64,000 bases of DNA from Acidisarcina polymorpha (GTDB lineage Bacteria; Acidobacteriota; Terriglobia; Terriglobales; Acidobacteriaceae), in assembly GCF_003330725.1 (NCBI RefSeq), contig NZ_CP030840.1, forward strand, positions 3,534,001 to 3,598,000, read 5' to 3'. Under the pieces are notes generated by a model. The model did not search any database and was not told the DNA's origin. It was given only the letters and a program-made list of their open reading frames with translations. The position numbers and the translations under genes were made by a program. Shown in pieces: positions 1 through 64,000 of the stretch (within the stretch, counting starts at the first letter, position 1; every line of letters starts with the position of its first letter).

Positions 1-940
1 GGCCGTTTGCGGTCTTGATCAGTGAAGTATTCATGTCGCCGGTTACATAGTGCTCACTCCAGCGAGGGTCCGAGGGCGGCACATGCGCTTTGCGGTACAC
101 GTCGAGGCCGCGCTGCGGCGTGCTCATCGAGACGAGATAGTCAAAGCGATCGCCTCGTTGAATGCCCATGTAATTGGCCACCGGGCCCAATCCGTGAGTC
201 GGATAAAGATTTCCCTGCCGCTCCGTATGCACCGTGCGCCGCCAGAGACCCTCGCCGTGATCGGAAAAAAGCTCTTCCCGCAGATCATGGATATAAGCGC
301 CCGATCCATAAAGTAGATCGCCGAACAATCCCTGTCGGATCATACGCAGCACCAGAGTCTCGTTGTAGCCGTAACAGCAGTTCTCCAGCATCATGCAGTG
401 CTTGCGCGTCCGTTCCGAGGTATCCACCAGCTTCCAGCAGTCTTCGATCGTGCCGGCGGCTGGCACCTCCACGGCAGCGTGTTTGCCGTGTTCCATCGCG
501 GCCACGGCCATCTCTACGTGCCATTTCCAGGGGGTTGCGATGATTACCAAGTCAAGATCGTCCCGGCTGACCAGCTTCTCGAAGGCATGATCGCCGTCGG
601 TGTAGACTGTCGGCGGTTTCTGACCGGTCTTCGTTACCAGTGCTTGTGCATGCACGGCCTTTTCCTGCACCACATCGCAGATTGCCGTTACATGTGCATC
701 GGCAGCTAACAGATTCGTGAGCAGGCTTGTGCCCCGGCCACCGACGCCAATAATTCCGATTTTTGGATCGACACGGTTGAAGGGTACGTCGATCATGGTC
801 GACTGCGCCGTCTGATTATCCTGCGCCTCGATACTATTGGTGGAAGATGCAAGCCCCACGCTCACTGCGCTCATGGTGCCCAACCGAATAAATCCGCGCC
901 GCGAGATGGCGCTTGTAACATCTTGTATCGCCTGAGTCAT
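1..940 (-). CDS. GH109-type alpha-N-acetylgalactosaminidase (Gfo/Idh/MocA fold), N-terminal part, runs off left edge
   Basis: The frame opens at an ATG ending at 940 and stays open to base 1, giving about 313 residues; the C-terminus lies outside the window. A twin-arginine-like signal (SRRGFIRLG, residues 13-21) is followed by a Rossmann NAD-binding loop (GIIGVGGRG, about 62-70), TPWKWH near residue 125, and EVPAAG where plain MocA dehydrogenases have EKP. Further on is NLYPTHGLGPVA near residue 260. The TPWxWH, EVP and YPTHGLGP motifs are typical of family GH109, which removes alpha-linked GalNAc by an NAD-dependent mechanism. An exported enzyme is inferred. It is divergent from the NagX-like gene. 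An ordinary MocA oxidoreductase is the alternative, but less likely given the motifs. Confidence 0.85.
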   Translation of the reverse strand, partial: MTQAIQDVTSAISRRGFIRLGTMSAVSVGLASSTNSIEAQDNQTAQSTMIDVPFNRVDPKIGIIGVGGRGTSLLTNLLAADAHVTAICDVVQEKAVHAQALVTKTGQKPPTVYTDGDHAFEKLVSRDDLDLVIIATPWKWHVEMAVAAMEHGKHAAVEVPAAGTIEDCWKLVDTSERTRKHCMMLENCCYGYNETLVLRMIRQGLFGDLLYGSGAYIHDLREELFSDHGEGLWRRTVHTERQGNLYPTHGLGPVANYMGIQRGDRFDYLVSMSTPQRGLDVYRKAHVPPSDPRWSEHYVTGDMNTSLIKTANG

Positions 941-1424
941 TCGTTGTCTCGAATCTCATGAGTTATTTTCAGCAATAAAACTTCAATCCAGTTGGATCTG
1001 CTGAGTAGGTTACGACTCGCCCTGTGATGGATGCTGTGTCCTTCTCCGCATGGGCAACAACAGAGCAGAACAAGGAAAAATGCGGCGGTGGCAAGAAGTC
1101 GACGGAAGTGTCATCGGGATCGTATTTCCTTTTCGAGAGTTCATCTCAATCCCGCCATCTTTAGTTTGTTTCGAATTATTTCGGTAAATTATGGAGTCTA
1201 CGGTCAACTTATGGGGGTGTCAACAGGAAATTCAAACCAAGAAATGTCGTTTATCGCCTGCATTTGCTTACCTGATACCCGCCCACGAACAAGCCGCTCC
1301 GCCCTGGTTCGGAAGGAATATCTTGGAAAGCCTGGTTTTCATATGCTACGATTCGAAATCCAAAGAGGCGTATCGTAATCAAGCAGAATACGAGACCCGT
1401 CTTATCGATGGCAGGTGACCTCCG
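941..1424. other. Divergent intergenic region, no gene recognised
   Basis: This 484-bp gap separates two genes transcribed away from each other and should hold both promoters. Open frames in it show no recognisable protein features and are treated as chance. The right end carries GCAGGTGACC just before the ATG at 1425, a plausible ribosome-binding site. Confidence 0.5.
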
Positions 1425-2663
1425 ATGTCGACGACCATCAGCGCCGAATATATCCAGAGCCCTTCGGCAGCTCCCGCTGACAATCCCTCCGTCCTACCGG
1501 TAAAGCGCAACGTAGCCGTCGATGCCTACCGCGGCTTCGTGATGCTCCTGATGATGGGTGAAGTGATGAGCTTTGCCGCCGTCTCCCGCGCTTATCCCGG
1601 AAGCCTCTTCTGGCGAGTGCTCGCCTACAACCAAACACATGTCGAGTGGGCGGGGCTGGGCCTCCACGATATGATCCAGCCCTCCTTCACCTTTCTTGTC
1701 GGGGTAGCGCTTCCATACTCGAATCAAAGTCGGCTGCGCAAGGGACAAAGCTTCGGCAAGCTGCTGCTTCACACCATCTGGCGCAGCTTCTTACTCGTGG
1801 CGCTCGGAATTTTTCTCCGGTCGATCCACAGCACGCAGACCTATTTCACCTTTGAAGACACGCTGACCCAGATCGGTCTCGGCTATTCCTTCGCATTTCT
1901 GCTCTCCTTCTGCCGCCCAAAGTGGCAATGGGCAGCATTCGCCGGCATCTTGTTCGCCTACTGGTCGGCGTGGGCCTTGTATCCCGCGCCGGGAGCAAAC
2001 TTCAATTACGCTGCCGTCGGAGTTCCCGCCGACTGGCACCATAACTTTACCGGCTTCGCCTCGCACTGGAACAAGAACAGCAACCTCGGGCAAGCTTTCG
2101 ATCTCTGGTTCCTCAATCTCTTCCCGCGCAGTTCGCCCTTTCTCTTCAATGACGGCGGCTATCTCACCAGCAGCTTCGTTCCAACACTGGGTACAATGTT
2201 GCTGGGTCTCTTCGCCGGTCAATGGTTCCGCAGCTCAAACCCCAAAATACCGTTGCAACGATTTCTCCTAACTGGCTTGGCATTGTTCTGCGCCGGACTC
2301 GTTTTGCATTTCACCGGTGTCTGTCCGATCGTAAAGCGAATCTGGACGCCTAGTTGGACGCTCTTCAGCGGCGGCATCTGCTTCTTTTTCCTCGCTGCCT
2401 TTTCCTGGATTGTCGATGTGAAGAACCATACCCGCTGGGCTTTTCCCTTGGTCGTCGTCGGAATGAACTCCATGGCCGCCTACCTGATCGCCCACCTGTG
2501 GGAAGGTTTCATCATCAGCAGCCTCCACATCAATCTGGGATATCGCATCTTTCAGGTTTTTGGATCGGGCCTCGAACCTTTTGTGCTGGGCACAACGGTG
2601 ATGGCAATCTACTGGCTGATCCTCTACTGGATGTACCGCAGAAAGCTCTTCCTGCGCATTTGA
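1425..2663 (+). CDS. NagX-like / DUF5009 multi-pass membrane protein (HGSNAT-type acyltransferase family)
   Basis: A 412-residue polytopic membrane protein. The family signature lies at the N-terminus: VDAYRGFVMLLMMGEVM (about residues 32-48), then a conserved His-rich loop (HVEWAGLGLHDMIQPSFTFLVG split around residues 72-93). About ten or more hydrophobic segments follow, ending in a short basic tail (RRKLFLRI). The family includes bacterial NagX, linked to N-acetylglucosamine use, and the eukaryotic heparan-alpha-glucosaminide N-acetyltransferase. Placement next to a GH109 gene fits amino-sugar handling, but whether it transports or acetylates cannot be told from sequence. The start has a plausible ribosome-binding site (GCAGGTGA). 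Confidence 0.85.
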   Translation: MSTTISAEYIQSPSAAPADNPSVLPVKRNVAVDAYRGFVMLLMMGEVMSFAAVSRAYPGSLFWRVLAYNQTHVEWAGLGLHDMIQPSFTFLVGVALPYSNQSRLRKGQSFGKLLLHTIWRSFLLVALGIFLRSIHSTQTYFTFEDTLTQIGLGYSFAFLLSFCRPKWQWAAFAGILFAYWSAWALYPAPGANFNYAAVGVPADWHHNFTGFASHWNKNSNLGQAFDLWFLNLFPRSSPFLFNDGGYLTSSFVPTLGTMLLGLFAGQWFRSSNPKIPLQRFLLTGLALFCAGLVLHFTGVCPIVKRIWTPSWTLFSGGICFFFLAAFSWIVDVKNHTRWAFPLVVVGMNSMAAYLIAHLWEGFIISSLHINLGYRIFQVFGSGLEPFVLGTTVMAIYWLILYWMYRRKLFLRI

Positions 2664-2681
2664 GTATGCGCCGTCCCTCGA

Positions 2682-3729
2682 TTAGCGCAGCAGACGGAGC
2701 GCGTTTTCGCGAAAGACCTTGAGCAGGACCTCGTCCGGCAGATTCAGTCCATAGATGTTCCACCGTCCCCGTGTCGAAGCGTGCGAGGGATACTTGAAAT
2801 ACTCGTCCTCGGTTTCGAGAAAGCGGAAGTAAAGCCGATACATTGTCTCTTGGGGCAGCAGCTCTGCACCAAACAAAATCCGGTCCGGAAAGCGCAGAAA
2901 GAGCCGCCGCGCCGAATACGGCTGGCGTCCCAGCTCCGAAGCCCGCGCGCTGATGTCGATCAGCACATTCGGATAAGTCTCGAGCAGCTTCGTCGCGCGG
3001 CTGAGGTCCTCGCCGCTCTCCGCAACATGGGCAGCTACAAAAGTCGTCTTTGGATGCCTCGCGAAGACCCGGTCTCTCTGATCGAGCAGTTCCTCTTTCG
3101 AATATTGAGAGCCGTGAAAACCCCACTCCGGATGGGCAGCAAGCTCCTCATACCGTTCATTGGAGGCATCGATCGGCAGAAAGAACGCACTGGGGTCAGC
3201 AGTGTGAAACATGACCGGGGTCACCAGCTCCGCGGCCTTGTCAAAGATCGGAGCGAGCCTCTCGTCGTCGATCCTAAAAAGCTCGCCATCGTCGTCTCGA
3301 ACAAGCAGCCCCAGGTCTTTCCAGAATTGATCCCCTGCGCGCCTCGTTCGACCAGCTGTTCCAGGCGGTCGCACGTCACCCTAGCAAAGTGATTTGCTCA
3401 ATGCCTGACCGATCCATCCAGCCGATGGTCGCAAACCGGTGCGGGTCGGCGGCGTGGAATTATCGATCATCCGCAGCGCCGCCTCGCCGGTCTGCGTCGT
3501 AATATTCACGATGCGCTCAACGCCGCAGGCATCCATCACTTCAAGTACGCGGTCAGGCTCCAGGGCATCCAGGTGATTGTGATAGTCAATGACCGGACCT
3601 TCGGCTTCTCGATCTCACGTTCTTCCTTACGAGCATCGACCGCGGTTTAAATTTCCCTAAAGGAAGAGAAACCTCCGCTTTGGCCGTAACCACGGCCACA
3701 AACTTGTCTTCGTCGTTCGGTAGAGTCAT
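2682..3729 (-). pseudogene. Amidohydrolase (amidohydrolase_2, TIM-barrel) broken by several frameshifts
   Basis: Joining three frames on this strand recovers one protein. It starts MTLPNDEDKF at 3729, continues in another frame as VIDYHNHLDALEPDRVLEVM, then FATIGWMDRSGIEQ, and is finally open to 2682 with HTADPSAFFLPID, TTFVAAHVAESGEDL and NVLIDISARASELGRQP. DYHNHLD and the later His/Asp motifs are the metal-binding pattern of PF04909 hydrolases. At least three breaks (near 3615, 3410 and 3330), one with an in-frame TAG, make a functional product unlikely. The longest remaining open piece is 230 codons. A second, shorter relic of the same family lies at 19880-20110. Substrate is unknown. Confidence 0.8.
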
Positions 3730-3826
3730 TGCAGGGAGAGCCTCTTGAGAGTGTCCCGCGCGTTTGCCACTCTAGAGGCTGAAAAAGGATCGGTGAATCA
3801 GAAACGAAATAAAACAAAATGGCTGA

Positions 3827-5215
3827 CTAACGTTCGTCCCGACGGCGATTCATTGGTCCCGGCTCGTCCAAATTCCTCGCCGAGGTTGCCGAGGGTGCAC
3901 GTCGGTCGATGAGCATGTAGATGGCGGCGGTTGCCGCCAGAGGCATTAGACCGGCCACAAGAAAGGCCGGCCCATATGAGAAGCGGTCCGCTGTTACGCC
4001 AACGATGTATGTAAAGACGGAGCCCGCCAATCCTGCCGCGAGACCGCTTACCCCCGTAACCGTCGCCACGACATCCTGAGGGAAGAGATCCGCAGGGAGC
4101 GTCAGGCCCATCGTCGACCAGCTCGCGAATCCCCAAAGTGCGACACAGATCAAAGCCAATGCGAAATAGGAATTATGCACCCTCGCCGCGGGAATGCCGG
4201 CAAGCATGGGAACGCAGCTGATGGCGCACACCCAAAGCCGCGCCTCAAGTACGGGCATGCCCCGCCGCACCCAATAGCCGGAGAGCGCGCCCCCCGTAAA
4301 GTTTCCAATGTCAGCGGCGACAAACGGGATCCAGGCAAAGAGTGCGATCCGTTGCAGGCTGAAGCCACGAGCATCGCTCAGGTACTGCGGAAGCCAGAAC
4401 ACGTAAAACCACCAGATCGGGTCGGTGAGGGCGCGACCTAGGACAACACCCCATAGATTCCGCTCCCGCAACAGATTCCCCCAGCGGCCCCACCCAGCGG
4501 CTATGGATTTTGCGCGCGCCGTCTGTCCCGAACGAATATAGGTGGCCTCGCTCCCGGTTACTCGCGGATGACGGTCGAGTGGGTGATAAACCCGCAACCA
4601 CACAAAGAGCCAGATGAATCCCAGTGAGCCGGAAAAGATGAACGCCCATCTCCACCCAACCGAGAGTGCGATCCAGGGAATCGCGAGTGCCGCGATCATT
4701 CCGCCAACACTTGAGCCGCTGTCAAAGACTGCGACAGCAAGGCTCCTCTCTTGATCGGGAAACCATTCAGCGACGGCCTTCCCGGCTCCCGGCCAGTTGA
4801 AGCCTTCTCCGATACCCAGCATGAACCGAAAGGCAGCGAAACCAAAAGCCGAACTCGCCAGACCGGTAATCATGTTGACCGTCGACCAGAGAATGACGGC
4901 TGCCGCCAGCCCGATACGCGTGCCGACAATGTCGAGAATAATTCCGCCGATCAGCCAGGTAAACGCATAGGAAACCTGGAACGCGCCCATAATCTTCCCC
5001 AGCTGCGTGTGGGTGAGATGGAACTGCGCCGTGATCATGGGAGATAGAACTGAAAAGGTCTGGCGGCTTATGTAGTTGATGACGGTGGAGCAGAAGAGTA
5101 CCCAGCCAATGCGCCACCGTACATTCCCGCCGGCACTCTTCCCCGATGTCGTGGGTGGTGTATGCTTCGCTTCGATTGGATTGGTCGGCTGCCCCGGCAT
5201 GATCTTGACTGGCAT
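3827..5215 (-). CDS. MFS transporter, ACS family (ExuT/hexuronate-like)
   Basis: A 462-residue twelve-helix major facilitator. INYISRQTFSVLSP in the first helix, the GIGEGFNWPGAGKAVAEWFP stretch near residue 138 and DSGSSVGG shortly after match the anion:cation symporter (ACS) branch that imports hexuronates, galactonate or related sugar acids. It lies downstream of a TonB receptor on the same strand, so it is probably the inner-membrane importer for the oligosaccharide-derived sugar taken up there. Start at 5215 is uncertain; an in-frame ATG at 5200 is an alternative. Both ends look complete (basic C-terminal tail). Confidence 0.9.
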   Translation of the reverse strand: MPVKIMPGQPTNPIEAKHTPPTTSGKSAGGNVRWRIGWVLFCSTVINYISRQTFSVLSPMITAQFHLTHTQLGKIMGAFQVSYAFTWLIGGIILDIVGTRIGLAAAVILWSTVNMITGLASSAFGFAAFRFMLGIGEGFNWPGAGKAVAEWFPDQERSLAVAVFDSGSSVGGMIAALAIPWIALSVGWRWAFIFSGSLGFIWLFVWLRVYHPLDRHPRVTGSEATYIRSGQTARAKSIAAGWGRWGNLLRERNLWGVVLGRALTDPIWWFYVFWLPQYLSDARGFSLQRIALFAWIPFVAADIGNFTGGALSGYWVRRGMPVLEARLWVCAISCVPMLAGIPAARVHNSYFALALICVALWGFASWSTMGLTLPADLFPQDVVATVTGVSGLAAGLAGSVFTYIVGVTADRFSYGPAFLVAGLMPLAATAAIYMLIDRRAPSATSARNLDEPGPMNRRRDER

Positions 5216-5296
5216 CCTTCTTTTTTGGAGTTCAACTCAATGGCCAGTGCAAAATGGAGCGCACGGCCGCAGTCTCTCGGATAGCGCTCCGTCGAT

Positions 5297-8200
5297 TTAA
5301 AAGTTCAGCTTCACCGCTCCCTGGAAGATCCTGGCTCCATAGTTGTTGGTTGTGGCTGTGATCTGTCCAAATGTTGGTGAGGTCAGGGAGGTAGTCTGTC
5401 CAATATAGCCGCCGCTTTCCGGGGTCGCAAAGTTGGGATGATTTAGCAGGTTGAATGCCTCCAGACGAAGCGCAAGATTCAGACGCTCGTGGATGGGTAA
5501 GATTCGGCTCAAGGCGCTGTCGACTTGAAGGAACTTCGGGCCGCGGAACTGGTCGCGCGCCACACTCCCGTATGTTCCGATCGCGTTCGGCGCGAAGGCG
5601 CCGGGGTTGATGAACTGAGCGTTGATCGATTGTCCGCTCTTGATCTTGTTATGGGTATACAAAGCAGTCGACGGAACCAGATCAGGACGATCGTTCCCGA
5701 TATCGGTGAGCGAATTGTCCACGCCCGTGATCACCGTAAAAGGCGCTCCATCGGTTGCATGAACAAGCGGAGCGAACTCCCAGTGATTCACGATCAGGCC
5801 CGCAGCCCCGGTGAGCGGAAAATGGCTCGTGGCCACTAGTAAGGTATTGAAGACATGGCGGAAGTCAAAGCCACAATTGGCGCGGTCGGCTTTGATATTG
5901 GCTGGGTCCTGCACCGTGACGGCTTCTGTATCGCCGACACTGTCGGCGATGTCGATGCAGTGAGACCAGGTGTAATTGGCCATCAATACAAAGCTCGACG
6001 ACAGGCGGTGTTGAATGGTCGTGATGAGTCCGTTGTAACTTGAGTTGGCTCCCGTAACCACGAAGGTAGAGCCTTGACCGCCCCCCGCGTAGTAGGGGCC
6101 CGCCGCTGGATTCGCAAGCGTCAGGGAAAACCGCGACGCCGTATTGCCAAGCGTCGAGCACGGACCGTCGCCGCAATTGCCGGGAATATAAACCGCGGGA
6201 CTCATCGGCAACGCGTAGCTGTTGTAGTTGGTCCGGTTGCCGATGTAGTCGATCTGGAACTGCCAGCCATGCGCAAACTCCTGCTGTATGCTTACGGTGT
6301 ATTGGAACATCACCGGCGGCTGGTACTGGCGCGGCAGAACTATGTACTGCGATCCAGGCTGAAACGCTATATCCGGATTAGGCTTGATCGGCGCGGGAAA
6401 CGGATTGGTCGTGACCGTGCCGTTAGACCACGGGCTCGAGAAGTTTAAGGGCTGATTCACGGGATTATTCGCGATGGACTGTGAAAACGGCGGGTTTACG
6501 TTCATGTTCTGGCCCATGAAGAAATTCACCAGGTCATAGACCATGGCTCCGCCGACACGGAAGACAAGCTTGCCGTCTCCCTTCAGATCGATCGTCGCTC
6601 CAGCCCGTGGAGAGAACTGCCAGAGAGAGTTTTTCGTCATGGCTTTGGGAACGCCGGCGTCTCCATAGAACAGGCTGCCCGCCGGGGCGTTGGGATAGAC
6701 GCTGCTCACGGTGCCATTGAGAAAGTTTTTTATGCTGAACGTAGAGCCGCGGCCAAAATAGTCCGTCGGAAAAAACTCCGGCGCCCAGCGAACGCCGCCG
6801 GTCAAGACGATCTTATCGTTGAGGTGATAGGTGTCCATGATGTAAAGGCTCGGAATCGGTGCGCGCAACGCATCCAGCTGCGGACTGCTCTGTTCGAAAC
6901 TGTTCATCGACCCGGTGAGGAAATCCAGATTTGCATCTGCGCCCGTAGCGCCCGGGCTCTGCCCGGCGGGTCCAAACTGGCTGTAAACGCCACTGAAGTT
7001 GAAAGACCCATTGCCTTGATAGACGTTGTTCTCGTTGAACTGGGAACGTACGAATTCGCCGCCAAAAGCGATCTGATGCTTGCCATGCACCCAGGTGATA
7101 TCGTCCGCAAAGGCAAAGGTATTCACATTGAACGTCGCTGGCGCACCCGAATAGATGCTCCACTTATCGGTGACTTGCAGATTGAGGCTGACCGGCGCGG
7201 TGCTGTACATGTCGATGCCCAGGGTGGCCGGGTTGATGCCTTCGGGGGCCGGACCTCGATTGATGCGCCGCCGTGATCCCGTCGCGTGGAAGGTATTAAC
7301 GAGGTGAGGGGTTGGAATATAGGTTTCGCCCAGCGTGATTGACTGCACACGCTCGTAGTTGCCGGTTTGTCCAGTGATAAGAATGTTGGTCGGCGAGAAA
7401 AAAGCCGGGTGCTGGTAGTCATCGATCCAATAGCGTCCATACAGGCTGTGTTGCGCATTGATCGACCAATCCCCGCGGGTCACGAATTGGTTCTCAGTCA
7501 CCTTCGAGGGAATTGCGAAGGTTACAAGACCGCACGCGTTGGTCGGCGCAGGAAGATATTTGTCTAACGCAAGAGCTGTGACATTGAAAAGAGACGGATC
7601 GATATGGTTGTTCGGCAGGAGTGCGCCCGTTTGTGGATTGACCAATTGGATAGGGCTCGTCTGGCAGGCTGAGTTCTCGGTTGCAGAGAAGTCGCCGGCC
7701 AGGTTGGCGGCCGTCGGAACATAAGCAGGAGTCAACGACTGGCTTTGGCCGCTGTTGAGCCGCTGATATCCGGCAAAGAAAAACAGCTTGTCGCGAATGA
7801 TCCTGCCGCCGAAGGTGCCGCCAAACTGGTTCTGATGCAAAGTATCTTTCGATGTCGAAAAGAAGTTCGTCGCATCGATGTAGTTATTGCGAATGAACTC
7901 AAAGGCCGAGCCATGCCAGTCATTGGATCCGGAGCGAGTAACCACATTGACGAGGCCTCCCGGGTGCAGTCCACTCTGTGCGCCGAGGTCTGTCGTCTCT
8001 ACGCTGAACTGCGCGACTGCGTCAGGGAACGGGAAGGGAAGATTGATATTGGTCATGTAGTCGTTGTGGTCGCCCCCATCCAGCCGGTAATCGGTGAAGT
8101 TCCCTTGTCCGCCGGCAATGGAGATGACCGCTGAGCTATAGAACGTCTTGCTTCCTTGAACATCATTTCCCTCATTGGCATTCACCGCGCCTCCCATAAG

Positions 8201-8707
8201 CGTGACGAGGTCGGTCATCTGCCTTCCATTGAGGGGCAGCGCGGTGAGCGTCTTTTCATCGACCGTCTGCTTCAGCGAGCTATCTTCGGTCTGGAGTGCA
8301 AGACCAGCGGCCCGCACCTCGACCACCTGATTAACGTTTCCTGGCTTCATGCTCACATTGACAGCTATACTGCTGCCCACATCGAGCACAATGTTCGACT
8401 GGCGATAGTGCTGGAATCCTGCAGCGTCTGAGTCGACAAGGTAGTTCCCGATGGGAAGACTCGGAAAGCTGTACAGGCCGGTGCTGCTGCTCGTCGCCGC
8501 ATGCTTAACCTGTGTTGCAACGTCGGTAGCCGTCACCGTCGCGTTCGGAATGGCCGCGCCGGTCTGATCGAGAACACTTCCCTGAATGCTGCCCGTACCC
8601 GCCGTCTGCGCCAGGACTGGCGCTGTGAAAGACAGCATGTACAGACCGAGACTCGCCAGAACGGAAATATACAATTTTGTTTTGTGTGTCACTCTAGTTA
8701 GGCACAT
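5297..8707 (-). CDS. TonB-dependent receptor, Oar-like, with carboxypeptidase regulatory-like domain
   Basis: An 1136-residue outer-membrane receptor. The N-terminus has a signal peptide ending in VLAQ, a carboxypeptidase-regulatory-like domain (GSIQGSVLDQTGAAIPNATV, about residues 38-57), then a plug with LPLNGRQMTDLVTLMGG near 165-180 and RSGSNDWHGSAFEFIRNN near 258. The long barrel ends in the aromatic beta signal KLNF. This is the Acidobacteriota form of SusC/Oar receptors for large glycans or their breakdown products. A GGAGGAAC ribosome-binding site supports the ATG at 8707. It sits with an MFS importer and glycan genes. The ligand cannot be read from sequence. Confidence 0.93.
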   Translation of the reverse strand: MCLTRVTHKTKLYISVLASLGLYMLSFTAPVLAQTAGTGSIQGSVLDQTGAAIPNATVTATDVATQVKHAATSSSTGLYSFPSLPIGNYLVDSDAAGFQHYRQSNIVLDVGSSIAVNVSMKPGNVNQVVEVRAAGLALQTEDSSLKQTVDEKTLTALPLNGRQMTDLVTLMGGAVNANEGNDVQGSKTFYSSAVISIAGGQGNFTDYRLDGGDHNDYMTNINLPFPFPDAVAQFSVETTDLGAQSGLHPGGLVNVVTRSGSNDWHGSAFEFIRNNYIDATNFFSTSKDTLHQNQFGGTFGGRIIRDKLFFFAGYQRLNSGQSQSLTPAYVPTAANLAGDFSATENSACQTSPIQLVNPQTGALLPNNHIDPSLFNVTALALDKYLPAPTNACGLVTFAIPSKVTENQFVTRGDWSINAQHSLYGRYWIDDYQHPAFFSPTNILITGQTGNYERVQSITLGETYIPTPHLVNTFHATGSRRRINRGPAPEGINPATLGIDMYSTAPVSLNLQVTDKWSIYSGAPATFNVNTFAFADDITWVHGKHQIAFGGEFVRSQFNENNVYQGNGSFNFSGVYSQFGPAGQSPGATGADANLDFLTGSMNSFEQSSPQLDALRAPIPSLYIMDTYHLNDKIVLTGGVRWAPEFFPTDYFGRGSTFSIKNFLNGTVSSVYPNAPAGSLFYGDAGVPKAMTKNSLWQFSPRAGATIDLKGDGKLVFRVGGAMVYDLVNFFMGQNMNVNPPFSQSIANNPVNQPLNFSSPWSNGTVTTNPFPAPIKPNPDIAFQPGSQYIVLPRQYQPPVMFQYTVSIQQEFAHGWQFQIDYIGNRTNYNSYALPMSPAVYIPGNCGDGPCSTLGNTASRFSLTLANPAAGPYYAGGGQGSTFVVTGANSSYNGLITTIQHRLSSSFVLMANYTWSHCIDIADSVGDTEAVTVQDPANIKADRANCGFDFRHVFNTLLVATSHFPLTGAAGLIVNHWEFAPLVHATDGAPFTVITGVDNSLTDIGNDRPDLVPSTALYTHNKIKSGQSINAQFINPGAFAPNAIGTYGSVARDQFRGPKFLQVDSALSRILPIHERLNLALRLEAFNLLNHPNFATPESGGYIGQTTSLTSPTFGQITATTNNYGARIFQGAVKLNF

Positions 8708-8871
8708 CGGAGTTCCTCCACGAGTGAATGATGTTTCGGTACTGTTTGGCCCTGAAGAAGCCCTAAGCGCGATCGTTGTTTGGCGACACCTCCCCGCTTG
8801 ATCCGCTGAGCATTCAAGGTGGGCGGACCCAGTGTTATGTGTCTTGTGTCTTCAGGCGCCGTTCTTCGCGC

Positions 8872-10308
8872 TCATCCCGGCTGCGGAACAGGATGATCGA
8901 CGATCTCTTCTGCCGTTGGGTCCCAGTAAAGCTTCTTTCCCGTCAAATACGATTGGGCCGCCATGATGATCACGATTGAGTGAGAGAATCCGTGATCGAC
9001 TGTGGCGCTCGGCTGGCTGCGGTTGCGCATGGCGGCGAACCAATCGACTACATGACTTACATCGTCATCGTCGGGGCCGAGCGAGTTTGGCGCCGCTGCC
9101 CCCGGCACCTGGATCAACTCTTCGGCATCGTTGCCGGTTCCAACGATAGGCACTCCTTTGTAGACAGGGCCGCCACCGTAAGGATCATACTCATCTCTGC
9201 CGCCCTCTTTGCTCACCGTGAACAGCGAAGCCCCTTCTCCCCCATAGTTGGCGATCGTGCCGTCCCTGCCCTGGATGCGAGAGAAGCTCCGGTAGCTGTT
9301 GCTCATGATGGACTTATAGGTGTAAAGAAATCCCTTCGGATAGGTCACCGCCGCCACGCAGGCGTCAGGATTCTCGCGCCCATCGGTCCAGGTGAAGACC
9401 CCGCCATTCGCCACCACGCTGACCGGATAAGCTTCGTCGGTCCACAGGTGCACCAGGTCGCAGCCATGACTCATCCATTGATCGAAGAGTCCGGAAGAGA
9501 AGTCCTTGTACAGTCTGAACTCCAGATAGACATGCGGGTCAAACGGACGGTCCGGCTTGCCTAACAGCCAGCGCTTCCAGTCGGTGTCTTCTTCCTTGAG
9601 TTGCGAGGGGCGATTGAGCCATTCCTTCCACTCCATGTTGCGGTCCTCTAGCATCTCGCGCGAGACGCCGACGTCCCAGGGGACGAAGCGCCAGCGCTCC
9701 TCGTTGACATTCCATTCCTGTTCGACGTGCACCACCTTGCCGATGCGTCCTGAGCGAATAATGTCACGCACAGCGATCTGGTATGGCTGGCTGCGGTGCT
9801 GCGATCCCATCTGCACGACTTGCTTCGAGTCCTTGGTCACATCGCGCGCTTCCTTGGCCTCTGACAACACGTTGGCAAAAGGCTTTTCAACGTAACAATC
9901 CTTGCCCGCCTTCACCACTTCAGTACATAGCTTTGCGTGTTGAAAATCGCCGGTTGCGATCATCACGCCGTCGATGTCCTGGCGCGCCAGCATCTCTTCG
10001 GAGTACTTGTAGATCTGAGGTTCGAGATTGAATGCCGCCCGTACCTGGGCGGCCCGCCGATCGCGCGCCTTGTTCCAGATGTCGCAGACTGCAACCGTCT
10101 CGACGGGCGTCTGTTTTGAGGCCAGTTGGACCATATGTACATGGCCATGACTGCGGCCGCCGCAGCCCAGTTGTCCCAGACGTATCCGGTCATTGGAGCC
10201 GAGAATCCTTGCGTAGGAGCGGGCGCTCACGCTGGCTGCCAGCAAAGTACCGCCCGCCTGTTTGAGAAATGTCCGTCGATCGGTACCTGAATTCGTCTCT
10301 TGCGTCAT
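8872..10308 (-). CDS. Exported Gfo/Idh/MocA family oxidoreductase
   Basis: A 478-residue protein with a twin-arginine signal (DRRTFLKQAGG, near residues 9-19) leading to an Ala-rich hydrophobic stretch. The NAD(P)-binding loop is GQLGCGGRSHGH and the catalytic-lysine motif is YVEKPF, as in ordinary MocA dehydrogenases rather than GH109. The C-terminal domain carries LFDQWMSHGCDLVHLWT. A longer frame extends upstream to 10446 but overlaps the next gene; the ATG at 10308 has a GGGGGCG-type ribosome-binding site and begins the signal peptide cleanly. It ends 165 bp before the TonB receptor start and is probably co-transcribed with the NagB-like gene. Substrate is unknown; a role in sugar oxidation or epimerisation is inferred. 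Confidence 0.88.
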   Translation of the reverse strand: MTQETNSGTDRRTFLKQAGGTLLAASVSARSYARILGSNDRIRLGQLGCGGRSHGHVHMVQLASKQTPVETVAVCDIWNKARDRRAAQVRAAFNLEPQIYKYSEEMLARQDIDGVMIATGDFQHAKLCTEVVKAGKDCYVEKPFANVLSEAKEARDVTKDSKQVVQMGSQHRSQPYQIAVRDIIRSGRIGKVVHVEQEWNVNEERWRFVPWDVGVSREMLEDRNMEWKEWLNRPSQLKEEDTDWKRWLLGKPDRPFDPHVYLEFRLYKDFSSGLFDQWMSHGCDLVHLWTDEAYPVSVVANGGVFTWTDGRENPDACVAAVTYPKGFLYTYKSIMSNSYRSFSRIQGRDGTIANYGGEGASLFTVSKEGGRDEYDPYGGGPVYKGVPIVGTGNDAEELIQVPGAAAPNSLGPDDDDVSHVVDWFAAMRNRSQPSATVDHGFSHSIVIIMAAQSYLTGKKLYWDPTAEEIVDHPVPQPG

Positions 10309-10381
10309 AACGCCCCCATCGGTCCTGTGCACTTTCTTGTACAGTCCTTGCAGTGCCGGCCGCTTCGCTTCCTGGCGAGGT

Positions 10382-11179
10382 TTAGTTACCGCGCCAAAAG
10401 CTGTGAAGCTCTGCGGCTGAATCCTGATCGAGATAGACGGTCGCATCGGGATGCGTCCGTAGAATCGTGGACGGGCACTTCGTCGAGATATCCAAGGTCA
10501 AGGTTTGTTTCATGATCTGCGCCTTTCTTTTTCCCGGCACCGAAACAATCAATTTAGGCACTCGAAAGAGCGCGGGCATCGTGACTGTGATCGCACTCTC
10601 GGCCGTGTCTTGAAAAGTAGAGAACCAGCCCTCAGCGACCTGCTGGTTGCGCGAAACCGGATCGAGATGGACGACCTTGACGTCCACAACATCAGCAAAG
10701 TCCGCGATTCCTGGATCGTTGAACGCCAGGTGGCCATTCTCCCCGATTCCCAGGAAACACAGAGCGGGTGAGGCCGCAGCTAGATCTTCTGCATAAGTAC
10801 GGCAGACAGCCTCCGTATCCGCGGAGCTCCCGTTGATTTCGTGAAACTGATGCAGGGAAACTTTCTCGGTCAGCCTTTGACGAAGATACTTCCGGAAGGA
10901 AGCTGGATGGTCTGCCGGGATACCGACATACTCATCAAGATGAAAGCCGCGGATATGCTTCCAGGGAACATCCTGGATGCGAGTGAGCGAATCGAGCGTC
11001 TCCAGTTGCGATGCTCCAGTGGCAAAAATGACGCCGATAGACCTGTTGTGCGCCAGATCGCGTAACGCTCGGGCAGCAGCTTGAGCGGCAGCTTCGCCCG
11101 CCGCCGCCCGAGTGGGATAAACCTCAACCTTCAATGTTCCGACTTCAAAACGCTCGATATCCGTGATCGGACTACCCAT
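10382..11179 (-). CDS. Glucosamine-6-phosphate deaminase-like protein (NagB/AgaI family)
   Basis: A 265-residue cytoplasmic enzyme of the NagB/RpiA fold. Visible family motifs are FATGASQLETLDSL (phosphate loop, about residues 52-65), FHLDEYVGIPADHPASFRKYL, which includes the catalytic Asp, and FLGIGENGHLAFNDPG near residue 143. The family turns glucosamine-6-phosphate or galactosamine-6-phosphate into a keto-sugar phosphate plus ammonia. With a GH109 enzyme and an AgaS relic nearby, a galactosamine-6-phosphate substrate is plausible but not shown. A GAGGGG ribosome-binding site precedes the ATG. It heads a leftward group with the MocA gene and is divergent from the LacI-type regulator. Confidence 0.9.
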   Translation of the reverse strand: MGSPITDIERFEVGTLKVEVYPTRAAAGEAAAQAAARALRDLAHNRSIGVIFATGASQLETLDSLTRIQDVPWKHIRGFHLDEYVGIPADHPASFRKYLRQRLTEKVSLHQFHEINGSSADTEAVCRTYAEDLAAASPALCFLGIGENGHLAFNDPGIADFADVVDVKVVHLDPVSRNQQVAEGWFSTFQDTAESAITVTMPALFRVPKLIVSVPGKRKAQIMKQTLTLDISTKCPSTILRTHPDATVYLDQDSAAELHSFWRGN

Positions 11180-11336
11180 GACCCCTCGTCTTTTTTGAAT
11201 GACCGGCGTCGTCTGGCTCTCGGACGATCTGGTGTGATCTGTAGGTGGTGAAGCGACAGCGAGCCTGCGGTACTGAACGATGTAGACAATCGTTAAATGA
11301 AGGCAACAAGCGTGTCAAGAAAATTTGCCCATTAAA

Positions 11337-11352
11337 TGAGAATTATTTCTCA
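11337..11352. promoter_or_regulatory. Palindrome TGAGAA-N4-TTCTCA, candidate operator
   Basis: A 16-bp inverted repeat with spacer TTAT in the region between the divergent deaminase and LacI-type genes. The same half-sites with the same spacing occur at 12614-12629. It could control both divergent promoters. Binding by the neighbouring regulator is inferred. Confidence 0.55.
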
Positions 11353-11417
11353 AAATAGCGTGCAAGAAACGCTTGGCTAATTGAGTGGATCAGAAAAATT
11401 TCTCGCTATGTATACTG

Positions 11418-11436
11418 TGTGCGAACAGAGCGCACA
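11418..11436. promoter_or_regulatory. Inverted repeat TGTGCG-N7-CGCACA upstream of the LacI-type gene
   Basis: Perfect 6-bp arms lie 30 bp before the preferred ATG at 11467 and directly after a TATACT that resembles a -10 box (11411-11416; no good -35 seen). The position suits an autoregulatory operator or a leader hairpin. Confidence 0.35.
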
Positions 11437-11466
11437 ATGAAGCATTGCCGCCTGTCCCAACGTGCC

Positions 11467-12543
11467 ATGAAAAAAGACGCACCCAAAAAGAAAACAGGAC
11501 TTCGCGAAATAGCTGCTTTGGCCAAGGTCAGCGTCACCACCGCGTCGCGTGTACTGAATGGAAATAACCGGGTCGATCCAGCCATTCAGCAGAAAGTGCT
11601 GCAGGCCGCGGCCAAGCTCGATGTGGACCTCTCCAAGAGAAATAAAACCAAGGCCCTCGCCTTCCTGCTAAGCAATCGCGCCATGCTGCACGCCTTCCAC
11701 TCGCGAGTGTTGAAGGGGGCTGAAGCATGTTGCGCCGCCCATGGGTGGGACATGGTTTTTCTGTCATTCAGCTACTCCCCCCACATGCCCTGGCAGGAAC
11801 TGTATCTGCCGAAGGTCGTGCAGCGCAGAGACATGGTGCGCGCCGTAATCCTGGCAGGCACAAACTCTTCGAATCTGCTGGAACTGTTGGAGCACCGCGG
11901 AATCCCCTCCGTTGTACTGGGAAATAATCTCATCGGAGAACCGAAGAAAGCCCGTTACGATGTGATCTTCTCCGACGAGACCCAGGGAAGCCACAATATG
12001 ACCAGGTATCTCATCCAGTTAGGCCATCGCCGTATCGGCTTTGTGGGAAACCTGCAGCTACCGTGGTTTTCGCGCGGCTTTATCGGATATCAGAAGGCCA
12101 TGGAACGGGCTGGCCTGCGCCCGGCCCACAGCAGCATCGATTCGGAGGATGATACCGAGATTGGCTATCTCGGCACGAAATTCTTGTTGGCCTCAAACGA
12201 GCCTCCCACGGCGATCTTCGCGGGAAATGATCAGACCGCATACGGAGTCTATAAAGCGGTCCGGGATAGCGGCCTCAAAATCCCCGACGACATAAGCGTT
12301 GCCGGATGCGACGACACCATCGGAGCCTGGCTCTACCCCGGCCTGACGACCATTCGCGAGTTCCCTGAACACATGGGAAAACAGATGGTGGAAATGGCGA
12401 TAAAACGGATTTCCGATCCCAGCCTTCCGCCCCAGAGCGTGACCGTTCCTACCGAATTCATCCAGCGGGAATCCTGCCGTGCAATCTCGGATCCGGACGC
12501 CACGGCTCTCGAAGAAGCTCTGCAAAGGGTGACAATCGGATGA
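11467..12543 (+). CDS. LacI-family transcriptional regulator
   Basis: A helix-turn-helix sits at the extreme N-terminus (LREIAALAKVSVTTASRVLN), followed by a hinge and a periplasmic-binding-protein-like sensor domain with ALAFLLSNRAMLH, IFAGNDQTAYGVYKAVRDSG and ISVAGCDDT. The preferred start is the ATG at 11467, giving 358 residues. In-frame GTG at 11419 and ATG at 11437 would add a tail not expected in LacI proteins, and the 11419 region holds an inverted repeat. Proteins of this family release DNA or bind it on sensing a sugar. It probably controls the divergent deaminase group and perhaps the gene at 12692, both near matching palindromes. Confidence 0.88.
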   Translation: MKKDAPKKKTGLREIAALAKVSVTTASRVLNGNNRVDPAIQQKVLQAAAKLDVDLSKRNKTKALAFLLSNRAMLHAFHSRVLKGAEACCAAHGWDMVFLSFSYSPHMPWQELYLPKVVQRRDMVRAVILAGTNSSNLLELLEHRGIPSVVLGNNLIGEPKKARYDVIFSDETQGSHNMTRYLIQLGHRRIGFVGNLQLPWFSRGFIGYQKAMERAGLRPAHSSIDSEDDTEIGYLGTKFLLASNEPPTAIFAGNDQTAYGVYKAVRDSGLKIPDDISVAGCDDTIGAWLYPGLTTIREFPEHMGKQMVEMAIKRISDPSLPPQSVTVPTEFIQRESCRAISDPDATALEEALQRVTIG

Positions 12544-12612
12544 TCGAGTAATCCTCTGAGAGGTCGCTCTGACCCTACGCTATGGTCGCCGTCCCAAAAA
12601 ACGGACCCAACA

Positions 12613-12630
12613 TTGAGAAAATTTTCTCAA
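12613..12630. promoter_or_regulatory. Perfect 18-bp palindrome TTGAGAAAATTTTCTCAA, candidate operator
   Basis: It lies between the LacI-type gene and the small secreted-protein gene at 12692, 61 bp before that start. It contains TGAGAA-N4-TTCTCA, as found at 11337. A half-site-like TTGTCTCAA follows. Most likely an operator of the 12692 promoter. Confidence 0.55.
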
Positions 12631-12691
12631 ATTGTCTCAAATGGGTCATTTCTTCCGGTAGTATGGCTCAGAACTTGGGGAACGAAACCAA

Positions 12692-13057
12692 ATGATGAAG
12701 ACCTGGCTTCTGTCGGTGCTTCTCCTGTCATCCTCGGCCTTTGCTCAGAATTTTTCCGGTTTATGGGTCGTCAGCGGCGATGTAGATGATGATTCCGTCA
12801 CCCCTGCCTGCATGCTCGAGCAGAAAGGGCACATCCTCTCGGGAACCTGCAAATTAGATGGAAATCGTACCGCTGCGGCGCAGGGATCGGTCAAGGGAAA
12901 GCAAGCGACATGGAGCTATACCACAACCTACCAGAACACCCCGTTCAAGCTCACCTTGTCCGGGATCATCGGCGAAGACAAGCTGATGCAGGGGACAATC
13001 TCGATCGATCCTTCCGGAGCTTCGGGCGAATTCACCGCCGAACGGCAAAATCACTAG
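12692..13057 (+). CDS. Small secreted beta-rich protein of unknown function
   Basis: A 121-residue protein with a clear signal peptide (Lys, then LLSVLLLSSSAFAQ). The mature part is Gly/Thr/Ser-rich with alternating polar and hydrophobic residues (NFSGLWVVSGDV, HILSGTCKLDG, PFKLTLSGIIGED, QGTISIDPSGASGEFTAER), a pattern expected of a small beta-barrel or lipocalin-like fold. It carries two cysteines, in ACMLEQ and GTCKLDG, that could pair. GGGGAAC upstream serves as ribosome-binding site. A perfect TGAGAA palindrome lies in its promoter, so it is probably part of the LacI-type regulon. No function recognised. Confidence 0.7.
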   Translation: MMKTWLLSVLLLSSSAFAQNFSGLWVVSGDVDDDSVTPACMLEQKGHILSGTCKLDGNRTAAAQGSVKGKQATWSYTTTYQNTPFKLTLSGIIGEDKLMQGTISIDPSGASGEFTAERQNH

Positions 13058-13133
13058 TCGTCTCTCCATCTCCCCATCTCCAGCCCTTCAGGACGAACAG
13101 CGACCCGTCGGACCCGCTATAGGTCGATTCGCT

Positions 13134-14795
13134 TTAAACCCCTTTCTTCCAGTCAGCATCGCTCGCTTTCTTCAAACGGAGTGTCAACGAGCCATCCGCA
13201 TTTGTTTTCTCATGGCAAGCCCAGCGAATTGGCCGGCGCACGCCCTTCACCAGCAACTCGGCACGCAGCACAATCTGCTGGCCATCCAGCCCTCTAGGCA
13301 GCAGGATCGAGGCCTCGCGCAAACGCCCCGCGTAAGGCTGACCGGCATCGAGGTTCCCGCCAACCTTGATGCCGTCGAGAGTCTCCGCATAGATTCCCAG
13401 CACTCCAGGTACGCCGGCAACTCCATCATTCACGATGGCCAGAATAAGCTCCATCGTGTCGTAGCGCTTTCTCTGCCAGATTAGTGACGGACGAACGCGG
13501 TAGCCCATTCGCTGCTCCATGGCGCGGAGTGAATCTGGGTATTTCTCATAGTACCGGCGAATATTGTCAGCCTCGGTCCAAAGCCCAAAGTAGTTCGAAC
13601 CAATGTCGAGCGCATGATAGCCCGCACTCTCGCGATAAGGCAGCGCGATGGGCCCGCCAATCTGCTGCGGATAATCGCCCGCGGGCTGCTGTTCGCTGTC
13701 ATGGCCAACAAAAGCAAGCTTCGACTCGGGCAACTTCGCGAGGCAGGCTTTCTCCTCGTCCGCGAACCCAGGCAGCACGTGGTGCCGGTTCGCGCCATCT
13801 TCGAGAACTGTCGCTATCCACGGTGGCCGGTTGCTAAGTTCCTCAATCTGCACCGGCTCATCCATGATCAGGCTGTCAGAGCGCAGCCAGCAGCCCGCGC
13901 GGACGGCTATGTCCCGTATCTGCTGATTGCCGACTGCGCTGATGTCCGGTTCGGTATTGACGGCCAGAGGAGTCGTCTTCCATGTCTCCATCTGCAGCTC
14001 GGTCATCTGAACAAAGGTCTTTTCCGCAGTGAGGTAATCGGGAAACGGGTTGGGAAGATCGTTGGTGTGGCCTTCGCCCCAGAACCCATACATCATCAAG
14101 TCCATATACTCCAGTTGCGGATGGCCCTCAAAGCGCGCAGCCAGAAGCTCATTCAAATCGGCAAAGGCCTTTTGAAACTCCGGCGAGTCATAGCGTGGCT
14201 CATAGAAGTCGTAGCTGGTGCGATGCTCCTTCGACTTATGACCGATGTTGACGATCGGCACTTTGCCATGCAGGAAGTCGGGAAGGGACAGCTTCTGCGG
14301 TTCGATGTTCGGACTTGACAGCTGTATGCGGAAGCTCACGCCGAGGTTATGGCGTTTGGCCGCGTCGAAGGTCGCCTCCCACACCGGCGACAGTTCAAGT
14401 TTGCCAGGTCCCGTATGAATGTCGCGCCAGTCGCACCGGATATAGAGAACATCGACGAACGGCAACGCGGCCATCTTTTCAACGCTCTGTTCGAGCGTCT
14501 CCACTCCGCATTGGACCCGCAGCGCGGGACCATTCTCTTCCCAGGTGTAGCCCACCAATCCCGTGCCAAAGTTCCGAATATGTTCGCGCGAGGCATGGGT
14601 GATGAAGATCGTATACCACCCGTCGTCCTGGCTGACGCCGAAAGGTCCCTGGTCCAGCCTGTTCGTCACAGTCGGGCGCCCGAAGTCATAGCCCTCCCAT
14701 AGATGATCGGGAACGTCGGCCCTCAGTCTCGGAGCGATGACGCTGCCGACCGTACCCAATAACGCTCCCGATTTGAGGAAGTCTCGTCGCCGCAT
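13134..14795 (-). CDS. Exported TIM-barrel-like protein, putative glycoside hydrolase (paralogue 1)
   Basis: A 553-residue protein with a twin-arginine signal (MRRRDFLKSGALLG). It shares its whole layout with the neighbour at 14844: WEGYDFG/WGKYDFG, RLDQGPF/RLNQGPF, MMYGFWGEGHT/FMYGFWGEGHT, TEKTFVQM-like/TAERTWVQM, ELSNRPPWI/ALSNRPPWI, NDGVAGVPGVL/NDGIAGVPGVL and a final RWACHEKTNADGSLTLR-type strand. The central YGFWGEGH resembles the active-site strand of GH42-like and DUF4832 barrels, where the Glu is catalytic. A C-terminal beta domain follows. Function is inferred as glycan cleavage in the periplasm. It ends only 77 bp from a convergent gene. Confidence 0.75.
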   Translation of the reverse strand: MRRRDFLKSGALLGTVGSVIAPRLRADVPDHLWEGYDFGRPTVTNRLDQGPFGVSQDDGWYTIFITHASREHIRNFGTGLVGYTWEENGPALRVQCGVETLEQSVEKMAALPFVDVLYIRCDWRDIHTGPGKLELSPVWEATFDAAKRHNLGVSFRIQLSSPNIEPQKLSLPDFLHGKVPIVNIGHKSKEHRTSYDFYEPRYDSPEFQKAFADLNELLAARFEGHPQLEYMDLMMYGFWGEGHTNDLPNPFPDYLTAEKTFVQMTELQMETWKTTPLAVNTEPDISAVGNQQIRDIAVRAGCWLRSDSLIMDEPVQIEELSNRPPWIATVLEDGANRHHVLPGFADEEKACLAKLPESKLAFVGHDSEQQPAGDYPQQIGGPIALPYRESAGYHALDIGSNYFGLWTEADNIRRYYEKYPDSLRAMEQRMGYRVRPSLIWQRKRYDTMELILAIVNDGVAGVPGVLGIYAETLDGIKVGGNLDAGQPYAGRLREASILLPRGLDGQQIVLRAELLVKGVRRPIRWACHEKTNADGSLTLRLKKASDADWKKGV

Positions 14796-14843
14796 ACAAA
14801 ACCTCGCGAAAAACTACTGTTGGAATAGAGGGAAAGCGCCCGC

Positions 14844-16421
14844 TCAAACTTCTTGGCGCAGATTCGGCCGCAAGGTCAGGGAACCATCCTCATTGAGCGT
14901 CTGGTGGCAGGCCCAGCGCACCGGATAGCTCATCCCCTTGACTTCAATCTCCGCCTTGAGCTTTGCCCCCTGCCACTTGGTGCCCGCGGGCAATACAAAC
15001 TGCGCCTGCCGGATCTTGCCCGGCAAAGGATAGCCCGCATCGAGACATCCGCTGGCCAGCTTTTTGCCGTCGTCGCCTTCGACCGTCACGCGTAACACAC
15101 CGGGAACACCGGCGATGCCGTCGTTCGCGAAGCCGACAATCAATCCAACATTGCCAGCGTCTGCATAGCTCCAGATGAAAGACGGTCTCACCTTGTAACC
15201 GATGCGACTATTAATGCGATCAAACCACACGGGATAGGCCTCGTAGTAGCTCTCGAGGTTCTTCGCACTGATCTGGTGAAAGTTCCAGAGCGACCAGTAG
15301 TTCGCTCCAATATCCATCACGTGCGCGATCATGTTCTCCGCGGGAGAGATTCCTTCGTGCGCGGTGGTTGGCGTGGGCGGCTTACCCGGCAGCGCCTGTT
15401 CCAGCAATGCGCCGATCCATGGCGGCCGATTGCTGAGGGCCTCGATCTGCTCGTTCTCGATAAAAATAGTATCGCTGCGGATCCAGTTGTTGCTGCGTAC
15501 CGTCCGGTCAAGCACTTCAGAGTTTCCGACGCGGCTGTAGTCGGGCTGAGTATTAGTCAGCAGCGGTGTCTTTGTGAAGCTGTCCAGCTGTACTTCCAGC
15601 ATTTGGACCCACGTGCGTTCGGCCGTCTGATAGTCGGGGAAAGGATTGTTGGCGAAGGGCCATGTATGCCCTTCGCCCCAGAATCCATACATAAACGTAT
15701 CGATGAACTCGACCTGCAGGTTTCCATTGAACTCCGCTGCCAGCAGGCCGACCAATTCTTTGAAACACTGCTGAAAGTAAGGATCATCAAAGCGCGGCTG
15801 ATAGCGGGAGTGCGGATTGTCTAAGAATCGCTGTCCCGCCTTGCGGTCCTCTTTTGCGCTCATGACCAGGTCCACCTTCGGGACCTTATTAAGTACGAAG
15901 TCAGGCAGCGCGGCTTCGTGAAAATAGTCTGGCGCACTCATTTGCACGCGCAAGCCAACTCGCTTCCTGTTTTTCTTGGCGAGATCAAACGCCAGCTTGA
16001 GATACTCAGGCATCTCCAGCCGGCCAGGGCGTGGCTGCACCTCGCGCCACGTCGGCCGAAGATAGATCAGCTCTCCCAGCGGAAACTTCACCAGCCTCTC
16101 GATCTCCTGGTTCACGTCTGGGGACTTGATCTCGTCCGTCCCCATATCGGCGGTGACATAGGTGACCAGCCCTCTGCCATAATTTGAGACCACCGCGTCG
16201 GTCGGGGTGGTTGTCATCACCACTTCGTCTCCCGGGATAGCAGCGTCGGGCGGATACTGAGGAAAAGGACCCTGATTCAAACGATCTCGAACCTCGGGAC
16301 CAGAGCCGAAGTCGTACTTCCCCCAGTCGTGGGCCCGCACCATTCCAGGGGCCTGCCCGGTACTTAGACTAAGGGCTCCGGCTGCGGCAATCCCGCTCTT
16401 GAGAAAATCTCTGCGCTGCAT
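14844..16421 (-). CDS. Exported TIM-barrel-like protein, putative glycoside hydrolase (paralogue 2)
   Basis: A 525-residue paralogue of the gene downstream (13134-14795), with the twin-arginine signal MQRRDFLKSGIAAAG. It keeps the YGFWGEGHTWPF motif near residue 247, TNTQPDYSRVGN, RSDTIFIENEQIEALSNRPPWIG (in two runs) and the C-terminal GIAGVPGVLRVTVEG and SYPVRWACHQ strands. GAGGAGCTGATTTC before the ATG is a strong ribosome-binding site. The 48-bp gap to paralogue 1 and 64 bp to the upstream TonB receptor suggest one transcript: receptor, then two exported enzymes. The two copies have diverged well, so duplication is not recent. Catalytic role is inferred. Confidence 0.75.
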   Translation of the reverse strand: MQRRDFLKSGIAAAGALSLSTGQAPGMVRAHDWGKYDFGSGPEVRDRLNQGPFPQYPPDAAIPGDEVVMTTTPTDAVVSNYGRGLVTYVTADMGTDEIKSPDVNQEIERLVKFPLGELIYLRPTWREVQPRPGRLEMPEYLKLAFDLAKKNRKRVGLRVQMSAPDYFHEAALPDFVLNKVPKVDLVMSAKEDRKAGQRFLDNPHSRYQPRFDDPYFQQCFKELVGLLAAEFNGNLQVEFIDTFMYGFWGEGHTWPFANNPFPDYQTAERTWVQMLEVQLDSFTKTPLLTNTQPDYSRVGNSEVLDRTVRSNNWIRSDTIFIENEQIEALSNRPPWIGALLEQALPGKPPTPTTAHEGISPAENMIAHVMDIGANYWSLWNFHQISAKNLESYYEAYPVWFDRINSRIGYKVRPSFIWSYADAGNVGLIVGFANDGIAGVPGVLRVTVEGDDGKKLASGCLDAGYPLPGKIRQAQFVLPAGTKWQGAKLKAEIEVKGMSYPVRWACHQTLNEDGSLTLRPNLRQEV

Positions 16422-16485
16422 TGAAATCAGCTCCTCATGGTTGGAATACGGTGCAGCACGGACGCCGCTCTTTCATTGCCGAACG

Positions 16486-19400
16486 TCAAAATTGCAGCTT
16501 GCCTGCAAATTGGATCTGACGTTGTGGAAGCACAGTCGATGTGATGACGCCGGTCTGGCCTGGTCCATCGGTGATAAATGGATCGGGCTGCGAGAAGACG
16601 GCATGGTTGAAAGCATTGAAGAACTCTGCGCGAAACTCGAAGCTCACGCGTTCCGTGATGGGGAAAAATTTGCGCGCCGAGAGGTCCAGTGAGCTCTCCC
16701 CAGGCCCTTCCAGAATGTTCTTGCCCGCATTACCGAAGCAATTGCAAGTCGGCACCGGGAAATCATTCGGGTTGAACCACAGCGATGGACCGCGATGCGC
16801 CAGGTGGCCATCGCCGATGCGGTCCGTGCGCAGCAAGCCCTGAGAGCCGGTATTCGTCGGGTCGTAGCTCATCTCCGGCGAGAAGGCAAAGCCGGAACGG
16901 AAGGTGATGATGCCACCCACGTGCCATCCGCCAAAAGCCTCGTCGAGCATCTTGCCGTTATTCAGGAACCGCTGCCCTTTGCCGACGGGCAATGCATAGT
17001 CCACGCTCGTGACCCAGCGATGCCGGTTGTCAAAATCGGAGACGCCTTTCTCCGCCGGCAGGTTATAGCTGTTCTGCGGCCAGGGTGCATTGCAGCAGAT
17101 CTCCGGCTGATCGTTGATCGATTTGCTGAAGGTGTAAGCACTAATGAAATACAGACCGTTATTCGACCGCTTCTCCACCTTGAGCTGAAACGAATGGTAG
17201 GTCGAATTGCCCCGGTTCTCGATCGACGCAAACGGGCCGAAGTTCGGATAGGGACGCAGGGATTGATCGAAAATCGTCTGAGGTGTCGGAATCTGGTTGC
17301 GGTCGACCAGAACCTGGAGGTGCGTTCCTTTCGTCCCGACATAGGCCGGAGAGATAAGGATGTCGCCCGGAAGCTGGTACTCGACGTTCATGTTCCATTC
17401 GTCGTAAACCGCGGTGCGCGGGTTAAAGTCCTGACTGGTAACGCCGGCGTTGACCGCTTCGTCGGCATTGAGAGCGGGAAAGCCGGTCGCCAGGGTCAAC
17501 GCCGGCGTCAAACCATCACTGATAAACGTAGGCTCATAAAAGAAAGGCAGGTTGTAGTTGATCTGAAGCGGGTCCCCGGTTCGGATTTCCTGGAAGACAA
17601 AAAATCTTCCGAAACCGACCCGCACGACAAGTGGACGATCGGGAAGCGGTTTGTAGGTAAAGCCGAAACGTGGAGCAAAATTGTCCTTCGCTGTATTGGC
17701 CAGCTTCGAAGGATACCCGGGCGTTCCCGCAGGGATAATGATCCCCTTTGTATAGTCGAAGTTGCTCTGCCGGTTATGCGCTTCATAAGAAGGCGTCGCA
17801 TAGTCATAGCGCAGCCCGAGGTCCATCGTCAGACTTGGAGCAGCTTTGAAGATGTCTTCAAAGAATGCCCCATAGGAATGCTGGCGATTGCCATAATAAG
17901 ATACCGTCGAGATCTTCGAGGAGACCGGCAGACCCAGCAGCGTGTCCGCCACCGCATTGCCGCTGCCTTGCTGGTTTACCGGATCAGCCGCCGTAAACTG
18001 CCCGCTATACTCCATGTTGCCGCGTGGCTGACCGATCTGTAACAGATTGAATTGGTCCCAATGGATCTGCGGTCCCACTCGGATCTGGTGATTTCCATGC
18101 ACCCAGTTCAGGGTGTCGTCGATCTGAATGTCCTGGCTAGTGCTCTTGGTCGGGGTGTACAAAGGCTCGCCAAGACCGTTATATCCGTCGATCGAAAACC
18201 ACGTCAGGCCATTGACTTGAGGATCGTCAGGAACGCCCGGAATCTGGAGATTGACCGGGGGATAATGCTGTCCATAAGACGGCGAGTTCGAAACATAATG
18301 AAGGCGGTTGTATCCGACACGCAGCGCATTCACCAGGTCTGAGGTCAGCAGATGCGTATAGCCCAATACCGCGCCGTTTATGTCTGTCGGCCGGTTCCCG
18401 GTGTTGTAGCCGCCTCCATCCGCAATGCCTTCAAACACTGGTGCCTGAAAGCGCTGCTGGGTGCCATACGAATATCGCTCGAAGAGCTGGATCTTCGATG
18501 TCAGGCTTTCATCGACCCGCGCATCCATTTGGTCACCGTTGTTGTAGCCCGGCGCATTCACGCGATAGTTGTTGGCAAAGCCCGGGAGGTTGGGCGTCGG
18601 GTACAGCGCCGCATAATTCGACCCGATCGAGTTAATGCCCTCATTGATGACGTTCGCCTGTCCCGGGATCGGAAGCCCGGTTGCAGGGTCGAATCCAAAC
18701 CCGTCTCGGACCGTCTGTCCGTTTACGGTGCGAGTAGTGGCCGGGTTATAAATCTCATTCGTATATACCGGACGACCCAATGGGTCTACGCCGGTCTGGG
18801 GGCCGAGAATATCACTGAAGTCGCCCTTGGCCTCCGCGGCCGTCGGCACTGTCGCAAAGTCGGTGTCCGCCGATCCGATCCGTGTCCCTTCATAATCAAG
18901 GAAGTAGAAAGCTTTGTTCTTCAGAATTGGACCGCCGATGGTCCCCCCAAACTGGTTCTGTCGGTAGGGAGCCTTCTGGTCGTCAGGAGATTCGAAATAA
19001 CCACGGGCGTCCAGAACGTCGTTACGCAGGAACTCCCACGCGCTCCCATGGATCTGGTTCGTTCCAGACTTGGTCGTGGCGTTGATTACCGCGCCGCCGC
19101 TGCGGCCGAATTCTGCGGAGTAGTTCGATGTCTGGATCTTGAATTCGGCGATCGCATCGACACTGCTTACAAAGGACAGGTCGCCGTTGTCATTGGAGTT
19201 ATTGTCCACGCCATCCAGCACGAAGTTATTCTGGTCCCCGCGAGTTCCATTCACCGAGAAGTCGCCGCCCGCATTCCCGTTGGTCGGCGTCGAGCCACCA
19301 TTCACCGGGCCTTCGGTGATCTTCGCCACGCCCGCTGTTAGGGTCGCCAGGTCGGTGTAACGCCGCCCGTTGAGGGGTAGCTGTTCCACCTGCTGGCCGG

Positions 19401-19812
19401 TAATCACATCTCCCAGGGAAACGGTTTCGGTTTCGAGTAGCGGAGGAGCTCCGGTGACAATAGCTGTTTCCCCCTGCGATCCCACGCGCAGAGTGAAGTC
19501 GAGGCGAACGTTCTGTTGCACGTTCAGAACAATGTTATTGCGTACCTGCGTCTGGAAGCCGGCCGATTCAATCGAAAGAGAGTAGCGGCCAATTTCGAGC
19601 GGAGTGACAACATAACTTCCGCCTGCATCGGTTTTGGTAACCGTCGCGATCCCGGTATCGGAATTAGTCGCCGTTACCGTGGCCTGAGGGAGGACCGCGC
19701 CTGTCGAGTCCTTCACCGTGCCCGCGAACGAACCTGTGTCTACCTGCGCCCACCCACTGACCGCAGTTTCCAGGCAACAAAATGCGACAAGAAATAATGC
19801 GGCTTTCTTCAA
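16486..19812 (-). CDS. TonB-dependent receptor, Oar-like
   Basis: An 1108-residue receptor starting at a TTG (19812) placed seven bases after GGAGG. The signal peptide ends SGWAQ. The carboxypeptidase-regulatory-like domain has GSFAGTVKDSTGAVLPQATV, and the plug includes LPLNGRRYTDLATLTAGV and GTRGDQNNFVLDGVDNN. The barrel opens with KSGTNQIHGSAWEFLRN and ends with an aromatic terminal strand (KLQF). It is upstream of two exported enzymes on the same strand, an arrangement like a polysaccharide-utilisation locus. It is only distantly like the receptor at 5297 outside the shared motifs, so the ligands probably differ. Confidence 0.93.
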   Translation of the reverse strand: MKKAALFLVAFCCLETAVSGWAQVDTGSFAGTVKDSTGAVLPQATVTATNSDTGIATVTKTDAGGSYVVTPLEIGRYSLSIESAGFQTQVRNNIVLNVQQNVRLDFTLRVGSQGETAIVTGAPPLLETETVSLGDVITGQQVEQLPLNGRRYTDLATLTAGVAKITEGPVNGGSTPTNGNAGGDFSVNGTRGDQNNFVLDGVDNNSNDNGDLSFVSSVDAIAEFKIQTSNYSAEFGRSGGAVINATTKSGTNQIHGSAWEFLRNDVLDARGYFESPDDQKAPYRQNQFGGTIGGPILKNKAFYFLDYEGTRIGSADTDFATVPTAAEAKGDFSDILGPQTGVDPLGRPVYTNEIYNPATTRTVNGQTVRDGFGFDPATGLPIPGQANVINEGINSIGSNYAALYPTPNLPGFANNYRVNAPGYNNGDQMDARVDESLTSKIQLFERYSYGTQQRFQAPVFEGIADGGGYNTGNRPTDINGAVLGYTHLLTSDLVNALRVGYNRLHYVSNSPSYGQHYPPVNLQIPGVPDDPQVNGLTWFSIDGYNGLGEPLYTPTKSTSQDIQIDDTLNWVHGNHQIRVGPQIHWDQFNLLQIGQPRGNMEYSGQFTAADPVNQQGSGNAVADTLLGLPVSSKISTVSYYGNRQHSYGAFFEDIFKAAPSLTMDLGLRYDYATPSYEAHNRQSNFDYTKGIIIPAGTPGYPSKLANTAKDNFAPRFGFTYKPLPDRPLVVRVGFGRFFVFQEIRTGDPLQINYNLPFFYEPTFISDGLTPALTLATGFPALNADEAVNAGVTSQDFNPRTAVYDEWNMNVEYQLPGDILISPAYVGTKGTHLQVLVDRNQIPTPQTIFDQSLRPYPNFGPFASIENRGNSTYHSFQLKVEKRSNNGLYFISAYTFSKSINDQPEICCNAPWPQNSYNLPAEKGVSDFDNRHRWVTSVDYALPVGKGQRFLNNGKMLDEAFGGWHVGGIITFRSGFAFSPEMSYDPTNTGSQGLLRTDRIGDGHLAHRGPSLWFNPNDFPVPTCNCFGNAGKNILEGPGESSLDLSARKFFPITERVSFEFRAEFFNAFNHAVFSQPDPFITDGPGQTGVITSTVLPQRQIQFAGKLQF

Positions 19813-19879
19813 AGGTTGGCCTCCGCATGATAGCGAAATGTATCTTTAGTTTCATTTTTGTATATCGTCTTGTTTCGCT

Positions 19880-20110
19880 TGTCCAGAAAAAACGCGCTTT
19901 GTCCCAAAGTCTTAGCCGTTTCGATGGAGAACAAAAGTTTCGAAACAAGCCGATAGAAAGCGGTTCCCTGAGAGTACAGGGACCAATCATCGAAAGCCGT
20001 ACGAGTTTTCTGAAGAGAAAACTGGGCTCTACGCGCCGTGCGTGGTTGCCTGCCCAACTCTCCCAGCCGCGCAGCGATGTCTACACTCATGTTAGGAAAG
20101 CGGTCGAGGC
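19880..20110 (-). pseudogene. Amidohydrolase remnant (second copy of the 2682-3729 family)
   Basis: This strand reads DRFPNMSVDIAARLGELGRQP, then TARRAQFSLQKTRTAFDD and AFYRLVSKLLFSIETA. It aligns with YPNVLIDISARASELGRQP, SARRLFLRFPDRILFG and MYRLYFRFLETED of the broken gene at 2682. Only about 75 codons survive; the metal-site N-terminus and the C-terminus are gone. It abuts a glycoside-hydrolase fragment on the other strand near 20110. Confidence 0.6.
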
Positions 20111-20531
20111 TCTCCGGGACATTCGTACTACCTCGGCCTCAACGAAGGCGCGCCGCTCAGCAATGCGGCGTGGCAGGCGGAGTATCTCAAGCCCTTCGGC
20201 TCTGACATCTTCCACATCGACGAAGGCTATCAATTCGCGCGTGGGGAGTACGGCATCCCCGATGCCTGGGTCTTTCCGAACGGACTCGGCTCCATGGAGC
20301 ACGAAATCCGGGGCCTTGGGTTGACTCCGGGCATCTGGACCACCTCCTTCGAAGTCTCCGAACGTTCGTCGGTCTACTTGCAACCTCCTGACTGGCTGTT
20401 GAAGAACGCGGAGGGCGAGCCGATTCACGCTGGATATGTCGTCGATCAAAAAGACAAACTCTATGTGCTCGATACCACCAATCCCGAGGCACAGCAGTAT
20501 CTGAGCTCGATCTACCGCCAGCTAGTGTCTT
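20111..20531 (+). pseudogene. Internal fragment of an alpha-galactosidase-like (GH36/GH27 clan) enzyme
   Basis: One open frame reads GHSYYLGLNEGAPLSN, FGSDIFHIDEGYQFARGEYG, MEHEIRGLGLTPGIWTTSFE and YVVDQKDKLYVLDTTNPEAQ. The pattern HIDEGYQ, then a Gly-rich LGLTPGIW, then LDTTNPEAQQYL matches the melibiase-type barrel (order W..DDGW, G..PGIW, LD.T.P). About 140 codons remain. There is no start codon context or signal, and the catalytic Asp strand further on is missing, so it is a dead internal slice. It is bounded by the amidohydrolase relic on the left and the DeoR-type gene on the right. Confidence 0.65.
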
Positions 20532-20584
20532 TACTCCCCTGCTTAACAACCGATATGTACCGAAGTAGCGGTTGCGGTTCAGAC

Positions 20585-21388
20585 TTACACGAGGACGACT
20601 TCGATGTTTTGGCTGCGGAGCGACTCGGCCGTCTCCGCGGGAAGGTCGCGATCGGTGATCACGCAGTGAATCGCGGAGGGCGGCACGATGCGCGACAGAC
20701 TGCGGCGCTCGAACTTGGTGGAATCGCAAACCGCCACAACCCGGCGGGATGCCTTAACCATCGCGCGGTTCACACGCGCCTCGAGCAGGTTGGGCGTCGT
20801 CAGCCCTACTTCCGTATCGAACCCGTCCACGCCCAGGAAAAGGATATCCGCATGCATCTCCTGCAACACATCCTCAGCAAGCGGTCCAACCAGCGAAAAT
20901 GAGTTCTTGCGAAAGCTTCCACCTATGAGGATCACTTCCAGGTCGCTACTGGCCAGATCGGTTGCGATATTCACTGCATTCGTAATGACCGTGAGCTGGG
21001 AGAATTTCTTCAACTCTTGGGCAATTGCAGAAGTGGTCGTCCCGGAATCGAGAATGACGCACTGCTCCTCTTCGACCATCTTCGCCGCGGCTACCGCGAT
21101 CCGCTGTTTTTCCTGGGAATGCTGCTGTTGCTTCTCCTGCAGCGAAGGGTCGAACAGCGCACTGGCTTGCATGCGGAGCGCTCCGCCATGGGTCCGGTGG
21201 AGTAACCCCTTTGACCGCAGATATTCAAGGTCTTTGCGTATCGTGATCTGCGAGATGCCAAGTTCGCGCGAGAGCTCACCGACCAGAACACGACCTTCAT
21301 TCTCAATCAAGGAGAGTATATGCTGCCGGCGTTCATCGATCAGAAGCTGAGTGGGTTCCGTAGAGTGATTTTCTGCAGGGCGCGCCAT
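20585..21388 (-). CDS. DeoR/GlpR-family transcriptional regulator (AgaR-like by context)
   Basis: A 267-residue regulator with an N-terminal DeoR helix-turn-helix (RRQHILSLIENEGRVLVGEL, then ELGISQITIRKDLEYLRSKG, about residues 20-62) and a sugar-phosphate sensor domain (ILDSGTTTSAIAQEL, VITNAVNIATDLA, ILIGGSFRKNSFSLVGP, FLGVDGFDTEVGLTTPNLLE). The family senses phosphorylated sugar intermediates. It is divergent from the sugar kinase/AgaS relic, the usual place for an AgaR-type repressor of galactosamine use. Although its probable targets are broken, the regulator itself is intact; it may still control other genes of the locus. Confidence 0.9.
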   Translation of the reverse strand: MARPAENHSTEPTQLLIDERRQHILSLIENEGRVLVGELSRELGISQITIRKDLEYLRSKGLLHRTHGGALRMQASALFDPSLQEKQQQHSQEKQRIAVAAAKMVEEEQCVILDSGTTTSAIAQELKKFSQLTVITNAVNIATDLASSDLEVILIGGSFRKNSFSLVGPLAEDVLQEMHADILFLGVDGFDTEVGLTTPNLLEARVNRAMVKASRRVVAVCDSTKFERRSLSRIVPPSAIHCVITDRDLPAETAESLRSQNIEVVLV

Positions 21389-21592
21389 AGGTTTCGGATA
21401 ATTTCCTTCGGAGCCTACACCAAACCGGACCGCCAGTCACGCACATATTGGTGTCCGGCCAAATCTACGGGAAAGCTGCCCCGAGTCGTATACCTGACCG
21501 GCAGCAATCATCCAAAAGGATTCAACTATGTACATTTAGAAATAAATGCTAATAATACGGAAGCCAAAAACTGCTCCAACTTTGAGAGCCTC

Positions 21593-22290
21593 ATGCCTCA
21601 GTTTGATATAACCATCGCCGGCGAAGTCAATCTGGATCTCATCCTTTACGGTCTGGAAGAAGACCTGCCGGTCGAACGCGAGCTCCTGGCCTCGAACTTC
21701 GAGATGACCCTCGGCAGCTCGTCCGCGATTCTCGCTCACAACCTTTCCACGTCGGCTTCATCACCTGCTACGGGCCCGATTCTATGGGACGGCTCGCCAT
21801 GGAGCGGCTCACCGACAGTGGGGTCGACGTCTCCCGCTCCCTTTGCGGCGCAGAGAACGCAAAAACTGGCGTGACGGTCCTGTTGCCCCATGGCCGCTCC
21901 CGCAGGTTCTCACCTACCCCGGCGTCATGTTCGACATGACAGTCAGAGATTTGGACATCGACTACCTCGCTTCTGCCCGGCATTTCCATTTATCTTCTTT
22001 ATTTTTGTTGCGTGACCTCCAGCCAGGCCTGCCGGCGCTCTTTCAGAAATTGAAGCGCCGCGGCCTCACCTCGCATGACACCAATGACGATCCTGAGGAC
22101 CAGTGGAACGGTGTGCTGCAAGAGCTTCTGCCGTATGTGGATCTCCTGCTCCCCAATGGCGACGAAGCGCGCCGCATCGCCAGGCGCGATTCCCTCGACG
22201 AGGCGCTCGATGTGCGGGGAGAGGCGGTCCCGGTGATCGCCGTCAAGCGCGGCCCTGAGGGATCAATCGTGCAACAGGGTAAGCACCGGC
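21593..22290 (+). pseudogene. PfkB-family sugar kinase, frameshifted and truncated
   Basis: The start at 21593 gives MPQFDITIAGEVNLDLILYG and MTLGSSSAILAHNLS. Near 21745 the protein moves to another frame (VGFITCYGPDSMGRLAMERL, AKTGVTVLLPHGRSRR) and near 21900 to a third (LTYPGVMFDMTVRDLD, YVDLLLPNGDEARRIA, PVIAVKRGPEGSI). These are the N-terminal glycine motif, lid and mid-domain of ribokinase-type kinases. The C-terminal GAGD active-site motif is absent because the frame runs into AgaS sequence near 22285. A tagatose-6-phosphate or related kinase role is inferred from the neighbours. Confidence 0.82.
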
Positions 22291-22968
22291 TCGATCGTAT
22301 TGGACGATGCGACAAACGATCGTGGCCTGGCGATGACCAGCTCCTTTACCAATATGCTACTGACCGGCCAGATTCTGGCCCACGCCTGGAGCGCCGCCGA
22401 ATACGAATCTATCCTCCAGACTCTGGTGGCCGCAGGCGAATCATTTCTGCCCAGGGCCGCCGAACTAGCCTTCAAGCTGTCGCAGCACGGCTACAGCAAA
22501 GCATGCTTCGTCGGTTCGGGCGTGCTCGCTGGGGCCGCTTTGGAATGCTCGCTGAAGCTGCTTGAACTCACCGCCGGCAAGGTCCAGACCATGACACAAT
22601 CCACCCTTGCTCTGCGTCACGGACCAATGGCAGCCCTGGATCGCGACACGCTACTCGTGAGTCTGGGTTCGAGCGATCCACGCCGCAGGCAGTATGAACT
22701 GGACCTGCTCTGCGAGATCGGCAGCAAGGATTTAGTCTGCACCCGCGTCGCTGTAGCGACCGATGCGAACCTCTTACTCGCCGACGCTGAATACGTGCTC
22801 GCTCCAGAGACCGGGGCCGCCATCCCCGACCTGTACCGGCCGGTCCTCGACGTAGTCTTCGGCCAACTGCTCGGGCTCTTTGCCTCCATCCAGTTGGGAT
22901 CGAAGCCAGACGTTCCCAGCCCCAACGGAGCCATCAGCCGAGTCGTGCAAAACGTCGAGATCCATTAG
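22291..22968 (+). pseudogene. AgaS-type SIS isomerase/deaminase, C-terminal half only
   Basis: The frame gives GSIVLDDATNDRGLAMTSSF, then SACFVGSG-like CFVGSGVLAGAALECSLKLLE, LTAGKVQTMTQSTLALRHGP and a C-terminus ending VVQNVEIH. The DDxTNDRxxAMTSSF stretch and the second SIS domain (EL.AG....S...LRHGP) identify the AgaS family, proposed ketose/aldose isomerase or deaminase of galactosamine-6-phosphate. About the first 150 residues with SIS domain 1 are missing. The preceding bases belong to the PfkB gene in a different frame. An internal ATG at 22333 could start a shortened protein, but it would lack half the active site. Confidence 0.82.
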
Positions 22969-23239
22969 AGTAGTTCCCGAGGCCAATGGCTGGGCCACCA
23001 TCGGCATCCTCCTTGATTCGGGAGGCAGCTCCCCTCCGCCGGAATACTCCTCGCAGAAACAACTTTCAAAAGGCAGCCTGCTGCCCGTAGAGGTCTTCCG
23101 AAAGGTGTAAACGGAAAAATCCGTCCGCTCTTGGTGCGCCGTCGCAACGATTTATACCCTAACGAGAACACGTTTGCGCTCTTCGCGGTTCTTAGAGGAG
23201 GCTAGTCGGGTGTCGTTATCGCTGAGCTGAATTACTCAT
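22969..23239. other. Non-coding or unrecognised sequence
   Basis: Between the AgaS relic and the esterase relic no frame shows recognisable protein features. It may hold decayed ends of both neighbours. Confidence 0.4.
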
Positions 23240-23650
23240 CTGTTGGAAAGGCTTGCACGCCAGATAGGGTGAGAGTATAGCCGGGGGCGTGATCCGGAAG
23301 GCCCATATCGACTGGCCGCCACAGATCCAGACATCGCCGGCCAATGACATTATGAAGCACAACTGCTTCACGGGCGGAGATCTTGATACTGTAGGGGCCG
23401 CCGACGGCAGGCGGGTGGATTTGCAACTGCCAGCGGTGGTCGGCCCGCGACCGCTGAAGCGGTGGTTGCGCCGATCTCGACTGTGACCTTGTCTCCCGGT
23501 TCCGACCAAACCCATAGAGTGTTGGCCCTGCCGCGTTGCATGACCATGTCGTCGCCAAAGAGCGGGCTGACGAACAGTAACGGCTTAGGCGCGGTTTGCA
23601 CAGGCGTTTGAGCAACGGCGCCCGAGACTTAAGAGCCATCCGCAAAAATG
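23240..23650 (-). pseudogene. Sialate O-acetylesterase N-terminal remnant
   Basis: The strand reads PLLFVSPLFGDDMVMQRG, NTLWVWSEPGDKVTVEIG, then in other frames WQLQIHPPAVGGPYSIKI and LAGDVWICGGQS. This order (SPLF.D.MVLQRG, W..PG..V.V, W...L.P...GGPY.., .GDVW.C.GQSNM) is the N-terminal jelly-roll and catalytic Ser motif of the SASA family (PF03629), which removes O-acetyl groups from sugars. At least two frameshifts, a stop in the signal-peptide region and loss of everything after GGQS show it is dead. Confidence 0.75.
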
Positions 23651-24194
23651 GCCATCAAAGCCGCGGCGTTACGATCATTGGCGTATTTCCTTGTTGAAGA
23701 ATCCGGCAGTCCGAAGAAGGACTGTACCAATCGTGTCCAAACAAAAGCCGCAGGGATAAAGCGATTTATTTGGCTTGCGAACGGCGTGATCAAGTGTGTA
23801 TATTCCGTATGCCAGAGAACGGTAACTAAAACGTGGCTTAGTCTGCAAGTCCGGTGGCCGAGTGCGTTGACGGAAAGATTGCATGATACGGCTGACGAGA
23901 ATGGCGTCTTCGTTGAAGGAGACGGGCTTACCCGCTGACAGGACTCTTGCTCGCAACGATTCGATGCTCTCTGGGGCGCAGCCGCCGCCTTCCCAGCCGT
24001 TGCATGTCATCATCGATGGCGCAAGACCCACGCGCTTATTACGAAGTATCTTTACAGGCGGTTTCTTGAGCAAGCTGGAGCGTTAGTCCATGAAAGCGTC
24101 TGGGCGGATACGCCGGACTCACTTGTCATGTCCCGCGGCATCAAGATTTCTTCGTTTTCTGTGCAGTCAGCTAAGTATTCAAGAAAGGACCTTT
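23651..24194. other. Intergenic region, no gene recognised
   Basis: Open frames of up to about 130 codons occur on both strands but have no family features, signal or plausible composition. The right end, AAGAAAGGACCTTT before 24195, supplies the ribosome-binding site of the esterase gene. Confidence 0.4.
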
Positions 24195-25304
24195 GTGAAA
24201 ACCTTGCGACTGAAGTGCATGATGACCGCACTGACAATAGCTCTCACAGTAGCACCCCGGCTTGCGGCTCAGGTGCAGACGATTGTGCCGCCGGTTATTC
24301 CGGGAGCAAAACCGGTGATGGTCGAGCACATCAAGGTCCACGGTACGGCACTGGAAGGCAATCTTGAGGGTGATGCCGTCGATCGCGACGTCATCGTCTT
24401 TCTGCCGCCCGGCTACCAGAAGGACAAGCACCGCAGGTATCCGGTCGTGTATGCGCTGCATGGCTTCTTCATCGGGGCAGCGCAGTGGACGGGTGAAATC
24501 CACGTGCCGCAGACGATCGAAGGAGCATTCGCGCAGGGCGCGAAGGAAATGATCGTTGTGCTTCCGGACTCGAAGACAATCTACAACGGCTCAATGTATT
24601 CGAGTTCGCCGACTACGGGAGATTTCGAGAAGTTCATCTTCCATGATGTAGTGGGTTATATCGACGCGCACTACAGGACGATCCCTAATCGCGAGAGCCG
24701 GGGACTGGTAGGCCACTCGATGGGTGGCTACGGCGCCTCGCGTATCGGCATGAAGCATCCGGATGTTTTCGGAGCTCTATACATCATGAGTCCCTGCTGC
24801 CTGTCGCCGATGGGAGGTGGCGGACCCGGCCCTGCGGACAAGATGAAAGAGATGGCGATCGCCAACGAAAAGATTATTGCAGGACTAAAATCGCCGTCGG
24901 ACGCGCCCGCCGCATTGCCGGGCTTCGGTATTGCCCAGCTGGCTACAGCGGCGGCCTGGGCCCCCGATCCAAAGAATCCGCCGCTGTATCTCGACCTACC
25001 GACGAAGAACGGCGTTCCGGTGCCGGAGGTCCAGGCGAAGTTTGCCGCCAACTCGCCACTTGCTTTCGTGGACCAATATATTGGGAATTTGAAGCAGTAT
25101 CACGCTATTTCGATGGATGTCGGCGACCAGGATGGTTTGCGCATCGATGCCGGCAAGCTACACGACGTTTTTGATAAGTATGGCATCGTGAACAGCTTCG
25201 AGATTTATTCCGGAACCCATACCAGCGCCGTTGCGGATCGCTTCCAGAATCACGTAATGCCGTTTTTCAGCAAGAACTTGTGTTTCGAGGCAAGCTGTAA
25301 GTAG
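24195..25304 (+). CDS. Secreted esterase D-like alpha/beta hydrolase (feruloyl/acetyl-xylan esterase type)
   Basis: A GTG start at 24195, eight bases after AAAGGA, gives 369 residues with a signal peptide (KTLRLKCMMTALTIALTVAP, cleaved near LAAQ). The alpha/beta-hydrolase core has VFLPPGYQKDKHRRYPVVYA, HGFFIGAAQWTG and the nucleophile elbow GLVGHSMGGYGASR (Ser about residue 178), with an Asp in MDVGDQDGLR and a His in SGTHTSAV completing a likely triad. Proteins of PF00756 include feruloyl and acetyl-xylan esterases. The xylanase 120 bp downstream on the same strand supports action on decorated xylan; the exact ester is not readable. Confidence 0.88.
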   Translation: MKTLRLKCMMTALTIALTVAPRLAAQVQTIVPPVIPGAKPVMVEHIKVHGTALEGNLEGDAVDRDVIVFLPPGYQKDKHRRYPVVYALHGFFIGAAQWTGEIHVPQTIEGAFAQGAKEMIVVLPDSKTIYNGSMYSSSPTTGDFEKFIFHDVVGYIDAHYRTIPNRESRGLVGHSMGGYGASRIGMKHPDVFGALYIMSPCCLSPMGGGGPGPADKMKEMAIANEKIIAGLKSPSDAPAALPGFGIAQLATAAAWAPDPKNPPLYLDLPTKNGVPVPEVQAKFAANSPLAFVDQYIGNLKQYHAISMDVGDQDGLRIDAGKLHDVFDKYGIVNSFEIYSGTHTSAVADRFQNHVMPFFSKNLCFEASCK

Positions 25305-25424
25305 CCCGACGAGAGACGTGTCATTACACACGACTGGAAGATTAAACGCTTCAGCAGGGCACGAAGATCCGGCACTTTGTTACAGCAGCAGGATCCAAGC
25401 TTGCCCGGAGGACAGAGCCAGCTC

Positions 25425-26540
25425 ATGAAACTTCTTGCGTTCCTAGTGTTAGCGGCAGGAGTTGCACACGGCCAGGCGGGGTCGCCTCTACCCTCGCTCA
25501 AGCAGGCCTACCATGGGTTGTTCCGGATCGGTGCGTCCGTGAACGCAGCGCAGTTCGAGGGCCTCGATAAGATCGCGGACCCTATCATTGCTGCGCAATT
25601 CAATACGATCAGCCCCGAGAATGCGCTCAAGTGGCAATCCGTACACCCGAGCATCGGCACGTATAACTTCGATCAGGCCGACCAATACGTCGCGTACGGC
25701 GAAAAGTACAAGATGTTTATCATGGGGCACTGTCTTGTGTGGCACAGCCAGACCCCCCGGTGGGTTTTTGAGGATTCAGAAGGTAAGCCGCTCACCCGCG
25801 AGGCGCTGCTTCAGCGCATGCACGACCATATCCGGACGGTAGTCGGCCGCTACAAAGGACGCATCAACGGATGGGACGTGGTCAACGAAGCGTTGAACGA
25901 AGACGGAACCATGCGCCAGTCGCCGTGGTATCGGATCATCGGCGACGACTTTATCGTGAAGGCCTTCCAGTTCGCCCATGAAGCGGACCCGGGCGCACAA
26001 CTCTACTACAACGACTACTCTCTTGAAAACGAGGCCAAGCGGAAGGGCGCGGCCGAGTTGATGCGCAAACTCAAAGCGGCTGGAGTTCCGATCACTGGGA
26101 TTGGCCTGCAAGGCCACGTGAAGATCGACGGCCCGGATGCGATACAGGAGGCGGCAACCATCGAAGCGTTTGCCTCGTTGGGACTACAAGTGAATGTCAG
26201 CGAATTGGATGTCGACGTTCTTCCGCGGACGACCAAGTCGGATTCGGCGGATATTTCGATGACGGCAGCCGTGACATCGCAATCCAATCCGTATACTCAG
26301 GGGCTGCCTGAGGAGATGCAACAGGCGCTGGCCAAACGCTATGCGGAGTTGTTCCGGGTTTTCGTAGAGCACCACGGCTCGATGGGCCGGGTCACCTTGT
26401 GGGGGGTAACGGATCGCGAATCGTGGCTCAACAACTTTCCCAGCCGGGGACGAACGAATTATCCCCTACTTTTCGATCGCGAAGGCAAGCCAAAGCCCGC
26501 ATTTTTCGCGGTCTTGCACGAAGCGACTAACGCGCGATGA
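25425..26540 (+). CDS. Endo-1,4-beta-xylanase, GH10
   Basis: The ATG at 25425, preceded by CCCGGAGGACAG, gives 371 residues with a signal peptide (MKLLAFLVLAAGVAHGQ). The GH10 barrel is complete: FNTISPENALKWQSVHP, MGHCLVWHSQTPRWV, then INGWDVVNEALNEDG with the acid/base Glu (about residue 155), YYNDYSLE, GIGLQGHV and LQVNVSELDVDV with the nucleophile Glu (about 260), and VTLWGVTDRESWL near the end. It cleaves internal xylan linkages outside the cytoplasm. It is probably co-transcribed with the upstream esterase. No carbohydrate-binding module is attached. Confidence 0.95.
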   Translation: MKLLAFLVLAAGVAHGQAGSPLPSLKQAYHGLFRIGASVNAAQFEGLDKIADPIIAAQFNTISPENALKWQSVHPSIGTYNFDQADQYVAYGEKYKMFIMGHCLVWHSQTPRWVFEDSEGKPLTREALLQRMHDHIRTVVGRYKGRINGWDVVNEALNEDGTMRQSPWYRIIGDDFIVKAFQFAHEADPGAQLYYNDYSLENEAKRKGAAELMRKLKAAGVPITGIGLQGHVKIDGPDAIQEAATIEAFASLGLQVNVSELDVDVLPRTTKSDSADISMTAAVTSQSNPYTQGLPEEMQQALAKRYAELFRVFVEHHGSMGRVTLWGVTDRESWLNNFPSRGRTNYPLLFDREGKPKPAFFAVLHEATNAR

Positions 26541-26742
26541 ACGGTACGTTCCAGCCCGTTCTCGCACGGCGGCCAAAGCGGCCTATCGCCGTTTGCCCGG
26601 TCAACATGATCCGTGGAATTGAGTAAGCGTTTTCCCGGTCATCTCGATTGCAAGAATTCCGACCGCGAAACGCGTTTCCGTTGCCATATGCTTTACGGGT
26701 TGCTTGAGGTCCGCATTTAGGGCCCTCCGATAGGGACGCCGA

Positions 26743-28371
26743 CTAATTGGACTCGTCAATGACCTCAATGGCGGAGACGGTGGCATAGTTCCTGATTGGC
26801 TCAAACGTTAAATTCAGTTTCCCCTGCGCTGTCGGCTTCAAGTCGTGAAATGTTTTTGTAAGCATATGCAGGCTGCCGACTTCCTTATATATGTCGAAAG
26901 CATCAAGAAGCGTGTTTCCATTACACATGACCCGGAATACGCGGCTTCCTGCTCCCCCTTCGCCTTCCCCGAAATAGAGTTCCACAAAATGAAGAACGAC
27001 CGCATACCGGTCTCGCGGATCTACCGGAAATGCATAGGAAAAATGTCCATACCGCTCCGTGGTATACAAGTCTGCGTCCAGAGGTGCATTTGCGGGAAGG
27101 TCATGGGACACGTGCCGGCCGCTCATAAAGTAATTGTCCGGATGCCATAACTGCCCTTTGGCATCGGTGAACGACGTGGGTTGCGCGATCACGCGAATGG
27201 GAAGTTGTTTATGCGGCGTCCCGCTCAGAAGCTGAATGGCGCTGAGCGAAGGCGTTCCAACTACAGTACTGAGATGAAGGTGCAACACTCCGTCGGAAGT
27301 CGGAGAAATGTCGCGAAGCACCCGCTCGTCGGCAATATTACGGCCCATTGCATCGGAGACTATGTCGAGAGCCTCGAGCGCGAGACGGCCGTTGATTGAG
27401 ACGTTAAAAATGGATTTGTTTGCGGCATCTTCGGACTGATCCGTGTCTGATGGTTGAACGAAATAGAGGTGAAGTTCATAGATTCCAGGCTTCAGCGGAA
27501 TATTGTAGGAAAAATCCCCAGCTCTACCGTACCGATAGATGAAAGGATCGCTAGTTCGTGGGAGAAAGACGGCCGGTCGACGCAAGGACCAACCCCCCTG
27601 GAAAAACTGGTCCGTCTGCCATACGTCTCCGACGCTATCTCTCTGTGGCGGCCCGGTGTATCCCGCAATCAGGCGAAAAGGAATTGCGACCGAGGACGGT
27701 ACCGGTGTCCTCGAAGAAGAGGCATCGAACGCAGTTGCGGGGCGGCTCAGGGCTGAACTCTTGACAGCTTCTGCGCGCTTGAAGCGTACAGGTGTGTAGA
27801 TCGCAAGAACGGCAACGAGTACCGCAGCCGCGCACACGGCATATAACCACAGCCGACGAGCGTAGTGCGCCGCGACGCCAGCCCCTTGAGGCGGTTCGGA
27901 CGGTTCGCGACCGGTCCTTCGAGCACCGAGAGGCGGTTTATTGCTTGGAAGATCCGGTCGCGGTGTCTTGTGCGTCTGCTGCGGGCCGGGCTGGGATGAT
28001 GGTTCGACCGGCGAACCAATCTCCGTGCTTCGATCCATGAACACCGGGACATACGTTCCCGGGGGAATCAGAATCTGGATGAAATGGTCTTTGCCTTCGG
28101 CGTCGTAGTAGGCCTTCAATCGCTTGCGAAGCCTGTGCGTCTCGACGCGGGCGATCGCGTCCTCACTTGCTACAAACTCGCTCTTCTTTCGGCCAAACAC
28201 CTCGGTCGCTATGTTGTATTCGGTGAGTTGCTCGCCTTCACCCTCTAGAAACCTCTCCGCGAGGTAGCGCAAAAGGTTGGCGAGACGGGGGGTGCGTTCC
28301 AAGTGCGATAGAACTGACTCAAGCTCTTTGCGCTCCACGTTGATGGACGTCTGAACGGAGGTTTCTTGCAC
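26743..28371 (-). CDS. Membrane one-component regulator-like protein: winged-helix-type N-terminus, one TM helix, two malectin domains
   Basis: The GTG start at 28371 follows AGGGGACC. Residues 1-112 form the helical DNA-binding-like domain common in Acidobacteriota (LANLLRYLAERFLEGEGEQL, EVFGRKKSEF, RVETHRLRKRLKAYYD, ILIPPGTYVPVF). A Pro-rich linker (about 113-172) leads to one membrane helix (about 174-194). Two malectin-like domains follow: about 231-384 (FSYNIPLKPGIYELHLYF, FNVSINGRL) and 392-540 (GHFSYAFPVDPRDRYAVVLH, FRVMCNGNTLLDAFDI). Malectin domains bind di- or oligosaccharides. The layout suggests periplasmic sugar sensing coupled to transcription. It is divergent from a TonB receptor and downstream of a xylanase. 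Confidence 0.82.
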   Translation of the reverse strand: MQETSVQTSINVERKELESVLSHLERTPRLANLLRYLAERFLEGEGEQLTEYNIATEVFGRKKSEFVASEDAIARVETHRLRKRLKAYYDAEGKDHFIQILIPPGTYVPVFMDRSTEIGSPVEPSSQPGPQQTHKTPRPDLPSNKPPLGARRTGREPSEPPQGAGVAAHYARRLWLYAVCAAAVLVAVLAIYTPVRFKRAEAVKSSALSRPATAFDASSSRTPVPSSVAIPFRLIAGYTGPPQRDSVGDVWQTDQFFQGGWSLRRPAVFLPRTSDPFIYRYGRAGDFSYNIPLKPGIYELHLYFVQPSDTDQSEDAANKSIFNVSINGRLALEALDIVSDAMGRNIADERVLRDISPTSDGVLHLHLSTVVGTPSLSAIQLLSGTPHKQLPIRVIAQPTSFTDAKGQLWHPDNYFMSGRHVSHDLPANAPLDADLYTTERYGHFSYAFPVDPRDRYAVVLHFVELYFGEGEGGAGSRVFRVMCNGNTLLDAFDIYKEVGSLHMLTKTFHDLKPTAQGKLNLTFEPIRNYATVSAIEVIDESN

Positions 28372-28770
28372 AAGGGTCCCCTAATCAAGCCACTTTATGG
28401 CTCGATTCTACAGAGGGGCGGCGAGGATGTACAAGCGCGCTCGTCGCGCTGAGACACCGAGCTAATTATCGTGGAATCAATAACGTACGTCTATGTTTCA
28501 CGCGGCCGTACATCTCGGTACACCTTTAACCTTCCCTATTATTCGACTTTGTCATTAGTGTCCTCCCGTCATTGCGAGAGGGTAGTGGACAGTCGCCAAA
28601 ATTTTGAAGCATTTGCTCGAAATGGAAACCCATCACAGCGACTCGCGGCACAAAGCAGAAGCGAGTCCGAGGGCAGTGTCCGGAGGAAACGTTTACCTCT
28701 TTGTGGATTAGTAGCAGATAGTTCGATTAAGAAGCGGACTTTTAAGGAGAAGCCATTGAGGAAACGAAAG
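28372..28770. other. Divergent promoter region and leader of the TonB receptor gene
   Basis: The 399-bp gap separates the malectin-type regulator and a TonB receptor transcribed away from each other. The receptor frame extends upstream to 28471, but that stretch lacks protein-like features and the signal peptide begins only at 28771. An untranslated leader with regulatory sites is the likely content. Confidence 0.5.
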
Positions 28771-31700
28771 ATGAACTTCAACTATACGGTTTTCGGGCAG
28801 ACGCGGGTTGTACCAAGCCTCATCGTGGCCCTGGTCTTCAGCTTGGTCTTCGTCGCGCCGCAGTCCGCGCGGCCGCAGGGCACCACGGCCACCCTAGGTG
28901 GCATTGTGGTCGATCCTGCCGGGGCCTCGATCGCAGAGGCGGAGATCAAGCTGACCAATACAGCTACCGGAGACACTCGCCAGACAACGAGCAATAGTTC
29001 CGGAGCGTTTTCTTTTTCCGGAGTGCCCAGCGGCGACTACCAAGTCCGGATCGAAGCGAAAGGGTTTGAGAGCTATGAGCAGACCGACGTTCACCTCGAT
29101 CCAGGGGATCAGCGAACCATCCGGGACATCCACTTAAAGCTCGGCACGGCGAGCGAGAGCGTCACCGTGACAGCCGCGACAAACCAACTCAATTCCGATT
29201 CAGGAGAGCTAAGCAGCACGATTTCCGCCGCCGATATTCAGCATCTGGCCGTCGAGGGCAGGGACGTAACGGAACTGCTGAAGATTCTCCCTGGCATGGC
29301 GATTCGCAATGGTACGGCAGCCTATAACGTCAATCCTGAAAACAGATCTTACGATCCGTCCATCGTCAACTTCACCGGCGCGCTGGGCGCGTATGCCGGG
29401 AACGGCACACCCGTGAACGGGACATCGCTTTTGACTGATGGCGTCGACATTACCGATCCCGGCTCCTATGGAATTGCGATTCAGAATGTTAACTATGACC
29501 AGGTAGCCGAGGTCAAGGTCCAGACGGGAAGTTTCACCGCCGACACCGCGCGTGGTCCGGTGGTCATCAATGCGATAGGGAAATCTGGCGGCGACAAGTT
29601 TCATGGGGCGCTTTATACTTACGCGCGCACCTCACAGCTCAACTCGATTGACTGGATCGCCGGTGCAACAGGACAGGGAAAACCCCCGGATAGGCAGATC
29701 TATCCCGGTGGCAGCCTCGGCGGTCCGATCCGGATTCCTCATACGAATTTCAACCGGAACAACAAGCTCACCTTTTTTGTGGGCGCGGAGGAATACGCCC
29801 AGCGGGATATTTACGCCTACGGCAGCGCGTCGAGCGCCACAGTGAGCGCGCTGGTTCCGACTGCGGGAATGCGCAACGGCGACTTCAGCCAAACCCAGAT
29901 CGAGCAATACCTTGGACCTTTCTACCAAGTTCCTGTGGCGCCCGGCGCGGCGTGCAATGTCAGTATTTATAACAACCTCTGCAACATTCCTCAGACCGCA
30001 CCCAACGGCCAACCGGTCGTAAATGGCAATATCGGTCCGTATATGGATGCGGAAGCCAAGCTCATCTTGAATAACATGCCTCTTCCGAACCACACGGTGA
30101 CGGGTACATCGAGTGGAGACTACAACTGGGTCACGACAAACCTGGTGAATAACAATCTGTACCAAGTCCGCGGGCGGGTGGATTATGCCGTCTCGGACAA
30201 AAATAAACTCTTCGCTTCGTATAGCGTCGAGCGTGGCAAGGCCTATCAGCCCGCGACCCAGTATGGTCCGAACGCTCAAACCACGATGGGAGGGCTCAAT
30301 AGCCCTGGCGACGGCCTCGAGAGCCCGCTTTCATCCCACGTCGCAAGCGCAAACCTTACCACCGTCTTCGGGCCCACTCTCACCAATGAGTTATATGTAG
30401 CCGGAGCGTATTTTTCACAAGTCTTCAACGCGAGGGAGCCTGCGGCCTACTCAAAGCTTCCGGCCATTCAGGCTTCAGGAAATCCTTATCAAGGCTTGTA
30501 CAACAACGGATCCGAAGCCCTGCCCTCGCTCACGGATTATGGTACGGACGGGCTGCCCTTTCTCAACCTTTTCGATCCCACCTTTGGCGGGATCTTTACC
30601 AAGAAGCAGATCCGGATGGCGGGAGACAATCTTTCGAAATTGATAGGAAGGCATACATTGCGGGCCGGAGTCTTCTATCAATATTCCAGCAACCCCCAGG
30701 CGTCGCAGCAGGGGACCAACGGCTCCATCACCATGTACTATCTTCCTGCTAACTGGGTGGATCCGATTTTAGGAACGGTCTACAACACCGATAGTAACTT
30801 CCCCGCCGGAAGCACTCAGGTTGGCACTCCCGGCAACTATGTGGCGGATTTCGCAGAGGGCCACGTTTCCGGCTACAGCCAGAGCAATATCCAAGTCGAA
30901 TCCAACATGTATTTCTGGAATTTCTCCGGCTATATCCAGGACCACTGGCGAGTCACTCCACATCTTTCGGTCGATCTGGGCATTCGCCTAGAACACTTTA
31001 CGCCCTGGAGCGATGCTCACGGGGTCGGCTTCTCGATCTTTGATCCTCAGGCGTATGCGGCCGGAACACCCTCGACCTCGCCGGGCATTCTTTACCATAA
31101 GATCGATCCCACCGTACCGCTCACGGGCGTGTCTGGCCGGGCCGTGTGGCCAGAACCGCGCGTGGGCTATTCGTGGGATCCGTTCGGGCGCGGCACGACC
31201 ATGCTCCGGAGCGGTTTCGGGATTTACCGTCAGCACGATTCCTTCAATGATGTGAATAACGCCCTCTCAACCGGGCTCGGCCAGCGCAGTTTTAATTCCC
31301 CCACCTTTACCTCACTCGCAACCGTCCATGCTTACCAAAGTTTGGCATCCGCTCCCGGCGCGTTTACGCCGGACCAGAACATCAATGGGTCGCTCCTCAA
31401 AGGCGACACCCAACAGCCCGAGGTTATGACCTATAACGCCGCCGTCGACCAACAATTCAACCACGGCCTCACCTTTGAGATCGCTTACGCGGGAAATCGA
31501 AGCGAACATCTCTTAAATAGCGCGTTTGAGAACGTTAACGCGCTGCCCGCTGGAGCTCTCTTCAGTGCCCAGCCCAATAGCCGTTCTGACACGGCCGCGA
31601 CCGCGGGCATGGTGTACCCCTTTTTTACGCCTTCCACCAACAGCCCCGCAAATACCAGCTTGCAGAACATCGACCAAGCGCACATCGATTCCTTCAAAAA

Positions 31701-32592
31701 ATATCCGCTGTATAACTCGGTGAGTGCCCAGCAACACAACGCCTACGCCAACTACAACGGACTTCAGACGGTACTGAATATGCAGGGTGCCCATGGTCGT
31801 CTCGGAGTCAACTACACATGGTCCAAGGCTCTGGGTGTCGTGTTCGGTGGAGACCCGACCAATTACGCCAACGACTACAACCTCTTGAACCTCAGCCGGA
31901 AGCACATTTTCAATGTCACGTACGGTGTCTGGACAGGGGAGTTAGTCAAGGATCGTCGGCTCGGTATCCTCGCTAACGGCTGGGAACTCTCAGGCTATGC
32001 CGGCTTCCAGAGTGGCGCAAACATGCCTTCGCTTTATGGGAACAACTTCGGTCTTGGGGGAACGCTGACCGTTCCGACCGGTACCACTGCGACCCTGCCA
32101 GGGCGCAGTCCTTCTACCTGCGCTGCCAACCCGTGCGGAGTAGGTGTGAGTCCCACTCTGTGGATTGGAACGCCCGACGTCAACCTGCAGCCTGCCCTGC
32201 TGGGCGCGCCACAGGGTCATGGGCCACATCAATACGCCGACCCGAATTCCTTCGGCCTTCCCGCCTTGGGAAGCAATGGTAGCTTCCACTTCGGTTACAT
32301 GCCAGCGCCGCCCTACTTCGACGCGGATACCTCCGCATCCAAACGGTTTCGGTTGACCGAAGGTAGCGGGATCGTATTCCGGTTTGCGTCTTTCAACGTC
32401 CTGAATCGGCCCAATACGAGCTTCTCCGGTTTGGCGAGCCAGGAATACACTCTTCTTTTCAACCAAACGCAGACTGGTGCAGACCTCGGCAACATCATTA
32501 GCGGTGCTAAGACCTCCAGTACAAACTTTGGAACGGCGACCTACAAAACAGGTCGTCGCATCATGGAGATGTCGTTACGTTACGAATTTTAA
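28771..32592 (+). CDS. TonB-dependent receptor, Oar-like, xylan-locus copy
   Basis: The ATG at 28771 follows GAGGAAACGAAAG and begins a signal peptide (VVPSLIVALVFSLVFVAPQS). A TTG at 28756 after AAGGAG is an alternative start. The 1273-residue product has a carboxypeptidase-regulatory-like domain (TLGGIVVDPAGASIAEAEIK), a plug with GRDVTELLKILPGMAIRNG, GTSLLTDGVDITDPGSYG and SGGDKFHGALYTYARTS, and a long barrel ending in RYEF. It is the largest of the three receptors here. Divergence from the malectin-type sensor suggests this sensor controls it. Uptake of xylan-derived oligosaccharides is inferred from the esterase, GH10 and GH43 neighbours. Confidence 0.93.
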   Translation: MNFNYTVFGQTRVVPSLIVALVFSLVFVAPQSARPQGTTATLGGIVVDPAGASIAEAEIKLTNTATGDTRQTTSNSSGAFSFSGVPSGDYQVRIEAKGFESYEQTDVHLDPGDQRTIRDIHLKLGTASESVTVTAATNQLNSDSGELSSTISAADIQHLAVEGRDVTELLKILPGMAIRNGTAAYNVNPENRSYDPSIVNFTGALGAYAGNGTPVNGTSLLTDGVDITDPGSYGIAIQNVNYDQVAEVKVQTGSFTADTARGPVVINAIGKSGGDKFHGALYTYARTSQLNSIDWIAGATGQGKPPDRQIYPGGSLGGPIRIPHTNFNRNNKLTFFVGAEEYAQRDIYAYGSASSATVSALVPTAGMRNGDFSQTQIEQYLGPFYQVPVAPGAACNVSIYNNLCNIPQTAPNGQPVVNGNIGPYMDAEAKLILNNMPLPNHTVTGTSSGDYNWVTTNLVNNNLYQVRGRVDYAVSDKNKLFASYSVERGKAYQPATQYGPNAQTTMGGLNSPGDGLESPLSSHVASANLTTVFGPTLTNELYVAGAYFSQVFNAREPAAYSKLPAIQASGNPYQGLYNNGSEALPSLTDYGTDGLPFLNLFDPTFGGIFTKKQIRMAGDNLSKLIGRHTLRAGVFYQYSSNPQASQQGTNGSITMYYLPANWVDPILGTVYNTDSNFPAGSTQVGTPGNYVADFAEGHVSGYSQSNIQVESNMYFWNFSGYIQDHWRVTPHLSVDLGIRLEHFTPWSDAHGVGFSIFDPQAYAAGTPSTSPGILYHKIDPTVPLTGVSGRAVWPEPRVGYSWDPFGRGTTMLRSGFGIYRQHDSFNDVNNALSTGLGQRSFNSPTFTSLATVHAYQSLASAPGAFTPDQNINGSLLKGDTQQPEVMTYNAAVDQQFNHGLTFEIAYAGNRSEHLLNSAFENVNALPAGALFSAQPNSRSDTAATAGMVYPFFTPSTNSPANTSLQNIDQAHIDSFKKYPLYNSVSAQQHNAYANYNGLQTVLNMQGAHGRLGVNYTWSKALGVVFGGDPTNYANDYNLLNLSRKHIFNVTYGVWTGELVKDRRLGILANGWELSGYAGFQSGANMPSLYGNNFGLGGTLTVPTGTTATLPGRSPSTCAANPCGVGVSPTLWIGTPDVNLQPALLGAPQGHGPHQYADPNSFGLPALGSNGSFHFGYMPAPPYFDADTSASKRFRLTEGSGIVFRFASFNVLNRPNTSFSGLASQEYTLLFNQTQTGADLGNIISGAKTSSTNFGTATYKTGRRIMEMSLRYEF

Positions 32593-32610
32593 TGACGCTT
32601 GTACTCCCAC

Positions 32611-32644
32611 GGGACGGGATTAGCAGGCCCGTCCCATCCTTTTG
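32611..32644 (+). terminator. Probable Rho-independent terminator of the TonB receptor gene
   Basis: GGGACGGG (32611-32618) pairs with CCCGTCCC (32628-32635) around a 9-base loop, followed by ATCCTTTT. It lies 19 bp after the receptor stop codon. The T-tract is short. Confidence 0.6.
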
Positions 32645-32810
32645 GGTGTAGTACGCATCTGCAACGACCACAGATCGTCTTTCTAAACGAACTATTCCAA
32701 AATGGACTGTCCCCGATATGTCGCAATCGCCTTAGAGTTAGTTCTGCCGATCAACCCGCAAAAGACGTAATTCTTTTATACGGATGCGAGAATTACCGAG
32801 GAGCCTTAGA

Positions 32811-33032
32811 GTGCATGGAGCAGCGGTACGCACGGTGATCTTTCGGACCCTCTGCCTATCTGCGGCAATTATCGTCTTAGGCTGCAGCCTCAGGAGTGTC
32901 GTGCCGCAGAAGGCTCTTCCAACCAACTTGTCTCCGATGGGGAGATTTCAAAACCCGATCCTATGGGCAGACCTTCCCGATCTAGATACACTGCGCATCA
33001 ATCGCGTATGGCAACACCAGGCTGAAGCGTAG
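32811..33032 (+). pseudogene. GH43 glycosidase N-terminal remnant
   Basis: A GTG at 32811 preceded by GAGGAG starts a signal-like sequence (IFRTLCLSAAIIVLGCSLRS), a linker and FQNPILWADLPDLDTLRI, after which the frame ends in unrelated sequence. NP(I/V)LWAD.PD.D..R is the opening strand of GH43 beta-xylosidases/arabinofuranosidases, where the Asp is the catalytic base. The remaining 250 or more residues of the barrel are missing. The intact ancestor would have completed the xylan locus. Confidence 0.65.
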
Positions 33033-33438
33033 TAGCTCCCGAACCCGGCGACGTGAAATACCAGTGTCTTTCAGGGGACGCTGGGGGGACTTCAGAGGTG
33101 ATAAAGAGGTGGGAACCAATGCAAACCCAAGCAAGGTGGGATCCTCAATCATTACAACCGTTTGTGCCGGCAAACAGCGAAGCCTTACCTACTCATGCAA
33201 AGTGGTGCAAAGTGCATTAAAACGCCCTCTCACGGCGGAGAGTACGGGTTTGATCCGCGATGACGCTACAAATGAATCAACAACTTACATCGGTGTTAAC
33301 TCACTTGACTGACTACGAATCTTAGTTCCGGCGCGGCTTCTGTTGGCTTTTGCAGCGGTGGCCATCGCCGTTTTCGCACTAATGGTCTGGTCCGTTCCCC
33401 GGATCTGCTGAATCACCACGGGAGGTGGACTTAAAAAG
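33033..33438. other. Intergenic region, no gene recognised
   Basis: No frame gives recognisable protein. The right end contains CGGGAGGTGG, the ribosome-binding site for the gene at 33439. Confidence 0.4.
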
Positions 33439-33792
33439 ATGAATCTAACGTTGGAACACCGGCTCTTCGGAAAGTGGTACTTCGCGGCCAACCCGCTTCA
33501 CTCGGTCTCTTTCTGGGTGATCACGGCGTTCGCCGGCATCCTCGTTCCGGTGGCGGCGGCAAGGGCGTATCCCGCCGGACCCGGCCACCTGTTCGCCCGG
33601 ACCTTTACCATCGGAATCGCGCTCGGCATTTGGCTCATGCACACCCTCTTCTTGAGGAAGATGCGCGAGCTGAGAACCGGGGAACGCGATCCGCTTGCGG
33701 AGGGACTTCTCGTCAAGGCGACCGATTATGCCAGCCGGGTCGTCGTAGTCGCGCTGATGGCGATCGTTGTCATTACGCTCAACTCGCGATAG
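33439..33792 (+). CDS. Small membrane protein of unknown function
   Basis: A 117-residue protein starting at an ATG 11 bases after GGGAGGTGG. Three hydrophobic segments are visible: VSFWVITAFAGILVPVAAA, FARTFTIGIALGIWLMHTLF and SRVVVVALMAIVVITL. A basic loop (LRKMRELRTGERDPL) lies between the second and third. No catalytic motif is seen. It stands alone between non-coding stretches. Confidence 0.7.
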   Translation: MNLTLEHRLFGKWYFAANPLHSVSFWVITAFAGILVPVAAARAYPAGPGHLFARTFTIGIALGIWLMHTLFLRKMRELRTGERDPLAEGLLVKATDYASRVVVVALMAIVVITLNSR

Positions 33793-34243
33793 GCTCGCGC
33801 TCATTCGGTCCGTAAAGGAATGCCGCTGGAGGGAGGCTGACGGTTCTTCCTGCACGCGGTAAAGTGTTCTTACGCCTCCCACAGAGCTGGAATTCGCCAG
33901 CTGTTCCAACCTCAGCCCCCATGGAAATGAGTCTAGCTCCAACATTGGTCACGCTGTTCGATGAACTTGGAGCGCCTACTCAGGTTTCTCCGCGATCTGT
34001 CATTTGCGCGAGCTGATGGCGAAAAATCTCGATCTTGCTCATTAAATGGGTTGTTACTACCTAGCACTCAGTGTATCCGCAGTTGTATTGTCGCCACATC
34101 TCGAGTGACCAAAGCGGCATATCAACGCGCTCGCTCATAGCAATTCTCTCTTTCCGTTTGTTATCGACGGAACTTCGGCGTAATACCATCAAGCACTAGC
34201 TCAACTGCACGAGTCCTTCTGGAACTCAGATTGGACGAAGCGA
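33793..34243. other. Intergenic region with one possible 25-codon ORF
   Basis: No larger gene is recognised. On the minus strand 34061-34138 could encode a 25-residue peptide (MSERVDMPLWSLEMWRQYNC, then GYTEC) with AGAGAG seven bases before its ATG. It may be a chance frame or the start of a lost gene. Confidence 0.3.
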
Positions 34244-34528
34244 TTGTGCGTTGCTGATGAGCAATGTGAGCACCCTACACGCCAAGAAGTGCAGAATAGT
34301 ACAGTCATCATCCCTATCCAGTTCTCGCGCCCCGAGCGTGATTCGGGCGATCCGACAAATTTAGATTTCTATTCGCCGGCTTCCGGCACTTACGTCGAGA
34401 TCAAGCAAGTTCATACTGACCGGATAGCCGCGCAACTTAGCCTCGTTAAAAGGCCGAACGGCTGCGTTGTCTTGGTGGGTGAGGCTGCGCTAAATGCGTT
34501 GTTCGAGTTTGCACAGAGAAAGTTTTGA
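34244..34528 (+). CDS. Hypothetical protein, possibly a fragment
   Basis: An open frame of up to 94 codons from a TTG, without a clear ribosome-binding site. The readable part (NLDFYSPASGTYVEIKQVHT, VVLVGEAALNALFEFAQRKF) has normal amino-acid balance and secondary-structure-like periodicity. No family recognised; it could be the end of a longer gene whose start has been lost. Confidence 0.35.
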   Translation: MCVADEQCEHPTRQEVQNSTVIIPIQFSRPERDSGDPTNLDFYSPASGTYVEIKQVHTDRIAAQLSLVKRPNGCVVLVGEAALNALFEFAQRKF

Positions 34529-34837
34529 GATGGATCGTTTTCGTAACGACCTGAACGACCTATCCAAGATGTAGTCGCGGTCGCGCAAGCCGAAATGATG
34601 GTATTCCAAGCTGATGCAGCTTCCGGGCCAAGGTGCCGAAGAACCATTCAGTGAAACCGGGAACGCTCGCTTGCTGATCGTCTCAAAGCAAAGCGGATCA
34701 AGCGGGCCATCGAAGACAAGAATGCTGCGCACCCGGCGTACAAGGTGGCTTGTCGAGCGCACTGGACGGGCGAGCGGGATACGCATCCTTAAGGGTAGTC
34801 TCATCAGGAGCGCATATAGTGTAGATTTGATTGCTAC
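34529..34837. other. Intergenic region, no gene recognised
   Basis: Nothing recognisable on either strand; the VOC gene begins directly after it. Confidence 0.35.
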
Positions 34838-35218
34838 ATGAGCTGCCGCTTTTCTGCGATGCTGCACATTCCCGGTGATGTTCGTGACGCTATTGCTTTC
34901 TACGAGAAAGCGTTTGGCGCGACGACGGGCTGGAGCACGCCTCCGGGCGAGGATATGGTAGCGCAGCTCATGGTGCAAGGCGCTGAATTCTGGGTACATC
35001 CGGCTGGAGCGGACATCGGTAATCCGTCGCCTGCTGAGCTTGGTGGTACGGCAGTGCGGCTGATGCTAATCGTAGACGATCCAGATGCAGTGTTCGATCA
35101 GGCTGTGGCGGCTGGCGCGGTGGTGCGATCCCCCATGCAGGACCACGACTATGGTTGGCGCGATGGCTCGGTCATGGACCCATCAGGGCATCGGTGGGAG
35201 ATCGGTAAGCCGCTCTAG
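34838..35218 (+). CDS. VOC superfamily (PhnB/glyoxalase-like) protein
   Basis: A 126-residue protein with the VOC paired beta-alpha-beta-beta-beta pattern: MLHIPGDVRDAIAFYEKAFG (module 1 start), MVAQLMVQGAEFWVHPAG, then VRLMLIVDDPDAVFDQAVAA and WRDGSVMDPSGHRWEIGKPL (module 2). The YxxAFGA and DPxGHxWxI motifs are typical of the PhnB-like branch, whose members are metal-dependent or simply ligand-binding. The precise substrate is unknown. The gene seems complete and lies alone. Confidence 0.88.
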   Translation: MSCRFSAMLHIPGDVRDAIAFYEKAFGATTGWSTPPGEDMVAQLMVQGAEFWVHPAGADIGNPSPAELGGTAVRLMLIVDDPDAVFDQAVAAGAVVRSPMQDHDYGWRDGSVMDPSGHRWEIGKPL

Positions 35219-35292
35219 CGGCAGTGATACGCTACCTAGCCGCAGTGGAGCGCCGCGCTGTGCGGTACTGTGTGACAGCTATAATTCCTCGC

Positions 35293-35637
35293 ATGGCAAA
35301 CTCAGATGTTCCAAATGTCGTAGGCACGTGGAAGGGTATGGTGGTGTGGAACGCTAACCCGTCCCATGTGGTCGTTTTCCTCGACGACACGCGCACTGTT
35401 GGTAACCTTGGGCAACAGTCGCCCATGCAGGTCATCGAGGATGTGATCCTGACCAATATCCTTCCAGTCAGACCCCGATGTCTCCTACATCTACCTTATA
35501 CACCGCTATGGGGAAGCCACGATCACGAGGAATATTCAGTACCCGGGCCAAGGCCGTCGCTGTTCGAGGGAGTCGTCAATAGCGAAAATGGGATTACGCT
35601 GGTGACAGCAGGAGAGTCTGGCTACACGGCTCGATGA
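35293..35637 (+). CDS. Hypothetical protein, possibly frameshifted
   Basis: The ATG at 35293 opens 114 codons beginning MANSDVPNVVGTWKGMVVW, a start like small lipocalin-type Acidobacteriota proteins. The later part (Pro/Arg-rich) looks less protein-like. The frame ends at 35637 beside another open frame (35606-35818) that reads better, so a shift may have separated one gene into two. Confidence 0.3.
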   Translation: MANSDVPNVVGTWKGMVVWNANPSHVVVFLDDTRTVGNLGQQSPMQVIEDVILTNILPVRPRCLLHLPYTPLWGSHDHEEYSVPGPRPSLFEGVVNSENGITLVTAGESGYTAR

Positions 35638-35818
35638 GCGGCCAGTCAATACCGCGCCAGAAGGCCATCAGGGACTCAATGTTTTGATCAGCGGCATTCT
35701 TGCGCTCGAGGGCTATGCCGACCAAATCTACTACAGCACGTTCAGTTTTGGCCGGTATGTCGCCGTTCTGCGAGACGGTGTGACCGATTGGCAGTTTTCG
35801 GAGACGCTGCTGCCTTGA
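35606..35818 (+). other. Coding-like fragment, C-terminal end of an unknown protein
   Basis: The frame reads RLDERPVNTAPEGHQGLNVL, ILALEGYADQIYYSTFSFGR and VLRDGVTDWQFSETLLP, with normal composition but no start. It may be the displaced end of the gene beginning at 35293. Family not recognised. Confidence 0.3.
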
Positions 35819-35886
35819 TGCCGAATGGCCGTAGCCTTGGTAAGCACCTAATCTGGAGTTGTCGGAGCGCTGAAACCAGTTCTTAT

Positions 35887-36096
35887 TCAGCGTACGAGCC
35901 CGATAAAGGTGTACGCCGTTAGCCAGCCCAAGACAATCGGCACAACAGCGTAGAGAGCCGTGTACCACGGAGCAGTATTGTAAGTGTGAAAAGGCCAGCG
36001 CCAGTCGGATTGCTGGATACACCAGTCCGCTACTGAAAGGCCTCTGGTGACAGACTTGATCGATTGCGTTTTCCAATTGGATCATGCAATTGCCAC
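35887..36096 (-). pseudogene. C-terminal fragment of a membrane protein beside the IS insertion
   Basis: The strand reads SVADWCIQQSDWRWPFHTYN, APWYTALYAVVPIVLGWLTA and YTFIGLVR before a stop, with one clear membrane helix at the end. No start is present between it and the insertion sequence on its upstream side. On the far side of the element the same strand again carries hydrophobic sequence, so the insertion may have hit the gene, although the frames do not join cleanly. Confidence 0.35.
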
Positions 36097-36160
36097 TGAC
36101 CTGACCCCCTGAATTCGTCCAGTTCGGAATACGATTTGGACGAAGGAAAGGGGAAGTGCG

Positions 36161-36436
36161 ATGAGCAAGAGTCGTCATACGGAGGCGCAGATCATCACCG
36201 CGCTGAAGCAGGTTGAGGCGGGGCGCACCGCCGAGGATGTTGCGCGGGAACAAGGTGTGAGTAAGCACACGATCTATGCCTGGAAGGCCAAGTACGGGGG
36301 CATGGAGGTGAGCGAGGCGGAAGAGGTCAAGCACCTGCGCGATGAGAACTCGCGGTTGAAGAAGCTGGTCGCCGATCTCAGCCTCGACAAGGACATGCTG
36401 CAATCGGTGATAAGAAAAAACTCCCTGGGCTCGTAG
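36161..36436 (+). CDS. IS407-type transposase OrfA (helix-turn-helix)
   Basis: A 91-residue protein with the IS3 OrfA helix-turn-helix (HTEAQIITALKQVEAGRTAE, DVAREQGVSKHTIYAWKAKY) and a leucine-zipper tail (LRDENSRLKKLVADLSLDKD). The A6C run at 36415-36421 near its end is the expected slippery site for -1 frameshifting into OrfB. It binds the element's ends; the catalytic part is in OrfB. Confidence 0.92.
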   Translation: MSKSRHTEAQIITALKQVEAGRTAEDVAREQGVSKHTIYAWKAKYGGMEVSEAEEVKHLRDENSRLKKLVADLSLDKDMLQSVIRKNSLGS

Positions 36437-36450
36437 AACGAAGGGCAGAA

Positions 36451-37354
36451 GTGAGGCGCTTGCTGGCAGAGTTCAAGGCCAGCGAGCGCCAGGTCTGCGA
36501 GCTGATGGCGGTGCCGAGATCGAGTGGCCGTTATCGAAGCCAGAGAGATGACAGCCCGCTTCAGGAACGGCTGCGGGAACTGGCGCGGGAGCATCCGCGC
36601 TTTTGGCTACCGGCGTCTGCATTTGTACTTGCATGAGGAGATGGGCGTGAACCACAAGAAGGTGCAGCGCGTGTATCGCGAGCTGGGTCTTACCGTGAAG
36701 CGGACACGGCGCAAGCATCTGCGGCGGACGCTTCAGCCACGGCCCGTGCTGACGGTGCCCAACCAGGAGTGGGCTCTGGACTTTGCCAGCGACGTTACGG
36801 CGGCGGGCCAGCGCATCCGCGTCTTGGGTGTCCTCGACAGCTTCACCCGGCAGTGTCTGGCGTTGGAGGTCGCTACCAGCTTCCCCAGCCGGCGCGTCAC
36901 CCGCGTGCTCGAACGGGCGATCGCGGCATACGGAAAGCCGCAATCGATTCGCAGTGACAATGGACCCGAACTAACCTCTCGCCACTACCTGGCGTGGGCC
37001 ATCGAATGGAAGATCGATCTGCTGCACATCCAGCCGGGCAAGCCGACGCAGAACGGAGCCATGGAGAGCTTCAACGGAAAGCTGCGCGACGAATGCCTCA
37101 ACACAAGCTGGTTCTGGAACCTGTTCGATGCCAGGAGGAAGATCACGGCTTGGAGGACGGAATATAACTCGCGCCGCCCCCACAGCTCGCTTGGCTACAG
37201 AACGCCGGACGAGTTCGCGCGGCAGTGGCAGGCTGCTTCGCTTTCAGAAGCAAAGAGTATGGCTGTGGACCAGCCGTATCAAGGCGACCCTGACGGGCTC
37301 CGCTTCGCTCCGGCCCTGACACGGCTGCTCCACAGCCAAGAGATCTCTACCTAA
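36451..37354 (+). pseudogene. IS407-type transposase OrfB (DDE integrase), one internal frameshift
   Basis: The N-terminus is in one frame (LLAEFKASERQVCELMAVPR, LQERLRELAREHPRF) and the rest in another (YRRLHLYLHEEMGVNHKKVQ, ALDFASDV, RSDNGPELTS, ESFNGKLRDECLN, RRPHSSLGYRTPDEFA). The three acidic residues of the DDE triad are present. The frame changes at a TTTT run near 36600, where one T fewer would restore a single protein. From an ATG at 36524 a 276-residue product remains possible but would lack the proper N-terminus. Confidence 0.85.
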
Positions 37355-37560
37355 GAAAGAAAAGCAGAAAAATGTGAGTTATGATTTCGTACACCAAACT
37401 GGACGAAGAATGGGGGCAGGTCACCACGCCATTGATCGATGTCATGCGCCTTGGAGCCCCAAATAACCCGAAGAACAGCCAAAATAAGGAAGCTGTAATA
37501 CCGATACGGTGCCATCCGGCGGAGCAAAGAAACAATAACTGCCTATGTCGACCAATACCC

Positions 37561-38025
37561 ATGGATCTGTATTCGCATATTCTGAAGCTCGGCGAGGCCC
37601 CATGGATCGACGAAGTCCGGATTTTCGGTTCGCGTCGTCACTTGTCGAATGCCAGCTAAGGGTCGGATATAGACCTGCTCATCGTCCCTAACCGCCAAGT
37701 CGCAATCGATAAATTGCGCGCCATCATTGACGAGCCCTACATCGACGCGTTTTTGCTCGATGGGCAAGTCGCCGTCAGCGCCATCAATGACACCCGGATT
37801 AACTTGGGGCAGGCGGGCAGTGTCAACATCGACGCCGTAACACTCTGGTCGAGGACGAAAGGATGGCTCACCGGGCAGGACTACCGCACTCTTGACGTTA
37901 TATCCGATAGGGTTCCGGCGATGACCCGGCCCAATACATGTACAAACCCCAATTTCCGAGCGTGCCTGTACGGGCGTTCCGGTCTGTTCATATACGACCA
38001 AAGCGCTATTCACCGCTATCTCTAG
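37561..38025 (+). pseudogene. Nucleotidyltransferase-like gene interrupted by an in-frame TAA
   Basis: From ATG 37561 the frame reads MDLYSHILKLGEAPWIDEVR, IFGSRRHLSNAS, then TAA at 37657-37659, and goes on GSDIDLLIVPNRQVAIDKLR and AIIDEPYIDAFLLDGQVAVS to a stop at 38025. IFGSR followed by GSDIDLLI is the active-site motif of the DNA polymerase beta-like nucleotidyltransferase fold, and the stop falls between the two halves of it. The stop replaces one residue only, so a single substitution explains it. No HEPN partner is seen. Confidence 0.65.
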
Positions 38026-38044
38026 ATCTACGACAATGAACTGA

Positions 38045-38605
38045 TTAGAAGGTGGTCGCATGAAACACATAGCAGCTCTTATTCTGTCGAACGGGGAATA
38101 CGATGCCCGCCAGAATCCTGTTCCGTTCTGCCTTGCGGTAGCAGTAGTCGCCGCAATCATCGTGAGCATCTGCCATTAGCTGCTGATTTGCGCTAAAGAA
38201 CCCCAGGAAGTTTCCGGCGGCTCGCAGGTAACGGGGCCACTTCTTGGGGAACGCAGGCCACAGACCAAAATTGAGGACAGGATCCGCCATAACCGACATG
38301 GCTTTGACTCCGTAGGCGTGAACATAACCGTAACCGGCGTCCGAGTTGTCAGGCGCATACACCTCGTAATAAAGATCATGGCTGGACGGAAGTGCATCCT
38401 CGATGCTGAAGCCCAGCTCTATTGCATCACCCGCCGTGAGATCGACAGTCCATAAATCGATCTGCGATGTCCTGGCGAGAGAACCGCTGACTCTGCCCCC
38501 ATTGCTGATTGATCCGCCTTGCGCACGGGAGGCGACTGTGAGGCAGGTAAATAGAACGCACAGGATTAGAAGCCGAACGCAGGATTGGAGGCGCACAGTA
38601 TGCAT
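38045..38605 (-). CDS. Secreted hypothetical protein
   Basis: From the ATG at 38605 a 186-residue product begins with a signal peptide (VRLLILCVLFTCLTVASRAQ). The next part (GGRVSGSLARTSQIDLWTVD, LTAGDAIELGFSIED) resembles the start of a bacterial pre-peptidase C-terminal-type beta domain. The last third is Cys/Arg-rich and less convincing, so the gene may be truncated or frameshifted there. No function recognised. Confidence 0.5.
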   Translation of the reverse strand: MHTVRLQSCVRLLILCVLFTCLTVASRAQGGSISNGGRVSGSLARTSQIDLWTVDLTAGDAIELGFSIEDALPSSHDLYYEVYAPDNSDAGYGYVHAYGVKAMSVMADPVLNFGLWPAFPKKWPRYLRAAGNFLGFFSANQQLMADAHDDCGDYCYRKAERNRILAGIVFPVRQNKSCYVFHATTF

Positions 38606-38801
38606 CCCGATGGGCCTTAAATTGGCCCCGCACGGCCCAGTCCGGCGGTTAGCCCGAATACTAACGAGGATTAAAAGAGCGACAACAGGCATGCCTACGG
38701 TCGGGACGACTGGATACATGACGAGAAATCTCCTGATGCGGGGCGTCCATCGCGTGAAACGCCACGGGCCAAGGTTGCCCTAGCTTCCAGCCGAAGTCCA
38801 A

Positions 38802-38816
38802 TTAAGTCTTCTTAAG
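38802..38816. promoter_or_regulatory. Direct repeat TTAAG-N5-TTAAG, possible binding site
   Basis: Two TTAAG units 10 bp apart lie between the kinase gene's stop and the secreted-protein gene. The same spaced pair occurs upstream of the kinase gene at 41780-41794. PhoB-type winged helices bind direct repeats with about this period; binding here is inferred. Confidence 0.35.
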
Positions 38817-38852
38817 ACAAATGTGATCTTTGAATTTAGGTAGATAGCGTGA

Positions 38853-41657
38853 TTATCTTCTTGCTGCAATGGCTCTCTCGATGCGCTCCAACGCAGCCTT
38901 CTCATAGGGATCAGCATCTTTTGCTTGAAACGTGTCGGCTGTGCGGGAAGCGAATTTGGAAGCGTCGGCCTCATCCTTTCGTAGCAACGCGATGCGAGCA
39001 TGGGCTAAGTCAATCCTGGCAGCGTAGTCTCCCAATTCACCCAGAGGGTCATTGATCTTCGGATCCACCTTATCGAGCAATGCTTCCGCCTCGTTCAATC
39101 GCTCTGGGCTCGGTCGCGTTGAGCCCTCGAGTTCTCCGATCGCGCATTCTGCTATCGTGAACGTCGCCTGAGCCGCGAAAACCGGCATGGCAGCAGGTCC
39201 CGAGCTGGTTTCGCGGACCACCTGTCTGGCATAATCATTGCCCTCTTGGAAATGGCCAGCGCGACACTCGAACATCGCTGCATCCGCCAGACTTCCCATC
39301 TCAAAACGTCGGGATGGAGAAGGGAGAGCTCTTTCCGCCGTATACAGCTTCAGGTCGTCTCGGGCCGCCGCCTCATACAGACCCAGTTGACCTTCCGAGG
39401 CGGCGCGGTTGGCGAGCGTGGCGAGCGTGAGGTTGTGTTCGGGGCCAAGAATCTTAGTAAATTGGGCAAAGTTGGAGTCGGCTTGAGCAATGGCAGCCTT
39501 GTATTTGCCCTGAAGATAAAGCCCCTCCTGAATGTACATTTGGAAAGGGGCGATCGAGGGACTGTCCGCTCCATATGTATTAACGACGCTCTGAACCAGT
39601 CCCCGTGCGATGCGCTCCACGGCAGCACCGTTTCCCATGCGCAAGTAGATTCCGCAGATCCTTTTTTTCATAGTAATAAGCAGAAGCGGGTCGAAGCCAG
39701 GTGTACCTTCTGCTTTTTGAATAGCCTGCTCGAGAGGAGGGAGACCATCTCCGGGTTTGGAACTCAGTCCAGTGATGCTGGCGCCCACCAGAGCCTCCCA
39801 GGCTTGTAGTTCAGGGTTAGGGTCTCGCAATTTAGCAATTAGTGGCTGCTGGCGCGCAAAGCCGGCTTTGGCAGAATCGATGGCGCCGGGAGCAAGACTC
39901 ACCATCTGGGTGTCCTCGCGCTTCAGTTCGGTGAGGATCGCGTCAGGCGAGAGCTCCCCACTGTCTTCACGGAACCTTTGTGCGGCGACTTCATATTCGT
40001 TGTCGGCAGCGGGATACTGGGCACGCGCCCGGAACGCATCGCCGATCGTTGCGTGAAGGCGACCGGCGATGGCCGGCTTGCCCGCGAAGCGTTGGTCGAT
40101 CCGCGGAAGCGCAGTTTGAATCGCGTCAACCAGGGTCTGGCCGGGGACGTTGGCTCCGGGCACGTTGAGAAAAGGATTGGACTGTCCGAGCAGATCTCGC
40201 GCCATAAACCCGTACATCTGTTCAAAGCTCGCCAGACGGGCATCTGCCAAATTCTTCTGGCTCAGCGCTCTACGATAAAGGCTCAAGCTAACACAGAGAC
40301 CTGCGATCAGAGTCGCAAAAGCGAGAATCATCCAGGGCCGTCGCAGCCGGGCGCGCTCCAGAACTCTCTCAGATTCGTGAGCAGGTTGCCGTGCGGCTTC
40401 CGATTTCTCCCATTCGCGGCGTCGCACGTCGAGTTGGTGCAGGCGCCATGCGAGTTCGGACGCGCTGACCAGGCGATGGGCGGGGTCCACCTCAGCCGCC
40501 TTCGCTATATCCGCTCGCAGCAGCAGGTCCGGAACCCTGACTTCCCACCCAGGGGACAGCTGCTGAGTGAAGTCGCCAATCACAATCTGGTATAGCAGTA
40601 AGCCCAGCGAGTAAACGTCGCCTAGCATTGTAGGCGGATTTCCGGCATGAAGTTCCGGCGCACGATACATCGCTGTGCCCACAGGCGTGCTCTGCGTTTC
40701 GGCCGCGCTTCCTCCGGCAACCCCGTAGTCGGAGATATCCATTTCCCGAAGCCGTTGATCGTCAAAGATGGACGCTACACCGAAGTCCGCAATCTTCAAA
40801 TGCCAGCTTGACGGTGCGGCTCCGTTTGTCTCCCACGGCTGTTCGCTCCGGATGAGGAGAATGTTGCTCGGCTTGAGGTCATTGTGCAGGATACCGACCG
40901 AGTGGGCGGCGGCTACTCCGTCCGCAATCTCAGCGGCAAGCTGGATTCGCCGCTCCAGTTTCATTTCTCTGAAATGAGGAGTCGTGGACCACTCCAAAAG
41001 ATCGACGCCAGCATATTCGCTGGCGATGAAGAACGGTGGATCTTCAAACCAGCGATCCAGGATACGCACCGCCCACTTGGGATGGCCTCCCAGAGCTTTC
41101 TCGAGGAGACGTGATACAACCACTTCCCGCTGCAGGGCGCGCAGGTGAATCCCGTCGTTCGCAAATTTGAATACTCGTTGCTCTGCCGTATCCTTCTTCT
41201 CGGCCAGCCAGACCGGGCTCGTATCATCCCCGCGCCCGAGCCTTTGCACTACCTGCCATTCGGGCCTGCCTGGAACGGTCTGCCCCGGTTCAAGCCATAA
41301 GGACAACGGCGCCGGCTGCTGCCATGGAATGCAGACAACCTGGACCGCCATACGGTAGCCCACCCCCGGAACATTCAGGATGATTGCGTCGCGATCTCCG
41401 CCAAACGCCTTGCGCAGCTTCGAAATTGCTACTGCCAGGGACTGTTCGGTGGTATTGCCCCAGACCGTATCGAGCAATTCCTCTTTGCTGACCGTCTCGG
41501 CAGGGTGTTCCAATAAGTAAGTGAGTACGTCAAGCGGTTTCGCTTCAAGCTTGACCGGCTGCTTGCGCACGGTGAGCGTCCGGCTGATCTCATCAAACTC
41601 GCACCAGGCAAATTGCCACCGACGTCCCGTCAGAATGGTCCCTTTGACCTTGGCCAT
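38853..41657 (-). CDS. PhoB-type winged-helix / Ser-Thr protein kinase / TPR membrane protein
   Basis: A 934-residue protein with an unusual domain order. Residues about 15-106 are an OmpR/PhoB-type winged helix (LLEHPAETVSKEELLDTVWG, AISKLRKAFGGD, NVPGVGYRM). Residues about 134-415 are a Hanks-type kinase: Lys164, HNDLKPSN with Asp260, DFG at 291 and YRAPE at 331-335. The residue before the catalytic Asp is Asn, so it is a non-RD kinase. The glycine loop (LGRGDDTSPVW) is degenerate. One membrane helix (about 441-461) leads to a long helical, TPR-like outer part. DNA binding, signalling and sensing thus sit in one chain. Its target is unknown. Confidence 0.88.
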   Translation of the reverse strand: MAKVKGTILTGRRWQFAWCEFDEISRTLTVRKQPVKLEAKPLDVLTYLLEHPAETVSKEELLDTVWGNTTEQSLAVAISKLRKAFGGDRDAIILNVPGVGYRMAVQVVCIPWQQPAPLSLWLEPGQTVPGRPEWQVVQRLGRGDDTSPVWLAEKKDTAEQRVFKFANDGIHLRALQREVVVSRLLEKALGGHPKWAVRILDRWFEDPPFFIASEYAGVDLLEWSTTPHFREMKLERRIQLAAEIADGVAAAHSVGILHNDLKPSNILLIRSEQPWETNGAAPSSWHLKIADFGVASIFDDQRLREMDISDYGVAGGSAAETQSTPVGTAMYRAPELHAGNPPTMLGDVYSLGLLLYQIVIGDFTQQLSPGWEVRVPDLLLRADIAKAAEVDPAHRLVSASELAWRLHQLDVRRREWEKSEAARQPAHESERVLERARLRRPWMILAFATLIAGLCVSLSLYRRALSQKNLADARLASFEQMYGFMARDLLGQSNPFLNVPGANVPGQTLVDAIQTALPRIDQRFAGKPAIAGRLHATIGDAFRARAQYPAADNEYEVAAQRFREDSGELSPDAILTELKREDTQMVSLAPGAIDSAKAGFARQQPLIAKLRDPNPELQAWEALVGASITGLSSKPGDGLPPLEQAIQKAEGTPGFDPLLLITMKKRICGIYLRMGNGAAVERIARGLVQSVVNTYGADSPSIAPFQMYIQEGLYLQGKYKAAIAQADSNFAQFTKILGPEHNLTLATLANRAASEGQLGLYEAAARDDLKLYTAERALPSPSRRFEMGSLADAAMFECRAGHFQEGNDYARQVVRETSSGPAAMPVFAAQATFTIAECAIGELEGSTRPSPERLNEAEALLDKVDPKINDPLGELGDYAARIDLAHARIALLRKDEADASKFASRTADTFQAKDADPYEKAALERIERAIAARR

Positions 41658-42043
41658 ACTTCGACATCACCCAGAGTTTGATCCGTGCACCGATCGCATC
41701 GTGTCGGTAATTCTAAGCGAAGTTCAGGTCTTGGCACTGAGTGGAGTTTAGGGCGCACATTCCAATCGAGTTGTCATTCTTAAGAACTCTTAAGGCTTCA
41801 GGCCGCTGAATTCGGGTTAGCGTGATTGCAGTTCGCCGATTGGCTCGCGATTCCAAAGCGGACTGACGCTCCACACGGAAACTTGTCAAAACTCTTGGGC
41901 CAGTCGACAGGACAATATGGCTCTGGGACTCGCAAGCTCAATCTACTTCAGCGACGGGCTCGATCCCGATCCCGTTATCCTCGGTCCCGGTGCTATCACA
42001 CGCAAGGGGTCGAGCAACACACAACCGCATCAGGAGGTGCACT
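41658..42043. other. Intergenic region upstream of the kinase gene
   Basis: This gap holds the promoter side of the kinase gene, including the TTAAG repeat at 41780-41794. The stretch 41917-42040 can be read as protein but shows no family; it ends in the strong ribosome-binding site of the 42-residue gene. Confidence 0.4.
41779..41794. promoter_or_regulatory. Direct repeat CTTAAG-N4-CTTAAG upstream of the kinase gene
   Basis: Two CTTAAG units start 10 bp apart, 122-137 bp before the kinase start. The spacing equals that at 38802-38816. A site for the kinase's own winged-helix domain is a reasonable guess. Confidence 0.4.
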
Positions 42044-42172
42044 ATGCCATCCCCATTTCAAATCGGGCAGAAACTCGGCCAGACCAACAAACCGCTGCCG
42101 CCCATGAACAACACTCCTACCGCAATCCGCCAGCAGATTCAAACTGGCTACACCTCTGGCAAGAAAAAGTAG
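42044..42172 (+). CDS. 42-residue basic protein of unknown function
   Basis: CAGGAGGTGCACT directly precedes the ATG, one of the best ribosome-binding sites in the window. The product begins MPSPFQIGQKLGQTNKPLPP and ends YTSGKKK; it is Pro/Gln/Asn/Lys-rich, without membrane helix or signal. It looks like a short, disordered, soluble protein. Family not recognised. Confidence 0.6.
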   Translation: MPSPFQIGQKLGQTNKPLPPMNNTPTAIRQQIQTGYTSGKKK

Positions 42173-42508
42173 AATCCGCTCCGTGGAATCCGGGCGGCGG
42201 TTTCATCTGAGGACTGGCTGGACCACCGCTCGCTTCTGATAACACAAACCCCTTGGCTAGTGAAGGTTGGAAACTGCCGCAAGGTTTGCAGGTGGCATGA
42301 GTGTTATTGACTGTATGCATCGTGGCTGTAGGCTGCCCGGCGGCTCGTACTCTGCTTTGAGCCAAAGATCTTTCGGGCATATAGGGCTGCTTCGCACGCT
42401 GGAGCTAGTAGGGTTCGCTACAGATTCACGCGGGCGATAGATGTCGAGAGCAGTGATGATGGGCATGGATGCTGCCGCACGGCCGCGGTGACATCGTGGG
42501 AGAAGTTT
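42173..42508. other. Intergenic region, no gene recognised
   Basis: No recognisable gene. Its end contains GTGGGAGAAG before the ATG at 42509. Confidence 0.4.
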
Positions 42509-44695
42509 ATGAGCGAGGGTTTGCGGAACAGGTCTGTTTTACTGTTGATTTTGTTTGCCGTTACTCGTTGTCTTGGCCAAATTCACCTGCCCGGGGGTAT
42601 CACAGTGACCGATCCCAGGCAGCAGGGCCGCCCGAACCGCCCAGTGAATCCTCGCGGCAATGTGGGGCGTCCTGATCCAGACAAGGTCTGCCCCCAAATG
42701 GAGTCCTGGCTTCAAAGCCTCTCCAAGGAATACCCCGGGGTCGACTTAGCCCACACCGTCTCGGACAAAATTCAACAGATGGCAATCCCTCTGTTCGCGG
42801 ACGACCCGTTTCAAAAGCAATTCGGGGTCTCCTATTCAAAGCTGTCCGATGAAGACCGCAAGCAATTCTTTTCAACCCACGTGATTCCATGCCAAACCTC
42901 GCGGCAATACGCACAGCAGACGATTGTGTTGCAGGTATTCGGCTCCGCGTTTCGACCTGCATCGGCAAGCGTGGGTCCGCTGTCGCCCAATCAGCTGGTA
43001 CCCGCCCTCGATCGTCTCGCCAGTGCTCGGGCTGCCCTTCAGAAGGATGAGCAATTACTGCAGTCGATGCAACCAACCGCAGAGACTTCTGATCAAGCGG
43101 CCAGCTTGCAGGAGAAACGCAAAGACGAACTCGCTCGGGTGTGGCCCAGCGAGAAAACCCAGTTTCTGGCTTCCGTGAAGGATGCCATCACGCGTTCCGC
43201 TGAGCCAGCTCTTGAGGCGCATCTTAAACCGCTGCTAAGCGCCCCTGCCAGTCCCGAGAGCGCCGGGCAGTTGAAGGATGCGCCCCGTAAGTATGCCGCC
43301 CTCTTTCAGGCCGTTCCCGCTGAGCAGCGTAGCGCTCTCGAAGCGAAGCTTGCCGATCGGCGCAGTCAGGTGCTTCGCGAAATGCTTCCTCCTCAGCAAG
43401 CGAAGGCCGATAGTTTCCCCGCAACTCGACAGGGACTGGATGATGGGGCGGAATGGTTCTCCGCCTTTCAAAGCGTTTTCCTTGACCCGCCGGCCATTCC
43501 TGAAGCTGTCAGTCTTGCGAAAAGCTACATCACGCGGAGGGAGGCGACACTGGCGAAAATGGCTCCCAGGTTTCGGCAAACGATCGAGACCACAGGCGAC
43601 CCGGAAAGTGTAGCGTTCCTGTTTGATGATGTTTTCCGGCTCCAGGACGACCGTGAAACGGATGTGTACCGTCAACTTGTCGTTGCCAGAACCGCTCGCG
43701 CAGAGATTCTGACGCGGAAAGCAGAACTGGCCCGGCGAGCGGAGGAGGAGAAGGCTGAGCAGGCGGCGTTGCGCCGGGGTGACATTGTGGCCTCCAGTCT
43801 GAAAACCGCCGACCTTGCTAATGCCGTATTGTTTCGTGCGCTCTACACGGGCGACTTCGCGCACTCCGGCATCGAGCGGGCAAATGTCATCTTTGTGGAC
43901 ATGTTTGCCGGCTATCTGGAGACATACGGCAAGAGCTGCCCTGCCAATTTGCCTGCAGACAAGGTGGAGATGTCCGTGAAGGAATGCGCAAGGTCTCAGC
44001 ACCTGGTCAACGGGTATGGACTTCAGGTCAGCCCCGACACCTGCATCGAGTGGAGACGCCGGCCCATCGGTGTTTATGCCGATCCACGCGCCTTTGCGGC
44101 CAAGGTCGACCTGGAAGATGCGGCGCAGCGAAACGGGATGCGCAGCTTCTTGCAGGTGCTTGGGTCGAAAGATCCAGTCGGAGACACGGCCGGACAGATG
44201 AAGGACATGATCGGCTCTAGCATCTCACTCAGCCGGGACATCCCAAAGTTGATTGCGGAAAATGGATGCACAAGCAAAGCGTTGGCGCGTCTGCAGGAAA
44301 ACCTGACCCGCTTCGCCACGGGTGAGGATCCAGTTCACCTTTCGGGTTACGTTCCGGACGCCAGCAAAGCCACCAGCGCACAAAACTTGGACACACATAG
44401 CTTAGCCGACGACCTGATACGAGCAAACGCCGCCGGCTGGCTGATGAACCAGTACCTCGGGCTCGAGAGCGTTAAGGTAGATGATCAACTAGACACACAA
44501 GGCAGGCCCCGCCACATCCACGCGACCTATGATCAGAAGGGAGTGACCCGGCAGGGCGCAGTGGAGATTGCATTCGTCGACGGTGTGCCTTCGTGCCTTT
44601 ACTTCGAGGACGATCCGGACAACTGCAAGGCTCCCAATCCTTCGATCGTCAGACGCTATGAAAATGGCGAATATCGGAAAAAGAGCGGACGATAA
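42509..44695 (+). CDS. Large secreted protein of unknown function
   Basis: From the ATG at 42509, after GGGAGAAG, 728 residues are encoded. A signal peptide (LRNRSVLLLILFAVTRCLG) is followed by a Pro/Arg/Gly-rich linker (RQQGRPNRPVNPRGNVGRPD), a long helical region with charged heptad-like stretches (EILTRKAELARRAEEEKAEQ), and a C-terminal mixed domain with paired cysteines (KSCPANL, KECARS, PDTCIEW, ENGCTSK, VPSCLYFEDDPDNCK). The final part, GAVEIAFVDGVPSCLYFEDD, resembles a secreted beta-domain. No family recognised. It is probably periplasmic with disulphides. Confidence 0.75.
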   Translation: MSEGLRNRSVLLLILFAVTRCLGQIHLPGGITVTDPRQQGRPNRPVNPRGNVGRPDPDKVCPQMESWLQSLSKEYPGVDLAHTVSDKIQQMAIPLFADDPFQKQFGVSYSKLSDEDRKQFFSTHVIPCQTSRQYAQQTIVLQVFGSAFRPASASVGPLSPNQLVPALDRLASARAALQKDEQLLQSMQPTAETSDQAASLQEKRKDELARVWPSEKTQFLASVKDAITRSAEPALEAHLKPLLSAPASPESAGQLKDAPRKYAALFQAVPAEQRSALEAKLADRRSQVLREMLPPQQAKADSFPATRQGLDDGAEWFSAFQSVFLDPPAIPEAVSLAKSYITRREATLAKMAPRFRQTIETTGDPESVAFLFDDVFRLQDDRETDVYRQLVVARTARAEILTRKAELARRAEEEKAEQAALRRGDIVASSLKTADLANAVLFRALYTGDFAHSGIERANVIFVDMFAGYLETYGKSCPANLPADKVEMSVKECARSQHLVNGYGLQVSPDTCIEWRRRPIGVYADPRAFAAKVDLEDAAQRNGMRSFLQVLGSKDPVGDTAGQMKDMIGSSISLSRDIPKLIAENGCTSKALARLQENLTRFATGEDPVHLSGYVPDASKATSAQNLDTHSLADDLIRANAAGWLMNQYLGLESVKVDDQLDTQGRPRHIHATYDQKGVTRQGAVEIAFVDGVPSCLYFEDDPDNCKAPNPSIVRRYENGEYRKKSGR

Positions 44696-44754
44696 CCTGG
44701 ACGAAGAGTCCGTTAACGATCAGAAAAGTCGATTCAGACAACCCTCAAGCGGCC

Positions 44755-44949
44755 TCATCTAGGCACAACGTACGCCGCCTTTTTCCCCTCATACTCAACC
44801 GGATGCGCCGAGGTTGAGTCCACGGCGACGATCTTGAATTTCCTCGACTGCAGCGTTCCAGAGAACCGCCTGCTCCTTGTCCTACCGAAAGCTCCCTCTT
44901 GGCATCGTGCCATATTGGAGTTGTAGTATAGGTTCGTTGTGTTTGCCAT
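44755..44949 (-). CDS. 64-residue hypothetical protein, translationally coupled
   Basis: The ATG at 44949 overlaps the upstream gene's stop as TAATG and is preceded by GTGGAGAG, so both genes are probably translated together. The product is basic (MANTTNLYYNSNMARCQEG, RTRSRRFSGTLQSRKFKIVA) and ends EGKKAAYVVPR. No family recognised. It lies in the prophage relic. Confidence 0.5.
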   Translation of the reverse strand: MANTTNLYYNSNMARCQEGAFGRTRSRRFSGTLQSRKFKIVAVDSTSAHPVEYEGKKAAYVVPR

Positions 44950-45173
44950 TAGACTCTCCACGAAGGCATTCGCTGGCTCTCCGAGAACACATACACCGGA
45001 GCGCCAAATTGGCTCCCGCACTGGCCACAACGGTAGCTCACAAACAGCTTCTGGATGAAGGTTGAGCCGCATGGATCACACTGCGGGACCAAGTCCGGTA
45101 AGGGCGGGGCCGGTTTCGATAAGCCCAGCCACTCCGTCTGGTCCTCGTGCGACGCGCTAGCCAGCTGCTTCAT
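44949..45173 (-). CDS. 74-residue zinc-ribbon-like hypothetical protein
   Basis: The product has two CxxC pairs (QCDPCGSTF and YRCGQCGSQFG) about 17 residues apart, the pattern of a zinc ribbon. It overlaps the next gene by TAATG. The start at 45173 lacks a good ribosome-binding site. Its position beside terminase sequence suggests a phage or element gene. Confidence 0.5.
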   Translation of the reverse strand: MKQLASASHEDQTEWLGLSKPAPPLPDLVPQCDPCGSTFIQKLFVSYRCGQCGSQFGAPVYVFSESQRMPSWRV

Positions 45174-45181
45174 GGCTTCGA

Positions 45182-45455
45182 TCAGACCTTACTGCATTCG
45201 ACCAGAGGGCTTGCAGCATGAGCTCGGGACAGCTTGTCAGTGTCGACCTTGATCGGCCGGACCGCAAAGCGGGTGCTTTGCTTGATCTCCTGCAGAATTG
45301 ACTGGCCTGATGCTTTGTCTTCGATCAGGATGATTCCAGGTTTCCACTCTGCAGCCAAGATTGCCACTTGGCGCTTTAACTCAGGGAAATTCAACCCGTT
45401 TCTTGTAACGATGAAGGAGGTAAAAGCCGTCTTGAGCTTCTCCCCTGGAGATACC
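45182..45455 (-). pseudogene. Phage terminase large subunit, C-terminal nuclease-domain remnant
   Basis: Reading leftward: AQDGFYLLHRYKKRVEFP, a frameshift near 45394, then PELKRQVAILAAEWKPGIIL, IEDKASGQSILQEIKQSTRF and VDTDKLSRAHAASPLVECSK. DGFYLLHV-RKRVEFPELKR, (V/I)LIEDKASGQSL and DK.SRA.AVSP are hallmarks of the terminase RNase H-like nuclease. The part that should precede it is found next door on the opposite strand. Confidence 0.8.
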
Positions 45456-45645
45456 CAAACTCAAACGAGTGATTCAAAGCTGGGACACGGCATATAAGTT
45501 GGGCACAGAGAACGATTACACGAACGCTTCCACCTGGCCGACTGATAACAATATGGAAATGACCATGCGCCACAGCTTCCATCCTCTTGAGAATGGCGAT
45601 CTGGCTTTCAGGATGCTGATGCACGCGTACGCGATCGCATCCTGA
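45455..45645 (+). pseudogene. Terminase nuclease-domain segment in inverted orientation
   Basis: Plus-strand frame: PKLKRVIQSWDTAYKLGTEN, DYTNASTWPTDNNNMEMTMR. RVIQSWDTA-K----NDY--C-TW is the first strand and catalytic Asp of the terminase nuclease, which normally comes immediately before DGFYLL. Here the two pieces are adjacent but head to head, which needs an inversion with a breakpoint near 45450. After STW the sequence no longer resembles terminase. Confidence 0.65.
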
Positions 45646-45652
45646 TCTTCCA

Positions 45653-45925
45653 TCAGTCGCAGCGGTGTACCTCGCGGCCGCGCTCCGTCGTCTCGAGGAT
45701 CCACGTGGTAACGCACTTCGAGCAAATGCCTGATTCGGATTCTGACGCATGTTGTTCGTCCCTCTCGACTTCAGGGGTCACCTTTGGACGAATCTCTTTC
45801 TTGCCCTGCAGGACATTGGCAAATACCTCGCCTATGGGTATATAGGATTCTGCGTGCTCTCTTCTGTAGACCTCTTCCTCGCGGGCGATTGCGGCTTGCT
45901 GCAGAGAACGTTTTCGGCTTGTCAT
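45653..45925 (-). CDS. 90-residue hypothetical protein with C-terminal Cys/His motif
   Basis: From ATG 45925 the product starts MTSRKRSLQQAAIAREEEVY (helical, highly charged), continues SYIPIGEVFANVLQGKKEIR and ends with ICSKCVTTWILETTERGREV, HRCD. CSKC with a later HRC could bind one zinc. The charged N-terminus suggests a nucleic-acid or phage packaging role, unproven. The ribosome-binding site is weak. It precedes the terminase relic on the same strand, where a small terminase subunit or accessory gene might lie. Confidence 0.5.
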   Translation of the reverse strand: MTSRKRSLQQAAIAREEEVYRREHAESYIPIGEVFANVLQGKKEIRPKVTPEVERDEQHASESESGICSKCVTTWILETTERGREVHRCD

Positions 45926-46025
45926 CTTCGCCAAGAGCCAATCACCGATTGCTCGTCTCTCTACGGGCTTGGGGAAGAAAATTCCGACACGCGTATGCGC
46001 CGCCTCGTAATCCGATAAATGCGAT

Positions 46026-46481
<456 letters not shown>

Positions 46482-46627
46482 AAGAAAGGAGCTCAATTGA
46501 TGTCTGTTGCTACTGAGATATGCTGAGTTATATAAATCATTGATTTACGTCGGGATTACGGCTCCCTCGACTGATGCTGATTACTCCTGATATGTGCTTA
46601 GGGTCCCCGCTAAATCCCCCACAGTTT

Positions 46628-48136
46628 TCAGGCCGCCGGGTTCGGGGTGGGGGGTGTCTCCTCCGTCGAGTTGGGGCGGTTTGATCGAATGGGAATTCCG
46701 CTAATAAGGCCCTGATATTCTGTGAGGCGTTTGCCGAGAATCACCACGCCCCTGGACGTGATCTCGTACTCGCGAATATCCTTGGCGTGATTTCCACCCC
46801 GCATCTTGATTACCACCATGATCTTGCGCAGTTGACCATCGATGGATACGTACCGCAGTCGAATGATGTCATCAGTGAGGAAAGAAATTGAATAGGTGCT
46901 GAAGGGGAATTCCGTGAAAGACTCATCCACTTCAACTGTGCTTAGAATCGTTACCCCGATCCCAGTCAAAGCGAAGATCATACGGTAAAGCGATTCGCGA
47001 AAGTCGGCGCGGAAGCCGGGCGACAGAGCCATTTCAAAGCCGGCAAGGGAATCGATTACCAGACGCTTGGCGCCGATCTTCCGCACCGCATCGAGAATCG
47101 AGTGCATGGTTTCATCTACAGAGAGATCCAGGGGGCGCAAATAGAGGATTGTCAGTTTCCCGTCTTTCTGCGGCGTCTCCAGATCCAATCCCAGACTGGC
47201 GGCCCGCTCCACATATGCTTGGGGGCGCTCTTCGAAGACCGCCACAATTCCCGGTTCTCCCTGCCGTATGCCCTCCGAAATGAATTGGGTTGCGAGGACA
47301 GATTTCCCGGTACCCGAAGAACCTGCTACGAGGACGCTGTCGCCTTCGCGCACGCCACCATCCAGCATCGCGTCCAGTTCCGGAACCCCGAAGGAGAGGC
47401 GCCGATCGCCGGGCGGATTCCTCTTGCGCGCGGTCAACCCAAAGGTGCGTGAGAAGGCCTGCACCCCGGCATCGGTTATCCGAAAGGTGTGCAGTCCTGG
47501 CACGGAATCCTGACCGCGCAGTTTGATGATCTGCAACTTCCGCACAATTGAATTGCGCTCCGGCGTTTGGCGCAGCCAGAACAGACCATCGGCCACGGTG
47601 AAGATGGGATTGTCGCGTAGCTCCTCCTCCGCGTATTCACCAATTAGGAAGGTTGTAGCTTGCCAGCTAGCCAGATAAAGGGCCAGCCGTTGGATGAAGG
47701 ATTGCAGGTCCATGTCGCTTTCCGGCTTCCGCACCATGGTCCGGAACTAGTCTACAACCACGACGGCGGGGTTAGACTTTTCAACTTCCTTGGTAATCTC
47801 CTCCAGGACCGCGCCCAGGTCCTTCTCCAGGACAACCTGACTCAGGTTGATAAAGCGAATGGAGCCGGGCAGCATGGCCGGATCGAAGAACGTGTACTGC
47901 TGCTGGTATCGCAGCATTTTTATGGCTGATTCGCCTAGTACCGTGAAATAGAGGGCAGGACGTTCAGGGGTGGCGTTGGCAAAGACGAACTGGTGTGCCA
48001 GCGTCGTCTTCCCGCTTCCGGGTGCACCCGCGATGATGTTGAATGAAAATTCCGGGAGACCACCACCCACAATCTGGTCGAGGCCCGGAACTCCGGTGGG
48101 TAGTTGGTTGATCTTCACTTTGTCTTGGGTATTCAC
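46628..48136 (-). pseudogene. KaiC-like two-domain RecA-fold ATPase gene split by an amber codon
   Basis: A GTG at 48136 after GGGAGAAAAGC opens the first domain (TGVPGLDQIVGGGLPEFSFN, Walker A GAPGSGKTTLA, Walker B VVVVD). A TAG at 47747-47749 then stops it. Without the stop the same frame continues FRTMVRKPESDMDLQSFIQR to 46628, with the second Walker A (GSSGTGKSVLA), a second Walker B (RLVIDSLAGFEMAL) and a Pro-rich tail. Full length would be about 502 residues, close to KaiC. A 369-residue second-domain protein could start at ATG 47737. Family members are clock or signalling ATPases; no KaiA/KaiB is present. It overlaps the upstream gene by GTGA. Confidence 0.85.
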
Positions 48137-48588
48137 GCTTTTCTCCCGTTCTCGGAATTGCAATCGTCAAGGGCTGTGTCGGGCCAGGTAACCCGGAGAA
48201 GGCTTAACGTTAGAGCTTCGCCCAGGAAGATTAGCAGCAAACCGAGCAGGCGGGAGATGAGAATGATTCCTCCCCCGCCAGCCGCACACTCGGCAGCCCG
48301 ATCCCTGTCGGTGTCTATTTGATGTTCAATCTCGCTTAGGCCCTCTAATGCTCCATCGGCGGAGATCCGAGCTGCAGCAAGACTGGGAGCTTCCATCCTG
48401 GCCAACGCCAAGGCACGAGAAGCCAGCGACTGAAAACCCGCAATTCCAGCGAACTCACCGAGGCCCTGGCGCAGCTTTTCATAGACGCGAAGGGTCGGAG
48501 ACGCGCTTGGCTCGGAGGTCTCGCCCGCACCGGCTTCATACATGAGAAGTCGATGGGCTAAGTCTCGCATTTCTGGGGTAGCCGTCAT
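48133..48588 (-). CDS. KaiC-neighbour protein of unknown family (paralogue A)
   Basis: From ATG 48588 the product has 151 residues. It begins MTATPEMRDLAHRLLMYEAG, has VYEKLRQGLGEFAGIAGFQS and LASRALALARMEAPSL, then a Gly-rich hinge and a hydrophobic helix (GIILISRLLGLLLIFLGEAL). All these blocks recur in order in the gene at 48739. Its stop overlaps the GTG of the KaiC-like gene (GTGA), implying coupled translation and a common job. Short cytoplasmic helical domain plus membrane anchor is the inferred layout. Confidence 0.75.
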   Translation of the reverse strand: MTATPEMRDLAHRLLMYEAGAGETSEPSASPTLRVYEKLRQGLGEFAGIAGFQSLASRALALARMEAPSLAAARISADGALEGLSEIEHQIDTDRDRAAECAAGGGGIILISRLLGLLLIFLGEALTLSLLRVTWPDTALDDCNSENGRKA

Positions 48589-48738
48589 GTTTAACCAAGC
48601 ATCGTTCAAATGAGCAGATTGCAATTGCCGTTACACGCTTTGTTAGAGGATCAGGCGGCAATTCTGTCCTTTGGCGAGCGCCCTAGCGGGTGTGATCTTC
48701 GACATCCAGAGTCGCGTTGGGGTAGCGCCGGCAGAATC

Positions 48739-49413
48739 TCAATTCATGTAGCGATCGGTTTGTAGGTCAGGCAACTCGTCCTGGGGACCGCCAGCTTTGC
48801 TTCGGATAAGAGTGAAAACGTCGAGAACCGCGGCAATACTGCGAATGTTCCCCGCAACACTCACCAGCCCATCTTCCATGCCTGCATGCTTATCCGCCAG
48901 GGTTTCAATACGTGCGCTCACCTTCCGCAGCCGGTCAATCTCCACCAGAAGGTCGTTGAATGCCGCAGCTATTGCTGGTCCGTCGGACTCAAAGTTTGTC
49001 GTGGCCGACTCTGTCCCCAGGTCGACCTGAAGGCGTAAATCCTCGATCAAACCTAGCGTTGTTGCCTCGCCAAGGAAGGTCAGAAAGAGCCCGAGCAGCT
49101 GCGCAATCAGAATCATTCCGGCTTCGCCATCATCCGCCTCCCCGTGGCCTTCAATCTCGCCGAGACCGCTCAATCCTCCATTCGCCGTTACCTGCACGGT
49201 GTTGAGGTCAGGGGACTCCGATCTTGCCAGAGCCAAGGCACGAGAAGCGAGCGCCTGAAAACCATCAACGCCGACGGTTGCGCTGAGTTGCCGGCGCAGC
49301 CTCTCATAAACGCGCACGGTGGCGGGTTCAAATTGCAAAATGGATGCACCTGTATCGGCCTCGCAAGCAACGAGGCTGCGGGCCAAATCACGCGTTTTTT
49401 GTGGAGAAGGCAT
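48739..49413 (-). CDS. KaiC-neighbour protein of unknown family (paralogue B, longer)
   Basis: From ATG 49413, 224 residues. The first 130 match paralogue A: KTRDLARSLVACEADTGASI, VRVYERLRRQLSATVGVDGF, LASRALALARSESPDL, GGLSGLGEIEGHGEAD and MILIAQLLGLFLTFLGEATT. A longer C-terminal part adds a helical region (AFNDLLVEIDRLRKVSARIE) that could be a coiled coil. It is first in the leftward group B, A, KaiC-like. No known domain recognised. Confidence 0.75.
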   Translation of the reverse strand: MPSPQKTRDLARSLVACEADTGASILQFEPATVRVYERLRRQLSATVGVDGFQALASRALALARSESPDLNTVQVTANGGLSGLGEIEGHGEADDGEAGMILIAQLLGLFLTFLGEATTLGLIEDLRLQVDLGTESATTNFESDGPAIAAAFNDLLVEIDRLRKVSARIETLADKHAGMEDGLVSVAGNIRSIAAVLDVFTLIRSKAGGPQDELPDLQTDRYMN

Positions 49414-49721
49414 CGTTTCGGTTCTTTGTTTACAAGCTACGTTCGCCTTGAGCATAAAGCATTATCCCGACACGGTTCATCGTACTCAATTCAACGTGTT
49501 GCAATCCAAAGATAATTGAAACATTTCTGAAGGATGAGCAAACTTGAACGGGTTGTCCCGCTGCCGGGGAATCCGTAGGGTGCAAGGACTGCTCGTTTGA
49601 AGGGAGAAGGTCCAGCTTGACCCCGACTGCAACGGATGATTACCCACCTCCTCCTTTACTAAAATGCTTTTTATACCCCCCGCGCAACCCTCACCAATCA
49701 CCCCTCACGGGCCGCAACAGT
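49414..49721. other. Intergenic region upstream of the KaiC-type group
   Basis: The 308-bp gap must hold the promoter of the leftward KaiC-type group. No gene is recognised. Confidence 0.4.
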
Positions 49722-49983
49722 AAGTAGGCCTTCTAAGGTTGAACTTGAAAAGCCACGATTCGATGCCGCCGCTTTCCTTGCGAACGCCGGCGTGGGGAGA
49801 AGAATCATCCGATTGGGGCCGAAGAAAGCGCTCCTTTCGCAGGGAGAACCCGTGGACTCGCTCTTTTGTCTTCAGAATGGTCGCGCAAAGGTCACTGTAG
49901 TTTCTCCAGCGGAATGCTACTCCTCTTTGCCTCCCTCCCCTCTATCAGGAGATGGCAGCGGATTTGCAATTGTTTGTTGTTGA
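49722..49983 (+). pseudogene. Crp/Fnr-type cyclic-nucleotide-binding regulator, N-terminal remnant
   Basis: The frame reads KPRFDAAAFLANAGVGRRII, GPKKALLSQGEPVDSLFCLQ and NGRAKVTVVSP, the first strands of the cNMP-binding barrel (..F..G......G......Y.I..G..K......). After VVSP the frame is lost, and SGMLLLFASLPSI in another frame may be the continuation. The rest of the barrel and the helix-turn-helix are missing. Confidence 0.65.
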
Positions 49984-50068
49984 AGGACTGGCGAACGTCA
50001 CCGCTAGTGAACCATATCTCCACGGTTCTAGATGGGACGACGGCGTCGAATTGCATCGGCGATGTCTG

Positions 50069-50392
50069 TCAGCATTCGATTGTGCCGGAGAGGGTTCCGA
50101 GATGGTTGAGCAGGTCTGCCTTAACCAAGGTGACGCCGGGGTCCTTGAGGTCAAAGCGAACCGGCATGTCTTCGATCATGGTGCTCCGTCCATTTACCGT
50201 GATCGAAACATGCTCAGCGATCGCGGCTATCAGGTCGCGTTTGGTCTGCTCCGCGATGTGCTTTGCGCTCTCGGCGGTATAGGCCTCTACTCTGGCGAGG
50301 TCTTCCTTGCTCGGCGCCTTCCAAGCGAAGTAAGCCGCGATGATCGCAGCGACCATGGCCACGCCAGCGACAATGAAGTTTGCAATGTCCAT
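50069..50392 (-). CDS. Small membrane-anchored hypothetical protein
   Basis: From ATG 50392, 107 residues. One N-terminal membrane helix (IANFIVAGVAMVAAIIAAYF) is followed by a helical stretch (PSKEDLARVEAYTAESAKHI) and a beta-like tail (VSITVNGRSTMIEDMPVRFD, LKDPGVTLVKADLLNHLG). A soluble domain facing the cytoplasm or periplasm is inferred. No family recognised. A longer frame to 50488 would place the helix internally and is less likely. Confidence 0.55.
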   Translation of the reverse strand: MDIANFIVAGVAMVAAIIAAYFAWKAPSKEDLARVEAYTAESAKHIAEQTKRDLIAAIAEHVSITVNGRSTMIEDMPVRFDLKDPGVTLVKADLLNHLGTLSGTIEC

Positions 50393-50535
50393 GCGGGTAA
50401 GATTATCCCATGGCCACCGATCTGGACGCTTCCCAAACGCATGCACAGGACGCCCTGAACCTTGGCAACCCTCGCAAGATCTAGCCACTTGTGGCGGAGC
50501 GGATTAGGGGACTCCGGCCCTGATATCGTTTTGGA

Positions 50536-51045
50536 ATGTACGATACGTCGCTACCATCGACCCCAGAGCCGTGGATTACCCATGCGAACTTCTTGATTTC
50601 CGCCATACTGCTGATTCCCGCCATTGGGAATTTCCTCATGGCCATCGCCAAGGAACGAGGAAAGGCAGCAAGGGCTGCGAGAATCGTCAAAGACAACAAA
50701 ATGCGAGCTGACGTCTTGCAGGCGATGCTCTCGATCAGAGAAAAGGTCCTTCAGGGGGATCAGTTGGCCGAAGCAAAGGCAGACGCTCTCGGCAAGGTAG
50801 AGGGTATCGAACGACAAATGAGAAATGGTCTATCCGCAAACGCGACTAAGAACTTCTCCGTGCCTGTGATAGGAGTGCCAAAATGGAGGGTCACATTGGC
50901 TCTGTATAAGCCGGTCACCGAGGACCGAGCGAAAAGCATAATCATGCGCGTGGTGTTTCTTTATAGCCTTCTGGTTTTGTTTGCGGCAATGTTCATGGCG
51001 ATATTCTCGTCGCACCCATCGACGATCTCGGCATTCTGGTACTGA
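50536..51045 (+). CDS. Hypothetical protein with two membrane helices and a helical middle
   Basis: A 169-residue product. Helix 1 (ITHANFLISAILLIPAIGNF) and helix 2 near the C-terminus (VVFLYSLLVLFAAMFMAIFS) bracket a charged, helical loop (KERGKAARAARIVKDNKMRA, REKVLQGDQLAEAKADALGK). The layout suits a small membrane protein with a cytoplasmic coiled coil. No family recognised. It is complete and has a normal composition. Confidence 0.6.
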   Translation: MYDTSLPSTPEPWITHANFLISAILLIPAIGNFLMAIAKERGKAARAARIVKDNKMRADVLQAMLSIREKVLQGDQLAEAKADALGKVEGIERQMRNGLSANATKNFSVPVIGVPKWRVTLALYKPVTEDRAKSIIMRVVFLYSLLVLFAAMFMAIFSSHPSTISAFWY

Positions 51046-51048
51046 ACG

Positions 51049-51478
51049 TCGGTTCAACGGAGCGTTCGGAAAGGCTGCCTATGGCTGGCTTGGCGCGCGC
51101 CTTGGTCTTCTCACAACCGTACTAACGACTGAGGTTGGCACGACGGCAGCCATGTTGACGGTGCTAGCCTTGCATCTTGGACCCACCTTGGGGTTGCTGC
51201 CGATCTTGGGAGTAATGCTCAACGGTACGTCTTCCGTGCTGTACGGGACCGTCCCTGAACTTATAACCACTAAACGACTCGAGCGAGCCTTCGCGATTTT
51301 CTACACGGGCATTCTTGGCTCAAGCGCGCTTTCTCCTGTGCTTTACGGATGGCTCGCTGATGCGGCAGGGCAGGTCAGGGCCACCGCCGCAGCCGCCATA
51401 ACGGCCCTCGCAGTCGTACCGCTCATGCTCCTCTTGTCACCCCGGCTGGCACGATCCGCGAACCCCCAGAACCCTTAA
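51049..51478 (+). pseudogene. MFS transporter C-terminal fragment
   Basis: The frame contains KAAYGWLGARLGLLTTVLTT, LHLGPTLGLLPILGVMLNGT, YGTVPELITTKRLERAFAIF and YGWLADAAGQVRATAAAAIT. These are the last four or five helices of a major facilitator, with the GxLAD loop and a final helix ending in Arg. No start and no first half are present; the sequence begins just after the stop of the previous gene. Confidence 0.7.
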
Positions 51479-51520
51479 GATCTCCGCCGAATGTTTAGAC
51501 CATTGCTGGGCCGCACCATT

Positions 51521-51560
51521 AAGGAAGGTGAGCGTCTGCGAAGGAAGGTGAGCGTCTGCG
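51521..51560. repeat. Perfect 20-bp tandem duplication
   Basis: AAGGAAGGTGAGCGTCTGCG occurs twice in a row, in a non-coding stretch between the MFS fragment and the gene at 51734. It is probably a slippage duplication. Confidence 0.9.
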
Positions 51561-51733
51561 CTTGTGCATCGGGACCCGCAGGTGCGCAACCGGACCCATT
51601 TAAGTACCGCTAAGCAAAGGCCGTTGCATTGGCGCAGACCGCTTCACCATCAAAATCTGCTTGCAATCAGGCGACAGACCATACATAGTGACCTTTATAA
51701 GAAAAGCGTCTAAGAACATATTGGAAAGGAACT

Positions 51734-51973
51734 TTGTTGCGACAGATACTCCAGGCTGTAATGTTTTCTCTGCTCGGGCTACAGATCGTAGCCATCCTCT
51801 GTGCAACTTCCCAACCCGCATATGCATACGTTGACCCGGGTTCCGGACTGCTTGCATTTCAAATGATTGGCACTACATTTGCAGGAGTGATCTTTGTCAT
51901 TCGCAAGCGGCTTCGGCGTCTGTTACAAACCAGATTCTCGCGGGCTAAGGTTGAGCGCGTTGTACCCAAATGA
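51734..51973 (+). CDS. Short membrane protein with YVDPGSG motif
   Basis: A TTG start (51734, or 51737) follows GGAAAGGA. The 79-residue product has a signal-like helix (AVMFSLLGLQIVAILCATSQ), then the motif AYVDPGSGLLAFQMIGTTFA, a second helix (AGVIFVIRKRLRR) and a basic tail. The DPGSG motif after a signal occurs in a known short-protein family of bacteria (family knowledge, role unknown to me). It overlaps the next gene and is followed by a methyltransferase and a sulfatase-fold protein. Confidence 0.7.
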   Translation: MLRQILQAVMFSLLGLQIVAILCATSQPAYAYVDPGSGLLAFQMIGTTFAGVIFVIRKRLRRLLQTRFSRAKVERVVPK

Positions 51974-53348
51974 GCCCCCTCCGGAAAGCTCCGCAGGAAC
52001 CTTCCGCGATCCTGCAGGTCGACTTTATGAGCATGATGGACGCATTTTGCGCGAGGTCTACGCCCACTGTGCGCCATTGGTGCTGGCGCAGCTCCAATCG
52101 CCGCTTGTACAACGCTGGATTGAACAACGCCGCATGGTTGCGACGCGGGTGCTGTCCTTTGAACCCGGCAGATCGGCTTTCCTTGAGCATGACCGTATCT
52201 TCTTTCCTTCCTATCCCTGGGAGTGGACTCCTGGCCAATGGATGGAGTCGGCTTCGCTCACACTCGAACTCTGCCAAGAAGCGATCGCCGGCGGTTTGAT
52301 TCTTAAAGATGCGACGCCACTGAACATTCTTTTCTCCGGTCCGGTCCCAATGCTGGTGGATGTGCTGTCACTTGAAGAGCGCGATCCACAGAACCCGCTT
52401 TGGATTGCCTACGGACAGTTCGTAAGGACCTTCCTGCTGCCGCTTTGCGCATACGTTTATCTCGGGTGGCCTTTGTCCGCCACACTGCAGCGTCGCGATG
52501 GATACGAGCCGTACGACTTAGCTCCCTTTCTCCCTCGACTCGGTCGTTGGCGTAATCCCCTCCGCTCCCTGGTCACCCTCCCATGCCTGCTGGAGAGAAA
52601 TGCCAACGCTGGGCGCCCCCAGAAGCAAGTCTCTGGGGAGCTATCAACGTTCGCCCTTCACCGCCTGCTGCGCTCCACGCGCAAGTTACTGCTAGCTTTG
52701 ACTCCTGTGCCGCGCTCCTCGCGATGGAGTGCTTACACTGAGACAGCTTCGCACTACAGTTTCTCCGATGATGGCGCGAAGCAGGCATTTGTCCGTAGGT
52801 CGCTCGACCGCATCCAGCCCGCCCGCGTTCTCGATGTGGGCGCCAATACCGGTGAATATTCGCGCATCGCGGCCGCGAGTGGCGCCGATGTAGTGGCTTG
52901 GGACACTGACGTACAAGCTGCCGATTTGAATTGGCAAACTGCGCGTCGCGACAGCTTGCGCATTCTTCCCATCGTTGCCGACTTTGCTCGACCTACCCCA
53001 GCGGTTGGTTGGCAAAATCGCGAGTGTCCCAGCCTGCTCGACAGGGCCAAAGGTCGATTCGACTGTGTCCTAATGTTGGGCATACTGCATCATCTTCTAC
53101 TTGCCGACCAGATTCCGCTTCATGCCATCCTTGAACAGCTCTCAGGTCTTACCAAGCGCTGGGCGATTCTCGAATGGATACCGAAAGAGGACTCGCAATT
53201 TGATGGGTTATGCCGTGGGCGCCAGGAACTCTATGCCCACTTGGATGAAGGGTTCTTCATTAAGACACTGTCCAGCAGATTCTCGTTGCGCGATCGTTGT
53301 CACCTCCCGAATGGCCGCACGCTGTGGCTGCTGGAGGCGACCGCTTGA
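51951..53348 (+). CDS. Two-domain protein: kinase-like N-terminus and class I SAM methyltransferase
   Basis: The frame is open from 51894; a TTG at 51951 is a possible start giving about 465 residues, but no start is well supported. The N-terminal half carries GGLILKDATPLNILFSG and VPMLVDVLSLEERD, reminiscent of the D-x4-N and D motifs of aminoglycoside-phosphotransferase-like folds. The C-terminal half is a SAM methyltransferase: ARVLDVGANTGEYSRIAAAS, VVAWDTDVQAADLN, FDCVLMLGILHHLL and WAILEWIPKEDSQF. It overlaps the preceding gene and is close to the sulfatase-fold gene; the three probably form a unit acting at the envelope. Substrate unknown. Confidence 0.8.
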   Translation: MSALYPNEPPPESSAGTFRDPAGRLYEHDGRILREVYAHCAPLVLAQLQSPLVQRWIEQRRMVATRVLSFEPGRSAFLEHDRIFFPSYPWEWTPGQWMESASLTLELCQEAIAGGLILKDATPLNILFSGPVPMLVDVLSLEERDPQNPLWIAYGQFVRTFLLPLCAYVYLGWPLSATLQRRDGYEPYDLAPFLPRLGRWRNPLRSLVTLPCLLERNANAGRPQKQVSGELSTFALHRLLRSTRKLLLALTPVPRSSRWSAYTETASHYSFSDDGAKQAFVRRSLDRIQPARVLDVGANTGEYSRIAAASGADVVAWDTDVQAADLNWQTARRDSLRILPIVADFARPTPAVGWQNRECPSLLDRAKGRFDCVLMLGILHHLLLADQIPLHAILEQLSGLTKRWAILEWIPKEDSQFDGLCRGRQELYAHLDEGFFIKTLSSRFSLRDRCHLPNGRTLWLLEATA

Positions 53349-53433
53349 ACAAACGACGATATTGGAAGGAGTTGGCTTGGTGTTGTTCTTCGCACAGAAC
53401 AGGACGAGCCATACACCCTGTGGCTCATCAAAA

Positions 53434-55035
53434 ATGAACAAGAAAGTAGAAATACCTGCCGTCGCATTAGGCGCGACGACCATCTTTCTCACGTGGATTT
53501 TGGGTCCTCTGCTTTCGGGAGGGCATGACGCGATTTATCGTTGGAATGGTTCCGCTTCGACGCTCTTCGTTCCTGCCGCGCTGGACTTCTCCTTGTTTTG
53601 GCTTGTGTTGACTTGTTTTCTTCTGATTGCGTGCAAGCGCGGTCGATTGCGTGTGGCTATATGGTCGGGAATTCTGCTGTTTACGCCGTGGATTGAGATC
53701 AAGAATTGGAGTAGCCTCTCGGGGAACACACCTTCCCCAGCCTTGACTCGCACATTACTTGGCGCGGCGATCTTGGGCCTCGCACTTTTGGTATTGCTTT
53801 GGCGTCCGTCGTTCGAGATCTGGTTTGAGCGCATTGTGCACTTTGCGTCTGTGCTCCTTGTTTTCGCAGCGGTGCTTGGGGTCTTCTTCCTGGTTGAACT
53901 CGGCTGGTTTGGCTGGCAAGCGCGCGCCTTGGATGTCCGGCGGACCATCGATGATTCAGAAATCCGTCATTCTCACTCCGTCGCTCAGAGCGGAGCTGCA
54001 AGGCTGCCGAAGGTAGTTTGGATCATCTTCGATGAGCTCTCTTATCGCCAAGTATATGAGCATCGTTTTCCAGGAGTGAAGCTACCGGCATTCGATCGAA
54101 TTGGCAAACAATCTTCAGTGTTTACCGATGTCATCCCTGCGGGCCTATCAACCGCCCAAGTTATTCCCACTCTTATGACGGGTGTACTTCTGGATAAGAT
54201 TCGTTCGTCGCCCGACGGCCAATTATCGGTGCATCATCAAGCCTCAGGGGAGTGGAAGCGTTTCAACGAGCATGACACTGTTTTTCAAGATGCGATATAC
54301 GACGGCTATGGCACTGCTGTAGCGGGCTGGTACAACCCTTACTGCCGCATTTTGCCGGAGGTTTTAGACCAATGCTTCTGGACCTATAACCGGGCGGCGC
54401 CCAATGGAATTCTACCGAATCGGACCGCATTCGCAAATTTGTTAGGCCCGTTGCATTATGCAACTGAAGCGGGCAGGACGAAGGAAGAGCTGACCGCCGG
54501 GTATGACATCTCGGACTACCGAGAGATTCTTAATGCGGCGGATCGGATGCTCGGCGATCCTTCGATGAGCCTCGTACTCATACACTTGCCTGTTCCGCAC
54601 CCTCCGGGAAAGTACAATCGACATACGAACCAATTCACAACGACAAACTCAACCTACATCGATAATTTAGCGCTTGCCGACGAATGCCTCGACCACATTC
54701 AGTCCGAGCTTGAGCAATCCGGCCATTGGGATTCGTCTAGTGTACTCATTATGGGAGATCATTCCTGGCGTACGATTCTTGAGCATTCGTTGACAAAGGA
54801 GGAGCTGGAGGCCAGCGATGGTGGGCACTTTGATACGCGCCCGTTCTATTTAGTTAAATTGCCCTACCAAGTGACCGGAATCACGATTGATACACCTTTC
54901 GCCACCGTGAATACGCGCAGGCTTCTGGATCGCCTTCTCACACACAGCCTGTCATCTCCTGAGGACCTGCATAACTGGACGCAACATCTCCAGCCAGCCA
55001 AGATCGGGGAATACCAAGGGACAGTTCTTCCATAA
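53434..55035 (+). CDS. Membrane sulfatase/phosphoglycerol-transferase-fold protein
   Basis: From ATG 53434, 533 residues. Four or five N-terminal helices (FLTWILGPLLSGG, LFWLVLTCFLLIACK, LLGAAILGLALLVLLW, VLLVFAAVLGVFFLVELGWF) lead to a periplasmic alkaline-phosphatase-superfamily domain. WIIFDELSYRQVYE holds the first metal-binding Asp/Glu, STAQVIPTLMTG the likely nucleophile Ser/Thr, LIHLPVPHPPGKYN the His, and VLIMGDHSWR plus GGHFDTRPFYLVK the second metal site. The fold includes lipoteichoic-acid synthase and phosphoethanolamine transferases. Head-group or glycan modification of the envelope is inferred. Confidence 0.85.
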   Translation: MNKKVEIPAVALGATTIFLTWILGPLLSGGHDAIYRWNGSASTLFVPAALDFSLFWLVLTCFLLIACKRGRLRVAIWSGILLFTPWIEIKNWSSLSGNTPSPALTRTLLGAAILGLALLVLLWRPSFEIWFERIVHFASVLLVFAAVLGVFFLVELGWFGWQARALDVRRTIDDSEIRHSHSVAQSGAARLPKVVWIIFDELSYRQVYEHRFPGVKLPAFDRIGKQSSVFTDVIPAGLSTAQVIPTLMTGVLLDKIRSSPDGQLSVHHQASGEWKRFNEHDTVFQDAIYDGYGTAVAGWYNPYCRILPEVLDQCFWTYNRAAPNGILPNRTAFANLLGPLHYATEAGRTKEELTAGYDISDYREILNAADRMLGDPSMSLVLIHLPVPHPPGKYNRHTNQFTTTNSTYIDNLALADECLDHIQSELEQSGHWDSSSVLIMGDHSWRTILEHSLTKEELEASDGGHFDTRPFYLVKLPYQVTGITIDTPFATVNTRRLLDRLLTHSLSSPEDLHNWTQHLQPAKIGEYQGTVLP

Positions 55036-55671
55036 CGCGAAGTAAGACGGGTGATTGGCTATTTCGTCTGCTAAATGATTAGGTGTTCATCTGCGGAGTG
55101 CTCTTCAGAGTCTTTGGTAAACAGCGGATAGAATTCGGGCAAAGCCCGTTCACCTAGGTCGGAGTTACGTACCTACCAAACGTGAAGCTAGCCATAACTC
55201 AGACATTGTCTTATTCCCTTTGTCTGTGAAGACCCTTGTAGCTGATTGTCGCGGACACGCTGGCTATTTAGGTGGATTTAGCTCACTTACCCGAGACTAA
55301 GAACACCATTCAGTTGGCTTTCACGGGACGTATTTCGTTGACGATAGGCCGTCCAATCTCTTCAGGGAACGCGTTCAACACGAGCAAACATCTAGCTAAG
55401 CCTCATGTTTGCTGGTAAAATTCAAAGAGATATAAGTTTGTATGCGTATGAGTGACCAGCCGGATTTCCCACGGAGAAGAAAGTACCTAAACGGTCACTT
55501 GCTACACATGTTCCTCGGCTGGATGGAGGAGCGAGCCGCCGAACGGGTGAGGAGTCGCCGTGCCAATTGCCCCTGGTGACAATATCTGGAATGACCGCGC
55601 TCACGGAGGTGGTTGTTTCGGCCAAGTCCATGCGCGCTTTCCAGCCGCAAAGCCCGTTTGAGTCGCAGATC
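55036..55671. other. Intergenic region, no gene recognised
   Basis: A 636-bp stretch without recognisable genes on either strand. A short plus-strand piece near 55560-55670 leads into the IS110 relic and may be its decayed upstream part. Confidence 0.4.
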
Positions 55672-56080
55672 ACGCTTTGAAGATGCTAGGCAACTCATGG
55701 GTTACAGCGGCATTGTGCCCAGTGAGGACTCCAGCGGCGAGCGAACGCAACGCGGGGGTATCACCAAGACGGGCAACGCACACTTGAGACGCATCGCAGT
55801 CGAAGCGGCCTGGAGCGACAGGCTCCGACCATGCGTCGGACCGGCGTTGCTCCAGCGGCAATAGGGAGTTGCGGAAGAGATCAAGGAGACAGCCTGGAAG
55901 GCACAACACCGGCGGCACAAGCGCTACTGCAAGCTGGCAGCGACCCGAAAGGATCAGAGAAGTCTCTATGCGACAGGCTTAGCCGGACTCGCGACACTAG
56001 TCAGAGGCAGCTCCCGACGGATCAAGATTATGCGGTTTCGACGCGCAAATATCAGACTGATCAATCGTCGCTCAAACACG
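55672..56080 (+). pseudogene. IS110-family transposase, C-terminal remnant
   Basis: The frame reads FEDARQLMGYSGIVPSEDSS, GERTQRGGITKTGNAHLRRI, AVEAAW, then a TAG at 55861-55863, and goes on GVAEEIKETAWKAQHRRHKR, YCKLAA. (R/F)QLM.Y.GLVPSE.SSG...R.GGITK.GN...R..L.EAAW is the C-terminal Ser domain of IS110 transposases. The DEDD N-terminus is absent and the stop interrupts the tail. Confidence 0.85.
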
Positions 56081-56220
56081 CTTCGACTGCTGCTTGCCCT
56101 GTCCTCGAGAAACAGCAAAAGCAACCGCAACGACAAAAAACAACCCACCGATTCGCAGGGATGGACAGGGTCACTCCATATTGGTGATTTGTCACGCATT
56201 GAGAAAGGCTGATCGCGCGA

Positions 56221-56264
56221 AAGATCAAATGTCCGAGAAACCGGTGGTTCGGACATTTGATCTT
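56221..56264. terminator. 16-bp perfect inverted repeat downstream of the lectin gene
   Basis: AAGATCAAATGTCCGA (56221-56236) is the exact reverse complement of TCGGACATTTGATCTT (56249-56264), with a 12-base loop. It lies 69 bp beyond the stop of the leftward lectin gene, so it may end that transcript or rightward read-through. The T-tract is short on both sides; a mobile-element end is an alternative. Confidence 0.5.
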
Positions 56265-56332
56265 TTAAGACCCGGCTACTTGCGAATAGCTTTTGGTGTA
56301 TGCTCGCAGCTGCCATCGCAAGGTACTGTGGA

Positions 56333-57925
56333 TTAGGCATAGACAGCGTAGATGCGATCCTGGAAGAGCTCATTCGTGCCGGTAAAGAGGAACTTGAAAT
56401 CCGTCCACCCGCCGAAGCCAACGGTAGTCGGAGCCGAGACGTTGCCGGGGAGTCCATTATCGGTGTAGGAAAGCAGTTGACCCTGGTCGTTTACTGCGTA
56501 GATACGGTCTTGTCCAAGTTGGTTCTTGCCGGCGAAGAGGAACTTGAACTGCAACCATCCGTCAAAGCCAACGATGACTGGTGCCGAGACATTCCCGGTA
56601 TTTCCGTTATCGGTGTAGCAAAGCAGTTGACCTTGGTCGTTCACCGCGTAAATGCGGCCTTGCCCGGTTGCGTTTCTGCCGCCGAAGAGAAACTTGAACT
56701 GCAACCATCCGCCAAAGCCAACAATCGCTGGAGATGACACATTGCCGATAGATGCGGCGTCCCCATAGGAGAGCAGTTGGCCCTGATCATTTACCGCGTA
56801 GATGCGGCCTTGCCCGTCTGTGTTCCAGCCTCCAAAGAGGAACTTGAACTGCAACCATCCGCCAAAGCCAACGACGACTGGAGACGACACATTGCCGATG
56901 GTTCCGGCATCTGCGTAGGCGAGCAGTTGACCCTGCCCGTCCACCGCGTAGATGCGGCTCTGGCCGTAGATGTTTTGACCGCCGAAGAGGAGCATGAAGG
57001 CCGACCATCCCGCAAAGCCGACGCCTACCGGGTTGGCTACAGCGCCGGGAAGATTGGGATCTCCATAGGAGAGCAACTGGGGGACGTAGACGCTCTGACT
57101 CACGGTTGCGCCTGAGGCGGGCGTGATCTCCCGATAGATGGTGTTGGAGGATTCCCCGGTAGGAGTCTGACGGACGCTGGAGCACTGTGTGCTCGCGGCC
57201 TGAACTGCAAGTGCACCCTGGGATATGGAGTAGGTCAGAGTTCCAGCGCCGGACGAAAAGGTGCACGGCAAGCCGGGCGCAGAGACGAGGTCGGCCTGAA
57301 AGCCGTAGATCGGAAAGAGGGCGTAATCTGCCGGTTCAGACTGGCCGGCGTAGTTCTTCCACGGCTGGGTGCTGGCTGATTGAACCTTACCGCCTGGATC
57401 GGTGATGCTGAAGGTCGCCCCGGTCACGTTTCCGTTGCTGTCGGTCGGGAGTTTGATTGTGATCACTGAGCCCGCAACCACCGTATTCGAAGCCGTGGAG
57501 CCAACAACAGTGCCGGTTATGGAGGAGTTGGGAAAGACTGGGAGCCATGGACTCGTATTCGCAGGGTTCGGCGTGTACCTTGGGGGCCACCGTATTTCGG
57601 GAGGGTTGTTATTCGGCCCCGCTGTTCGATAGGACTGTGCGCTGGCCCAGTATTGAATTTCAAAGGTGACCTGGTTGTTGGCCACGATGATGAGATATTG
57701 AAACCAGTTAAGCTGGCCAACGATTTTTCCCGGGAAGGTTGTGTCCTGGGTTGAATTCGGGGTTATCGCTGTAGGCTGCGGATAGGAATTCAACTGCAGT
57801 GAGAATCCCTTGTTGTTCACCTCGATCAAATCCTCGGTGACCTGCAGGGTTACCGTCAGATTCTCGAGATTTTTGCAACCGTTCACCAGAATACTGTTGT
57901 TGCTGCCGCCGCCCGCGAAGCCCAT
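56333..57925 (-). CDS. Tachylectin-2-like five-bladed beta-propeller protein
   Basis: From ATG 57925 after AGAGGGAAAC, 530 residues without signal peptide. The N-terminal half is beta-rich (NGCKNLENLTVTLQV, VVAGSVITIKLPTDSNG). From about residue 290 five repeats of about 50 residues follow: GFGGWLQFKFLFGG, GQGRIYAVNDQGQLLSY and GNVSSP. There are five GF-GW motifs and five QLL-Y motifs, with a half-repeat at each end as in a Velcro-closed propeller. Tachylectin-2 has five blades with similar Trp-rich repeats and binds GlcNAc/GalNAc. Lectin activity is inferred. How the protein would leave the cell is unclear. Confidence 0.8.
   Translation of the reverse strand: MGFAGGGSNNSILVNGCKNLENLTVTLQVTEDLIEVNNKGFSLQLNSYPQPTAITPNSTQDTTFPGKIVGQLNWFQYLIIVANNQVTFEIQYWASAQSYRTAGPNNNPPEIRWPPRYTPNPANTSPWLPVFPNSSITGTVVGSTASNTVVAGSVITIKLPTDSNGNVTGATFSITDPGGKVQSASTQPWKNYAGQSEPADYALFPIYGFQADLVSAPGLPCTFSSGAGTLTYSISQGALAVQAASTQCSSVRQTPTGESSNTIYREITPASGATVSQSVYVPQLLSYGDPNLPGAVANPVGVGFAGWSAFMLLFGGQNIYGQSRIYAVDGQGQLLAYADAGTIGNVSSPVVVGFGGWLQFKFLFGGWNTDGQGRIYAVNDQGQLLSYGDAASIGNVSSPAIVGFGGWLQFKFLFGGRNATGQGRIYAVNDQGQLLCYTDNGNTGNVSAPVIVGFDGWLQFKFLFAGKNQLGQDRIYAVNDQGQLLSYTDNGLPGNVSAPTTVGFGGWTDFKFLFTGTNELFQDRIYAVYA
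56340..57060. repeat. Tandem 150-bp coding repeats of the propeller
   Basis: Nearly identical blocks about 150 bp long encode the blades. The plus-strand phrase AACTTGAACTGCAACCATCC recurs in several copies. Near identity at DNA level suggests recent expansion or gene conversion of blades. Confidence 0.8.
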
Positions 57926-58314
57926 ATTTGTTTCCCTCTGAGGAGGTAGTGACACTTGGGTGCGAAGCGTTTCGCCACGACTTTATGAAAGTTCACGGGC
58001 TTGGCTACCCGAACCAAGTGTTAATTTATGGTGGTACTCCTTCTTCTTGAAATCCTCTATTACATCGGTGAAGACCTAATGCAAAACTGATTTGTATTCA
58101 CCTGGAAGGGTAGTCGGCCCTTAGCTTGACTGACGAACAGTCAATATGTAATCGCCAACACGCGTGTCGAGGGAGGCCGGCGTGGAAACGTGCATAGGCC
58201 TGTTCTCGTGACTTGAGTAAATCCTGGGCGGATTGCTTCCGACAAGCCGACTCGAGTGCGGTGGCGATAACGCAGCAATTGAGGAACCGAAACACGGATG
58301 AATACTTCATCCCA

Positions 58315-58500
58315 TTAGCAGAGATTCTGCCTTTGCGACCGAGCAAGGCGCCTATATGCGGACGGCGATATTTGTCGGCGGTGCCGGAACACTTTGGCGA
58401 GGTGGGCCTGATCTGCGAAGCCGCAGCGCAATGCAACGTCTGCCAGAGCGATGTCCGTTCCGACAAATGCCACTGTTGCGGCGAAGGACAGTAAAATCGT
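58315..58500 (-). pseudogene. AraC-family regulator, C-terminal helix-turn-helix remnant
   Basis: The strand reads DIALADVALRCGFADQAHLA and KVFRHRRQISPSAYRRLARS before a stop. (I)ALA-VAL-CGFADQ-HL-(K/R)VFR---G-SP-AYRR is the second AraC helix-turn-helix. The first one and the sensor domain are missing. Confidence 0.7.
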
Positions 58501-58645
58501 CTTCCATAAGCCATTCGTCGACCAAACCAAAGGCGGTCAACGCGAGTCCGTTCAGGGACGCTTCGCTTTGCTGAGGAACAATACCGTCAGTACGACCACA
58601 ACCGCGAGCTCGTGATCGACCCTATCCTCGCTTACTTAACCTAAC

Positions 58646-59110
58646 TTGGGGGATCCGCGAACTCTGGCAATATTCGGTGATGAGATCACCGCGGTAGCGG
58701 TAGATGCAGCGGGAAACGTCTACGTTACCGGTAAAGACTTTCTCCACCGATTTCCCTCCCACTCCCGGCGTCATCGAGACGAGTCCTTCGCTTCCAGGAG
58801 CGTTTCTTACCGAACTCGACCCCACTCTTTCGACGGTGGTTTATTCGATGTACTTCGGGGGTTACCAAACCCGCCCGTCGGGAATAGCGCTCGACAACTC
58901 TGGCGCTGCTTATCTCACCGGTTTGCCGGTTTTTCCTGCCGACCTCATCCGGCGCCTACGATACCAATTTGAGTCCTTCACGACCTCCAGCTTGACCCCG
59001 CTAGGCCATGACATCACCTCTGTCTACACCGGCAATGCCACTCACGCTGCAAAGTGTTCACCCGTTACTTGTCCAGCAGATCACCCCTTAACACCGTCCT
59101 ACGAACCTCG
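58646..59110 (+). pseudogene. SBBP-repeat/Ig-like secreted protein fragment, frameshifted
   Basis: One frame gives ITAVAVDAAGNVYVTGK; after a shift near 58735 another gives TFSTDFPPTPGVIETSPSLP, FLTELDPTLSTVVYSMYFGG and PSGIALDNSGAAYLTG. (A)VD--GN-YVTG, TDFP-TPG and F---L(D/N)P--S-(L/V)-YS-Y-GG are beta-propeller (SBBP) signatures. A following SLTPLGHDITSVYTGNATHA looks like a bacterial Ig-like repeat. Both ends are missing. Confidence 0.65.
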
Positions 59111-59253
59111 ATCCAGGGCAGAAAGTAAGGAGAAAACAGGCAGCCGGCGATCTGACCATTTTGTTTACATAATCGTCCCTTTACTCCGCCTCAGTAGAAC
59201 CTTGATCGATTGTACGGGGTAGCTGAGATGTCGTGTGTCGTGCGCAGCACTGC

Positions 59254-60852
59254 TCATTTCCCCAGAATGCCGAAGACCGCAACACCGGTCGGAGTGCCTA
59301 CGTAGACTCTGCCGTTGGCGATGGTGGGCGTGGCGAAATGGGCTGCTGCCCCAAACAGATCACGGCTGCCAGCCTGCCCGCTGTCGTAATACTTATCGGA
59401 AAGGTCTTCAGCATTAAACGCGTATAGGATAAACGGAGTGGTATGCGAGATTGCCCATACAATTCCATTCGCATTACCGTTTGACGATATCGAGGGGGTC
59501 GATCCTGGGTATACGAAAGTGGCAGCGCTACGGCTTGCAGGCGTATCCACCAGCGTGGCATTCGAGATGCTAAACGCCTTCAGCGTGTCGTTGACTCCAC
59601 CGTAATATATCTTGTTATCAAAGTAGGCTGGTGCAGAAAACGCCCCATTTGGTAGAGCATTGCTCAGAACCTGATAGATGAACCCCCCGTTCGGATGATA
59701 CTTACCAAGATTTATCCGGTTGAACAGGTAGATGTTGTGGTCTTTACCAGCACCAACGCCGAGAAAGTGTAGGTTTCCAGCGTTATCGGTCAGAGAAGGC
59801 AACAGAAGAACGCCACCGGAGCCAAGATCAATATCAGCATCTGATTGTTGAACTGTGTTGTCGGTGGCGTAATAATCAAACACCCTGATGCCAGAACCGT
59901 CCTGGCTTAGAGCGATAAGAGAATTGCCAAAGTCCTGATGGATAGGCATCCCCCCGGCGTCGAGGGTGGTGTCGAAGGTGCCATTGGCATCAAGAAAATA
60001 CATATACAGTCCATTTGCCGCAAGACCCGCACCGCTCATCCAAACCGATCCCTCGTTGCCGTTTGGTGTGACGTCAAGGACGGCTGATTGTTGCAGAGTG
60101 GTTGCGTTGTAGCCGAGGATCCACCCGGTATAGGGTCGCCTGTCGCAATGTGACGTCCATGAGGTGTAAATAGCACCGTTCCATTCGAGCAATGCTGCTC
60201 GCTCGGCATACTGGCCCGGATCGAAAGTCACTTGTCCCGAGCTGCTATTATCCCCTGTCCCTATATACCGAGCTGTTATTTCGGTTGGCCCATTGAACAG
60301 TTGAGTTCCGGTGACCAGATCGAGAGCACTGATGCGCTGATGGTAATGGCCGGTCCCATCCTTTGACATACTGACGACGTAGATTGCACCATGCGGGCCC
60401 TTAGATGGATCTATCACCGGAGTCGAAGTAACGCCGATCTCAGGCGTAATCTGAGAGCAGCCGTGATCATCGCTGGGCGATTCACCCACCTTAAGAAGAG
60501 AGCTCTTCCACAAGGTCGCGCCGCTTTGCGCGTCAAATGCGTAGACAGTATCATGTTCAGTGGCCACATAAAGCACGTTGTGGATTTGATTTCCAATCGT
60601 TAGCCCCGGAACATGAAGAGGCTCGGCGTCGACTATACCGTCTGTAGCAAAAAAGCCCAGCTTGCCAAACGTGGAGTAATGCACGGTGGAGAAGCTTAGC
60701 AACTGCTCATTGTTATTGAGTCCATTGCGATCATTGTTGACATGCCAGGTATAGATTTGGGCATCTTCGGCATTGAGATACGAGCTATGGCTGGACGTAA
60801 AGGTGAGAAGTGATACTGTGATTGCGAGATAAAAAGGGCCTTTGATCGTCAT
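59254..60852 (-). CDS. Secreted PQQ-type beta-propeller protein
   Basis: From ATG 60852, seven bases after AGGGAGAC, 532 residues. A signal peptide (IKGPFYLAITVSLLTFTSSH) precedes IYTWHVNNDRNGLNNNEQLL and a propeller with repeated blades such as VLYVATEHDTVYAFDAQSGA, LWKSS, IYVVSMSKDG, ISALDLVTGTQLF, KIYYGGVNDTLKAFSISNAT and GRVYVGTPTGVAVFGIL. The blades resemble the PQQ/pyrrolo-quinoline repeat type without the full cofactor site. It is probably a structural or binding protein outside the cell. Enzyme activity is not indicated. Confidence 0.85.
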   Translation of the reverse strand: MTIKGPFYLAITVSLLTFTSSHSSYLNAEDAQIYTWHVNNDRNGLNNNEQLLSFSTVHYSTFGKLGFFATDGIVDAEPLHVPGLTIGNQIHNVLYVATEHDTVYAFDAQSGATLWKSSLLKVGESPSDDHGCSQITPEIGVTSTPVIDPSKGPHGAIYVVSMSKDGTGHYHQRISALDLVTGTQLFNGPTEITARYIGTGDNSSSGQVTFDPGQYAERAALLEWNGAIYTSWTSHCDRRPYTGWILGYNATTLQQSAVLDVTPNGNEGSVWMSGAGLAANGLYMYFLDANGTFDTTLDAGGMPIHQDFGNSLIALSQDGSGIRVFDYYATDNTVQQSDADIDLGSGGVLLLPSLTDNAGNLHFLGVGAGKDHNIYLFNRINLGKYHPNGGFIYQVLSNALPNGAFSAPAYFDNKIYYGGVNDTLKAFSISNATLVDTPASRSAATFVYPGSTPSISSNGNANGIVWAISHTTPFILYAFNAEDLSDKYYDSGQAGSRDLFGAAAHFATPTIANGRVYVGTPTGVAVFGILGK

Positions 60853-61286
60853 GATGTCTCCCTGTGATGCCCATCCTGAAGTGGCTGGTGAATTGCGCTT
60901 CATTCGCTCAATCGCCAAGCGACTTAGGTGGTATCGCCACAGCGGATCCATCTGTTGTGCATCAAGCTTCGTCTTGTGACGCCGGGAATACCGGATTGGT
61001 TGGATAGTGCCGGTTTCCTGGTTATTTTAACCTCATCATCAAAAGGTTTAGCGTGCCGATAACGTGTACGTCGATGAATGCCTGCGGCCCATTATCGGAC
61101 GACGTCCGGCTGCTCCGATCGTGCAGCAGGTGGCCCCTGGCGGGCAGCACTTGCCCAGGCAGCAGGTCTGCGTTTCCGGGCAGCATATCGTTTCGAAGGC
61201 TCCCCTGACATACGATTTGAGACGGTGGCGGTTGCGCTCGCAATCTCCCGGGTCAGCCCTTTAGGGTTCTAGGGCTAATACTTCCA
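60853..61286. other. Intergenic region, no gene recognised
   Basis: 434 bp without convincing coding. The left part holds the promoter of the propeller gene. Confidence 0.4.
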
Positions 61287-61541
61287 TTACTGTATTTTCT
61301 TCTTCGTTGTTTTCGGTTCAACCTCGTTCCGCACCGCGATCGGTACGCGCAGATCTTGCGCCTTCACGTCGACACTTGGACGGTCCGTCGGTCCCTCGGT
61401 CTCTACTCCAAGAAATTCAAATGGTTCGCCGCAATCGGCACACCGGATCTTAACATTAGCCATGCGCGGGCCGCCATCAATCCCGCGATGAACGCTCACC
61501 TTGGCCGTGGCCCGGTAGTGTTTGCAGTTCTGCTGAGTCAT
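61287..61541 (-). CDS. 84-residue zinc-ribbon-like protein
   Basis: From ATG 61541 the product starts MTQQNCKHYRATAKVSVHRG and has MANVKIRCADCGEPFEFLGV in its middle, with a basic Lys-rich C-terminus (PKTTKKKIQ). CADC with the earlier Cys/His could bind zinc. Short proteins with CADCG-PF-FLG are known from soil bacteria as uncharacterised. Longer upstream frames to 61976 lack protein-like features. Confidence 0.65.
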   Translation of the reverse strand: MTQQNCKHYRATAKVSVHRGIDGGPRMANVKIRCADCGEPFEFLGVETEGPTDRPSVDVKAQDLRVPIAVRNEVEPKTTKKKIQ

Positions 61542-61773
61542 CTTAGGGTGTCGGTCTCCTTCGGTAAGTGATCGACCTAGAGTCGTGTACGCCGGTAAGG
61601 GTCTCATCTCAGACGCGCATATAACACCCCGAAAGCCCCAACGGCTCATCCACAGTGCCCCAATTGAAGTACGAAGCTGCTCCAAAAGGTCATTTCTAAC
61701 GTCGGCGGAAAGAGCCGCAAAGGTGTCTTCGCAAGCTCTTAGATGCATACCTTTGGACGGAGGAGACCGTGTC

Positions 61774-61866
61774 ATGTCTGACCGCCGAAAGCAGGACAAG
61801 GAAAAACTTCTTTGTGATCCTTTCCACGATGATTGGGACCACAGAGATTGCCCAGACATTGCCTGA
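61774..61866 (+). CDS. 30-residue charged peptide, tentative
   Basis: ATG 61774 follows GGAGGAGACC by about 8 bases and opens MSDRRKQDKEKLLCDPFHDD, WDHRDCPDIA before a stop. Highly charged with two cysteines. Good ribosome-binding site, but too short to judge by family. Confidence 0.35.
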   Translation: MSDRRKQDKEKLLCDPFHDDWDHRDCPDIA

Positions 61867-62025
61867 CCCTGCCGTGCAGGAACGCATCCTTTCCAGCACG
61901 TGTGAGTTCTTGCTTTCGAGCTTCTAGGCCCCTCAAAAATGGTCTTAGGACAGTCGGAGTAGTCAGTCCACGCCATAAGCTTTCATCGCCGAACCGAAAA
62001 ACATTCAAGTAGTAAGGGAGAAACT

Positions 62026-62085
62026 ATGTCTCATCACCTCGATTCGCCCATTGCTCGCCAGGACCTCCTCCTCCTTTTTGGCTGA
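62026..62085 (+). pseudogene. DUF4331 N-terminal remnant
   Basis: AAGGGAGAAACT precedes an ATG that reads MSHHLDSPIARQD and then stops within seven codons. MSHHLDSP-ARQD is the conserved start of DUF4331 proteins, normally followed by several hundred residues. The rest is lost. Confidence 0.65.
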
Positions 62086-62240
62086 CGATCGCAATGATTG
62101 AGAGCTTTCATGCCTCCCGTATAGCAGCGGCACGAAAGGACGCACGCGGGATTTCGTTACTTCGGGCTTGCCCGCTTTCTCGAACGTCAGGGGCAACGTC
62201 CACGGCAAATTGCTATTCCAAGTGGCTGGAGACGACTCAG

Positions 62241-62699
62241 ATGGCCGATGAGCCCGATCTGGCAAAGAGCATCGAGGAAACGCTGCGCGCCGTCATCGAG
62301 ACACTCATCGATTGCGAGGAAGGTTTCCGCCTAATCGGCCAGGATCTCAAAGATGAAAGTCTCAAGACCTCATTTCTCGCTGAAGCCCAGACACGTGCCG
62401 CTTTTCGCCGAACGCTGGAGGAAACGCTTCATCAAATCGGCGTGGCGGATGCGACTGAGACCGGGACTGTAGTTGGAGCAATCCACAGAAGCTGGGGCGA
62501 CATTAAGGCAAAGCTCGGAAGCACGGATCGCGACCTGCTGGAGACTGCCTGTCAAGGTGAGGAGTCGGCGCTGCAGATCTATAAACTTGCTCTCGACAAA
62601 AAGCTTCTTCTGCCGATCCGTCAGGTTCTCGTAAACCAGCAAGCGCACGTCCAGGAAACTTTGGAGTATCTCCAGGTGGCTGCAGAAGGTCTCGTTTAG
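62241..62699 (+). CDS. PA2169/DUF2383-family four-helix-bundle protein
   Basis: From ATG 62241, with GGAG ten bases upstream, 152 residues, nearly all helical: EETLRAVIETLIDCEEGFRL, SFLAEAQTRAAFRRTLEETL, WGDIKAKLGSTDRDLLETAC and LLPIRQVLVNQQAHVQETLE. The repeated L--L-----D---G(F/Y) and Q------V--L arrangement is that of the ferritin-like PA2169 (DUF2383) family, often stress related. No metal ligands of a true ferritin are evident. A longer frame starts at 62094 but is not protein-like there. Confidence 0.8.
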   Translation: MADEPDLAKSIEETLRAVIETLIDCEEGFRLIGQDLKDESLKTSFLAEAQTRAAFRRTLEETLHQIGVADATETGTVVGAIHRSWGDIKAKLGSTDRDLLETACQGEESALQIYKLALDKKLLLPIRQVLVNQQAHVQETLEYLQVAAEGLV

Positions 62700-62709
62700 A
62701 GGCCGGGTG

Positions 62710-62890
62710 CTACTTCGCCTTACTGGCCTTCCGCTTAGGTTTGGGCGTGCTATGCAGTTCGTCTGTGCTCGAAGACTCCGACTGCTTAGACATCATTTCC
62801 TTCACAGACTTGCGCGGCGGTTCGGACTTCTTGCCGTAGGAAGGGGCGTCTTCTGCTTCCGCCCTTGGTCATACTCTTCTTCGTTGCCAT
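62710..62890 (-). pseudogene. Small Lys-rich protein gene with one frameshift
   Basis: From ATG 62890 one frame reads MATKKSMTKGG and then becomes unlikely. From near 62860 the neighbouring frame gives APSYGKKSEPPRKSVKEMMS, KQSESSSTDELHSTPKPKRK and ASKAK before a stop at 62710. The combined product would be about 60 residues, strongly basic and disordered, like DNA-binding tails. Confidence 0.5.
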
Positions 62891-62908
62891 GGCCAGAAGG
62901 ATACGCCG

Positions 62909-63016
62909 TCAGACGAACATTTGCGTCATCCACCAGATGAGAAACAGCGCCACTACTCCGAGGATTGCGTGTGCGATCCAGTCGCCGGCAGATTTGGGTT
63001 TGCCGAAGTTGAACAT
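62909..63016 (-). CDS. 35-residue single-pass membrane protein
   Basis: From ATG 63016 the product is MFNFGKPKSAGDWIAHAILG followed by VVALFLIWWMTQMFV. One membrane helix fills the second half, with a positively charged N-terminal end. It is complete, and its upstream bases include a purine-rich stretch. Small proteins of this layout are common but rarely annotated; no function known. Confidence 0.55.
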   Translation of the reverse strand: MFNFGKPKSAGDWIAHAILGVVALFLIWWMTQMFV

Positions 63017-63058
63017 GGGGCAAGGGTAGCACTCCGCCAACAGACATCGCACGCGGCG

Positions 63059-63325
63059 TTAAGCTGGGTCTGGGTACTCGCTGAATGTGCCGTAGTCAAC
63101 GGTCAGTTCTTCCCCGGCCGCCATTTGGCGAAGCCGACCGATCCAGAGTAAGTCCAACCTTACCGATATAACATCGGTAGATGTAGGCTTTCGGCCGTAG
63201 AGCAGATGGCGCACTTCAAAGGGAAACAGCCTGTTCTCAGGTGCGATGTGGCAACGCTTCGGGGATTCCGTCAGGGAAGCGTGTTCTATGACATGGTGGC
63301 AAATTGACATGAACCGGATTGCCAT
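63059..63325 (-). pseudogene. Possible SET-domain protein fragment
   Basis: The frame ends MAAGEELTVDYGTFSEYPDP. (A)AGEELT-DYG is the closing motif of SET-type methyltransferase domains. The remaining part of the frame lacks the N-H-S/D-C motif and other SET features, so at best a fragment remains. Confidence 0.35.
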
Positions 63326-63568
63326 TTACGTTAGCGTTAGAGAATGAAGTGAATACACCCTTCCATTCAGATTTCTGTGCTCTGGGGCCGGCCGGTCCAG
63401 ACCTATTGACCTGTTGTTGACCCCGACGGCATTCTCAAGCTCTTTTGCCCTTCATTGAACGGGTACCCAATCATCTTCTGAGTTTAATCCGGAATAAACG
63501 GATCAACATCGTCTGACCCGGTGCCGGAAACGAAAGATCAGTCACACCCCCGAAAAAGATCGATCAAT

Positions 63569-64000
63569 ATGACAACCAGGCGACATGTTTTGAAGTCAGC
63601 AGGCGCGTTCGCAATTGGAGGTGCCCTTCCTGCGATCACGGGATTTAATGCCTTCGCTCTGGGCCTTAAGTCTGGAGCTAGCATCCAGATCGGTGCTCAG
63701 ACAAATGCGTGGGCGATCAACCCGAAGAATTTCGGGTCGTTTCTCGCAGTACTGGGTCAGGTCAAGCAGGTTGGATATGCGGGATTCGAAACCGGATTTG
63801 TCAATCTTCTTGCGGAGTTCGATTCGCCCAATGTTGCGCGGCAGAAGATCGCAGACACAGGGCTGACCTTCTTCGGAATTCACATCTTCCTTCCACCAGA
63901 CAAAGTTGACCAGGCTACCAGGCTTCCAGGGGCGGCGCTTTACGAGAAGGTCGCGCGTGGCGGAGTTGCGCTTGGCCCGCAACACCTCATTCTGAGTGGA
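63569..64000 (+). CDS. Exported sugar phosphate isomerase/epimerase-like protein, 5' part (runs off right edge)
   Basis: From ATG 63569, 144 codons are open to the window end. A twin-arginine-type signal (MTTRRHVLKSAGAFAIGGAL) is followed by SIQIGAQTNAWAINPKNFGS, LGQVKQVGYAGFETGFVNLL and GLTFFGIHIFLPPDKVD. The start of an AP-endonuclease-2-type TIM barrel (IG-QT---------F---L--V---GY-G-E) is evident. Such exported isomerases/epimerases are common in Acidobacteriota beside glycan genes. The active site lies outside the window. Confidence 0.85.
   Translation, partial: MTTRRHVLKSAGAFAIGGALPAITGFNAFALGLKSGASIQIGAQTNAWAINPKNFGSFLAVLGQVKQVGYAGFETGFVNLLAEFDSPNVARQKIADTGLTFFGIHIFLPPDKVDQATRLPGAALYEKVARGGVALGPQHLILSG

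Follow-up and report, generated by a model that had tools for sequence, protein, structure and literature searches.

A tachylectin-2-like propeller joined to a rare constant domain in Acidisarcina polymorpha

The window, a 64,000-nt stretch of the Acidisarcina polymorpha genome, carries a gene for a protein that, on balance, we take to be a two-module glycan binder, in which a five-bladed propeller is joined to a constant domain, here called domain X, and whose glycan is likelier to lie on another organism. The C-terminal half of this protein is supported by sequence comparisons as a tachylectin-2-like five-repeat propeller, with weaker support from a structural model. The N-terminal ~280 aa, domain X, form the unexpected part of the protein; this domain is undescribed and rare, and it appears to be a constant module with exchangeable propellers. 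The features of the locus, with the blades placed by blade comparison, are the following.

56333..57925, minus strand: gene encoding 530 aa plus stop, with an ATG start
57934..57939, minus strand: AGAGGG, Shine-Dalgarno-like, 8 nt before the ATG, judged by eye
57086..57925, minus strand: domain X, residues 1 to ~280, of no known family, with homologous modules in proteins P0002, P0003, P0004 and P0005
56927..57076, minus strand: blade 1, residues 284-333, the most divergent blade
56777..56926, minus strand: blade 2, residues 334-383
56627..56776, minus strand: blade 3, residues 384-433
56477..56626, minus strand: blade 4, residues 434-483
56336..56476, minus strand: blade 5, residues 484-530, with the last strand RIYAV
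56223..56262, no strand assigned: perfect 14-bp inverted repeat with a 12-nt loop just past the gene's stop, a possible terminator

The gene and its five-repeat propeller

The open reading frame was borne out as a real gene. Its start, MGFAG, is common to the window protein and its orthologue L002, and MGL is common to P0005, a stand-alone copy of X. The window protein is the sole match in its own genome at E 0.001. Even when up to 3 mismatches are allowed, the inverted repeat past the stop codon is confined to a single site in the genome; it was not listed by the terminator scan, and its loop is longer than that scan permits. A. polymorpha SBC82T comes from lichen-covered tundra soil and was sequenced with 454 and MinION reads, giving a chromosome of 7,112,011 bp and plasmids of 62,450, 108,812, 196,405 and 121,048 bp (PMC6252331); the window's genome comprises 7,600,726 bases in 5 contigs.

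Residues 284-530, the C-terminal half of the protein, consist of five repeats of 50 aa, or 150 bp, each. Self-identity of the protein was 0.71 at an offset of 50 compared to 0.125 at the next best offset, and Tandem Repeats Finder scored the repeats at 573-708, far beyond chance. The preliminary description of this locus had proposed a tachylectin-2-like propeller, and this was supported by a match to the Pfam family Tachylectin (PF14517; E 1.8e-14, 54.5 bits against a cut-off of 29.8) and by a phmmer match to tachylectin-2 itself (PDB 1tl2, E 2.6e-10). PF14517 was also over its cut-off in the related proteins L003, L007, L009 and L012. It was not listed for L002 at E 0.1, where it was presumably lost through HMMER's filters, because L002 is 77% identical to the window protein overall. 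Tachylectin-2 (1TL2), a protein of Tachypleus and of horseshoe crab immunity, and 5C2M likewise contain five repeats of ~47-50 aa with an IGxGGWxxFKFLF-like core. In contrast to tachylectin-2, the window protein is bacterial, is joined to X, has the Trp of the DNW motif replaced and has a longer loop before RIYAV. The motif GW-QFKFLFGG, first ascribed to the repeats in general, holds in part: blades 2 and 3 contain GWLQFKFLFGG letter for letter, whereas blade 4 reads GWLQFKFLFAG and blades 1 and 5 deviate. Pfam matches to Proteasome (E 4.6e-5, just over cut-off) and to RCC1_2, RE_Alw26IDE, Laminin_G_3 and SH3_15, some of them over cut-off, all fall within the blades and were taken as spurious.

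A model of the propeller (residues 270-530, built from three sequences) reached moderate confidence (pLDDT 64, pTM 0.67), with four strands in four of the five repeats and three strands in the remaining one. When 975 chains were realigned to it, the tachylectin-type chain 5c2m came out on top (Z 14.2, rmsd 4.0, 209 residues aligned), followed within the tool's tie range by 9ya3_H, a Toxoplasma microtubule-region chain (Z 13.6), and in third place by an UmbA4 complex chain (Z 12.6). Foldseek gave its top ranks to CV39L and PLL, which are seven-bladed lectins, and its best 50 rows contained neither 1tl2 nor 5c2m. The number of blades is therefore read from the sequence repeats more than from the model. 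A repeat extends from the LLSY strand to the RIYAV strand, so that pairing of the first LLSY with the last RIYAV would be needed, a frame that would suit closure of the Velcro type.

Of the 299 genomes searched in the class, 13 matched the Tachylectin family at E 0.001 and 7 exceeded its cut-off. In L003 (from KBS 83) and L012, the propeller type seen in the window follows another, shared front domain (49% identical), for which there was no curated Pfam match and, for L012's copy, no PDB match at E 1. By eye, this front domain (L003:7062-8006; L012:127-1146) resembles an M6-type metalloprotease without the first His of HExxH, and it is possibly an inactive enzyme serving as a binding domain. 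A third type of front domain, also judged by eye, precedes the propeller in L007 (L007:931-2733, minus strand) and L009 (L009:973-2583, minus strand), both of which have a coiled-coil-like tail with V-SNARE Pfam matches near the cut-off. Directly before the orthologue L002 lies a 1131-aa protein (L002:4452-7847, plus strand) with no Pfam family at E 0.1. Its N-terminal part is 41% identical (E 8e-44) to the front of L026, a protein of genome G227 that carries a longer tachylectin-like array, and a search of the window's genome, run without a positive control, gave no match to it.

Divergence among the blades

The repeats had been described as near-identical in DNA and as the product of recent amplification, and blade comparison, together with synonymous divergence, supports neither statement. 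Among blade pairs of the window protein, identity ranges over 57-82% in DNA, with a median of 66%, and over 55-82% in protein, with a median of 62%; an ungapped 257-nt register gives 74-79% DNA identity. All six acidobacterial proteins of this type that were compared have five blades, and the protein blade medians of the relatives are 70% (L002), 86% (L003), 80% (L007), 72% (L009) and 83% (L012), the window protein having the least homogeneous blades of the six. Left out of these statistics were L008/L020/L026 (G227) and L010/L022 (G630), which represent another tachylectin-like subfamily, and likewise the weak matches L013-L019. Bacterial tachylectin-like propellers and the amplification of their blades have been published, and they belong to the same family as the window propeller, likewise with extra domains and high blade similarity (Pereira and Lupas 2021, PMC8023676; 2022, PMC9218822). 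In the available parts of those papers, highly repetitive members (median above 60%) are given for Actinobacteria and Cnidaria only. The six acidobacterial proteins, with medians of 62-86%, all pass 60%, the window protein barely. They extend blade-repetitive tachylectin-like propellers to Acidobacteriota, from which the available parts of the published survey do not report them; the accessible literature on tachylectin in Acidobacteria likewise showed nothing apparent on this propeller type.

Comparison with the orthologue bears on the age of the array. Blades 2 and 5 of the window protein are closest to blades 2 and 5 of L002 (85% in each case), and the identity of blade 1 singles out no partner (64% to three L002 blades). 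In trees of the window and L002 blades, blades 1, 2 and 5 pair by position with support of 0.83, 0.83 and 0.95 in protein and of 0.92, 0.77 and 1.00 in DNA; blades 3 and 4 are unresolved in these trees. The median synonymous difference is 0.54 among the window blades compared to 0.45 between the N-terminal domains of the window protein and L002, and it is 0.22-0.55 between same-position blades of the two proteins, single values being noisy at 47 codons per blade. Because the blades have diverged at synonymous sites as much as the two genomes have, and blades 2 and 5 are matched by position in L002, the amplification appears to be old, and the five-blade state most likely predates the split of the window and L002 lineages. 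Synonymous difference among blades is lower in L003 (0.35) and L012 (0.40), where amplification or homogenisation may have come later. Similar-looking blades can thus be old. Assembly collapse of the repeats, for which a check had been proposed, is unlikely: every pair of blades shows a DNA difference of 18% or more, the orthologue has the same count and the genome was sequenced with MinION and 454 reads (PMC6252331).

Domain X and its different arrays

That the N-terminal part is separate from the propeller, as originally described, agrees with its having no internal repeat and no convincing match to a known family. Domain X had no convincing match in Pfam, PHROGs or PDB, its best outside matches all being weak (PDB 9jzr_i, E 0.02; EutN_CcmL, 0.08; phrog_3398, 0.026). 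No peptidase family was among the Pfam matches to the N-terminal part, and the fold of X was poorly modelled: a full-length model from two sequences had 10-residue means of 21-43 over X, too poor for use. PADLOC listed no defence system for the whole window protein or for P0002. Matches of L003 to PDC-S26 (best E 1.3e-16) were rejected as repeat similarity, the best stretches being 21-34 residues inside repeats.

Modules homologous to X were recovered by BLASTP in P0005 (9e-49), P0003 (3.5e-11), P0002 (5.5e-10) and the two halves of P0004 (8.8e-6 and 1.6e-4). P0002 is encoded by a plasmid of 842 kb in Polymorphobacter sp. PAMC 29334, a strain from the lichen Megaspora, and its X copy is identical in P. 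megasporae. P0002 has a PLL-type lectin propeller as its N-terminal half (5c9o, E 7.7e-57), and X makes up its C-terminal half (28% against window X over 248 columns, E 3e-9). P0003 (G636) has six 47-aa repeats and then X, and in P0004 (G389; L046:9029-10963, plus strand) X is interrupted by seven 53-aa repeats, both repeat numbers having been counted by eye; in P0004 the whole array was apparently inserted into a loop of X. P0005 (G506) is X alone. The four X-associated repeat arrays have no mutual similarity in BLASTP (lowest E 0.67), and the repeats of P0003 and P0004 matched nothing in PDB at E 1 and exceeded the cut-off of no Pfam family. P0003 matched 28 plasmid records, of which the best 20 all match within its repeats; 14 of these 20 are annotated as hypothetical protein, 3 are unannotated, 2 are glycoside hydrolase family 18 and 1 is PI-PLC. 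We infer that the repeat arrays of P0003 and P0004 may be lectins as well.

A profile of X matched 7 of the 399 genomes of the class that were searched. The matches kept were those in the window's genome, in L002's contig (again as G759, which also has 32,342 bases and was taken as the same contig and thus as not independent), and P0003, P0004 and P0005. G584 (a 45-residue piece) and G765 (with stops) were dropped, as were weak matches with stop codons or in short pieces in the searches generally. In a sample of the phylum (396 genomes), a five-row profile built without P0004 matched the window's genome and G389 only, the match to G389 being split into three (best E 7e-15). On the evidence of these sequences, X occurs with different arrays, in different orders and in at least two phyla, and is rare in the genomes searched.

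Two known systems invite comparison. A PLL-type propeller, as in the PLL/PHL lectins of Photorhabdus, is joined to the X homologue in P0002; however, these lectins have seven blades, and at E 10 their sequences show no resemblance to the window propeller. UmbA of the Streptomyces umbrella particles (PMC11062931) follows an analogous plan, with one conserved domain and diverse lectin propellers, but its conserved domain is trypsin-like and sits in a secreted particle. It is conceivable, if doubtful, that X is the constant docking or effector part of an undescribed lectin system, parallel but unrelated to UmbA, whose propellers are swapped by recombination before, after or inside a loop of X and set a strain-specific glycan target. 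A combination of X with interchangeable propellers was not found described in the literature as far as it was accessible; an unnamed domain being unsearchable by words, we claim no novelty for it. Domain X offers a way to find, in bacteria of soil and lichens, glycan-targeting proteins that lack a signal peptide, and it raises a testable question, the role of the constant domain.

Sugar pocket, export and proposed role

A GW motif contributes to the sugar pocket of tachylectin-2, as does a Trp by which a short helix is anchored (PMC8023676). All 20 blades that the window protein, L002, L003 and L012 contain between them carry the pocket GW. The Trp of the tachylectin-2 DNW motif, by our own reading the helix-anchoring one, aligns with Asn in the window protein, and across the six proteins this position is N, D or A, with W in 0 of 30 blades. 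Where this Trp would stand, the same 20 blades have GNVSxP (N and S in 19 of 20 each; G, V and P in all 20), which suggests that the subfamily carries its own conserved signature; the predicted pockets may be altered or absent. Because the DNW Trp is replaced and the signature is the subfamily's own, GlcNAc specificity is not to be carried over from tachylectin-2, and the GlcNAc/GalNAc specificity originally suggested is not supported in that form. A true GlcNAc/GalNAc lectin of the tachylectin-2 type, binding chitin or other GlcNAc polymers, is therefore unlikely in spite of the membership in the Tachylectin family by Pfam and phmmer, the pocket GW in every blade and the strain's use of amorphous chitin (PMC6252331): besides the loss of Trp in all 30 blades, the variable residue of IGxGGW, a sugar contact as deduced from the available part of PMC2880987, is F in all five window blades.

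A simple hydropathy scan, used here instead of SignalP, gave N-terminal maxima of 0.66-1.42 for seven proteins (window, L002, L003 and P0002-P0005) compared to 1.98 for a window protein with an apparent signal, P0002 being not far below this control at 1.42. Consistent with the preliminary description, the window protein has no strongly hydrophobic N-terminus. The bacterial tachylectin-like proteins of the published accounts are described as secreted (PMC8023676, PMC9218822), whereas those scanned here have no evident signal. The propeller might thus serve inside the cell as a protein-binding scaffold and not as a lectin, which would agree with its altered pocket motif and with the protein-protein interactions that propellers of this supercluster also mediate (PMC9218822). 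However, the characterised relatives of both identifiable propellers are lectins, and GNVSxP is kept in nearly every blade, beyond the apparent need of a scaffold; we regard this alternative as decidedly unlikely.

By eye, no recurring neighbour was present among the ORFs around the gene at the window, L002, L045, L046 and L047, part of the neighbouring ORFs having been scanned with Pfam and the rest judged by eye, and a conserved operon or secretion partner was rejected on this ground. The neighbourhood also bears on the possibility that the protein binds self-glycans or belongs to a matrix, for example that of the cellulose chambers of the species, after export by an unknown route. The saccular chambers of the species are built from cellulose (PMC9693552) and cross-linking suits multivalent lectins, but inspection by eye revealed no cellulose operon among these neighbouring ORFs and no signal peptide was evident in the hydropathy scan, leaving a matrix role as the least likely of the alternatives. 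A phage or viral origin was rejected as well, with no match among 50,697 phage records; in viral contigs the pattern matched in 4 and 177 stretches, of which 0 were confirmed.

We thus favour the two-module glycan binder. The window protein would bind carbohydrate and would probably be cytosolic or non-classically released. Its C-terminal half would form a closed five-bladed propeller with up to five similar pockets between the blades, and could bind a repeated glycan with avidity. The propeller would supply sugar specificity. As X is constant across different arrays, of which its sequence homologues indicate at least four, it would most likely supply the feature common to these proteins, be it partner docking, oligomerisation or activity at the bound surface. 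Given the rarity and patchy distribution of the gene and its lack of recurring neighbours, the glycan would be likelier to lie on a fungal or lichen partner, a grazer or a competing bacterium than on the producer itself, which is the weakest step of the proposal. Fungi are known to defend themselves with cytosolic lectins that lack signal sequences and act once a predator has ingested them (PMC6272156), and the PLL lectins of Photorhabdus have been investigated for their part in symbiosis and pathogenicity (PMC12203525). For the window protein, the likeliest use would be to defend the producer against grazers or competitors, or to attach it to a fungal or lichen partner.

Further observations concern the surrounding DNA. 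Beside the lectin gene, 55613-55864 on the plus strand encodes a C-terminal piece of a transposase of the IS110/IS116 family (Pfam Transposase_20, E 1.9e-13), which hints at mobility in the past. A 565-aa ORF at 59254-60951 (minus strand) has weak PQQ-like propeller matches below the cut-off and an apparent signal peptide when read from an internal ATG. Two adjoining ORFs at 48133-49455 (minus strand), related to each other by eye, neighbour the ORFs at 46628-48163, within which 46631-47737 encodes a KaiC-like ATPase.
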